A DNA stretch of 40,716 bases, taken from assembly GCA_027623205.1 (NCBI GenBank), contig JAQBYC010000035.1, positions 1-40,716 on the forward strand, read 5' to 3'. The DNA is from Pseudomonadota bacterium (GTDB lineage: Bacteria > Pseudomonadota > Alphaproteobacteria > GCA-2731375). Below are positions 1 through 40,716 of the stretch, in pieces (position 1 is the stretch's first letter; every line of letters starts with the position of its first letter). The position numbers and the translations under genes are program-made. The notes beneath the pieces are model-generated. The model worked only from the letters and a program-made list of their open reading frames with translations. It was not told the origin of the DNA and did not search any database.

Positions 1-10
1 GGCCTAGCAA

Positions 11-67
11 ATAAAAGCGGACATTTAATGTGCTACAAAAACCGGACATCTGTATGTGTCATTGACA
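11..67. mobile_element. possible insertion-sequence end (multiple terminal repeats)
   Basis: Two direct repeats with the core CGGACAT lie 25 bases apart (18-24 and 43-49). Each is preceded by AAA plus one base and followed at a similar distance by ATGTG. A short inverted repeat GTGTCA/TGACAC follows at about 56-67. Evenly spaced terminal repeats of this sort are known from the ends of IS21-like and related elements, where they bind the transposase. No transposase gene lies in the window, so if this is an element end, the element extends to the left of base 1. The family assignment is from memory and weak. Confidence 0.35.
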
Positions 68-150
68 CGATTTTGTTTCACGACCACAAGACAGTACAGC
101 AGGGTCAGAGCCGCGTATTGCCCGAAAGCCATGAATAACAGGAGACTCCC

Positions 151-684
151 ATGGGGCGTACAATACGGCGTGTGGTAACGGGCCATGACGAAAATGGCGT
201 CTCGACGGTTATCATGGATGGACCGGCCGCGTGCATATTGCAACGGCCCAACCGGCCAGGCGTGACATTGACAAATCTTTGGCAGGTCGATCAGGCTCCG
301 GCGGTCATGGAACGCCATGATGATCCGGTCGTGGGGCCGCTTATTCTGCATCCGCCCAGGAACGGCTCGGTGTTCCGCATCGTGCAGTTCGACCCCGAAG
401 ACCCCGGCCAGTTGGCCAGCCTCGACGGCAGGGCGGCTTTTGCCGAGATGGGGGCGGGCGCCAGCGTCGTCGAAGGCGCGCGCCATCCGTTCATGCACCG
501 CACCGACAGTGTGGATTACGCCGTGATCCTGACCGGAGAAATTTACATGCTGATGGATGCGGACGAGTTTCTCCTGAAAGCCGGTGATACGGTGGTTCAA
601 CAGGGCACCAATCACGCCTGGTCAAATCGCGGCACCGAACCCTGCCAAATCGCCTTCATTCTGGTGGACGCGTTGAAACCATAA
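151..684 (+). CDS. cupin-domain protein
   Basis: A 177-residue protein with one cupin beta-barrel in its C-terminal half. Cupin motif 1 is near residues 112-136 (HPFMHRTDS, then DYAVILTGE). Motif 2 is near residues 143-160 (KAGDTVVQQG, NHAW, N). The histidines could bind one metal ion. The first ~100 residues have no recognised domain. The start has a good ribosome site, AGGAG six bases upstream of ATG. It is the first gene after the possible mobile-element end and lies about 100 bases before a flavin oxidoreductase gene on the same strand. Cupins of this kind often sit beside catabolic oxygenases as dioxygenase-like or sensory proteins. The substrate is unknown. Confidence 0.8.
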   Translation: MGRTIRRVVTGHDENGVSTVIMDGPAACILQRPNRPGVTLTNLWQVDQAPAVMERHDDPVVGPLILHPPRNGSVFRIVQFDPEDPGQLASLDGRAAFAEMGAGASVVEGARHPFMHRTDSVDYAVILTGEIYMLMDADEFLLKAGDTVVQQGTNHAWSNRGTEPCQIAFILVDALKP

Positions 685-788
685 TCTTCGATAGGTTTCA
701 GTGATAAAAATAACGATTCATGCCGGTTGCCATTTGTTGGGTTATAACGCCCTATCTGACGCTAAATTGACCAGGGAGCATAGCCGCC

Positions 789-1814
789 ATGAAAGCCCGC
801 TTTGGCCTGATCGAGGTTCCCCGCAGCATCGCGTCCACCATAGAGAATGCGAAACTGGCCGAGAGCGTCGGCTTCGACTGGGTCGGCATCGCGGATTCGC
901 AATCGCTGTTTCGCGAACTTTTCGTATCGCTTGGTGCCATTGGCCAGGCGACCAGCAGCGTCATGATCGGCCCGTCGGTGACCAACCCGCTAACCCGCCA
1001 CCCGGCGGTCATGGCGAGCGCCATCGCCAGCGTGCAGGAACTATCGGGCGGCCGCGCCATGTTCGGAATTGGGACCGGCGACAGTGCTATTTACAACCTG
1101 AACGAACGGCCGGGCGGCCTGCGGGGTCTGCGCGACTATGTCCTCGCCCTGCGGGCCTTGCTTCGCGGCGAGCCCACACAATTCGCCGGCCGCGAGATCC
1201 ACACCAAATGGATTGCGGAGCAGGCCGGCAATCCGGTGCCGATCTACATCTCGGCGGAAGGCCCGAAGACATTGGAGCTTGCCGGCGAAATCGCCGACGG
1301 CGTGATCTGCGGCATGGGGGTGTCGCCGGAAGTCGTCAAACTGACCCTGGAGCACATCGCCATCGGCGCCGGGCGGGCCGGCAAAACACTGGACGATATC
1401 GATGTCTGGACGCTGGCCCGGGTCAATGTCGGTGCGGACCGGGGCGCGCTGGTCAATGAAATCCGCATGGAACTGGCCTCGACCGCGCACCATGCGTTTC
1501 GCTTCACGCAGGCGGGCAAGCTTGTGCCGCCGCAGTTCGCTGCAGCCATTCAACGGGTCCAGGCGGGCTATCGCCCGGCCCATCATGAAGACCTGGGCCA
1601 ATCCCCCAATGCCGGCCTGATGGACGACCCGGAACTTCTCGACTACATGACCGATCGCTTCGCCATCGTCGGCACGGCGGACGACTGCGTTGCGCGTATT
1701 CAGTCCATCCGCGCCTCGGGCATGCGCCAATTCCTCTTTACCGGCTTCGTCGACGAACGCGCGGCCCTGATCAAAACGCTTGGCAGATCGGTCTTTCCCA
1801 GGTGCCGTAATTAG
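789..1814 (+). CDS. LLM-class (luciferase-like) flavin-dependent oxidoreductase
   Basis: A 341-residue TIM-barrel enzyme of the bacterial luciferase / F420-dependent reductase superfamily. Typical segments are SVGFDWVGIADSQSLFRE near residues 25-45, TNPLTRHPAVMASAIASVQEL near 70-90, GIGTGDSA near 95-102, and PIYISAEGPKTLELAGEIADG near 150-170. Members use FMNH2 or F420H2 for monooxygenation or hydride transfer; the sequence alone does not settle which. The start at 789 follows an AGGGAG ribosome site about ten bases upstream. It is followed on the same strand by a Baeyer-Villiger-type monooxygenase, so the two may act in one oxidative pathway. There is a 120-base gap between them, so they may not share a transcript. 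Confidence 0.85.
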   Translation: MKARFGLIEVPRSIASTIENAKLAESVGFDWVGIADSQSLFRELFVSLGAIGQATSSVMIGPSVTNPLTRHPAVMASAIASVQELSGGRAMFGIGTGDSAIYNLNERPGGLRGLRDYVLALRALLRGEPTQFAGREIHTKWIAEQAGNPVPIYISAEGPKTLELAGEIADGVICGMGVSPEVVKLTLEHIAIGAGRAGKTLDDIDVWTLARVNVGADRGALVNEIRMELASTAHHAFRFTQAGKLVPPQFAAAIQRVQAGYRPAHHEDLGQSPNAGLMDDPELLDYMTDRFAIVGTADDCVARIQSIRASGMRQFLFTGFVDERAALIKTLGRSVFPRCRN

Positions 1815-1937
1815 CGCCTTTTCAAGTTTTGCCCAGCCAGCGCCGGCCGACGCCAAAGTTCATTGAACATGCCCGAAACCGTCTTCACCATGCCGCAAAT
1901 TATGGACGGGACGATGCAGGCTTGCTAGGTTCCCCGC

Positions 1938-3563
1938 ATGGCAAACACAGATAACAAAGCGTCCCCGCAGCACGAGGTCATCATTATCGGTGCCGGCGTA
2001 AGCGGAATTTATCAATTGTACCGTCTGCTCGAACTGGGCGTAGACGTCACCGTCCTCGAAGCCGGCGGCGGCCCCGGCGGCACCTGGTACTGGAACCGCT
2101 ACCCCGGCGCCCGGTTCGATTCCGAGAGCTATACCTATGGCTACTCGTTCTCCAAGGAATTGTTGGAGGAATGGAACTGGAGCGAACATTTCGCCGGCCA
2201 GCCCGAGACCTTGCGCTATTTGAACCACGTGGTCGACAAGTTCGACCTGCGCGGCCACATGCAGTTCAATTGCAAGGTCAAGACCGCGGCCTTTGACGAG
2301 GCTGCCAGGCTCTGGACCGTGACGCTGGCGGATGGCCGCACGTTGACCACCCGCCTGCTGCTGACCGCGATCGGCATGCTCTCGGCGGCGACAATGCCGA
2401 ACATCGAAGGGGTGGAGTCTTTCAAGGGAGAGTCCTTTCACACCTATTACTGGCCGCGGGAACCGGTGGATCTCAAAGGCAAAAAGGTCGCCATCCTCGG
2501 TACCGGTGCGACCGCCGTGCAGATCATCGCCGAGATCGCCGACAAGGTGGACGAGTTGACAGTATTCCAGCGGCGCCCGAACTGGTGCGCCCCGTTGCAC
2601 AACAGCCCGATCGATGCTGAAACCCAGGCGAAGATCAAGGCCTCCTATGACGAGATCTTCGAGAGATGCCGGCAAACGCCGGGTGGGTTCATCCATGGGC
2701 CGGACCGGCGCAAGTTCCATGAGGTGCCCGAAGCGGAACGGCTGGCGTTCTGGGAGGAATTGTACAATTCACCCGGCTTCGGCGTCTGGATCGGCAATTT
2801 CCGCGATGTTCTGGTTGACGAAAAAGTCAATGCCGAGTTCACGAAATTCATCGCAAACAAGATCCGCAAGCGGGTGCATGACCCGGTGACGGCGGAAAAG
2901 CTGATCCCCAAGGATCATGGCTTCGGAACCCGCCGGGTACCCCTCGATACGAACTATTACGAAGCCTACAACCGCGACAACGTACACCTGATCGACCTCA
3001 ACGAAACGCCGATCGAGCGGGTCACGCCGGCGGGCATCAAGACATCCGATCATGAGTACCCGTTCGACGTGATCATATACGCCACCGGGTTTGACGCCAT
3101 CACCGGCGCCTTTGACCGGATCGAGTTCATTGGCACTAACGGCCAGAAACTGAGCGACAAGTGGTTCGACGGGCCGCTCACCTACCTCGGGCTACAGACC
3201 ACCGGGTTCCCGAACATGATCATCCTGGCCGGGCCACAGGGCGGCTCGGTATCAACCAACTTCCCGCGCGGCATCGAGGAGGCGGTGGATTGGTCGACCA
3301 ATCTTTTCAAGCACCTGCGCGAGAATGGTTATAGCCGCGTCGAGCCCACCCAGGAGGCGGAGGACGAGTGGACCGAGCACGTCAAGGAAACCTATAAATA
3401 CTCCCTGCTGGGCACCACGAAATCCTGGTTCACCGGCTACAATTCCAATGTAGCGGGCCACGATACGCTTCGCTACATGATCTACAACGGCGGGGCGCCC
3501 CGTTACCGCGAACGCCTGGCGCAGGTAGCAGAGCAGGGCTACAAAGGCCTCGCGTTGCGTTAG
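1938..3563 (+). CDS. flavin-containing (Baeyer-Villiger-type) monooxygenase
   Basis: A 541-residue class B flavoprotein monooxygenase that would use FAD, NADPH and O2 to insert oxygen next to a ketone. The FAD Rossmann motif IIGAGVSG is near residues 15-22. It is followed by GGTWYWNRYPGARFD, typical of cyclohexanone-monooxygenase relatives. The Baeyer-Villiger fingerprint FxGxxxHTxxWP is met exactly by FKGESFHTYYWP near residues 162-173. The NADPH Rossmann motif VAILGTGATAVQ follows near 184-195, and ATGFD near 381-385. Length is normal for the family. The ribosome site is weak. A short GC hairpin lies just after the stop in the 55-base gap to the convergent MDR gene. Steroid, cyclic or aryl ketones are possible substrates; none can be picked. 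Confidence 0.9.
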   Translation: MANTDNKASPQHEVIIIGAGVSGIYQLYRLLELGVDVTVLEAGGGPGGTWYWNRYPGARFDSESYTYGYSFSKELLEEWNWSEHFAGQPETLRYLNHVVDKFDLRGHMQFNCKVKTAAFDEAARLWTVTLADGRTLTTRLLLTAIGMLSAATMPNIEGVESFKGESFHTYYWPREPVDLKGKKVAILGTGATAVQIIAEIADKVDELTVFQRRPNWCAPLHNSPIDAETQAKIKASYDEIFERCRQTPGGFIHGPDRRKFHEVPEAERLAFWEELYNSPGFGVWIGNFRDVLVDEKVNAEFTKFIANKIRKRVHDPVTAEKLIPKDHGFGTRRVPLDTNYYEAYNRDNVHLIDLNETPIERVTPAGIKTSDHEYPFDVIIYATGFDAITGAFDRIEFIGTNGQKLSDKWFDGPLTYLGLQTTGFPNMIILAGPQGGSVSTNFPRGIEEAVDWSTNLFKHLRENGYSRVEPTQEAEDEWTEHVKETYKYSLLGTTKSWFTGYNSNVAGHDTLRYMIYNGGAPRYRERLAQVAEQGYKGLALR

Positions 3564-3618
3564 ACTGTTATCGAAGCGGGTTTACCCGCCCGCGGCCCCC
3601 AGTTGCCTGCATGTGACT

Positions 3619-4743
3619 TCAGGCATCCTTGTTGGGATTGATCAGGAATTTCTCGCCGGTGGCCTGCTTGCCATAGACGGCCATGGCCGCCGGTGTCAGC
3701 ATCTCGGCAAGCGAGACCACCTGGGTATAGTGGCTGGCGAAGGTCGTCTTGATCTCCGCCGCGACCCTTTGGCGCAGCCGATTGATGACTTCGCCGCCGG
3801 CCTTTTTCAGGAACGGCGTCAACAGCCAGCCGCCGATGCCCCAGACCATGCCAAAGCTGCGATTGAATTGCGTGGGGCCGCGATCCAGTCCGCCGTAGAT
3901 ATAGACCTGTTTATGGGTGGTGGAACCATAGCGGCTGTATTCCGTGGCCGTACGGTTGGCGGCCACTTCCATACAGGTCAGGATCTGCCCGGCCAGCTTG
4001 CCGCCGCCGATGGCGTCAAAGGCAAGGGTCGCCCCCGTGGCCACCAGCGCCGCCGTCAGTTCGTCCATGAAATTGGGCGATGACGAATCGCAGATATACT
4101 TCGCGCCAAGCCCTTGCAACAACGCCGCCTGCTCCGGCTTGCGGACAATATTGACCAGATCAACGCCGTCCTGTAGGCAGATTCTATTCAGCATTTGCCC
4201 CAGGTTGGAAGCCGCCGCCGTATGCACCAGCGCCTTATGGCCTTCCATCCGCATGGTTTCCACCATGCCCTGCGCGGTCATCGGATTGACGAACCAGGAG
4301 GCGCCCTCCGCGGGCGTCACCCCATCGGGCAAAGCCAGGCATTGGTCCACCCGGACCGCCTTGTATTGTGCATAGGTGGCGCCGCCAATCACGGCGACGG
4401 TCTTGCCCAGCAAGGCCTGCGCCATGTCCGATGCCCCGGCCTTGATCACAACGCCGGCGCCCTCGTTGCCGACCGGCAGGGACTGATCCAGACGGCCGGC
4501 CATCGCGGGCATCAGTCCGTCGGGAATTTTCGCGGTCACAATGGGGCTGTCCACGCGGCCGGTTACCACGGCCGTGCTCATGTCGGCGGCGCCAAACAAC
4601 AGGCCCAGGTCGGACGGATTAACCGGGCTGGCCTCGATCCGGACAACCACCTCGTTGTCCTTGGGTTCGGGGATCGGAACTTCCGCCAGCACGATTTCAA
4701 GGGCGCCGCCGGTCTTTACGGTAGAGCGAAGTTCAAGTGCCAT
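3619..4743 (-). CDS. zinc-free MDR / quinone oxidoreductase-like dehydrogenase
   Basis: A 374-residue medium-chain dehydrogenase/reductase. The N-terminal GroES-like domain includes DNEVVVRIEASPVNPSDLG (about residues 28-46) and GNEGAGVV (about 95-102). The NAD(P)-binding domain follows, with HTAAASNLGQML near 174-185 and ATLAFDAIGGG near 240-250. The cysteine/histidine zinc ligands of alcohol dehydrogenases are absent, as in quinone oxidoreductases and enoyl reductases that use NADPH. The ATG at 4743 is preferred over an upstream in-frame ATG at 4812 because AGGA lies about ten bases before it and family similarity begins there. A long palindrome at 4806-4840 lies in the likely promoter. Confidence 0.85.
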   Translation of the reverse strand: MALELRSTVKTGGALEIVLAEVPIPEPKDNEVVVRIEASPVNPSDLGLLFGAADMSTAVVTGRVDSPIVTAKIPDGLMPAMAGRLDQSLPVGNEGAGVVIKAGASDMAQALLGKTVAVIGGATYAQYKAVRVDQCLALPDGVTPAEGASWFVNPMTAQGMVETMRMEGHKALVHTAAASNLGQMLNRICLQDGVDLVNIVRKPEQAALLQGLGAKYICDSSSPNFMDELTAALVATGATLAFDAIGGGKLAGQILTCMEVAANRTATEYSRYGSTTHKQVYIYGGLDRGPTQFNRSFGMVWGIGGWLLTPFLKKAGGEVINRLRQRVAAEIKTTFASHYTQVVSLAEMLTPAAMAVYGKQATGEKFLINPNKDA

Positions 4744-4805
4744 TTTATTTGGATCCTGTCTTTGGGTTTGGTGATTTTGAGATAGCATCGATAGGCTGCC
4801 GGTAC

Positions 4806-4840
4806 GCGACACCTTATGCCGTCATAAGGCGTGCCGTCGC
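4806..4840. promoter_or_regulatory. nested inverted repeat, candidate operator/promoter
   Basis: A perfect 7-base inverted repeat (CCTTATG 4812-4818 and CATAAGG 4823-4829, 4-base centre) sits inside a second pair (GCGAC 4806-4810 and GTCGC 4836-4840). Reading toward the MDR gene on the minus strand, TTGCGA (4837-4842) and CATAAG (4813-4818) are 18 bases apart and could be -35 and -10 boxes, so the palindrome would span the promoter. This fits a dimeric repressor of the TetR or MarR type. No such regulator gene lies in the window. Confidence 0.4.
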
Positions 4841-4921
4841 AATGGAATTAATTCGCCGGATTTTCCGCCATCTCCGTCACCGCCAGACCATCGAATGTTC
4901 AAGTTGGATCTGTTACGGAAC

Positions 4922-4999
4922 ATGAGCAAGAGAGGGTCCCTGGTATTCATGGTCTCTATTCTGTATGTCGTTTTTGCGACCTTGATTCCCAATGCCTAA
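4922..4999 (+). CDS. possible 25-residue membrane peptide
   Basis: An ATG-started frame of 25 codons ending in TAA. The peptide has a basic N-terminus (MSKRG) and then one hydrophobic stretch (LVFMVSILYVVFATLI), like a single-pass micro-membrane protein. The ribosome site is poor (ACGGAAC just before ATG). It ends 15 bases before the start of a small membrane protein on the same strand and could be a leader peptide for it. It may also be a chance frame. Confidence 0.25.
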   Translation: MSKRGSLVFMVSILYVVFATLIPNA

Positions 5000-5014
5000 A
5001 CTCGTAGCCGTGCG

Positions 5015-5296
5015 ATGAAACAAATCAACCTCATGACCGCCGTCTTTGTCGTGGCCGCCATCCTGCTGGCCGCGCATTCATTCCACAATGAATACGCCGA
5101 TCTTCCCCTCGCCTCCCGCTGGCTGAGAACAACCATTTATGGCTTTGGTCCCTGGCTCTGCGCGGCCGCCTTTGCCGGCGCCAAGGTCTGCTTTCAGATA
5201 TTGCTCCACAAGGAGCCCAATTTCCGCACCACCTTTCACTGGGTCACCGGGGTCGTCATCGCCTTGATGCTCTTTACAAAATTCATCGCCGCATAA
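5015..5296 (+). CDS. small three-helix membrane protein of unknown function
   Basis: A 93-residue hydrophobic protein with about three membrane segments, near residues 7-23, 43-63 and 75-92. Tryptophans and arginines lie at the segment edges (WLRTTIYGFGPWLC, FHWVTGVV). I do not recognise the family. It stands between the MDR gene on the other strand and a CoA-transferase gene 83 bases downstream on the same strand, so it could be co-transcribed with the latter. No catalytic motif is seen. Confidence 0.6.
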   Translation: MKQINLMTAVFVVAAILLAAHSFHNEYADLPLASRWLRTTIYGFGPWLCAAAFAGAKVCFQILLHKEPNFRTTFHWVTGVVIALMLFTKFIAA

Positions 5297-5379
5297 CTCA
5301 CTTGCGCGTTAATCGTTTGCCTGCACTCGGGGGTACCGTATGATCCGTGGGCCCAGGCAACCTTTAGAGGCGTTTATAG

Positions 5380-6576
5380 ATGAGCGGACCATTGCAAGGT
5401 ATCCGGATCCTGGATATTGCGACTATTCTCGCGGCCCCCCTGGCCGGCACCCTGATGGCGGATTTTGGCGCCGATGTGGTGAAGGCCGAGATGCCCGGCG
5501 CGGGCGATGGTCTGCGCAATTTCCCGCCCTTCAAGGATGGCAAGTCCATCTGGTGGAAAGCCGCGAACCGCAATAAACGGTTCATCACCCTGGATCTGCG
5601 CAAGCCCGAGGGCGCGGCGTTGTTGCTGAAGATGCTGCCGAAATTCGATGTGCTGCTGGAGAATTTCCGCACCGGCACCCTCGCCCGCTGGGGCCTGGAC
5701 AAGGAGACCTTGTGGCAGGCCAACCCGAACCTGATTATTCTGCGCGCCACCGCCTTTGGACAGACCGGACCTTATGCCACCAAGCCCGGCTTTGCCCGGA
5801 TCTTCGAGGCGATGTCCGGCCTGACCTATATCACCGGGGAACCCGACCGCTCGCCCATGCATAACGGCTATCCCATCGGCGATTCCATTGGCGGCCTGAC
5901 CGCCTGCAACGCGGTCCTGATGTCTCTGTTGGGACGCGCCCGCGGCACCGTTACGGGCGGCGAGGAAATCGATCTATCCCTGACCGAGGCCACCTTTCGT
6001 CTGCTGGATTCGCAAACCATCCAATACGATCAATTGGCCGAAGTTCCCCAGCGCACCGGCAACGCCTCGCACTATTCCGCGCCCGCCAACGTCTTCCGAA
6101 CCTCGGACGATCAGTACGTCTCCCTTTCGGGCAGCACCCATGCGATCTTCCTGGGCAACGCCAGAGCCATCGGCCGGCCGGAGTTGCCGGATGATCCGAA
6201 ATTCAACTCCAATCAGAACCGCTTCGCCCACCGGGCCGAAATCAATGAGATATACGTCGACTGGTTCGCCTCCCATACCCAGGCCGAAGCCATAGCAGCG
6301 TTCGAACGGGAGAAAGGCACCCTGGCGCCGATCTATTCCATCGCCCAGATATTCGAGGATCCCCAATTCGCCGCCCGCGAAGCCATCGTGCCGGTCCAGG
6401 ACGACGATTTTGGCGAAGTGCGCCTGCAAGGCGTGGTGCCGAAGCTGACCAATCACCCGGGCGAGGTACGCCATACGGCCCGTTCCATCGGCGCCGATAA
6501 CCAGGCCATCTACAAGGAACTTCTTGATCTGGACCCAGCCGATTTAGCCGAATTGAAAGAAAAAGGAATTATCTAA
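5380..6576 (+). CDS. class III (CaiB/BaiF, formyl-CoA transferase family) CoA-transferase
   Basis: A 398-residue enzyme that would move CoA from one acyl-CoA to another carboxylic acid. The start (GIRILDIATILAAPLAGTLMADFGADVVKAE) and the LLENFRTGTLARWGLD segment are typical. The catalytic aspartate is Asp168 in YPIGDSIGG, at the place expected for Asp169 of formyl-CoA transferase. Length is normal. It ends convergently with the molybdenum hydroxylase gene, and the two stop codons overlap (6573-6576). A 2-hydroxyacyl-CoA lyase-like gene and an acyl-CoA ligase gene lie about 5-9 kb away, which fits a CoA-dependent pathway. Donor and acceptor cannot be named. Confidence 0.9.
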   Translation: MSGPLQGIRILDIATILAAPLAGTLMADFGADVVKAEMPGAGDGLRNFPPFKDGKSIWWKAANRNKRFITLDLRKPEGAALLLKMLPKFDVLLENFRTGTLARWGLDKETLWQANPNLIILRATAFGQTGPYATKPGFARIFEAMSGLTYITGEPDRSPMHNGYPIGDSIGGLTACNAVLMSLLGRARGTVTGGEEIDLSLTEATFRLLDSQTIQYDQLAEVPQRTGNASHYSAPANVFRTSDDQYVSLSGSTHAIFLGNARAIGRPELPDDPKFNSNQNRFAHRAEINEIYVDWFASHTQAEAIAAFEREKGTLAPIYSIAQIFEDPQFAAREAIVPVQDDDFGEVRLQGVVPKLTNHPGEVRHTARSIGADNQAIYKELLDLDPADLAELKEKGII

Positions 6577-8693
6577 CGCAGCAGATTGGCCATGATCCGC
6601 TCGCGCGACAGCGGCATGTCCCGGATGCGGACGCCGAGGGCATGGGCCACGCCATTGCCGATGGCCGCCGCCGTGGGTGATACGGCGCATTCGCCCACCC
6701 CCAGCGACGGCAGGTCGGGATGGTTCAGCACCTGGGCATCGATTTCCGGCACTTCGCTAAAACGCAGGATGGGATAGCTGTCCCAGTCCAACGACGTTAC
6801 GCCGGCGCCCGCCATGCGGACCTGTTCCTTCAGCGCCCAGGAGGCGCCTTGCACCGCGCCGCCCTCCAACTGGTTGCGCACGCCATCGGGATTGATCACC
6901 AGACCGGCATCGGCCACGACCCAGATATGCTCCAGATGGACCGCCTCATCCACGCTCAGCGCCACGACGACGGCGGCATAGGCGGCGGTATTCTTATAAC
7001 GGGCGAAGGCCAGGCCTAGACCATGCCCCTCTCCGCCCTTGCCGCGCCGGCCCCAACCGGCCCGCGCCGCGGCCTCTGAAAGCACGGCCCGGGCGCGTGG
7101 GTCCGCCAGCATGGCGAGGCGGTAATCCAATGGATCCGTGCCGGCCATGGCGGCCAGATCATCCATCATTGCCTCCATGGCAAAAACGTTCGGCAGCGCA
7201 CCCAAGGTACGCAGGGCCGATGTGCGCACCGGGGGCGTCGTTACCAGATGATGCAGAATGCGGCTGTTGGGAATGTCGTAATAGGGCTTGGCATTTCGGG
7301 TGCCGCCACCGCCCGCTTCCTCCGCCGGATCCTGTGGCACCGGGGCGGCGGGCGGATTGGGCAGCGCCTCCGCCGCCAGCAGATAGCCACTGCCGGTGCC
7401 GGGGCGTTGAACGTGGGTCGGGCTCCAAATCTCGGAAGTCCAATCCTGGGGTTGGCCGGCGTCATCGACCCGAACCCGCATGGTTACCAGCATGGCGGGT
7501 CCAAAGGGTTCGAAGGCGAACTCGTCCTGCCGGCGCCATTGCAAACGGATACAATGGCCCGGCTTGTTGACGGCGACGATCGCCGCATCCAGGGCGGCAT
7601 CATCGGCGCCGTTATGACCATAACAACCAGCGCCATCCAGATGCCTGGCGGTGATGGCCTCCAGCGGCAGATCAAGCACCTCGGCGATGTTGCGGCGCAG
7701 GGGATGCATTCCCTGGCCGTGGGACCAGATGGTCAGGTGATCGTCCGCATACAGGGCCAAGGCGCAGGATGGCGCGATTGAGGCATGCGCCACATAGGGG
7801 CGGCTAAAGGTAGCCTCCACCAAGCGTCCGGTAGGCGCTGGATCCACCGGCGCACCGTATAGATTATCGATGGAGGGCTGGCCTTCCAGCCAGGCGGCCT
7901 CCTGCTGGGCCGGCGCTATATCCGGCGCCCCATCCCAGTGCGCATGTTCCGCCGCGGCAGCCGCCGCTGTTTCCACCGCAGCTTCGTCGGAGCCGATCAA
8001 GGCAACAAAATTGGCCAGTTTGAAAATCTCGATCCCGGCGCCGGCGGCACGGCCAACCGCAGCCTCGTCCAGTGACCGCAAGGTTGCCCCCCGCCCAGGC
8101 TGGCGCAGGATGCGGGCATGCAAAACGCCCGCCGGTATCCGGTCGTGAACATAGGCGCCACCCGATAGTTTCGCAGGCAGGTCATGGCGCGGAATATTCT
8201 GACCGACGATGCGGTAGGCGCTGGCGGGTTTCGGCGCCGCATTGCCGGTCGGTGCCTGGGACCAGTCGATTTCAGGCGCCACGCTCCAATAAGACAGCTC
8301 GCCGGGAACGCCATTTACGGCGAAGCGGCCCGCCGCCACGGAAAGATCATCGGGGCTGCAATTAAGCCGCAACGCGGCCCGCGCCACCAGCAAAGCCCGC
8401 GCCTCGGCGCAGACCAGCCGGATGGACGCACCAGACACCATGATCGACAGGGAGGAAGAGGTATAGCGTTCATCAGGGCCTTCATCGGTATCTCCGGCCA
8501 GCATGACGACACGGTCGAGGGGCAGATCCAGCTCTTCGGCCGCGATTTGCGACAGGGCGGTCACCACGCCTTGGCCGATCTCTACCTTACCCGTGGCGAT
8601 ACGCACGGTTTCGTCGGCTTGGAATTTCAACCAACGGTCCAGCCGCGGATTTACGCTCAGGCTGGCTGGCAGGGCAACATCCTGGCTGCTCAT
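6573..8693 (-). CDS. molybdenum hydroxylase large subunit (IorB-like)
   Basis: A 706-residue molybdopterin-binding subunit of the xanthine oxidase family. It would hydroxylate an aldehyde or N-heterocycle with water-derived oxygen. The cofactor-binding segment ATGKVEIGQGVVTALSQIAA comes early (near residues 30-50), then the hammerhead domain (PRHDLPAKLSGGAYVHD, about 160-180), and the catalytic glutamate Glu668 in GVGECAVSP near the end. An early GQG segment is the layout of isoquinoline 1-oxidoreductase beta subunits. The ATG at 8693 overlaps the stop of the iron-sulphur gene and is preferred over the longer frame starting at 8993, which would run inside that gene. There is no FAD subunit, so electrons may go to a cytochrome or quinone. 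No twin-arginine signal is seen. Confidence 0.85.
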   Translation of the reverse strand: MSSQDVALPASLSVNPRLDRWLKFQADETVRIATGKVEIGQGVVTALSQIAAEELDLPLDRVVMLAGDTDEGPDERYTSSSLSIMVSGASIRLVCAEARALLVARAALRLNCSPDDLSVAAGRFAVNGVPGELSYWSVAPEIDWSQAPTGNAAPKPASAYRIVGQNIPRHDLPAKLSGGAYVHDRIPAGVLHARILRQPGRGATLRSLDEAAVGRAAGAGIEIFKLANFVALIGSDEAAVETAAAAAAEHAHWDGAPDIAPAQQEAAWLEGQPSIDNLYGAPVDPAPTGRLVEATFSRPYVAHASIAPSCALALYADDHLTIWSHGQGMHPLRRNIAEVLDLPLEAITARHLDGAGCYGHNGADDAALDAAIVAVNKPGHCIRLQWRRQDEFAFEPFGPAMLVTMRVRVDDAGQPQDWTSEIWSPTHVQRPGTGSGYLLAAEALPNPPAAPVPQDPAEEAGGGGTRNAKPYYDIPNSRILHHLVTTPPVRTSALRTLGALPNVFAMEAMMDDLAAMAGTDPLDYRLAMLADPRARAVLSEAAARAGWGRRGKGGEGHGLGLAFARYKNTAAYAAVVVALSVDEAVHLEHIWVVADAGLVINPDGVRNQLEGGAVQGASWALKEQVRMAGAGVTSLDWDSYPILRFSEVPEIDAQVLNHPDLPSLGVGECAVSPTAAAIGNGVAHALGVRIRDMPLSRERIMANLLR

Positions 8694-9172
8694 GCCGGGT
8701 CCTCCCCGCGCAACAAGGCAGCGGCCCGTCCCACGGCCTTGATGATGCGGGTATGGGCGCCGCAGCGGCACAGATGGCCGTCCAGGGCCTCGGTGATCTC
8801 GGCCCGGGTGGGATTGGGCTTCCGGTCCAACAAAGCCTTGGCGCTGATCAAAATACCAGACAGGCAATAGCCGCATTGCCCGGCCTGTTCGTCCAGAAAG
8901 GCTTGTTGCAGCGGATGGAGGTCGGCCGCCGTGCCCAGGCCCTCGACCGTCAGCACCGCCCGGCCGGCGATGGACTCCATGCTGCGGGTACAAGCATAGG
9001 CCGGATCACCGTCGATCAACACCATGCAGCAGCCGCATTGCTCCAGCCCGCAGCCATAGCGCGTTCCCGTAAGGCCCAGTTCATTGCGCAACACATAGAT
9101 CAGAGGCAGAGAGGCCCGCGCCTCGACCTGTTCGATGCTGCCGTTGACGGTCATTTCAAACATCTGGGTCAA
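8690..9172 (-). CDS. [2Fe-2S] subunit of molybdenum hydroxylase
   Basis: A 160-residue electron-transfer subunit. The N-terminal plant-ferredoxin-like domain binds one cluster through Cys41, Cys46, Cys49 and Cys61. The C-terminal helical domain binds the second through Cys100, Cys103, Cys135 and Cys137. All eight cysteines are present. A TTG start at 9172 is chosen because GGAGGAG lies seven bases upstream; the ATG at 9163 would be 16 bases from it, which is too far. It overlaps the large subunit gene by four bases, so the two are translationally coupled and form one enzyme. An MFS transporter gene lies 34 bases upstream in the same direction. Confidence 0.9.
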   Translation of the reverse strand: MTQMFEMTVNGSIEQVEARASLPLIYVLRNELGLTGTRYGCGLEQCGCCMVLIDGDPAYACTRSMESIAGRAVLTVEGLGTAADLHPLQQAFLDEQAGQCGYCLSGILISAKALLDRKPNPTRAEITEALDGHLCRCGAHTRIIKAVGRAAALLRGEDPA

Positions 9173-9206
9173 ATCGAATCTCCTCCCATTCTCGGCCTGT
9201 GCGACC

Positions 9207-10424
9207 TTAGCGGCGTGGGGCCGAGAGCGCTAGAGCCGCACCAATCAGGGCCAGGACAGCCGCCAACGGCCCGAACCCGGCAAACCCCACGGTCGCCAAC
9301 ACCCAGCCACCCAGAGCAGCGGCGCCCAGCCAGCCGACCGAGGCGGCGGTGCTGTTCAGGCCCATGACCGTGCCCCGGATTTCCGCCGGGACATTGGCCA
9401 GGGCCGCCATCAGCGACGGCCGGGACAGGGCGGTGAAAAACATGAAGGCGAATCCAAAGCCGGCGGAGACCCAAACGCCCGCCTGCCAGCCGAACAACAG
9501 CAGGCCCACCGCGCCCGACGCCAGCAAGGCCAGGGCAAAGGCCAGCATGCGGTTCTTCACCCGATCACCCAGCTGTCCGCCCAGTATGGTTCCCAGAATA
9601 TTGCCCGCCGCGAAAATCGCCAAAGGCAGGGCCAGGGCCGCCAAGCCAATGTCATAGGTCTGCAGCAGGAAGGTGGCATAGTAAACGGCGGCAAGGCCAA
9701 AGCAAACGCGTTCGGCGATAACACTACATAGCAGCCGCACCACGGTGGCGGAGAACGCCGTGCGCAGCAAGGGGGGAGATGCCGGCGCCGCGCCGCCGGG
9801 GCCCGCCGTTTTGCGCACCACCGATGCGGTGGTGGCGAACATTGCCAGGGCTGAAATAACGGCCAGGGCGGCCACGCACAGGTTGACGCCGCGCCAGCCG
9901 ATGCCGGCCCCGATCCAGGCCGCCAGGGGCACGCCCACCAGCAAAGTCAGGGATTGCCCGGCCATGATCCAGCCAAGGGCGCGGCCGCGCTGGCGGTCGG
10001 CCACGCGCCCGGCGACCTCGGCCAGACTGACCCCCGTGAACAGGCCGCTGCAGCCCCCCGCCAGGGTCGCCCAGGACGCCACCGCCAGAAAACTCTGGCC
10101 ATTGGCGACACCGATCAAGGCCAAGGCCAAGGCAACCGGCGCGCCGACCAGGAATGGCCGCCGCCCCAAACGGTCCGAGCCCACACCGGCCCCGAACGAT
10201 GCCAGCCCCCAGGCGACGGAGGTCAGGCCGAACAGGTTGGCAATGACGGCCAGACCGACATCGAGATCCCGCGCCATGTCGATCAGAAACGGCGCCCGGG
10301 TTACCCCGCTAGCCGTGATGGCAAAAGTCGCCAGACACGAGGCCCCAATCAGCGCCCAGGGCATCGGCAAGGGCGGGGGCAGCGGCCCGGGCGCGACCGG
10401 GCGCGCGGCATCATGGATCGTCAT
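9207..10424 (-). CDS. MFS transporter
   Basis: A 405-residue major facilitator protein with about 12 membrane helices. The loop-2/3 motif GVGSDRLGRRPFLVG lies near residues 79-93, and a related half-repeat (GGQLGDRVKNRML) near 280-292. This is the drug/H+ antiporter or aromatic-acid permease style of transporter. It lies directly upstream of the iron-sulphur and molybdenum subunits on the same strand with short gaps, so it probably imports or exports the substrate or product of that enzyme. The substrate is unknown. Confidence 0.85.
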   Translation of the reverse strand: MTIHDAARPVAPGPLPPPLPMPWALIGASCLATFAITASGVTRAPFLIDMARDLDVGLAVIANLFGLTSVAWGLASFGAGVGSDRLGRRPFLVGAPVALALALIGVANGQSFLAVASWATLAGGCSGLFTGVSLAEVAGRVADRQRGRALGWIMAGQSLTLLVGVPLAAWIGAGIGWRGVNLCVAALAVISALAMFATTASVVRKTAGPGGAAPASPPLLRTAFSATVVRLLCSVIAERVCFGLAAVYYATFLLQTYDIGLAALALPLAIFAAGNILGTILGGQLGDRVKNRMLAFALALLASGAVGLLLFGWQAGVWVSAGFGFAFMFFTALSRPSLMAALANVPAEIRGTVMGLNSTAASVGWLGAAALGGWVLATVGFAGFGPLAAVLALIGAALALSAPRR

Positions 10425-10565
10425 AGGGGCGCGCCTCGGTGGGAGGTGGATGCAGGATGGATCGGCAGCAGTTCTTGATCAGTGTAGCGACAGACGTTCG
10501 GCAGCGAAAGAACATGCGGACAAACCGCCCATTGCGCAATTGGCAAGACGCCCCGCGAATGCATA

Positions 10566-11666
10566 ATGGATGCCATGCAAAACGCAGCAAAAGATCCTAT
10601 TCCCAGCCCGGATTTCGGCGGCCAACCGCCCCTGTCCGACATCCCATTCACGGTCCGCCGCCGCGTTAACTGGGGCGATACGGATACGGCTGAGATTGCC
10701 TATACAGGCAGCTTTGTCCCCTTCGCCATCGACACCCTGGAAATCTGGTACGAGGCGGTGCTGGGCCTCAACTTTTATCAGTTGAAGCGGAACAACATGG
10801 GCAATCCGGCGGTCTCGCTACATTTCGATTTCCATTCACCACTGGTCGCCGGCGATCGTTTTGACACGGCTGTATTCGTGGAACGCCTGGGCCGCTCGTC
10901 CATCACCCATCGGTTCGAAATGACCAAGGTTGACGGACCGCTGGTCTGTACGGCCTCTTTCACCGCCGCGCTGGTCACCGATGTCCAGACCCCCGCGATC
11001 AAGACGCTTCCTTTTCCCAACGACTGGCGCGCGAGGATCGAGGGCTACCAGCGGGAATGCGAAATGCGCGCAACGGGGCTGAAAACCCGGCGCGAGGTGC
11101 TGGATTTCTGGTTCGGCGCGCCGGGTTCGGCCGAGCGGGGCCTGCCGCGCGAGATCTGGTTCGCCCGCCAAAGCACCGAAACTTCAAGCTTCGATAACGA
11201 AATCAGGCGGCTTTTCGAGGCAACCGTGGACGCGGCGGCGCAAGGCTTGCTCGACCATTGGGCCTATAGCCTTGAAGGCACCCTGGCGCTGCTTATTCTA
11301 CTGGATCAATTCAGCCGCAATATCCATCGCGGCACCGTGCAGGCTTTTGCCAACGACGCCAAGGCTCTGGCGTTGGCCAAGCGCGCCGCGGATGCCGGCT
11401 GGTTGACGGCGCAGCCTCCCATCATAACCAAGTTCTTCGTTCTGCCTTTCACCCATAGTGAAAATCTGGCTGACCAGGAACAAGGCGTCAGACTGGCAAC
11501 CTTGCTCCGCAGCACGGACGACGGCGAAAAATCATACGAGGCCGCCATCAAACACCACGAGGTCATTGCCAGTTTTGGCCGCTTCCCCCACCGCAATGCT
11601 GCCCTGGGCAGGGTCAGCAGCGCGGCGGAGGAAGTCTATCTGCAAGATCCCGAAGCGGGCTTCTAG
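10566..11666 (+). CDS. hotdog acyl-CoA thioesterase fused to DUF924 domain
   Basis: A 366-residue two-domain protein. Residues about 28-160 form a 4HBT-type hotdog thioesterase, with RRRVNWGDTDTAEIAYTGSF matching the usual WxDTDxxGhvyN segment and then FHSPLVAGDRFD and FTAALV. From residue 176 (REVLDFWFG) to the end it matches DUF924: REIWFARQS, FDNEIRRLFEA, LALLILLDQFSRNIHRG and FANDAKALALA. DUF924 has no settled function. The two domains are normally separate proteins; here one open frame covers both. The stop overlaps that of the convergent ThDP enzyme. A role in releasing an acid from its CoA ester is an inference from the first domain only. Confidence 0.85.
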   Translation: MDAMQNAAKDPIPSPDFGGQPPLSDIPFTVRRRVNWGDTDTAEIAYTGSFVPFAIDTLEIWYEAVLGLNFYQLKRNNMGNPAVSLHFDFHSPLVAGDRFDTAVFVERLGRSSITHRFEMTKVDGPLVCTASFTAALVTDVQTPAIKTLPFPNDWRARIEGYQRECEMRATGLKTRREVLDFWFGAPGSAERGLPREIWFARQSTETSSFDNEIRRLFEATVDAAAQGLLDHWAYSLEGTLALLILLDQFSRNIHRGTVQAFANDAKALALAKRAADAGWLTAQPPIITKFFVLPFTHSENLADQEQGVRLATLLRSTDDGEKSYEAAIKHHEVIASFGRFPHRNAALGRVSSAAEEVYLQDPEAGF

Positions 11667-13315
11667 GTTGAATAGGTCGCGAATTTCTGCGTCACGGCCT
11701 GAGCAGCCCAGTCGGTCTTGACGTTGACAACGGCGACCATGCCGTCATCAACCTTGGCCTGGGCGCGCGCCAGGGCGGCGGCGATTTCGCCCGGCTCCTC
11801 CACGTATTCACTGTAGCAGCCCAGGGCTTCCGCCATTTTATCATAACGGGTATAGCCCAGGTCGCGCCCCGGCTTTTGCTTTTCAGGATCGGCGGTCCAG
11901 CCGCCGTTCAGGCTGATCACCACCAGCACCGGTATCTTGTGGCGTACTGCCGTGTCCAGTTCCATGGCGTTCAGGCCGAACGAACCATCGCCATGAACCA
12001 CGATGACCTGGGTATCGGGCTTGGCCACCTTGGCGCCCAAACCGAACGGCAGGCCAACGCCCATGGTGCCGAAGGGGCCGGAATTCAGGCGGTGACCGGG
12101 CGCATAGGTCGGCATGGATTGACGGCCATAATTCAGGATTTCCTGGCCATCGACCACCAGAATGGCGTCCCGGTCCATGAAGTTCTTCACTTCCTCGCAC
12201 AGACGTAGCGGGTGGATCGGCACGGCATCGGACAGGCTGTTGCTGCCCGGACCGGCCCGCTTGGACGCTTCTTTTTCCGCCAGCGCGCTGCGCCAATGAG
12301 CATATTGCGCCGGATCGATCTTACCCGCGACGGCCTGGTTCAATTGCCCCAACGCCACCTTGGCATCGGCGACAATACCGATGTCCACCGCCCGGGCGCT
12401 TTCCGAGATTTCCTCCACATCTATATCGATCCGCGCAATGGTGGCATCAGCGGAAAAGCGCGGCGGAGCCAGATGGCCAACAATGTAATTCAACCGGGTG
12501 CCCACCACGGCGATCAGGTCCGCATCGCGAAACGCGCTGGACCGCGCGGCGGGGAAACAACAGGCATGATCTTCGGGCACGACACCACGGCCCTGGGGCG
12601 TGGTGTAAAATGGTATACCGGTGGCGTCAACAAAGGCCTGCATTTCATCCCAGGCCTGGGACCAGATGATGCCGCTGCCCGTCAGCAGCACCGGGCGTTC
12701 GGCCTTGGCCAGCGCGGCGACAAGTTGATCAATCTGCGCCTGGGGCGCCGGCGTACGCGCCGCAAGAATGGGCCGTCCCGATTGCGACCAGTCGATAGCG
12801 TCCTCATCCACCATTTGATAGAGGATATCGCCCGGCAGGTCCAAATAGACGGGTCCCGGTTTGCCCGACATGGCGCGCTGTATGGCGACGTTCAACATTT
12901 CCGGAATGCGCCGCGCGTCATGCACCCGTGCCGCATATTTGACACAGCCCGACATGATCGCCATCTGGTCGATTTCCTGAAAGACCTGCTTGCCATTGCC
13001 CAAAACCGGGCTGGCCCCGCCCAGGGCCACCACCGGACAGCAATCGATCAATGCATTTGCCAGGCCGGTGGAAAGATTGATCGTCGCCGGACCGGAGGCG
13101 GCCATGCAGAAACCGGGACGTTGCCGCAGCCGGCTATAGGCCTGGGCCATCATGGCGGCGGCCTGTTCGTGGCGCACATCGATGCAACGGATGCCCTCGT
13201 TGATGGTCGCGGCCTCGGCCGTGAGCATCGGCCCGCCCATAAGGAAGAATAATTCCTCCACACCTTCCCGTTTCAATGCCTTTGCCAGAATTTCCGAACC
13301 GTTCAATGTCGCCAT
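11663..13315 (-). CDS. ThDP-dependent 2-hydroxyacyl-CoA lyase / oxalyl-CoA decarboxylase-like enzyme
   Basis: A 550-residue thiamine-diphosphate enzyme of the acetolactate synthase fold. It has the activating Glu50 (DVRHEQAAA) and a ThDP/Mg motif from GDG at 442-444 to Asn470. The middle-domain segment GRGVVPEDH, then FRDADLIAVVGTRLNYIVGH and APPRF, is closest to 2-hydroxyacyl-CoA lyases and oxalyl-CoA decarboxylases, which release formyl-CoA. A start at 13315 is chosen because AAGGAG sits about six bases upstream; the frame runs on to 13384. It lies 43 bases after an acyl-CoA ligase gene on the same strand, so ligase and lyase probably form an operon. Acetolactate synthase-like side activities remain possible. 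Confidence 0.75.
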   Translation of the reverse strand: MATLNGSEILAKALKREGVEELFFLMGGPMLTAEAATINEGIRCIDVRHEQAAAMMAQAYSRLRQRPGFCMAASGPATINLSTGLANALIDCCPVVALGGASPVLGNGKQVFQEIDQMAIMSGCVKYAARVHDARRIPEMLNVAIQRAMSGKPGPVYLDLPGDILYQMVDEDAIDWSQSGRPILAARTPAPQAQIDQLVAALAKAERPVLLTGSGIIWSQAWDEMQAFVDATGIPFYTTPQGRGVVPEDHACCFPAARSSAFRDADLIAVVGTRLNYIVGHLAPPRFSADATIARIDIDVEEISESARAVDIGIVADAKVALGQLNQAVAGKIDPAQYAHWRSALAEKEASKRAGPGSNSLSDAVPIHPLRLCEEVKNFMDRDAILVVDGQEILNYGRQSMPTYAPGHRLNSGPFGTMGVGLPFGLGAKVAKPDTQVIVVHGDGSFGLNAMELDTAVRHKIPVLVVISLNGGWTADPEKQKPGRDLGYTRYDKMAEALGCYSEYVEEPGEIAAALARAQAKVDDGMVAVVNVKTDWAAQAVTQKFATYST

Positions 13316-13358
13316 AACGTTCTCCTTCTCCATTAAATCTTCGACCAGCCCGCCCAAC

Positions 13359-14987
13359 TCAGCGGCGGGCAATTTTATATCCAACCGTCTCCCGGTCCCA
13401 GGTGGCGCCGGTCACGCCGGCATCGCGCAATGCCTGCTTCTGGATCTTGCCCGTCGCCGTTTTCGCAAGATCATCGATCCATTCAAGATAGCGGGGCACC
13501 GCAAAGCGGGGCATATGTTCGGCGCAATAATCCAACAGCGCCACATTCCCGATCTGCTGGCCCGGCGCCAGGATCACCACTGCCTTGACCTCTTCCTCGC
13601 CACCGGCGCCGTCCACCTTGATGCCGACCACCGCGCTTTCAGCGACGGCGGGATGGCTGTTGAGAACCTGTTCGACCTCGAACGAGGAAATGTTCTCGCC
13701 CCGGCGGCGGATACAATCCTTTAACCGATCCACGAAATACAACCGGCCGCTCGCATCCATTCGACCCGCATCGCCGGTGTGGAACCACAAATTGCGCCAG
13801 GCCTCGACGGTCTTTTCCGGCATCTTGTAGTAGCCGGCCATGAAGCAGGATGGCTCTTTGGGGCGGACCAGAATTTCGCCGATCTCATTCGCCGGCAAGG
13901 GCTCGTCCGTATCGATATTCGCGATGCGCACTTCAAAATATTCGCCCAGCACCTGGCCGGCGCAGCCCACCTCCAGTGGATCATCGGGTCCGGTATAGGC
14001 AGGAATATTGCATTCCGTCATGCCAAAACCCTGGCGAATCTTAAGATCAAAGCGGCGCTCGAAATCAGCCGCCCATTCGTCGGCTACGGGCGCGGCCATG
14101 ATGATGCGCAGGTTGTTATCCCGATCCAGGGGACTGGCCGGATGGCGGTAAATGAACTCTGGCATCACGCCCAGGGCATTGGTCACCGTCGCGCCGGAGG
14201 CGCGCACGTCATCAAGCCACCGGTTTGGCGAAAACCGTTCGACAACATAGATCCATGCGCCCGCGATGAGCGCGCCGAACAGCTGCATCAGCAGCCCGTT
14301 GGCATGGAACAACGGCATGCAGATGTAATAGCGGTCGGCTGCCGTCAGCGCCAATGCCCGGCTGGTCCCCAAACCAAACAAATAGCAATGGGCATGCGGC
14401 ATCAAGACGCCCTTGGACGGCCCCGTGGTGCCCGACGTGTACATGATGAATGCGATGTCCTCCGGCTTCGGCGTGACCAGTACATCGGTCCCGGCGGGCG
14501 GAAGTGCGGCCAAACTCTCATACGTCAGCCGCCGCATATCGGCGAACGCCGCCGGCACCTCATCAGGCATGCCGCCGGCGATGAAGACGGCCGCCTTAAT
14601 ATCACTGCGCCCCGCATCAACGCCCTGGAAGGCATCGGCCAGAACCGTATCGACCAGCACCACGGTTGGTTCCGCGTTGCGCAGTTGATGTTGCAGAAAG
14701 GCACCCTTCAATTCCGTGTTGATGGGCACATAAACAGCCCCCAGTTTGAAGGTCGCGAACATCGTCACCAGCAACTCGATCCGGTTCTTGAGCAGCGCAA
14801 GAACCCGGTCGCCGGGACCAACGCCAAGGGCGGCGAGGCGAAGGGCCACGTCGTCACTGTCCCGGTCGAAGCCGGCGAACGTCAGCCGATCCCCCTGTTC
14901 GAACGAAATAAACTGCCGCCCGCCGTAACCGGCGGCCTGACGGCGAACCAAGTCCACCAGGGTCCATTCTGATTTATTTATAGCCAT
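13359..14987 (-). CDS. AMP-dependent acyl-CoA synthetase (CaiC-like)
   Basis: A 542-residue ANL-superfamily ligase that activates a carboxylic acid to its CoA thioester through an acyl-adenylate. The P-loop-like motif MYTSGTTGPSKG starts at residue 182. GFGMTECN follows near 346-353, then YFVDRLKDCIRRRGENIS near 419-436, and the adenylation lysine Lys514 in TGKIQKQ. Overall it resembles crotonobetaine/carnitine-CoA ligases. No clear Shine-Dalgarno site precedes the ATG, and three imperfect tandem repeats lie directly upstream. It is followed by a 2-hydroxyacyl-CoA lyase-like gene, which suggests the ligase makes that enzyme's CoA substrate. Confidence 0.88.
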   Translation of the reverse strand: MAINKSEWTLVDLVRRQAAGYGGRQFISFEQGDRLTFAGFDRDSDDVALRLAALGVGPGDRVLALLKNRIELLVTMFATFKLGAVYVPINTELKGAFLQHQLRNAEPTVVLVDTVLADAFQGVDAGRSDIKAAVFIAGGMPDEVPAAFADMRRLTYESLAALPPAGTDVLVTPKPEDIAFIMYTSGTTGPSKGVLMPHAHCYLFGLGTSRALALTAADRYYICMPLFHANGLLMQLFGALIAGAWIYVVERFSPNRWLDDVRASGATVTNALGVMPEFIYRHPASPLDRDNNLRIIMAAPVADEWAADFERRFDLKIRQGFGMTECNIPAYTGPDDPLEVGCAGQVLGEYFEVRIANIDTDEPLPANEIGEILVRPKEPSCFMAGYYKMPEKTVEAWRNLWFHTGDAGRMDASGRLYFVDRLKDCIRRRGENISSFEVEQVLNSHPAVAESAVVGIKVDGAGGEEEVKAVVILAPGQQIGNVALLDYCAEHMPRFAVPRYLEWIDDLAKTATGKIQKQALRDAGVTGATWDRETVGYKIARR

Positions 14988-14988
14988 G

Positions 14989-15028
14989 GGAAAGTCGCAT
15001 CAGAAAGTCGCATCGGAAACTCGCACCA
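14989..15028 (-). repeat. three imperfect 13-14 base tandem repeats in a leader
   Basis: On the minus strand the unit GATGCGACTTTC occurs twice exactly and once as GGTGCGAGTTTC, ending right at the ATG of the acyl-CoA ligase. The two exact units each carry an ATG out of frame with the ligase; the first opens an 11-codon frame that overlaps the ligase start. This may weaken or couple initiation, or may simply be slippage. Confidence 0.5.
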
Positions 15029-15120
15029 GTTACGCACGGTAAAACGAAGCCTATCATGGCACAGCGCCGCAGGCGCATCCAGCGCTTGGCGTGGGGGACG
15101 CCAATTTGCTACAAGTGGGG

Positions 15121-16584
15121 ATGAAATCCGACATTCGATTTGTGATCGTCGCCTTCGATGGACTGCGCCCCGACATGGTAGACGCCGGTCTGATGCCGAA
15201 CCTGACGGCCTTTTGCCAACAGGGCAGCCATTGCACGGACAGCCGGGCGGTCTTTCCCACCGAAACACGGGTCAATCAGGCCAGCCTGATAACCGGCTGC
15301 CATCCGGGGCGCCATGGCATGGTGGCCAACAAATTCGTCGAGCCGGCCGTGGGCGGCCTGTTGAACACCGCTGATTTCGATGCACTGAGCCGCGCTGACG
15401 AAGCCCTTGGCGGCATTCTGACCGCACCCAGTCTGGGCGAAATTCTGCACGGCGCCGGCCAGCAACTGGCCGTCATCGGTTGCGGCACTGCCGGTGGCAA
15501 CCGCCTGCTGCATCATCGCGCCCGGGCCCTGGGCGCGCTGAATATATCCCTGCACGGCCTGGACAAATCCGCCACGCCAGAGGCTGGCGGGGCGGTGGTC
15601 GATGCTTTTGGCCCTATTCCCAAGGCAGACCTGCCCAATCGTGATCAGATTGACTGGGTGGTCGATGCGTATATGGAAGAGGTGGCGCCAAAACGAGATC
15701 CGAGTGTATCGATCCTATGGTATTCCGACCCCGATACGCCGTTCCATTATCGCGGCATCGAAAGCCCGGAGGCAGCCGCCGCTATCCGCCATGCGGATGC
15801 CGCCTTTGGCCGGCTGTTGCAATGGCGCCAGACGAGCGGCCGGGAACAAAGCCTGCAGGTCATTGCCCTGTCGGATCATGGCCATGTGGCGACCCACGGT
15901 GAAGCCCTCGCGCTGGAGGACAAATTTGCCGCGGCCGGATTTGAACTCGGCGCGACGGCGGATGCCACTCTCATCCCCGGCACCACCGCCGCCCTGTATG
16001 TACGAGACGGCACCACGCAGTTGCGGCTGTTGCGCTGGTTGCAGGCGCAATCCTGGTGCGGTCCGATCTTCGCCCGCGCCATGAACGGCGCCGAACAACC
16101 GCAAGGCACCCTGCCCCTTGCCGCCGCCAACCTGGAGCATGCGCGCAGCGGTGATATCGTCTTCGTCCTGGCCCGCGACCAGGTGGCGCCAAACGGCGGC
16201 CTGATGGGCCGCTGCCTGCATGATAATCCAGAGATCCCCATCGGTTGTGGCCTGCACGGCGGTCTGTCCCCCTATGAAGTCAGCTCGGTCCTGGCGTTTT
16301 CAGGCAGCCTTTTCGCCAGCCAGACGCAAATTACCGCGCCCACGGGCATCATCGATGTGTTGCCGACCGTTCTGCACGGCCTGGGACTGGAAGGCCCGGC
16401 CGTCGACGGCCGTATCCTGCGCGAAATCCTGGCCGGCCATGATGGCGCGGCGCCGACGGCCAAACGCCAGCGGACCTCCGCCGAGATTGGGGCCCATTAC
16501 CGGCAAAGCATCCAGGCCGACATCGTCGCCGACAGCCGTTATTTGGCCTATGGCCAACGCGATGGCGCGGCGGATCTGAGCTAA
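15121..16584 (+). CDS. alkaline-phosphatase-fold phosphodiesterase (NPP-like)
   Basis: A 487-residue protein of the type I phosphodiesterase / nucleotide pyrophosphatase family. Metal and nucleophile residues are visible: Asp13 in VAFDGLRPD, Thr49 in FPTETRVN as the expected nucleophile, ITGCHPGRHGMVANKF, DTPFHYRG near residue 205, and SDHGHVATHG near 255. A late HGG (HGGLSPYE) gives the third metal histidine. No signal peptide is seen, so it should be cytoplasmic. The ATG at 15121 is preferred to a GTG ten codons upstream because the conserved strand begins there. It ends one base before the convergent hydrolase gene. The substrate could be a nucleotide or a phosphonate/phosphodiester. Confidence 0.85.
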   Translation: MKSDIRFVIVAFDGLRPDMVDAGLMPNLTAFCQQGSHCTDSRAVFPTETRVNQASLITGCHPGRHGMVANKFVEPAVGGLLNTADFDALSRADEALGGILTAPSLGEILHGAGQQLAVIGCGTAGGNRLLHHRARALGALNISLHGLDKSATPEAGGAVVDAFGPIPKADLPNRDQIDWVVDAYMEEVAPKRDPSVSILWYSDPDTPFHYRGIESPEAAAAIRHADAAFGRLLQWRQTSGREQSLQVIALSDHGHVATHGEALALEDKFAAAGFELGATADATLIPGTTAALYVRDGTTQLRLLRWLQAQSWCGPIFARAMNGAEQPQGTLPLAAANLEHARSGDIVFVLARDQVAPNGGLMGRCLHDNPEIPIGCGLHGGLSPYEVSSVLAFSGSLFASQTQITAPTGIIDVLPTVLHGLGLEGPAVDGRILREILAGHDGAAPTAKRQRTSAEIGAHYRQSIQADIVADSRYLAYGQRDGAADLS

Positions 16585-16585
16585 T

Positions 16586-17401
16586 TCAATCCGCCAGCCG
16601 GGCCAAAAATTCCAGTTCAATGTCCGTCAGGCCATGTTCGAACAGGTCGTTATGTCCGGCATCAGCCAGAAAATGCCCCTCCTTGGGCTGGCTGGCGGCC
16701 TGGAACAGGCGGCGGCCGAAACGCGTAGGGATAACCCTGTCCTGCTCGCCATGGATCACCAGCAGGGGCGCCTGAATGCGCGCGATAAGATCAATCGAGG
16801 GAAAGCGGTCATACAGCAATAATCCCACGGGCAAAAAGAAGTATGCCGACTGTCCCACATCCACCACCGAGGTATAGGGCGCTTCCAAAATTACCGCCCG
16901 GACGCGGGTTTCCGACGCCATGCGCACGGCAACGCCGCTGCCAAGAGACTCGCCCAACAAAACCAGATCTTCCACCGGCACGCCCTGAGCTTGCAAAAAC
17001 GCCAGGGCGGCGCGGCCATCCTGATACAGGCCGTCCTCGCCGGGCTGCCCCGGATTGCCGCCATAACCGCGATAGCCCACCAACAACAGGCCATAGCCGG
17101 CCTCGAACAAGGGCCGGGTCTTGAAGATCCGGCCGGCGATATTGCCGCCGTTGCCCTGAAAATAGACGATTGTCGCAAGACCCTTGCGGGCCGGGCGGTA
17201 CCATGAGACCAGGTCCAAGCCATCGGCGGTTGGGTGGGTCACGGCCTGAAATCCCGGCGCGCCGGCATCCGTGGGCGATGGCAGCGAGGTGTCGGGAAAA
17301 TACATCAGGGATCGCTGCAGCATGGTGCAGCCGGCCACAAGGGCCGCATAGGCGACCACTAACAGGCCCAGAATTTTCACCGCCGCCTCCATTGCCCTCA
17401 T
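16586..17401 (-). CDS. alpha/beta hydrolase, membrane-anchored or lipoprotein
   Basis: A 271-residue hydrolase of the BEM46/ABHD13-like group. The N-terminus is a hydrophobic segment ending in a lipobox, VAGC with Cys25, so the protein is probably lipid-anchored in the periplasm or held by one helix. The oxyanion segment is YFQGNGGN (80-87), the nucleophile Ser152 lies in GESLG, the acid Asp in HGEQDRVIP, and the histidine in DAGHNDLFE near the end. All three triad members are present. It faces away from the amine oxidase gene with only 37 bases between start codons, so the two may share a control region. The ester or thioester substrate is unknown. Confidence 0.85.
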   Translation of the reverse strand: MRAMEAAVKILGLLVVAYAALVAGCTMLQRSLMYFPDTSLPSPTDAGAPGFQAVTHPTADGLDLVSWYRPARKGLATIVYFQGNGGNIAGRIFKTRPLFEAGYGLLLVGYRGYGGNPGQPGEDGLYQDGRAALAFLQAQGVPVEDLVLLGESLGSGVAVRMASETRVRAVILEAPYTSVVDVGQSAYFFLPVGLLLYDRFPSIDLIARIQAPLLVIHGEQDRVIPTRFGRRLFQAASQPKEGHFLADAGHNDLFEHGLTDIELEFLARLAD

Positions 17402-17438
17402 CCCGTGACAGATCGTACTGGCGTGCTACATTACCGTC

Positions 17439-18737
17439 ATGATCCAGGTATCCTACCCCAAATTAAAGCTGCCGCCCTCATTATGGGCCGCGACCGCCAC
17501 TCCGGCCCCAGACACGCCGGCGCTGGACGGCGACGCACGCGCCGACGTGGCGGTGGTGGGGGGCGGCTTTACCGGTCTTTCGGCCGCCCTGCATCTGGCC
17601 CAGGCAGGCGCAGCCGTGGCCGTTCTGGAAGGCGCCGAGCCGGGCTGGGGGGCCTCGGGCCGCAATGGCGGCCAGGTCATTCCCGGCCTGAAGGCGGATC
17701 CACGGGAAATTCTGGCCCGCTTTGGCCCAGAAAACGGCGAAGCCATGGTGCGGGCCTCGGGCGCCGCCGCCGATCTGGTGTTCGATCTGATCGCGCGCCA
17801 CGGCATCGATTGCGATGGCCGGCAGACCGGCTGGATTCAGGCGGCGCATACAAAACCCATGCTGGACGGTTTGGCGAAACGGCACCGGGATTGGGCCGGG
17901 CGTGACGCCAATGTCGCCTGGCTGGAGCGGGACGAGTTGACCCGGCGCATGGGCGATGGACGCTATCACGGTGGCTGGATCGATAAACGCGGCGGCGGTC
18001 TGCAGCCGTTAAGCTATGCCCGTGGACTGGCCCGGGCGGCACAGAGCAGTGGCGCGCGGGTACATGGCGCCTCGCCCGTACAAGGATTGCTGCGGGACGC
18101 CGGGGGTTGGCGGTTGCAGACGCCCAAGGGCATTCTGACGGCGGACAAGGTCATCATCGCCACCAACGGCTATACGGATGGCTTATGGCCCGGTCTGGCC
18201 CAAACGGTGGTGCCGGTCTACAGCGTGCAGGTGGCGACCGCCCCCCTGGGCGAGAACATGCGCGGCAATATTCTGAGCGGCGGCGAAGTGCTCTCCGACA
18301 CCCGCCGGGTGTTGTGGTACTTCCGCCAGGATGCCCATGGCCGCCTGATCATGGGCGGGGGCGGTTCGGCCTATGAAAGCGGCGCCGCAAAAATCTATCA
18401 AGGGCTGCGCCAGAGAGTCCATAGTCTGCTGCCCGAGGCCGGAAAAGTCGATTTTGAATTCGCCTGGAACGGCCGGGTTGCCTTGACCATGGACCACTAC
18501 CCCCATCTGCACGAACTGGCGCCGGGCCTGTGGGCCGGCCTGGGCTATAACGGCCGCGGCGTCGCCATGGCGACCATGATGGGAAAAGTCCTGGCCGACC
18601 GGGCCTTGGACACCGCCCAGCCGGATTTTGAATTTCCCGCCAGTCCCGTGCATCCCCTGCCCTTGCATGCTCTGCGGGGTGTGGCGGTAACCGCGACGCG
18701 GGCCTATTATCGCCTTCGTGATGCCCTGGAAAGTTAA
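17439..18737 (+). CDS. FAD-dependent amine/amino-acid oxidoreductase (PuuB/DadA family)
   Basis: A 432-residue flavoprotein of the D-amino-acid oxidase fold. The dinucleotide motif VVGGGFTGLSAALHLA starts near residue 39, then GWGASGRNGGQV near 67-78, as in gamma-glutamylputrescine oxidase. VIIATNGYTDGLWP and the C-terminal GLGYNGRGVAMATMMGK complete the FAD site. It would oxidise a C-N bond of an amine or amino acid, releasing an aldehyde or keto acid. It starts 37 bases from the divergent hydrolase gene and is followed after 11 bases by a MaoC-like gene on the same strand, so the two are probably one operon. Confidence 0.85.
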   Translation: MIQVSYPKLKLPPSLWAATATPAPDTPALDGDARADVAVVGGGFTGLSAALHLAQAGAAVAVLEGAEPGWGASGRNGGQVIPGLKADPREILARFGPENGEAMVRASGAAADLVFDLIARHGIDCDGRQTGWIQAAHTKPMLDGLAKRHRDWAGRDANVAWLERDELTRRMGDGRYHGGWIDKRGGGLQPLSYARGLARAAQSSGARVHGASPVQGLLRDAGGWRLQTPKGILTADKVIIATNGYTDGLWPGLAQTVVPVYSVQVATAPLGENMRGNILSGGEVLSDTRRVLWYFRQDAHGRLIMGGGGSAYESGAAKIYQGLRQRVHSLLPEAGKVDFEFAWNGRVALTMDHYPHLHELAPGLWAGLGYNGRGVAMATMMGKVLADRALDTAQPDFEFPASPVHPLPLHALRGVAVTATRAYYRLRDALES

Positions 18738-18748
18738 GGAGAGTAACG

Positions 18749-19567
18749 ATGACCAGTCCCGCCGCAATCATGGCCGACTATCAGGTCGAGGCCTATAACA
18801 CCGCCAAGGAGTCCGAGAACAAAATCCATGATGATACGGTGGCGCGGAAGTTCGGCTTCAGCGGCGGCCTGGTGCCTGGCGTCGATGTATACGCTTATAT
18901 GACCCACCCTGCCGTACAACGCTGGGGCAAGGATTGGCTGGCGCGGGGCACCGGCGAATGCCGCCTCGTAAAGCCGGTCTACGAAGGCGCGACGGCCACC
19001 ATTTCGGCCCTGGCCATCGCGGGCGAAGAAGAGGCCATGGCCATTAGCGTGGAAAGCGCCGGACAGATTTGCGCTCAGGGCACGGCCCGCCTTCCCACCG
19101 TCGCGCCCCAGCCGCCCGATTTGGCGGATTTTCCTGTTGCCGCCCTGCCCGACGAGCGCCCGCCGGCCTCTGCCGCCTCCCTCCCCATCGGCGCCATGCT
19201 GGGCACCTATACAAAGCATTGCGGCGCGGAGATTGAGACCGCATACCAAGCGGACGTCCGCGAGGATCTGCCCCTGTACGCCACTAACAGCCTAATCCAT
19301 CCAGGCCATCTGTTGCGCTTTGGCAATTGGGCCCTGACCCAGAACGTGGTGCTGGGCCCATGGATCCATGTCAGCAGTGCCGTGCAGCATTTTGCCACGG
19401 CGCAGCATGGCGAGGACCTATCCATCCGCGCCCGGATCATCAACAATTTCGAGCGCAAGGGACATTTGTTCGTGGAACTGGATGCGCTGATTCTGGCTCA
19501 AGGCAGTCGCCTGTTGGCCCGCCTCGCCCACACCGCAATCTACCAGCCGCGCCAGGTTCAAGGGTAA
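18749..19567 (+). CDS. MaoC-like double-hotdog hydratase
   Basis: A 272-residue protein with two hotdog-like halves. The N-terminal half has ENKIHDDTVARKFGFSGGLVPG (residues 25-46), which resembles the hydratase-2 motif with its Asn/Asp and His around NPxHxD. The second half has HPGHLLRFGNWAL and FERKGHLFVELDALI. Hydratases of this type add water to enoyl-CoA in the R direction. The catalytic motif is less standard than in MaoC, so a thioesterase or non-catalytic role is possible. A strong ribosome site (AAGGAGAG) lies six bases before ATG, and the upstream oxidase gene ends 11 bases away. Confidence 0.65.
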   Translation: MTSPAAIMADYQVEAYNTAKESENKIHDDTVARKFGFSGGLVPGVDVYAYMTHPAVQRWGKDWLARGTGECRLVKPVYEGATATISALAIAGEEEAMAISVESAGQICAQGTARLPTVAPQPPDLADFPVAALPDERPPASAASLPIGAMLGTYTKHCGAEIETAYQADVREDLPLYATNSLIHPGHLLRFGNWALTQNVVLGPWIHVSSAVQHFATAQHGEDLSIRARIINNFERKGHLFVELDALILAQGSRLLARLAHTAIYQPRQVQG

Positions 19568-19572
19568 GAAGA

Positions 19573-20385
19573 TCAATCTCCCTGGGGGACCTCGCGGATA
19601 TCCAGGTCACTGTCGTTCATGCGCTTCATTAACTTGTGCGCGTCGTCCGAGACCAGGCAGTCGAGAAACAGGGTGCGTTCCATGGTCAGGCCCTCTTCAA
19701 GGGGCTTTTCCAGTTCAGTCCGTAACAGGCGCTTGATATGGCCGAAGGCCAGTGGCGCCATGGCTGCGTATTCCCGCGCCAGTTCCAGGGCCCGGGGCAG
19801 CACCGGACCGTCGGTGACTTCATGCACCATGCCCAGTTGCAACGCCTCGCGCGGGGGCACGGTACGGCCACGCAGCACCATTTCGAGCGCCCGGGCCTGA
19901 CCGACCAGGCGGGCCAGCTTTTGCGTCCCGCCGCCGCCCGGCAATATGCCGACTTTGAGCTCCGGCAGGCCCAGGGTATGGTCCCCATCCTGGGCGATAC
20001 GCAGGTCGCAGGACAGGCAGAATTCAAAACCACCGCCCATGGCATAACCGTTGATGGCGGCGATGGTAATCTTTGGCGTGCTGGCCAGACGGCGAAACAG
20101 CAGGTCGATCTCGCGGTCTTTTTCCAACAGTTTTCGGTCCGAAAAGGTCTTGCCCCGCTGACGCAGCGCATGGGACATCGCCTCCAGCGCCCGCACGCTG
20201 AAATGGCGGATGAAGACGCCCTCCTCGCCACCAGTAAACACCATGGCCCGGCAGCTTTCGTCCCTGTCCAGTTCTGTTGTGACGGCATCCAGTTCGCTGA
20301 CCGTTGTATCTGTCATGAACTGGTCCGGCAGGGTGATGGTCACGATGGCGACGGCGCCTTCGCGGCGCACGGCAACTTCGGACAT
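19573..20385 (-). CDS. enoyl-CoA hydratase/isomerase with both catalytic glutamates
   Basis: A 270-residue crotonase-fold protein. The oxyanion glycine region AINGYAMGGGFEFCLSCDLRIA and the segment LPELKVGILPGGGGTQKL keep both glutamates used by classical enoyl-CoA hydratases (Glu144 and Glu164 in the rat enzyme). The first half is unusual: where most members have an AFCAGAD-like loop it has GVFIRHFSVRALEAM. It converges on the MaoC-like gene with five bases between stops. Beta-oxidation or degradation of a branched acyl-CoA is likely. Confidence 0.85.
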   Translation of the reverse strand: MSEVAVRREGAVAIVTITLPDQFMTDTTVSELDAVTTELDRDESCRAMVFTGGEEGVFIRHFSVRALEAMSHALRQRGKTFSDRKLLEKDREIDLLFRRLASTPKITIAAINGYAMGGGFEFCLSCDLRIAQDGDHTLGLPELKVGILPGGGGTQKLARLVGQARALEMVLRGRTVPPREALQLGMVHEVTDGPVLPRALELAREYAAMAPLAFGHIKRLLRTELEKPLEEGLTMERTLFLDCLVSDDAHKLMKRMNDSDLDIREVPQGD

Positions 20386-20422
20386 GAGGCAACCTTTCAG
20401 AATATTCTACGATACGGCGTGG

Positions 20423-20695
20423 CTAGCTCTTGCGGCGCTTGAATAAATCCAAACCCAGCTTGATGATGTAATACGGCACCACAACCACCGCGCCCAACAA
20501 AATATAGGGTACGGCCCAGCGCACCGCATCTGCCGCCAACTCGCCCGCGTGCCGCACGGATTGCGAGAGAAAGCGGAGAAAGCCCAACGCGTCGATCTCG
20601 ATTACCGACAAAATCCAGCCGACCAGCAGGCAGACCAGCAAAAGTTTTATACCGGTGCCAATGAGCTTGCGAACGTCGATTTTTCCCATCTTCAA
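20423..20695 (-). CDS. small two-helix membrane protein (DUF6460-like)
   Basis: A 90-residue protein with two membrane helices, near residues 13-28 and 63-80, and a basic end (FKRRKS). The C-terminal segment WAVPYILLGAVVVVPYYII recalls the small alphaproteobacterial family DUF6460 (from memory, unchecked). A TTG start at 20695 fits AGGAG seven bases upstream; the ATG two codons later would be 13 bases away. A telomere-like repeat lies just upstream. The function is unknown. Confidence 0.7.
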   Translation of the reverse strand: MKMGKIDVRKLIGTGIKLLLVCLLVGWILSVIEIDALGFLRFLSQSVRHAGELAADAVRWAVPYILLGAVVVVPYYIIKLGLDLFKRRKS

Positions 20696-21108
20696 GCTAT
20701 GTCTCCTATAAACCCTAAAACCCTAAAAACCCGAAAGACTGGCCCGTTTAGCATGGTATGGCCCATGGAAGGCACCCGTGATCACGATGACTTTGACCCC
20801 CATGATACACGAGACAAGGCATAAGAGCAGCGCGTCTCACCCGGCTTGTCGGGATCCCGGCCCGCCAACGCATCAATTAAAGCAGTTTGAAACCGCCACA
20901 CGGCGTCGCCTGCCGCCGTGGGCGTGCCGCGCGCGGGATAGCAGGTCTGGATATCGCTTGCCCGACCTGCCGTCCTGATCAAAAATTCAACCGCGTGCCG
21001 GTAGAATCAATTTTCCGTTCAATGCCGCAATCGGGAGCGTGCGCAGATCTGCGGTTAACAGATGGTCCGCATGAGGAATCCAAGCAACGTATGGGGAGAG
21101 ATCGGCAC
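20696..21108. other. gene-poor stretch
   Basis: About 410 bases with no gene I can support. It holds the short TTTAGGG-like repeat and some small frames. One minus-strand frame from about 20990 down to 20782 reads like an ordinary protein fragment (RFQTALIDALAGRDPDK) but has no convincing start, so it may be a gene remnant. Confidence 0.5.
20710..20732 (-). repeat. telomere-like short tandem repeat
   Basis: On the plus strand the units are AAACCCT, AAAACCCT and AAAAACCC. On the minus strand this gives AGGG separated by T-runs, directly before the ribosome site of the small membrane protein gene. It is probably a slippage-prone leader. Confidence 0.6.
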
Positions 21109-21405
21109 ATGACGTTGAGCACGTTCAAATTCATATCGATGTCTGCCTTTGTTCCGATTGCCATGCTCGCCATGGCTGATCCAGCAGACGCCCAGCAAAC
21201 CAGCAGCTACTGCAAATTTGAAGCAGGGAACCTGCAAGGACAGATCAGGGACTATGGGCCCGTGCAAGTGGGGCCGATTGGAACACCGTGTTATGATGAA
21301 TCGAGATGGGGCGACAGCCGAGGCGTCGTTATTGCACCGCCTTCATCGCCAAACGTGGGCGTAATTCGCGGCTCTTCGGACCAAAGCCCACAAAGCGTAA
21401 GATAG
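21109..21405 (+). CDS. small secreted protein of unknown function
   Basis: A 98-residue protein with a Sec signal peptide. The hydrophobic stretch is ISMSAFVPIAMLAMA and a likely cleavage site is ADA-QQ near residue 28. The mature part is about 70 residues, has two cysteines (SSYCKFEAG and GTPCYDE) and ends in a Ser/Pro/Gly-rich tail. The ATG at 21109 is chosen because GGGGAGAG lies eight bases upstream; an open frame continues 74 codons further but lacks these signals. One copy of the dispersed repeat begins 24 bases after its stop. I do not recognise the family. Periplasmic location is inferred. Confidence 0.6.
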   Translation: MTLSTFKFISMSAFVPIAMLAMADPADAQQTSSYCKFEAGNLQGQIRDYGPVQVGPIGTPCYDESRWGDSRGVVIAPPSSPNVGVIRGSSDQSPQSVR

Positions 21406-21742
21406 GGAATTATTTCTAGCTTAGGGCAATTTTCAATTCATCGGAGTCGCTATCGCGATCCAAGCGATTGGTTCAATTGTTCTAGCAGATGCAGCTATCC
21501 AACAACATCCACCAGAGCTGCTCGCCATCGTTGATCACCACTCATTGAAAATAGCAACCGGCGTTCGCCCCACCGCGAGCGGCCTTGTCCGATTTCAATG
21601 CAGGGAACTTCAAAACCACCACGCTGGAGCATTTCCGGGCTAGGAGCCCAACCGGCTAGGGCGTCATGGGGAGATGCGAGCCGGGGACCGGTTGGCGCAG
21701 CCATCCGGTGACTATCGCAAATGATCTAAACCGTTGATTTAA
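21406..21742. other. gene-poor stretch beside tRNA-Glu
   Basis: About 340 bases holding repeat copy 21430-21479 and otherwise no supported gene. A 69-codon minus-strand frame (21495-21704) has no ribosome site or recognisable domain. The stretch adjoins the 3' end of the tRNA, a usual landing place for integrative elements, but I see no integrase or duplicated tRNA end. Confidence 0.5.
21430..21479 (+). repeat. dispersed structured repeat, copy 1 (partial)
   Basis: Fifty bases about 80 % identical (40 of 50 by hand) to the start of the copy at 30925. The inner hairpin GTCGC/GCGAT with a four-base loop is kept, with a G-T pair in place of G-C. The conserved tail GATTGGTTCAATT is present. The second hairpin of the other copies is not evident. 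It lies 24 bases after a plus-strand stop. Confidence 0.7.
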
Positions 21743-21818
21743 TGGCGACCCCGGCCGGGCTTGAACCGAGCATCTCCGGCTTGAAAGGCCGGCATCCTAA
21801 CCTTTAGACTACGGGGTC
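21743..21818 (-). tRNA. tRNA-Glu (anticodon UUC)
   Basis: Seventy-six bases fold into a full cloverleaf on the minus strand. The acceptor stem is seven perfect pairs (GACCCCG with CGGGGTC), the discriminator is G and CCA is encoded. The D arm is GTC/GAT. The anticodon stem is CCGGC/GCCGG with loop CTTTCAA, giving anticodon TTC. The T arm has the TTCAAGC loop and one apparent mismatch at the outer pair. It lies 97 bases after recJ on the same strand. It reads codons GAA and GAG. Confidence 0.95.
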
Positions 21819-21890
21819 GCGGTGGACGAGGAAGTAGCCAAATCGGCCACGAAATGCAAGCTTGATCTAAGATTTTGTTTTTTAACACGA

Positions 21891-21913
21891 CGCGGGCGGC
21901 TGCCCTGCCCGCG
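21891..21913 (-). terminator. GC-rich hairpin after recJ
   Basis: CGCGGGC (21891-21897) and GCCCGCG (21907-21913) form a seven-pair stem with a nine-base loop, directly after the recJ stop. In the direction of recJ transcription no T-run follows (the strand shows A-runs instead), so it is not a standard intrinsic terminator. It may still end or protect the transcript before the tRNA. Confidence 0.4.
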
Positions 21914-21914
21914 C

Positions 21915-23738
21915 CTACGAGCGCGGGGCTTCGGAATTCTCCGGAAACGCAGCGTCTTCGATAAACAATTGTACGCCGCGCCGGCCTTGCCAATCGTCGG
22001 CGCGCAGATGGCCGGCCAGATGCAGGCCGCGGCCACGGGACGAAAGCATGGCCTGACCCAGCGGGCTATCGGCGGCGCCGAAGGCGATGCCTTTCAATCG
22101 GCCGCCGCGGGCGCCAGCTAGGACGACCCGCACATGGTTCTGGCCTACGAGGTCGGCCTTGACCAGTTCGGCATTGGCGATGGCAAAGCGAGGTTCGGGG
22201 TAGCCGGCACCGTAGGGGCCGGCGCTTTCCAGGGTATCAAACAGATCGCGGCTGGCGCCCGATACGGTCAGGGCGCCATCCAGGCTCAATTCATGGCTTT
22301 GCGGCTGTCCCATCATGGCCTGGGCAATACGATCGCTCAAAAATACCTCCAATTCCGCCAATTTATCCGCGGCCACGGTAAGGCCCGCCGCCATGGCGTG
22401 GCCGCCGCCGGCCAATAACAGACCCGCCTGTTTGGCAGCGGTAACGGCGGCTCCCAGATCAACGCCGGGGATGGAACGCCCCGATCCCTTGCCCACTTCG
22501 TCATTCATGGCAACGATGATGGTGGGCCGGCGATAGCGGTCCTTCAAGCGGGAGGCGACGATACCGATGACGCCCTGGTGCCAGCGGGGATCGGCCAGGA
22601 ACAACAAAGGTTGTTTGCCCCGGCCACTGCTTTCGACCAATTCCGTAGCCTGGGCCTGAATGGCAGCTTCGATCTCCCGGCGTTCAAGATTGAATTCGTC
22701 CAGTTTGGCGGCGATGGCGCGGGCCTCGTCTCTGTCATCCGTCGCCAGCAGCCGCGCGCCCAGATGCGGATTTCCCACCCGGCCACCGGCGTTCAGGCGC
22801 GGGCCAAAGACAAAGCCCAGATGATAGGTACCAGGCCGTTGATCGATGCCAGCCAGGTCGGCCAAGGCGGCAAGGCCCGGATTGTCCCGCCGCGCCGCGA
22901 CCTTCAACCCCTGGGCGACCAGCACCCGGTTGAGGCCGGTCAGAGGCACCACGTCACAGACCGTGCCGAGAGCCACCAGATCCAGCCATTGCAGCAGGTT
23001 CGGCTCCACCTTGCCCCGGAACCAGCCGTGTCCGCGTAGGGCGCGGTTCAGGGCCACCACCAATAAATAGCTGACGCCCACCGCCGCCAGCCGGCCCAGA
23101 CCGCTGTCATCGTCCAGGCGATTGGGATTGACCACGGCGAAGGCTGCCGGCAAACGCGGCTCCGCCTGATGGTGATCGATAACAATGACATCCAGGCCCG
23201 CGTCGGCCGCCGTTTGCAACGGTTCGAACGCCGCGATACCGCAGTCCACGGTCACCACTACGGCCATACCCTGGTCCCGCAAGGCCAACAGGGCCGGACC
23301 GTTGGGTCCATAGCCCTCCTTTTGACGATCCGGTATATAGACCGTCAGTTCAGCGCCGATAGCCCGGAAATAACGTTGCAGAAGGGCTGCCGAGGTCGCC
23401 CCATCCACATCGTAGTCGCCAAATACCGCCACCCGCTCGCCGCCCTGGATGGCTTTCGCGAGACGGCCGGCGGCTTTGTCCATATCGCGCAACCGGGATG
23501 GGTCGGGCAGTGCCGATTTCAGAGTCGGGTTGAGAAATCCTTCGCCCTCTTCGATGCCCAAGCCACGACCGGCCAGTACCCGGCCCACGATATCGGCTAC
23601 CCCGAGGCTTTGGGAAAGGGCCATGGCAATGCGGTCATCGGCTGGCCGTTGCCGCCACATGCGCCCGGAAACCGACCGCACCACATCCAGAACAGCCGCA
23701 CCCTCGGTAGACGAAGGCGAAACCGCAGATAGGCTCAT
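21915..23738 (-). CDS. recJ: single-stranded-DNA-specific 5'-3' exonuclease RecJ
   Basis: A 607-residue DHH-family nuclease for recombination and mismatch repair. Metal-binding aspartates lie in FGDYDVDG (Asp108, Asp110, Asp112), DCG (Asp165) and the name motif DHH (188-190). The DHHA1 domain has GSGRSIPG and GGHAMAAGL near residues 440-480, followed by the C-terminal OB-like part. Length fits (E. coli 577). The ATG at 23738 lies four bases after the glpX stop; the frame extends further to 23885 but would overlap glpX, and the conserved start is here. Translational coupling to glpX is likely. Confidence 0.95.
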   Translation of the reverse strand: MSLSAVSPSSTEGAAVLDVVRSVSGRMWRQRPADDRIAMALSQSLGVADIVGRVLAGRGLGIEEGEGFLNPTLKSALPDPSRLRDMDKAAGRLAKAIQGGERVAVFGDYDVDGATSAALLQRYFRAIGAELTVYIPDRQKEGYGPNGPALLALRDQGMAVVVTVDCGIAAFEPLQTAADAGLDVIVIDHHQAEPRLPAAFAVVNPNRLDDDSGLGRLAAVGVSYLLVVALNRALRGHGWFRGKVEPNLLQWLDLVALGTVCDVVPLTGLNRVLVAQGLKVAARRDNPGLAALADLAGIDQRPGTYHLGFVFGPRLNAGGRVGNPHLGARLLATDDRDEARAIAAKLDEFNLERREIEAAIQAQATELVESSGRGKQPLLFLADPRWHQGVIGIVASRLKDRYRRPTIIVAMNDEVGKGSGRSIPGVDLGAAVTAAKQAGLLLAGGGHAMAAGLTVAADKLAELEVFLSDRIAQAMMGQPQSHELSLDGALTVSGASRDLFDTLESAGPYGAGYPEPRFAIANAELVKADLVGQNHVRVVLAGARGGRLKGIAFGAADSPLGQAMLSSRGRGLHLAGHLRADDWQGRRGVQLFIEDAAFPENSEAPRS

Positions 23739-23742
23739 CGCG

Positions 23743-24705
23743 CTACTCGCCGACGGGACGTTGCATGCGAATCCAGCGCACGGTGCCGGTGCGGGCCCGC
23801 ATGGCAACGGACTCAGTCGACAAAGTCGTAGCGGTACGGCGCACCCCGTGCAACATGTTGCCGTCCGTAACGCCGGTTGCGGCAAAAATCACATCCCCCG
23901 CCGCCAGGTCGGTGATTTCGTACTTGCGGTTCAGATCTTTGACCCCCACCTTGGCCGCGCGGCCCCGTTCGTCATCGTTGCGGAACAGCAGACGGCCTTG
24001 GATGTTGCCGCCGATGCAACGCAGGGCCGCGGCGGCCAGAACCCCTTCGGGCGCGCCGCCCGTGCCCATATAGATATCAATGCCGGTTTCGGGCATCGCC
24101 GTCGCCATGACACCCGCCACATCGCCATCGCCGATCAGGACGATGCGGGCGCCAGCCGCGCGCACGGCTGCGATCAATTCACCATGCCGCGGCCGGTCCA
24201 GGATACAGGCCACCACATCCTTGGCACTCTTGCCCAACGCCTTGGCCACATTGGCGATATTCTCGCCGGCCGAATAGTCCAGATCAATGGCGTCGGCCGG
24301 CACCAGGGGGCCGGCCGCGATCTTGTCCATATACACATCCGGCGCATTCAACAACATGCCGCTTTCTGCCAAGGCCAGGACAGCCAAGCCATTGGGCATA
24401 CCCTTCGCGGTGATGGTCGTGCCTTCCAGGGGGTCGAGCGCAATATCGATCTTCGGCCCCTTGCCGGTGCCGACCTCCTCGCCAATGAACAGCATGGGCG
24501 CCTGGTCCCGCTCTCCCTCTCCAATTACTACTGTGCCGGCCATATGCAGTCGGTTGAGAGCATTGCGCATGGCATCCACAGCGGCCTGATCGGCAGCTTT
24601 TTCGTCGCCGCGTCCCATGACCTCGGCGGCAGCGATGGCGGCTGCCTCTGTCACCCGTACAGCCTCGATGGTGAGATTACGGTCAAGTGTGGTTTCTTCG
24701 GACAT
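23743..24705 (-). CDS. glpX: class II fructose-1,6-bisphosphatase
   Basis: A 320-residue GlpX enzyme that removes the 1-phosphate of fructose-1,6-bisphosphate in gluconeogenesis; in some bacteria it also acts on sedoheptulose bisphosphate. The metal-binding segments IGEGERDQAP (61-70) and LDPLEGTT (90-97) are present, and GTGGAPEGVLAAAALR near 216-231 is typical. It sits between hom (53 bases upstream) and recJ (four bases downstream), an order known from alphaproteobacteria. Confidence 0.95.
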   Translation of the reverse strand: MSEETTLDRNLTIEAVRVTEAAAIAAAEVMGRGDEKAADQAAVDAMRNALNRLHMAGTVVIGEGERDQAPMLFIGEEVGTGKGPKIDIALDPLEGTTITAKGMPNGLAVLALAESGMLLNAPDVYMDKIAAGPLVPADAIDLDYSAGENIANVAKALGKSAKDVVACILDRPRHGELIAAVRAAGARIVLIGDGDVAGVMATAMPETGIDIYMGTGGAPEGVLAAAALRCIGGNIQGRLLFRNDDERGRAAKVGVKDLNRKYEITDLAAGDVIFAATGVTDGNMLHGVRRTATTLSTESVAMRARTGTVRWIRMQRPVGE

Positions 24706-24758
24706 GACGCGCCCCTTTGATTCTATGTACGAGGTATTGTAGCGAAACCGCAGCGAAA

Positions 24759-26063
24759 CTATAGGGACTCGATACGGATAATTTTCGGTTCTTCCACCGT
24801 CGCGTCCAGACCGCCGATCAAGGCCATGGCCCGAACCATGGCCGCTTCTTCATTTTCATGGGTGATCAGCACCACTGGCACCGCTTCGCCCGGGTCGCGT
24901 CCACGTTGCAACATGCTGCCAATAGATATTTTCTGATCCCGCAGGATCGCGGCGATGTCCGCGATTACACCCGGTCGATCAAGCACCGACAAGCGGACAT
25001 AGTAGGGTCCCACATGCTGATCCATGGGTGCCGAGGGCAAGGGCGCTAAAGCATGGGCCGGAACGGAGAACGCCGGCAGCCGAATATTGCGGCCAATATC
25101 CAGCAGATCGCCGACGACCGCCGAGGCCGTCGGCCCCTCGCCCGCACCTCGTCCCTCAAAGACCACCCGGCCCACAAAGTCGCCTTCCGCCACCACCGCG
25201 TTATAGACCCCACCGACATGGGCGATGGATGAGCCCTCGGCCACCATGCAGGGGTGCACACGTTGCTCGACGCCATGTTCGGTCAACCGTGCAATTGCGA
25301 GCAGCTTGATGCGATAGCCCAATTCAGTGGCGAATTCGATATCGATGGCGGAAACCTGGCGGATCCCTTCGATATATACCGCGTCCAGATTGACCGGACA
25401 GCCGAACGCCAAGCTGGTCAGGACTGCCAGCTTGTGGGCCGCGTCCACGCCATCGACGTCAAAAGCCGGGTCAGCCTCGGCATAGCCCAGCGCCTGGGCC
25501 TCGCTCAACACATCTTCAAAGTCCCGGCCGCTGTCCCGCATGGCGGACAAAATATAATTGCAGGTGCCGTTAAGGATGCCATAAACGCGGGAAAAGCGGT
25601 TGGCGGCCAGGCCTTCACGCATGGCTTTGACAATAGGAATGCCGCCCGCCACCGCCGCTTCAAAATTCAAGGCCACGCCCTGGTTTTCCGCCGCGCCGGC
25701 CAATGCCGCACCGTGGCGGGCGATCAATGCCTTGTTGGCGGTCACGACATCCTTGCCGGCGGCGATGGCGGCTTCCACCGCCAATCTGGCCGGCCCTTCG
25801 TCGCCACCGATCAATTCGACCAGCACATCAATTTCGTCGCTGACCGCCAGTGCCACCGGATCGTCGTGCCAGGTGAAGTGCGATAGATCCAAGTCACGGT
25901 CCCGGTTTCTATCGCGGGCGGACACGGCCGTGATATGGATCGGGCGGCCACACCGGGCCGCCAACAAATCACCATGTTGTGTCACCAGCCGGACAACCCC
26001 GCCGCCCACGGTGCCAAGTCCGGCGATACCCAAACGCAATGGTGGGCCGATTGACTTATTCAC
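24759..26063 (-). CDS. hom: homoserine dehydrogenase
   Basis: A 434-residue monofunctional enzyme that reduces aspartate semialdehyde to homoserine, the branch point to threonine and methionine. The NAD(P) site GIAGLGTVGGGV is near residues 13-24. The catalytic domain has VTANKALIARHG and GILNGTCNYILSAM, and the residues of AEADPAFDVDGVDAAHKLA. A C-terminal ACT domain (VRLSVLDRPGVIADIAAIL, about 347-365) suggests feedback control by threonine. It overlaps the aminotransferase stop by four bases (ATGA), so the two are coupled. Confidence 0.95.
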   Translation of the reverse strand: MNKSIGPPLRLGIAGLGTVGGGVVRLVTQHGDLLAARCGRPIHITAVSARDRNRDRDLDLSHFTWHDDPVALAVSDEIDVLVELIGGDEGPARLAVEAAIAAGKDVVTANKALIARHGAALAGAAENQGVALNFEAAVAGGIPIVKAMREGLAANRFSRVYGILNGTCNYILSAMRDSGRDFEDVLSEAQALGYAEADPAFDVDGVDAAHKLAVLTSLAFGCPVNLDAVYIEGIRQVSAIDIEFATELGYRIKLLAIARLTEHGVEQRVHPCMVAEGSSIAHVGGVYNAVVAEGDFVGRVVFEGRGAGEGPTASAVVGDLLDIGRNIRLPAFSVPAHALAPLPSAPMDQHVGPYYVRLSVLDRPGVIADIAAILRDQKISIGSMLQRGRDPGEAVPVVLITHENEEAAMVRAMALIGGLDATVEEPKIIRIESL

Positions 26064-27280
26064 TGCGCCACCGAGGCATGCGCATCCGCGATGTCCATGT
26101 CTTTGTAGTCCTGCAGGAAACGTTTGATATTACGAATTGCCTGGCGTGTGCGATGCTCGTTCTCGACCAACGCGATGCGCACAAAACCATCGCCATATTC
26201 GCCAAAGCCTATACCCGGCGAAACCGCCACCTTGGCCTTGTCCAACAAAAGCTTCGAAAATTCCAACGAGCCTAGATGGGCAAAACCCTCCGGTAACGGT
26301 GCCCAGGCAAACATCGTCGCCTGTGGCGAGGGTACCTCCCAACTGGCCGCGCCCAAACCCTGGATCAGAACGTCCCGGCGGCGGCGATAAAGATCACGGA
26401 TATCTTCAATACAATCCTGTGGGCCGTTCAGGGCGGCACAAGCAGCCACCTGGATTGGCGTGAAGGCGCCGTAGTCGAGGTAGGATTTGATCCGCGTCAG
26501 GGCCGCGACCAGCCGGCGGTTACCGCTGGCAAAACCCATGCGCCAACCGGGCATGGAATAGGTCTTGGACAGTGAAGTGAATTCCACGGCCACCTCCTTG
26601 GCGCCGGGCACCTGAAGGATAGAGGGCGGTGGCGTGCCATCGAAATAGATCTCGGCATAGGCCAGATCGGACAGCAAGAATAAATTCCGCTCTCTCGCAA
26701 GTCGCACCATGCGCTCATAAAACGCCAAATCGACCACCTCGGCCGTGGGATTGGCCGGATAGCTCAGAACCACAGCCGTGGGGGGCGGCACACAATGGCG
26801 CATGGCAGCCTCCAGATTGACGAAGAAGTCCTGCGCCGGCCCCACCGGAATGTGACGGATCACCGCACCGGCAATAATGAAACCGTACGGGTGGATCGGA
26901 TAGCTTGGATTGGGCGCCAGAATAACATCGCCCGGCGTGGTAATGGCCTGGGCGAGATTGGCAAGACCTTCTTTCGAACCCAGGGTGACGATGGTCTCCG
27001 TCTCTGGATCGATATCAACACCAAAACGGCGCTGGTAATAGTTCGCGTTGGCCAGGCGCAGGCCCGGAATACCGCGGGAGGTGGAATAACGATGCGTCTT
27101 TGGGTCCCGCGCCGTTTCCACCAGCTTATCGATAATATGTTGCGCCGGCGCGGTATCGGGATTGCCCATGCCAAAATCAATGATGTCTTCGCCGCGGGCC
27201 CGGGCCTGCGCCTTCATAGCGTTTACTTCAGCAAAAACGTAAGGAGGCAATCGTCTGATACGGTGAAAATCAAAGGGCAT
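26060..27280 (-). CDS. class I/II PLP aminotransferase (AlaC / LL-DAP-aminotransferase-like)
   Basis: A 406-residue fold-type I aminotransferase. RRLPPYVFAEVNAMK at the start and DFGMGNPDTAP are typical of the group that is often labelled glutamate-pyruvate aminotransferase AlaC. The PLP lysine lies in SLSKTYSMPGWRMG near residues 234-247. It is directly upstream of hom and overlaps it by four bases, so it probably works in alanine or aspartate-family amino-acid metabolism. The exact amino donor cannot be fixed. Confidence 0.9.
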   Translation of the reverse strand: MPFDFHRIRRLPPYVFAEVNAMKAQARARGEDIIDFGMGNPDTAPAQHIIDKLVETARDPKTHRYSTSRGIPGLRLANANYYQRRFGVDIDPETETIVTLGSKEGLANLAQAITTPGDVILAPNPSYPIHPYGFIIAGAVIRHIPVGPAQDFFVNLEAAMRHCVPPPTAVVLSYPANPTAEVVDLAFYERMVRLARERNLFLLSDLAYAEIYFDGTPPPSILQVPGAKEVAVEFTSLSKTYSMPGWRMGFASGNRRLVAALTRIKSYLDYGAFTPIQVAACAALNGPQDCIEDIRDLYRRRRDVLIQGLGAASWEVPSPQATMFAWAPLPEGFAHLGSLEFSKLLLDKAKVAVSPGIGFGEYGDGFVRIALVENEHRTRQAIRNIKRFLQDYKDMDIADAHASVAQ

Positions 27281-27398
27281 GGGCCGTCATCATCTGGTTT
27301 CGATTACAACAATCGTGGGGCAGCGGTCGTTTGGACGGCCAATTTCGAGCCGCCCGAATGGCGTGCTTTATGCCCGAAACGATTGCCGGGCGCGAGCC

Positions 27399-28895
27399 CT
27401 ATCGGACATAAACTTCGACCCTACGATTCTGTGCCTCGCCATCCGGCATGAATTCGAAATATAGCGGGTCGGCGTCCCCTTTGGCCTGGACCACGATCCG
27501 GTCCGCGGCAACGCCACGACGGCGCAGTTCTCCGGCCACGACATTGGCCCGGTCAAGCGATAGGTTGAAGTTCACCAATTTATGCTTGGCGTAGTCCATA
27601 TCACCCGTACGCTGGCTGGCATGCCCTACGACATAAACCGTTTTGCCCTCGCTTTGGGCCTGTTTGGCGATTTGCCCCAAATGCTTCTTTTCCTTACCGC
27701 TCAGGCTGATGGAACCATGACCAAAGCGGATCAGCCCCGGCGCACCCGGCAAACGCCGCATGGCACCACTGCTCATTTGCGGCGATGCTATAATCGCAGG
27801 CTGAACCGATTGCACATCCCGATCCGCACCATTAAGGGATGCGTTGAAGGCCTGTTGCACCACGCCCGGCACGATGGTCGGCCATTGCCCGTCGATGGGC
27901 GCGGCGTTGGATGCGTAGAAGACATTGCCCGGCTGCCGTACGATGGGGCTGCCCTGGGCCGCCAGCGATGCGGCAAATGTCTGCGCCAGAACTGATTGAT
28001 CCTGACCAACCAGCAAATTCACCTGTACCGACGACGCCATCGCCGCGCCCTGGGCAACGATTTGCGCATTGGTTTGAACGGCGGGCGGCAAAAGCCCAGG
28101 CGCCTCGGGGGGCGCCACGGCGGCAGGCGGCTGGGGCAAGGCAGCGGTGCCCGCCGTCTGCTGCGCGGCACCGGCGCGGTCGCGTGTCTCAACGATCTGC
28201 GGGATTGGCCGTCGCGACACTTCGGCCACAGGCGTCGGTGGCGGTGGCAAGCTGTTACGCCGTTGGACGATGGAAGGTACCTGGGCATGGTCGCGCGTGG
28301 CCCTCGCGTCGCTGCTCGTAGCGGGGCTCGCCGCAATACCGGTCGGCGCGGCAGGCAAGGATGGTGTTTCCGACCGGGCCGCCGTGCCCTCAATCGCTGG
28401 TATCGCGGCCATTTGTTGCGGGCTTACATCCTTGATACGTTCCGGCGCCGTCGACTTGGCCATGGGCACCGGGGTAAGCTTGGCCACCGCAGTAGGCTTA
28501 GGCGGCGGCGGCGCGGCTGCCAGACGCGGGTTGCTGGCGTGCAAATCTTGTTTCGTATATTTGGCATTGTCTCGATCCGCGATCAGGCCGCTTGACAATT
28601 TAGCCCGCGTCTCGGCGGAGCTGCCGGTTCTTGATGGCTCCTGCGCCTCGCCCAGCTTAGGGTAGGGTTTGTCCGCACCCGGCGTCTTGGCGGACGATTT
28701 CGGTGCCTCCGGCAATTGATCTACATCGTCGCTGAACATGCCATCGAACCAGCCCACCGGATTACTCCAAGCCGGTGCGTCGGAACAGCCAGCCAACGCG
28801 AGCATCAAAACCAAGGCGGCTAGCCCCCCAGACTTTTGCCTGACGGCGCTACCCTCGATCCGGGCGCCGTGACCTTTTGCCATCTGTCCGTTCAT
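27399..28895 (-). CDS. OmpA-family lipoprotein with long Pro/Ala-rich linker
   Basis: About 498 residues. The N-terminus has a lipoprotein signal (LAALVLMLALAGC), so the protein should be anchored in a membrane of the envelope. A ~250-residue low-complexity region rich in Ala, Pro, Thr and Val follows. The C-terminal OmpA domain (VVGHASQRTGDMDYAKHKLV, DRANVVAGELRRRGV, NRRVEVYV) binds peptidoglycan. The start at 28895 is preferred to the ATG at 28904 because AAGGAG lies ten bases from the former but only one base from the latter. A middle segment (about 285-345) with regularly spaced VNLLVGQDQS looks ordered. It is divergent from phaC. Confidence 0.8.
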   Translation of the reverse strand: MNGQMAKGHGARIEGSAVRQKSGGLAALVLMLALAGCSDAPAWSNPVGWFDGMFSDDVDQLPEAPKSSAKTPGADKPYPKLGEAQEPSRTGSSAETRAKLSSGLIADRDNAKYTKQDLHASNPRLAAAPPPPKPTAVAKLTPVPMAKSTAPERIKDVSPQQMAAIPAIEGTAARSETPSLPAAPTGIAASPATSSDARATRDHAQVPSIVQRRNSLPPPPTPVAEVSRRPIPQIVETRDRAGAAQQTAGTAALPQPPAAVAPPEAPGLLPPAVQTNAQIVAQGAAMASSVQVNLLVGQDQSVLAQTFAASLAAQGSPIVRQPGNVFYASNAAPIDGQWPTIVPGVVQQAFNASLNGADRDVQSVQPAIIASPQMSSGAMRRLPGAPGLIRFGHGSISLSGKEKKHLGQIAKQAQSEGKTVYVVGHASQRTGDMDYAKHKLVNFNLSLDRANVVAGELRRRGVAADRIVVQAKGDADPLYFEFMPDGEAQNRRVEVYVR

Positions 28896-29107
28896 ACCGC
28901 GCATGCTCCTTATTACCGGCGACGATCAAACCCGGATCGCTGCATGACCCAATGGAACTATATTGGCCATTGTTATAGACTTCAGGTACTTTGCCAACAA
29001 CCGTTGCTATCTTCAACGAATCACTTCGGCATTGTATGGCCAAGTCTGTCGTCGTCAAATCGAGGATCCGCTTGCAGAGAAGCCTTTTTTTAGGATCGAG
29101 ACCCGCC

Positions 29108-30919
29108 ATGACCCAAGACACTGGAACCAACGCAACCGGACCAGCCAGCCCGCAGGCGGCTGAATTCTCCGAAAACATGATCAAGGTAGCGGAACAATGC
29201 CAGACTATGGTTAACGATTTCCTGCAACGGCAGGCCAAAGACAGCGGACAAGTGGACACCGATCCGCTGAAAATCGGTTCCGCGTTCATGGAATTGACAG
29301 CCAAAATGATGTCCGATCCGGCCAAGCTGGTCGAGGCGCAGATGTCCCTGTGGCAGGATTATATGAACCTGTGGCAGAACGCCGCCAAGGGCCTGTTGGG
29401 CGAAGGCGCGAAACCGCTGATTACGCCGGAAAAGGGCGACAAACGCTTTCGCGGCGAAGACTGGGAAAACAACCAGATCTTCGACTTTATCAAACAATCC
29501 TATTTGCTGACCTCGCGCTGGGTGCAAAACACGGTGCATGAGGTGGATGGCCTGGACAAGGCCACGGCCCAAAAAGTGGACTTCTATACCCGCCAGTTCA
29601 CCGATGCCATGGCGCCTTCCAACTTCGTCGCGACGAATCCGGAAGTATTGCGCGAAACCGTTGCTACCAAGGGTGAAAACCTGGTGCGCGGCTTGCAGAA
29701 CATGCTGGATGACCTGGAGCGCGGCAAGGGCAAGCTGGCGATCACGATGACCGACCTGGATGCTTTTACGGTGGGGGAGAATATCGCCGTCAGCCAAGGC
29801 AAGGTGATCTGGCAGAGCGACCTGATGCAATTGATCCAGTACGAACCCAGCACCGAACAGGTGCACAAGCGGCCCCTGCTGATCGTGCCGCCCTGGATCA
29901 ACAAGTTTTATATCCTGGATCTGAAGCCGGAAAATTCCTTCATAAAGTGGGCCGTTGCGCAGGGCCTCACGGTGTTCGTAGTTTCCTGGGTCAATCCGGA
30001 CCAGCGGCTGGCGGAGAAAACCTTCGAGGATTACATGTTCGAAGGCATCTATGCGGCGCTGGACGGCATCAAGGCCGCCTGCGGCGAGGACCATGTCAAC
30101 ATCATCGGCTATTGCCTGGGGGGCACTTTGACCGGCGCGACCCTGGCCCATATGGCGGCCAATGACGACCAGCGCATCAAATCCGCGACTTTTTTTACGA
30201 CCCTGGTGGATTTTGTCGAGGCCGGCGAGTTGTCGATCTTCGTCGATGACGAGCAATTGGCGCAATTGGAACAAAAGATGAAGGATCAGGGCGGCATCCT
30301 GGACGGCGCAACCATGGCGACCACCTTCAATATGCTGCGCGCCAATGATCTGATTTGGTCCTTTGTCATCAATAACTACCTGATGGGCAAAGATCCCTTC
30401 CCCTTTGATTTGCTGTACTGGAATTCGGATGCCACTCGCATGCCCGCAAAAATGCACAGCTTTTACCTGCGTAACATGTATCAGCAGAACTTGCTGTCCC
30501 AGCCAGGCGGGATCGAAATGGGCGGCACCCCCATCGACCTGACGGCCGTAAATATCCCCGTGCACATCATCTCAACCAAGGAAGACCATATTGCGCCTTG
30601 GAAGGGGACCTATGTCGCCACGCAACTTTATCGCGGGGAGACCACCTTTACCCTGGCCGGGTCGGGCCATATCGCCGGCGTCGTCAATCCGCCAGCAGCG
30701 AAAAAGTACGGCTATTGGAGTAATCCGAAAAATCCTCCCACCGCCGATGAATGGTTCGCCGGCGCGACGCAACACGAAGGTTCCTGGTGGCCGCAATGGG
30801 GCAAATGGATCGCCAAATACGCCGGCCCCAAGATCGAGGCACGGACACCGGGCAGCAAGGCGGCCCCCGCCTTGGAGGATGCGCCGGGCAGCTATGTCAT
30901 GGTCCGCTCGGACGGCTAG
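29108..30919 (+). CDS. phaC: class I poly(3-hydroxyalkanoate) synthase
   Basis: A 603-residue synthase that polymerises 3-hydroxyacyl-CoA on the granule surface. The N-terminal domain is followed by the alpha/beta-hydrolase catalytic domain, with the lipase-like box GYCLGG and nucleophile Cys336. The aspartate in STKEDHIAPW and the histidine in GSGHIAGVVNPP complete the triad. PPWINKFYILDL and SWVNPDQ are typical. The ATG at 29108 is chosen over the upstream frame (28991) because similarity starts there and AGGATCGAG precedes it. No phaA, phaB or phasin gene lies nearby, so the monomers come from elsewhere. A dispersed repeat copy begins five bases after the stop. Confidence 0.95.
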   Translation: MTQDTGTNATGPASPQAAEFSENMIKVAEQCQTMVNDFLQRQAKDSGQVDTDPLKIGSAFMELTAKMMSDPAKLVEAQMSLWQDYMNLWQNAAKGLLGEGAKPLITPEKGDKRFRGEDWENNQIFDFIKQSYLLTSRWVQNTVHEVDGLDKATAQKVDFYTRQFTDAMAPSNFVATNPEVLRETVATKGENLVRGLQNMLDDLERGKGKLAITMTDLDAFTVGENIAVSQGKVIWQSDLMQLIQYEPSTEQVHKRPLLIVPPWINKFYILDLKPENSFIKWAVAQGLTVFVVSWVNPDQRLAEKTFEDYMFEGIYAALDGIKAACGEDHVNIIGYCLGGTLTGATLAHMAANDDQRIKSATFFTTLVDFVEAGELSIFVDDEQLAQLEQKMKDQGGILDGATMATTFNMLRANDLIWSFVINNYLMGKDPFPFDLLYWNSDATRMPAKMHSFYLRNMYQQNLLSQPGGIEMGGTPIDLTAVNIPVHIISTKEDHIAPWKGTYVATQLYRGETTFTLAGSGHIAGVVNPPAAKKYGYWSNPKNPPTADEWFAGATQHEGSWWPQWGKWIAKYAGPKIEARTPGSKAAPALEDAPGSYVMVRSDG

Positions 30920-30924
30920 CGCGC

Positions 30925-31018
30925 TTGTCAATTAATCGGAGTCGCAAACGCGACTTAAGTAATTGGTTCAATTTCTCTATTCTGAAGATCCAGCGCACAT
31001 TTTGATCAAATGTGCGCC
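30925..31018 (+). repeat. dispersed structured repeat, copy 2 (full)
   Basis: Ninety-four bases starting five bases after the phaC stop. Hairpin 1: AGTCGC and GCGACT around AAAC (30940-30955), with a possible outer stem CAATTA/TAATTG. Hairpin 2: GCGCACATT and AATGTGCGC (30993-31017) around a seven-base loop holding GATC. Roughly 75 of 94 positions match the copy at 31836 with no gaps. It may act as a 3'-UTR element or be a small mobile repeat. Confidence 0.8.
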
Positions 31019-31059
31019 GGGCCGAATTGAAATACGCATGCGGGGAGTCAAGAACTGTT

Positions 31060-31830
31060 ATGACTGATGTTGTAGAAGTCGAGCGCGCGGGCGATGTCGC
31101 CATTTTGCGCTTTAACCGGCCGGGGAACCTGAATGCGCTGTCCCTAGCCCTGGCGCGGGGCATCGCCGCCACGCTGATCGAACTCGACCATGATGCCGGG
31201 GTGCGGGGCATTGTCCTGACCGGTGCCGGGGAGCGCGCCTTTTGCGCCGGCGTGGATTTGCACGAGGCGCGCGGCATGCAGGTCGCTGACATAGAAACCT
31301 GGTTTGGTACCGCCTGCAATGTCTACCGCCAGATCCTGATGACGGATAAACCGGTCATCGCCGCCCTGAATGGCATCGCAGCGGGGGGCGGATTTCAGAT
31401 CGCGCTGGTTTCCGATTTGCGTGTCAGCCACCCAGGCGCCCGTATGGGGCAGCCCGAGATTAATGCCGCCATCCCCTCTATCATGGGTTCCTACTGGATG
31501 TCCCTGCATCTGGGTTGGTCCAAAAACCAGGAGTTATCCATGACCGGGCGCCTGATGGAGGCACGGGAGGCCCATGAACTCGGCCTGATCAATTACATGG
31601 TTGAACAGGATCAGGTCCTAGCCAAAGCCTGCGAAGTGGCCGAAACTCTGGCGGCCAAGCCCTCGGTCGCCTGGGCTCGCACCAAGGCGCGCTTTCGCGA
31701 GATCGCCTTGGCGGGCTTCGACGAAGCCTTCCGAGCCGGTGTACTGGGACAACAGCAGGCCTACGCCACGGGCGAGGCGCAGGCAGTCATCGAAGCTTTC
31801 CTGGCAAGTCGCGGCGGCGCCAAGAGCTAA
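31060..31830 (+). CDS. enoyl-CoA hydratase/isomerase-like protein lacking one catalytic Glu
   Basis: A 256-residue crotonase-fold protein. ERAFCAGVDLHEAR gives the usual substrate loop. In NGIAAGGGFQIALVSDLRV the first catalytic glutamate of hydratases is replaced by glutamine. The second is kept in GQPEINAAIPS, but the normal GAGGTQRL stretch that follows is replaced by SIMGSYWM. Single-Glu members include enoyl-CoA isomerases and other non-hydratase crotonases, so hydration may not be its job. The ATG at 31060 follows GGGGAG about 12 bases upstream. The gene is bracketed by two direct copies of the dispersed repeat. Confidence 0.8.
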   Translation: MTDVVEVERAGDVAILRFNRPGNLNALSLALARGIAATLIELDHDAGVRGIVLTGAGERAFCAGVDLHEARGMQVADIETWFGTACNVYRQILMTDKPVIAALNGIAAGGGFQIALVSDLRVSHPGARMGQPEINAAIPSIMGSYWMSLHLGWSKNQELSMTGRLMEAREAHELGLINYMVEQDQVLAKACEVAETLAAKPSVAWARTKARFREIALAGFDEAFRAGVLGQQQAYATGEAQAVIEAFLASRGGAKS

Positions 31831-31835
31831 ATCAG

Positions 31836-31929
31836 TTTTCAATGAATTGGAGTCGCGAACGCGGCTTAAGCAATTGGTTCAATTTCTTGATTCTGAAAAT
31901 TCCAGGCATATTCGGATCGGATGTGCGCT
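31836..31929 (+). repeat. dispersed structured repeat, copy 3 (full)
   Basis: Ninety-four bases starting five bases after the stop of the crotonase gene, running up to the stop codon of the convergent gene. Hairpin 1 is AGTCGC/GCGGCT around GAAC (31851-31866), where A-T has become G-T. Hairpin 2 is GCATATTC/GGATGTGC around GGATC; relative to copy 2 one T-A pair has become C-G and two pairs have become G-T, so pairing is kept. Confidence 0.8.
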
Positions 31930-32329
31930 ATTCGCCTGCGCTTTCGCTTGCCACCTCCTGGAAAATTTCGTTGGCGATGATCATGGCCTCGCGCACCGAC
32001 GGCAAACCGATATAGCCTGAGAGGTGCAGGAGTACTTCGCCCAACTCATCCTCGGTCCAGCCCTGACGCAGCGCCATGCGCAGGTGGATGGCCAGTTCCG
32101 GCCAACGGGCGGTAGAGGTGTCCGAAATTACGCAAATCAGCGTTCGGGTCTTCAGGTCCAGGCCGGGCCGGGACCAGAGCATGCCGAAGACCGCCTCTGA
32201 AGCATAGTTGCCAAACTTTTCCATCGTGGGATTGTCGTAGGTGGTCGCCGCCATATCCTGGACCATGGCATCGCCCATCAACTGACGCCGGATTTCCCGG
32301 CCCTTCTTGTAATTCTCGCTTTCGGGCAT
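31928..32329 (-). CDS. carboxymuconolactone-decarboxylase-family protein
   Basis: A 133-residue PcaC/AhpD-like protein. The start (NYKKGREIRRQLMG) and the C-terminal segment HLRMALRQGWTEDELGEVLLHLSGYIGLPSVREAM match the PcaC pattern, where a histidine begins the active-site helix. The CxxC pair of AhpD peroxidases is absent, so peroxidase action is unlikely. The ATG at 32329 has a strong ribosome site (AAGGAGAGG). A palindrome overlaps the likely -35 box. No other protocatechuate-pathway gene is near, so the substrate is open. Confidence 0.8.
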   Translation of the reverse strand: MPESENYKKGREIRRQLMGDAMVQDMAATTYDNPTMEKFGNYASEAVFGMLWSRPGLDLKTRTLICVISDTSTARWPELAIHLRMALRQGWTEDELGEVLLHLSGYIGLPSVREAMIIANEIFQEVASESAGE

Positions 32330-32355
32330 CAGCCTCTCCTTATCTAAGCATTTCC

Positions 32356-32395
32356 ATAACATTATCATGCAATGGATCGGGTCAACGCCCGATCC
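32356..32395 (-). promoter_or_regulatory. promoter with overlapping palindrome (candidate operator)
   Basis: Reading toward the minus-strand gene, TTGACC (32380-32385) and TGTTAT (32356-32361) are 18 bases apart and fit a sigma-70 promoter. A perfect eight-base inverted repeat, GGATCGGG and CCCGATCC (32374-32381 and 32388-32395, six-base centre), covers the -35 box. This is a typical repressor site. Confidence 0.45.
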
Positions 32396-32557
32396 CGGCC
32401 GACATATATCGCCCGCCGCAACAGTCATAATGATACACCTTTGGTCCATTGGGTAAATTAATCTGCAGGGCGCATGGCTGGGTTGCGGCCTTTACCCGCG
32501 TACAAACACCCGTTTGGTGGCAGGATGGGTTCGATTAAGATGGGGAACCAAGGTTAG

Positions 32558-33469
32558 ATGTCCAGGTTGAGCGCGATCTTTGCCGCCGCTAGCGGCAACG
32601 CCAAAGGGATCGCCTGGATGTTCCTGACCGGCCTGATCTTCGTCGGCGTCACCGGGGTGGTGCGCCACCTGGGCAGCAATATGCACCCGATACAGTTGGC
32701 CTTTCTGCGCTACGCCATCGCCTTGATTTTTCTCTCGCCCATTTTGTGGCGCGAGTTTCGCGGCCACCGCAACCGGCCCAGGCCCTACGGCCTGCATGCG
32801 GCCCGGGGCCTGTTGCATGCCTTTGGCGTCATGCTTTGGTTTTACGCCATGGCCCATATCCCGGTCGCCGAGGTGACCGCCCTGGGTTTTACCGCGCCGA
32901 TCTTCGCCACCATCGGCGCCGCCCTGTTTCTGGGCGAAAAACTGTACCTGCGCCGCATTAGCGCCGTGCTGATTGCCTTCGCCGGCGCCATGGTAATCCT
33001 ACGCCCGGGCCTGCAGGTGATCGAACTGGGCGCCATCGCCCAGCTGGTCGCCGCGCCGTTCTTCGCCGCCTCTTTGCTGATAGGCAAGAAATTGACGGAA
33101 ACCGAACACAACGGCACCATCGTCGCGGTGATGGGGGTCTGTGTAACCTTGACCCTTTTCCCACCCGCCATGTATTTCTGGCGCACCCCGACCGGCGAGG
33201 AGGTCATCTGGCTGTTTGCCGTCGCTGGTCTGGCCACGGTGGGGCACCTGACCATGACCCAGGCCTTCCGCTGTGCCGAAGTCACGGCCCTGCAACCGAT
33301 AACCTTCCTGCAACTGGTCTGGGCCACAATTCTGGGTTTCTACGTCTTTGCCGAGGAGCCGGACCTCTGGACCTGGGTAGGTGGTGGTATTATCGTGATC
33401 TCCGCCACCTATATCGCCCACCGTGAAGCGCGGGCGCGAAAACGGGCCACCACCGAGGTTAGGCCATGA
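32558..33469 (+). CDS. EamA-family (DMT) transporter
   Basis: A 303-residue inner-membrane protein with about ten helices arranged as two EamA repeats. WMFLTGLIFVGVTGVVRHL starts the first, LHAFGVMLWFYAMAHIPVAEVTALGFTAPIFATI is the usual conserved stretch, and MTQAFRCAEVTALQPITFLQLVWATILGFYVFAEEP the second. It probably exports or imports small metabolites; the substrate is unknown. It overlaps the DUF547 gene by four bases (ATGA), so the two are co-expressed. Confidence 0.88.
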   Translation: MSRLSAIFAAASGNAKGIAWMFLTGLIFVGVTGVVRHLGSNMHPIQLAFLRYAIALIFLSPILWREFRGHRNRPRPYGLHAARGLLHAFGVMLWFYAMAHIPVAEVTALGFTAPIFATIGAALFLGEKLYLRRISAVLIAFAGAMVILRPGLQVIELGAIAQLVAAPFFAASLLIGKKLTETEHNGTIVAVMGVCVTLTLFPPAMYFWRTPTGEEVIWLFAVAGLATVGHLTMTQAFRCAEVTALQPITFLQLVWATILGFYVFAEEPDLWTWVGGGIIVISATYIAHREARARKRATTEVRP

Positions 33470-34329
33470 AATTGCGGGGACGCCGTATAGGTCTGCTATC
33501 GCTGGCGGCCATCGCCGCAACCATCTGGCTGGCCGCGCCATCGGGATTTCGTTCATTCGAGGCACTGGCCGCGCCCGGCGCCGACCCCTGGCAGCGCTGG
33601 AAAGTGGCGGACGAAGACAATCCCACCGAAATCGATTTCTCCACCTGGGACGGTCTGTTGCGGCGCTATCTGATAGCCTCGACCGGTGGCGTCAACCTGT
33701 TCCGCTATGGCGCCGTCACCGCCGCTGACCGAGCCGAGCTGGATCGATTGGTCGCAAAACTCGCGGCCCTGCCAATCAGCGCCTACAACCGGGCCCAGCA
33801 ACGGGCCTATTGGATCAATCTATACAATGCCCTGACCGTCAAGGTGGTGCTGGACAATGGCCCCGTCGGCTCGATCCGGGATATCGATATCTCGCCCGGC
33901 TTTTTCAGTGACGGTCCCTGGGGCAAGAAATTGTTGCAGATCGAGGGCGAAGCCATAAGCCTGAATGACATGGAACACCGCATCCTGCGCCCCTTGTGGG
34001 CCGATCCGCGCATCCACTACGCCCTGAATTGCGCCTCCATGGGCTGTCCCAACCTGGGCACCAAAGCCTATGTGGCACAGGACATGGAGGCCCGTCTGGA
34101 TGCCGCCGCACGGGCCTTCATCAATCACCCCAGAGGTGTGCACTTTGAGGATGGAGAGCTGGTCGTCTCCAGCATCTACGATTGGTTCACCGAAGATTTC
34201 GGCGGCGGCGAAGCCGGAGTCCTGGCCCATCTACGCCAGTACGCCGCCCCTGCCCTGGCTGAAAAACTGGCCCGACACGGCCGCCTGGACCGCTTTGCCT
34301 ATGATTGGCGCCTTAACGGCACCGAATAG
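33466..34329 (+). CDS. DUF547 protein, probably exported
   Basis: A 287-residue protein with an N-terminal signal (RRIGLLSLAAIAATIWLAA, possible cleavage after ALA near residue 27-28). The DUF547 domain has RAYWINLYNALTVKVVLDN near residues 108-126, IHYALNCASMGCPNL near 184-198 and a DWFTEDFGG-like end. The domain includes two cysteines (NCAS and MGCP) that may be functional. No activity is settled for the family. It is translationally coupled to the EamA transporter gene, a hint that it acts on or with the transported compound. Confidence 0.85.
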   Translation: MKLRGRRIGLLSLAAIAATIWLAAPSGFRSFEALAAPGADPWQRWKVADEDNPTEIDFSTWDGLLRRYLIASTGGVNLFRYGAVTAADRAELDRLVAKLAALPISAYNRAQQRAYWINLYNALTVKVVLDNGPVGSIRDIDISPGFFSDGPWGKKLLQIEGEAISLNDMEHRILRPLWADPRIHYALNCASMGCPNLGTKAYVAQDMEARLDAAARAFINHPRGVHFEDGELVVSSIYDWFTEDFGGGEAGVLAHLRQYAAPALAEKLARHGRLDRFAYDWRLNGTE

Positions 34330-34341
34330 GCCGGTTTCATA

Positions 34342-35901
34342 TCACGGCCGCATGCCGAAGCTGGACCGGCCCGGCGTCCGCAAGGGGGCCGCCAAATTGA
34401 CAAAATCGCACAATAGCGGGCGGGTGCGGCGCGGTTCAATAATATCCTCGATCCAAAACACCTCGGCGGTGCGGTAAGGCGAGCGCAGGCGGTTCAACCG
34501 CTCGCTGATTTCAGCCAATTTTGCCTCCCGGTCAACCGCCGCGTCCAACTCGGCGCGATACGCCGCCTCAATCCCGCCTTCCAGGGGCAGCGAGCCCCAA
34601 CGTGCCGTATACCAGGCATAGCGCACGGAATAGCGGCCTACGGGGCGATGGGCGCCACCGGCCACGCCGAACGAATTGCGCACGATGATCGAACACCAGG
34701 GCACGGTGGATTGGTTGATGGCCGACATGGCACGCACGCCATGACGGATGGTGCCCGCCCGCTCGGCCGCGCTGCCGACCAGAAAGCCGGGGCAATCGGC
34801 CAGATAGATGACCGGTAGATGAAAAGTCTCAGCCATGTCGATAAAGCGAATGATCTTCAAACAGGCATCCGCGGTCCAGGCACCGGCATAGAAATGCGGA
34901 TCGGATGCCATCAGCGCGACCGGCCAACCATCCACCCGGGCCAGGCCGGTGACGATGGAGCGGCCGAACATGCGGCCCATTTCAAAGAACGAACCCTGAT
35001 CGACCAGCGACTCGACGATCTTGCGCATGCGATAGACCTTGCGCGTGTTCTTGGGGATGATGTTGTCCAGCATTTCGTCCTGGCGGTCGACAGCGTCTAC
35101 CTGGGCCCCACGCGGCGGCAGATCGTATACCGACTGCGGCAGATAAGAGAGAAAGCGGCGGGCACATTCAAAGGCATCCTCCTCGTCCTCCGCGGCATGA
35201 TCGACACCCCCCGCAGCCGTCTGAATGGCATGACCGCCCAATTCCTGCTTGTCCAGATCCTCGCCGACATGTTGCACCACGGGCGGGCCCGCCACGAACA
35301 TGGCACCGGTATTCTTGACCAGCACCGAATAGTGGCTGGCCGCCAGGCGCGCCGCGCCCAGGCCCGCGACCGAACCCAAACCCAACGCCACCACGGGCAC
35401 CGAGGCCATATTTTCGGCCAGCAGATCGAACCCGGACGAGGTGCCCAGGCCGCCCGGCAGGTTGGCCCGGCCCTTGGTTTCGATGGTTTTGACGGAACCA
35501 CCACCGCCCGAGCCTTCGATCAGGCGGATGATCGGCAGGCGTAATTCCCGGGCCATGCTTTCTGGATATTTGGCCTTTTCCCATATCGTGGCGTCGGCTG
35601 AACCACCGCGCACGGTGAAGTCATCGCCGGAAATAACCACCGGCCGGCCATTTATCCGGCCCCGGCCCATGACGCAGTTGGTCGGTGAATGGAATGTGAT
35701 ATTGCCATTACCGTCATACTCGTAGGCGCCGGCCAGGCCGCCAATTTCCTGGAAGCTTTCCGGATCAAGGATCCGATCGATCCTTTCCCGCACCGTCAGG
35801 CGGCCGCCCTTGTGCTGCCGTTCAATCTTGTCCGCGCCGCCAAGATTCCGCGCCAGCGTCTGCCGGTGACGCAATTCGTCGCTTTCTTCCCGCCAGTCCA
35901 T
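34342..35901 (-). CDS. acyl-CoA carboxylase beta (carboxyltransferase) subunit
   Basis: A 519-residue carboxyltransferase of the PccB/MccB type, which passes CO2 from carboxybiotin to an acyl-CoA. The N-terminal half has RLTVRERIDRILDPESFQEIG and IRLIEGSGGGGS, the oxyanion and CoA segments. The C-terminal half has FIDMAETFHLPVIYLADCPGF and RNSFGVAGGAH. Both halves are complete. The ATG at 35901 has AGGGAG five to six bases upstream, and TATACT (35930-35935) could be its -10 box. No biotin carboxylase gene is near, so the partner is elsewhere. Propionyl- or methylcrotonyl-type substrates cannot be told apart. Confidence 0.88.
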   Translation of the reverse strand: MDWREESDELRHRQTLARNLGGADKIERQHKGGRLTVRERIDRILDPESFQEIGGLAGAYEYDGNGNITFHSPTNCVMGRGRINGRPVVISGDDFTVRGGSADATIWEKAKYPESMARELRLPIIRLIEGSGGGGSVKTIETKGRANLPGGLGTSSGFDLLAENMASVPVVALGLGSVAGLGAARLAASHYSVLVKNTGAMFVAGPPVVQHVGEDLDKQELGGHAIQTAAGGVDHAAEDEEDAFECARRFLSYLPQSVYDLPPRGAQVDAVDRQDEMLDNIIPKNTRKVYRMRKIVESLVDQGSFFEMGRMFGRSIVTGLARVDGWPVALMASDPHFYAGAWTADACLKIIRFIDMAETFHLPVIYLADCPGFLVGSAAERAGTIRHGVRAMSAINQSTVPWCSIIVRNSFGVAGGAHRPVGRYSVRYAWYTARWGSLPLEGGIEAAYRAELDAAVDREAKLAEISERLNRLRSPYRTAEVFWIEDIIEPRRTRPLLCDFVNLAAPLRTPGRSSFGMRP

Positions 35902-35967
35902 GTTCACTCCCTGAAATGACCAAGGACACAGTATAGTCGGCTTTTCATTCCGGCGCCGCACTGCCTC

Positions 35968-36003
35968 TTATTCATCCTCATAGGGTTTCTTGTGCATGTT
36001 CAT
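35968..36003 (-). CDS. possible 11-codon microORF
   Basis: An ATG-started frame (MNMHKKPYEDE) with an excellent ribosome site, AAGGAGAG about six bases upstream. It lies ~65 bases ahead of the carboxyltransferase gene, upstream of that gene's putative -10 box. It could be a leader peptide, a true microprotein, or a chance frame. Confidence 0.3.
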   Translation of the reverse strand: MNMHKKPYEDE

Positions 36004-36172
36004 TCGGTTCTCTCCTTGAGGCTTCTGTCTTCGCAAACATCAGCTTCTCAGAGCGGGATCGAATGAACCTTGCCTATCCGCCTTTCACCCACACCTACCA
36101 CCTATAGTGTGCTGCCATTCCCCGGAATAGACAACCTCGTGAGAGATCACAACTAGAGCGGGTTGGCGGTGC

Positions 36173-36667
36173 CTATCGAATTGGCTTTCCGGCATGACGG
36201 CTTTTCAGAGCAGACAGTTCCAGCGTCATAAACACACTGCAGGGGTCTTCCCGGTAGGTTCCAAACGGATCGCAGGGTACAAACCCAAATTGTGCGTAGA
36301 GCCTCCGGGCCGGTGCAAAGGCAGCCATGGAGCCGGTCTCCAGGCTAAGGCGTTTGTATGACCGTTGTCGGGCGATTTGGACAATGTGACTAAGAATACC
36401 CGCGGCCACGCCTTTGCCCCGGTGCGCCGCCGCCGTATGCATGGATTTGATCTCGCCATGGCCTGGTTGAAACGCGCTGACCGCGCCGCATCCCAGCAGG
36501 AGATCATCTTCCCAGGCCGTCCAAAAGGTGATTTCCGGCGCCCGCAAGGCCTCTAAATCAAGCGCATGCATACTTTCGGCGGGCGAAAGACGGCCCGTGT
36601 GTGCCAGGTGCGCCTGCAATAACGCCGCGATCTCCGGACCTTTGAGATCATCTTCCTCAATTCGCAT
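36173..36667 (-). CDS. GNAT-family N-acetyltransferase
   Basis: A 164-residue acetyltransferase. The acetyl-CoA-binding motif A is AAHRGKGVAAGILSHIVQIAR near residues 80-100, following the strand GEIKSMHT. Motif B includes LSLETGSMAAFAPARRLYAQFGFVPC near 113-138, with the usual Tyr. The substrate (amine, amino acid, antibiotic or peptide) is not evident. It lies 15 bases after ccoS on the same strand and may be in that operon's tail without sharing its function. Confidence 0.88.
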   Translation of the reverse strand: MRIEEDDLKGPEIAALLQAHLAHTGRLSPAESMHALDLEALRAPEITFWTAWEDDLLLGCGAVSAFQPGHGEIKSMHTAAAHRGKGVAAGILSHIVQIARQRSYKRLSLETGSMAAFAPARRLYAQFGFVPCDPFGTYREDPCSVFMTLELSALKSRHAGKPIR

Positions 36668-36682
36668 AACTCCGCCTCGGCT

Positions 36683-36820
36683 TCAGTCATCGTGCAGGAT
36701 ACGTTCGGCGGCGCCGTCCAGATCCTCGAATTGGCCCGAACGTAAGGCCCATAAAAAACCGCCCAAACCTAATAGCCCCAAGAACAGCGCCGCCGGGATC
36801 AATACCAACAATGCGGTCAT
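36683..36820 (-). CDS. ccoS: cbb3 oxidase maturation protein CcoS
   Basis: A 45-residue single-helix protein, too short for most gene callers. The helix (LLVLIPAALFLGLLGLGGFLWAL) starts near residue 4. It is followed by RSGQFEDLDGAAERIL, the classic CcoS ending. Its ATG overlaps the ccoI stop by four bases. CcoS is needed for cofactor insertion into the CcoN subunit of the cbb3 oxidase. Confidence 0.93.
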   Translation of the reverse strand: MTALLVLIPAALFLGLLGLGGFLWALRSGQFEDLDGAAERILHDD

Positions 36821-39018
36821 TGGGCGCCCCTGCCGTTCAGGCGCAAGGCGTTCAGGGTAACCAACAGAGAGGATGACGACATGGCGATGGCAGCGAACAA
36901 GGGCGTTACAAGACCAGCCAGGGCCAGAGGCACGGCAAGGACATTATAAGCCAGAGCCAGGGAAAAGTTTTGCAGGATCAAACGGCGCACCCGCCGGGCC
37001 AATATCAAGGCCATGGCAACCGGAGCCAGGTCCTCGCCCTGAAAGACGAAATCCGCCGCCGCCTGGGCGACATCCGCCGCCCGCGCCGGCGATAGGGAGG
37101 CGTAAGCGGCCGCCAGGGCGGGCGCATCGTTCACGCCATCGCCGATCATCGCCACCTTGCGCCCGGATTGGGCCAGATTTCGCAGGTGGGCCACTTTTTC
37201 ATCGGGTCTGCAATCCGCCCGCCATTGGGAAATCTTTAGCTGCCGGGCCAACGGCGCCACCACCTCGGGCCGGTCGCCGGAAACAATCTCGATCCTCCAG
37301 CCGGCATTCTGCAGCTTTTCAATTACGGCCGCCGCATCCGCCTTGAGTTGGTCGCGAAAGGCCAAGCGAACCTTTGCCTGACCGGGTTGGTGGAACCATA
37401 GTTCGCTGTTGCCATCGCCGGGGCTGGCTGCATCAACGCCGCACCAGACCCGATTGCCCAGGCGCAAGGCCCCTAGCGCCATACCCATGCCGGGATGCTC
37501 ATACGCCTCTGACCGGGCCACCACGGGCCCAGCGGCCCGAACCAGGGCCTGACAAAGAGGATGCCGGCTGCCCGCCGCCAAAGAGGCCGCCCGGGCAAGC
37601 ACCGGAGCGGCAATATCCGCCCCATTGACCAGTTCCGGGCGGCCATGGGTCAGCGTGCCCGTCTTGTCGAAAACCAGGGTATCCACCTCGGCCAGGCGTT
37701 CGAAACCATCTCCTGCCTTGACCAGAATTCCCTGGCGCATGGCCAGGCCCGAGGCCACGACCTGCACCACCGGCACGGCCAGACCCAACGCGCAGGGGCA
37801 GGTGATGATCAACACCGCCACGGCAATCAACAGCGCCGGCTGCCAGTCCAGACCGCCCAGGCCCCACCAACCAAGGAATCCCGCCAACGCCAATAGATGC
37901 ACAGCCGGGGCATAGATCCGGGCGGCCCGGTCCGCCAACCGGACATACGCCGCCTTGCCTTGTTCCGCCGCCGCCGTCAGGCGCACGATTTCCGCCAACA
38001 GGGTGTCATCCCCCGCGGCCGCCACCTTGACCTCCAATGGATGGCTCAAATTCATGATGCCCGCATGGACCCAATCACCAATTTTGACCGATCTTGGCTC
38101 GCTTTCACCGCTGATCAAGCTGGCATCGACCGCGCCCTGGCCAAAGCTGACGCAGCCGTCCACCGGCACCCGGTCGCCCGGCGCCACGCGTACGGTCATA
38201 CCCGCATTCACGGCGCCAATGGGCAAGGCGCGGACCTGACCATCCGCCCCGACCACCCTGGCCGCGACCGCGCCCAGCAGCAACAGCTGTTCCGCTGCCG
38301 AGCGCGCCTTGCTCCGCGCCCGGCGGTCCAGATAACGGCCAATTAAGAGGAAAAACAACAATCCGACCGAGGCGTCAAAATAGGTATGCTGGCCATGGTT
38401 GATGGTTTCATGCAGCGAGGTCGCCGCCGCCAACAGAACCGCCAGGGAAATCGGCAGATCCATATTCATCACGCCGAGGCGCAAAGCCCCCCAAGCGGAG
38501 CGGAAGAAGGGGCGGCCCGCGTAGGCCACGGCCGGCAACGCCACCAGGGCGGAAATCCAATGCAGCAGATCGCGCAGCGCCGGGCCCATGTCGCCCGAGG
38601 CCTCGCCCGCCCAGACCGCAACGGACAACAGCATGACATTCGCGGCGGCGAATCCCGCCACCGCCATGGCCCGCAGCAGGACCTGGTCTTCGTGAGCGGC
38701 GCCATCGCGCAACAGTTCTGGATCGAACGGCACCAGACGGTAGCCCAGCGCCGATACGGCGCCCAGCAATTCTCCGGCCCTTGCTTGATCCGCACGCCAT
38801 TGCAGGGCCAGCCGCCGGGTCGTCAGGTTGACCCGGGCCGAAGTTACCGCATCCTTAGCCGCCAAGGCGTCCTCGATCCGCCGCACGCAGCCACCGCAAT
38901 GGAGGTTTTCCACGGCCAAGTTTAGCGACGCAATACCTGCCCGGTCGGTGCGAATATAGGCGCCGACATCAATCGGCGCATCGGCCGGGATATCCGCTTC
39001 GGGGGCTATTTCAGCCAT
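36817..39018 (-). CDS. ccoI: copper-transporting P-type ATPase CcoI (FixI)
   Basis: A 733-residue P1B-type ATPase that delivers copper for cbb3 oxidase assembly. The N-terminal metal-binding domain has Cys41 and Cys44 (HCGGC). The membrane copper motif is Cys407-Pro-Cys409. The phosphorylated aspartate is Asp451 in DKTGTLTHG, and GDGVNDAPAL is the hinge near the end. Eight membrane helices are expected. The ATG at 39018 is chosen; a TTG at 39033 is also in frame. The start overlaps ccoH by 13 bases. It is flanked by ccoH and ccoS, the normal order. Confidence 0.95.
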   Translation of the reverse strand: MAEIAPEADIPADAPIDVGAYIRTDRAGIASLNLAVENLHCGGCVRRIEDALAAKDAVTSARVNLTTRRLALQWRADQARAGELLGAVSALGYRLVPFDPELLRDGAAHEDQVLLRAMAVAGFAAANVMLLSVAVWAGEASGDMGPALRDLLHWISALVALPAVAYAGRPFFRSAWGALRLGVMNMDLPISLAVLLAAATSLHETINHGQHTYFDASVGLLFFLLIGRYLDRRARSKARSAAEQLLLLGAVAARVVGADGQVRALPIGAVNAGMTVRVAPGDRVPVDGCVSFGQGAVDASLISGESEPRSVKIGDWVHAGIMNLSHPLEVKVAAAGDDTLLAEIVRLTAAAEQGKAAYVRLADRAARIYAPAVHLLALAGFLGWWGLGGLDWQPALLIAVAVLIITCPCALGLAVPVVQVVASGLAMRQGILVKAGDGFERLAEVDTLVFDKTGTLTHGRPELVNGADIAAPVLARAASLAAGSRHPLCQALVRAAGPVVARSEAYEHPGMGMALGALRLGNRVWCGVDAASPGDGNSELWFHQPGQAKVRLAFRDQLKADAAAVIEKLQNAGWRIEIVSGDRPEVVAPLARQLKISQWRADCRPDEKVAHLRNLAQSGRKVAMIGDGVNDAPALAAAYASLSPARAADVAQAAADFVFQGEDLAPVAMALILARRVRRLILQNFSLALAYNVLAVPLALAGLVTPLFAAIAMSSSSLLVTLNALRLNGRGAQ

Positions 39019-39491
39019 AGCCGCTTCCGCCAACGATAGTCTATGCCGTCATGGGCCCTGTCGCCGGCTTGCGCCAACAGCCGCAAATCCCACTGCCCGG
39101 GCGGCATTGCCCCGGTAACGGCGCGATAGTCGCCGTTGCCAGCCGCTGCGAACGCCAGGGCCAGGTCGCTGGCTTGATGCGTTGGGCGGCGCAATTGGCC
39201 GGACAAGTTCAGATCTTCCAAAGGCCGGCCGTGGCGATCCTCGACCCGAACGTGCAGGACAAGCTGCCGCCCCGGCACTGTTTGCGTGGCGGTCGCGGTT
39301 ACCTGCCAGCCAGCGGCCTGTTGCGTCCGGCCCCGGGCCAGCGTACGGTTGAAGTTCAACCCTTTGACATAGGCATTCTCTGTCGACAGGCCGCTGAAAC
39401 TGCTTAAAGCGAAATAAAGGAAGATGCCATTAACGACCAGGATCACGGCGAAAAAACCTAACAGCATGGCCAATGCCTTGCGCCCGGTCAC
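39006..39491 (-). CDS. ccoH: cbb3 oxidase assembly protein CcoH (FixH)
   Basis: A 161-residue membrane protein with one N-terminal helix (ALAMLLGFFAVILVVNGIFLY) and a periplasmic FixH domain. The family segment STENAYVKGLNFNRTLA is near residues 36-52. It helps assemble or stabilise the cbb3 oxidase. It overlaps ccoG by four bases upstream and ccoI by 13 bases downstream, so the operon is tightly coupled. Confidence 0.92.
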   Translation of the reverse strand: MTGRKALAMLLGFFAVILVVNGIFLYFALSSFSGLSTENAYVKGLNFNRTLARGRTQQAAGWQVTATATQTVPGRQLVLHVRVEDRHGRPLEDLNLSGQLRRPTHQASDLALAFAAAGNGDYRAVTGAMPPGQWDLRLLAQAGDRAHDGIDYRWRKRLWLK

Positions 39492-40633
39492 CGTTTGGGA
39501 CCTCGGAAGACGGTTCTATTCTCCGCCGAGACGCCATTTTCCTGGTCCAGTATCAGCAAACGGATGTCGGTGGTGTCGCCCGTCAGATTGGCCTTGGCGG
39601 TTGAAACCAGCACGCGAAAACTGGCCAGCTGGTCCGGCGGTACGGTAAACAAAGGCGCATGGTCGTCGCGGCCGATCACCTTGATCACCGCATCCGGAAA
39701 ACCGTCCAGGGTCAGGCGGAAATGCCGGGTCTGATGTATTTTGTTAAGAATTTTCACGGTGTAGCCGTTGCGAATATCACCATTGGACAGCGTAACGAAT
39801 AATGGATTGCGGTCGCGCTGCACGTTCAGTTCCAAGACCGGACGGGTCAACAAGGCAGCCAGCATGATAGCGCCAACAACAGCGATCAGGACGCCATAGA
39901 GTATGGTGCGGGGACGCAGCAGGCGAATTTGGCTGCGCTGCAGTTCTTTGCCCTTATCAAGATTGGCCAGAGTGTTGTAGCCGATCAGACCACGCGGTTT
40001 GCCGACCTTATCCATCACGCTGTTGCAGGCATCAACGCACAAGGCGCAGGAAATACATTCCAACTGCATGCCGTCGCGAATATCGATACCCATGGGGCAG
40101 ACCACAACACATTGATTGCAATTGACGCAGTCGCCCAAGCCATCCCGGCGCCCGCCTCTGCCCCTGGGCTCGCCCCGCCGTTCCTGATACGAAATGATCA
40201 GGGAATCCTCGTCAATCATGGCGGACTGAATGCGTGGCCAGGGGCACATGTAGGTGCACACCTGTTCCCGCGCCAGACCGCCCAGGGCATAGGTCGTCGC
40301 GGTCAGCACCCCAACCGAAATGTAAGCAATCTCTTCCGCCTGCAAGGTGAACAAGTCCACCAGCAAGGTCGGTGCATCGGCGAAGTAAAATGCCCAGGCA
40401 CCGCCCGTCAGCGCCGCGATGGCCAGCCAGATACCGTGTTTTACAAGCCGTTTGGCAATCTTGGGCAATGTCCAGGCCGAGTCTTCCAAACGAATCCGTG
40501 CATTGCGGTCGCCTTCGATGAAGCGTTCGATGATCAGAAACAGATCGACCCAAACCGTCTGTGGACAGGCATAACCGCACCAGACCCGACCGGCGGCCGC
40601 CGTAAACAGAAACAGAGCCAGAGCGGCGATCAC
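39488..40633 (-). CDS. ccoG: cbb3 accessory polyferredoxin CcoG (FixG), 5'-truncated
   Basis: The visible part has 381 residues from a GTG, but family similarity begins further upstream (VYITGILVIAALA, to about base 40654). It has membrane helices, GRVWCGYACPQTVW and EQVCTYMCPWPRIQ, two ferredoxin-type clusters (CVNCNQCVVVCP and CISCALCVDAC) and a C-terminal Ig-like domain. CcoG reduces copper for oxidase assembly. The roughly 80 N-terminal residues (a first helix and linker) are missing. A TGA stop at 40661-40663 in the same frame ends the readable part, and the sequence beyond does not resemble the family. Either the gene is broken or the window edge is a junction. Confidence 0.9.
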   Translation of the reverse strand: MIAALALFLFTAAAGRVWCGYACPQTVWVDLFLIIERFIEGDRNARIRLEDSAWTLPKIAKRLVKHGIWLAIAALTGGAWAFYFADAPTLLVDLFTLQAEEIAYISVGVLTATTYALGGLAREQVCTYMCPWPRIQSAMIDEDSLIISYQERRGEPRGRGGRRDGLGDCVNCNQCVVVCPMGIDIRDGMQLECISCALCVDACNSVMDKVGKPRGLIGYNTLANLDKGKELQRSQIRLLRPRTILYGVLIAVVGAIMLAALLTRPVLELNVQRDRNPLFVTLSNGDIRNGYTVKILNKIHQTRHFRLTLDGFPDAVIKVIGRDDHAPLFTVPPDQLASFRVLVSTAKANLTGDTTDIRLLILDQENGVSAENRTVFRGPKR

Positions 40634-40655
40634 CAGGATGCCGGTGATGTATACT

Positions 40656-40716
40656 CCGACTCATTGAGTAAGCGAAAAATCCTTGCCAAATTCATTTTAA
40701 AGGATTCTTGTTGTCA
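40656..40716. other. AT-rich terminal segment not belonging to ccoG
   Basis: The last ~60 bases are much richer in A and T than the rest and do not encode the missing CcoG N-terminus in any frame. They hold an inverted repeat, AATCCTT and AAGGATT around a ~15-base centre. A minus-strand frame opens with MNLARIFRLL but stops soon inside ccoG. This fits a mobile-element edge or a mis-joined contig end. Confidence 0.5.

Follow-up and report, generated by a model that had tools for sequence, protein, structure and literature searches.

An insertion-sequence end at the edge of a contig explains a truncated ccoG in an alphaproteobacterial draft genome

Why does ccoG stop short where this contig ends? 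The window analyzed here, 40,716 nucleotides long, is an entire contig (C81) of a draft genome that totals 5.02 Mb over 228 contigs, and ccoG runs on its minus strand from the right end of the contig to a stop at 39488. A sequence-only reading had concluded that ccoG is cut at the edge, either by an insertion or rearrangement that removed the first helix of CcoG or because the assembly joined foreign sequence there. Our analysis attributes the end of the window to an IS630-family insertion in ccoG together with a repeat-induced contig break, an explanation to which we assign a probability of roughly 0.94.

The boundary and the two parts of ccoG

That ccoG is cut at the edge was borne out. Based on the TIGR02745 (CcoG) profile and alignment to the intact ccoG of a relative (L052, 81% protein identity), CcoG homology ends at 40651, placing the boundary at 40651/40652, with an insertion sequence (IS) end beyond it. 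Similarity had previously been drawn to about 40654; the boundary is real, and its position was off by 3 bases. The coding frame is intact up to 40651, and beyond it lie the in-frame TGA already pointed out at 40661-40663 and a second in-frame stop, TAA at 40697-40699. The terminal ~60 bases had been described as AT-rich and unrelated, and both hold: the 65 terminal bases (40652-40716) are unrelated to ccoG, and the GC content of the last 67 bases is 34% versus 61% for the window, the lowest among the 67-base stretches tested. The features of this end of the contig are listed in Table 1.

Table 1. Features at the right end of the window (minus-strand genes and the adjoining IS end)
Feature	Position	Strand	Basis
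Probable ccoS, 45 aa	36683..36820	-	ORF after ccoI; named by position and size only
ccoI, copper P-type ATPase	36817..39033	-	TIGR01511, 499 bits; named from its place after ccoGH; downstream of the insertion
ccoH (FixH)	39006..39491	-	Pfam FixH PF05751, 132 bits; downstream of the insertion
3' ccoG, 387 codons plus a stop	39488..40651	-	TIGR02745, 462 bits; Pfam Fer4_18 and FixG_C
TA target duplication, one copy	40650..40651		Second copy at L132:74-75; a single TA restores the frame
Putative IS630-family IS end E1, 65 bases to the contig stop	40652..40716	+	Repeat at 17 other places; transposase-like C terminus in E2; similar Loktanella IS630 ends
Terminal inverted repeat region, 31 bases	40652..40682		Exact in 18 copies

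The window part of ccoG starts at the second membrane helix and contains the Fe4S region and the FixG_C domain. It scores well above the TIGR02745 cut-off of 316.7 bits and covers profile positions 53-433 of 435; thus, about 52 N-terminal CcoG profile positions are missing there. A profile search located the remainder, positions 1-55, on contig C152 (4003 bases) in a 112-aa frame, which reads to WPQEIYY and then meets a different repeat end (L132:1-75). The window half resumes after the cut with ITGILVIAAL, so that both halves stop at one tyrosine codon, each against an IS end. TA is present at the cut on both flanks; counting one TA gives a continuous frame, WPQEIYYITGIL, that aligns gap-free to L052, and counting zero or two breaks the frame. 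By eye, the cut separates the hydrophobic stretch LKWAVMTVTLAVYYLAPW from YITGILVIAALALFLF. These junctions place the split in ccoG between membrane helices one and two and make it the product of a TA-duplicating insertion. The insertion suggested in the sequence-only reading therefore stands, as an IS630-family element at TA; the deletion of the first helix was rejected, since that helix is found in the frame on C152. Each of the two contigs thus carries one half of CcoG, which breaks off at an IS end. An intact second ccoG elsewhere was also rejected, as a search of the genome with the window part as query matched only the window itself.

The repeat at the edge and its family

The contig end has 17 matches elsewhere in the genome at 96-100% identity; 16 lie at contig ends, and the remaining one, on C133, is beside another IS end near the contig start. 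The contig end is therefore repeated in the genome, rather than being AT-rich by chance. Its outer 31 bases gave 18 exact genome matches versus 0 for a reversed control pattern. All copies of this end, E1, have a common outer edge beyond which the flanking sequence differs from copy to copy, and TA follows in 18/18 (TA makes up 2.4% of window dinucleotides). The proposal that the assembler had joined foreign sequence was rejected, as the boundary is a real IS edge, identical at 18 flanks.

A second end, E2, was located 20 times in the genome, with TA next to it in 19. The exception, on C127 (L158, G000:C127:1-21), has CA instead, which may reflect a deletion or rearrangement there. Over their outer ~35 bases, E1 and E2 form imperfect inverted repeats, with AAGGATTTT and an outer GTA in common; here, the two IS ends are TACTCCGACT and GCGGGGTA. 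The genome holds about 18-20 near-identical copies of the element.

Other repeats border contigs of this genome. The window also begins in a repeat (1-68), found at 40 or more places (40 matches, with 40 of 49 candidates scored); it has repeated CCGGACAT-like units and by its appearance is presumably an IS21-type end. A further IS21-like end, TGTCAGTAGCGAATGATATGTCCGG, is found immediately ahead of ccoN on C152 (L132 3952-4003) and at both ends of C133 (L031 1-67 and 4623-4688). On C133 it abuts E1, which suggests that one IS has inserted into the other.

The family assignment draws on the coding capacity of E2 and on the form of both ends. E2 encodes CDDVSDNFRIISPKDFRVLR followed by a stop, and C204 extends this peptide by three residues. 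Searching plasmids by tblastn with the peptide matched four records, from a Methylocystis plasmid (E 0.004), Sulfitobacter, Loktanella, and Octadecabacter; taken one by one, the matches are weak (E 0.004 to 5), the visible transposase being the C-terminal 20-23 residues. The Loktanella and Octadecabacter records are annotated IS630 family transposases, similar at the C terminus, and by eye, the Methylocystis match sits in a broken IS630-like transposase whose end has a similar inverted repeat. The Loktanella salsilacus element (WP_254246941.1, L173) covers 1139 bp between its TAs, and its ends, TACTCCGAGT and GGCGGTA, resemble E1 and E2 in form; it is the only element compared in this way, as the ends of the Octadecabacter IS630 (L174) gave no clean alignment at the corresponding places. 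The transposase at E1 would read on the plus strand, toward the missing side.

IS630 family transposases have a DDE/DDD catalytic triad. The IS interior, including this catalytic part, was on none of the contigs read, and the five DDE_3 matches in the genome were all away from E1 and E2 ends. An interior of ~1 kb would have collapsed and been dropped from the draft.

Searches outside this genome returned little. The exact IS ends had 0 and 0 matches in viral contigs; in the plasmid collection, E1 DNA had none, and the one match otherwise, to Methylocystis, was weak. Among 143 genomes, E1 had two weak, short matches outside its own genome, and a search of the ten other genus members returned no match to the IS end.

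The cco cluster, its relatives, and a second interrupted gene

C152 carries CcoN, CcoO, and CcoP above NCBIfam cut-offs, then 5' ccoG, and its FixO match is the sole one in the genome. Between ccoO and ccoP lies a small frame (L132:1305-1517) in the position expected for ccoQ, for which it is a candidate by place. C133, with a COX1 match and an E1 end, was considered as the ccoN contig and rejected, as the operon it carries is, by eye, that of a different oxidase, and C152 has both ccoN and ccoO. Other COX1-type oxidase genes are present in the genome.

Eight of the 11 genus genomes, including this one, have a CcoG match; none was found in G001, G004, and G008. The YYITG codons at the insertion site are intact in 6 of the 7 other genomes with CcoG (L175, L176, L178-L181), so the insertion is not common to the genus. 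L179 and L052, the alignment reference used above, are probably from one genome. In the remaining relative (G007, 84% complete; L177, G007:C202), TAA replaces the second tyrosine codon, the site of the IS in the present genome. This stop is ~57 bases from a contig end and is possibly a sequence error. Cut-and-paste excision of IS630 elements might in principle restore or scar the genes they cut, and we set the stop at the identical codon in the sister genome beside that idea as an observation.

We found the same pair of ends in a second gene. Contig C36 (L133 1-235) starts with E1 and continues in frame into the C-terminal 56 residues of CtrA, the sole match in the genome to a CtrA C-terminal search. 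In the stretches of this genome examined by tblastn with intact CtrA from G010 (L183), residues 2-178 lie on C2, at whose right end (L154) the CtrA part ends at E2, and residues 178-234 lie on C36. TA is present on both sides of the ctrA junctions. The IS thus cuts the sole recognizable ctrA as well, oriented to that gene as it is to ccoG. The cckA-chpT-ctrA phosphorelay is called essential in Caulobacter (PMC3692519), and the disruption of ctrA by an IS may be of interest to cell-cycle specialists. A reading that we consider unlikely is of a lineage in active IS expansion, in which one recently amplified IS, by cutting both ccoG and ctrA, is dismantling core functions.

Origin of the break and comparison with known systems

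We propose that an IS630-family (Tc1/mariner-like) element transposed into a TA of ccoG, between the codons for helices 1 and 2. The insertion would have divided the cluster into ccoN, ccoO, ccoP, and 5' ccoG on C152 and 3' ccoG, ccoH, ccoI, and probable ccoS on C81. With ~18-20 near-identical copies in the genome, the assembler would stop some 65 bases inside the element. The draft thus breaks at ccoG because a multi-copy IS repeat was not resolved in assembly, and the window ends where it does because assembly stops ~65 bases inside the IS copies. A single simple cut-and-paste insertion would join C152 and C81, an adjacency suggested by the codon-exact continuity of the two halves.

The same copies provide many substrates for recombination between elements, and the draft cannot show which contigs adjoin. 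An inversion or other rearrangement could thus have followed the insertion in ccoG and separated the cco halves, leaving C152 and C81 no longer neighbors. We regard this as unlikely, as it requires an extra event and as ccoG and ctrA each have a matching E2/E1 pair in one orientation, as simple insertion predicts. A mixed population, with intact ccoG in some cells and the insertion in others, would be conceivable if the genome is a metagenome bin; no contig of the assembly carries an uninterrupted ccoG, however, and we rate this as quite unlikely. An artefact of assembly or binning, in which the repeat tail was misattached or C81 and C152 belong to separate organisms, might be suspected in a draft of 228 contigs with a contig end exactly at the anomaly. 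It is very improbable, given that 18 different flanks start at one outer repeat base with TA, that the halves fit to the base, and that CcoG and FixO each have a single match in the genome. Simple insertion followed by a contig break remains the reading we prefer.

Under simple insertion, CcoG would be inactive, and ccoHIS would lose, or have reduced, transcription from the ccoN side through a polar effect. CcoG is described as a cupric reductase that aids cbb3 assembly (PMC8475189). In Campylobacter jejuni, cbb3 activity falls by about half when ccoG is lost and disappears when ccoI or ccoS is lost (PMC8267372). Because of the latter, a polar effect would outweigh the loss of CcoG.

The event is an ordinary IS insertion and an ordinary repeat-induced contig break, not a new system. 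A narrowly worded literature search found no paper on an insertion sequence in ccoG/fixG, though such papers may exist. The biology is modest: a common IS knocks out, or makes polar, an assembly gene for a high-affinity oxidase in an IS-rich draft. The window edge is fully explained, a warning against reading such a case as an unexplained loss of ccoG or as contig chimerism.

Compared with known systems, the element differs from the IS630 family as described in that its catalytic domain is unseen, its interior being absent from the contigs read. It resembles the IS630/ISY100/Tc1-mariner elements in its TA duplication, its imperfect terminal inverted repeats, and a transposase-like C terminus that reaches into the inverted repeat. 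Insertion at TA with duplication of the TA is described for IS630/Tc1/mariner elements (PMC2170065); both this and terminal inverted repeats were found here. The genes follow the ccoNOQP-ccoGHIS (fixNOQP-fixGHIS) cluster of Alphaproteobacteria, in the order ccoN, ccoO, ccoP, ccoG, ccoH, ccoI, and probable ccoS; unlike that cluster, here an IS interrupts ccoG, and ccoN is immediately preceded by an IS21-like end.
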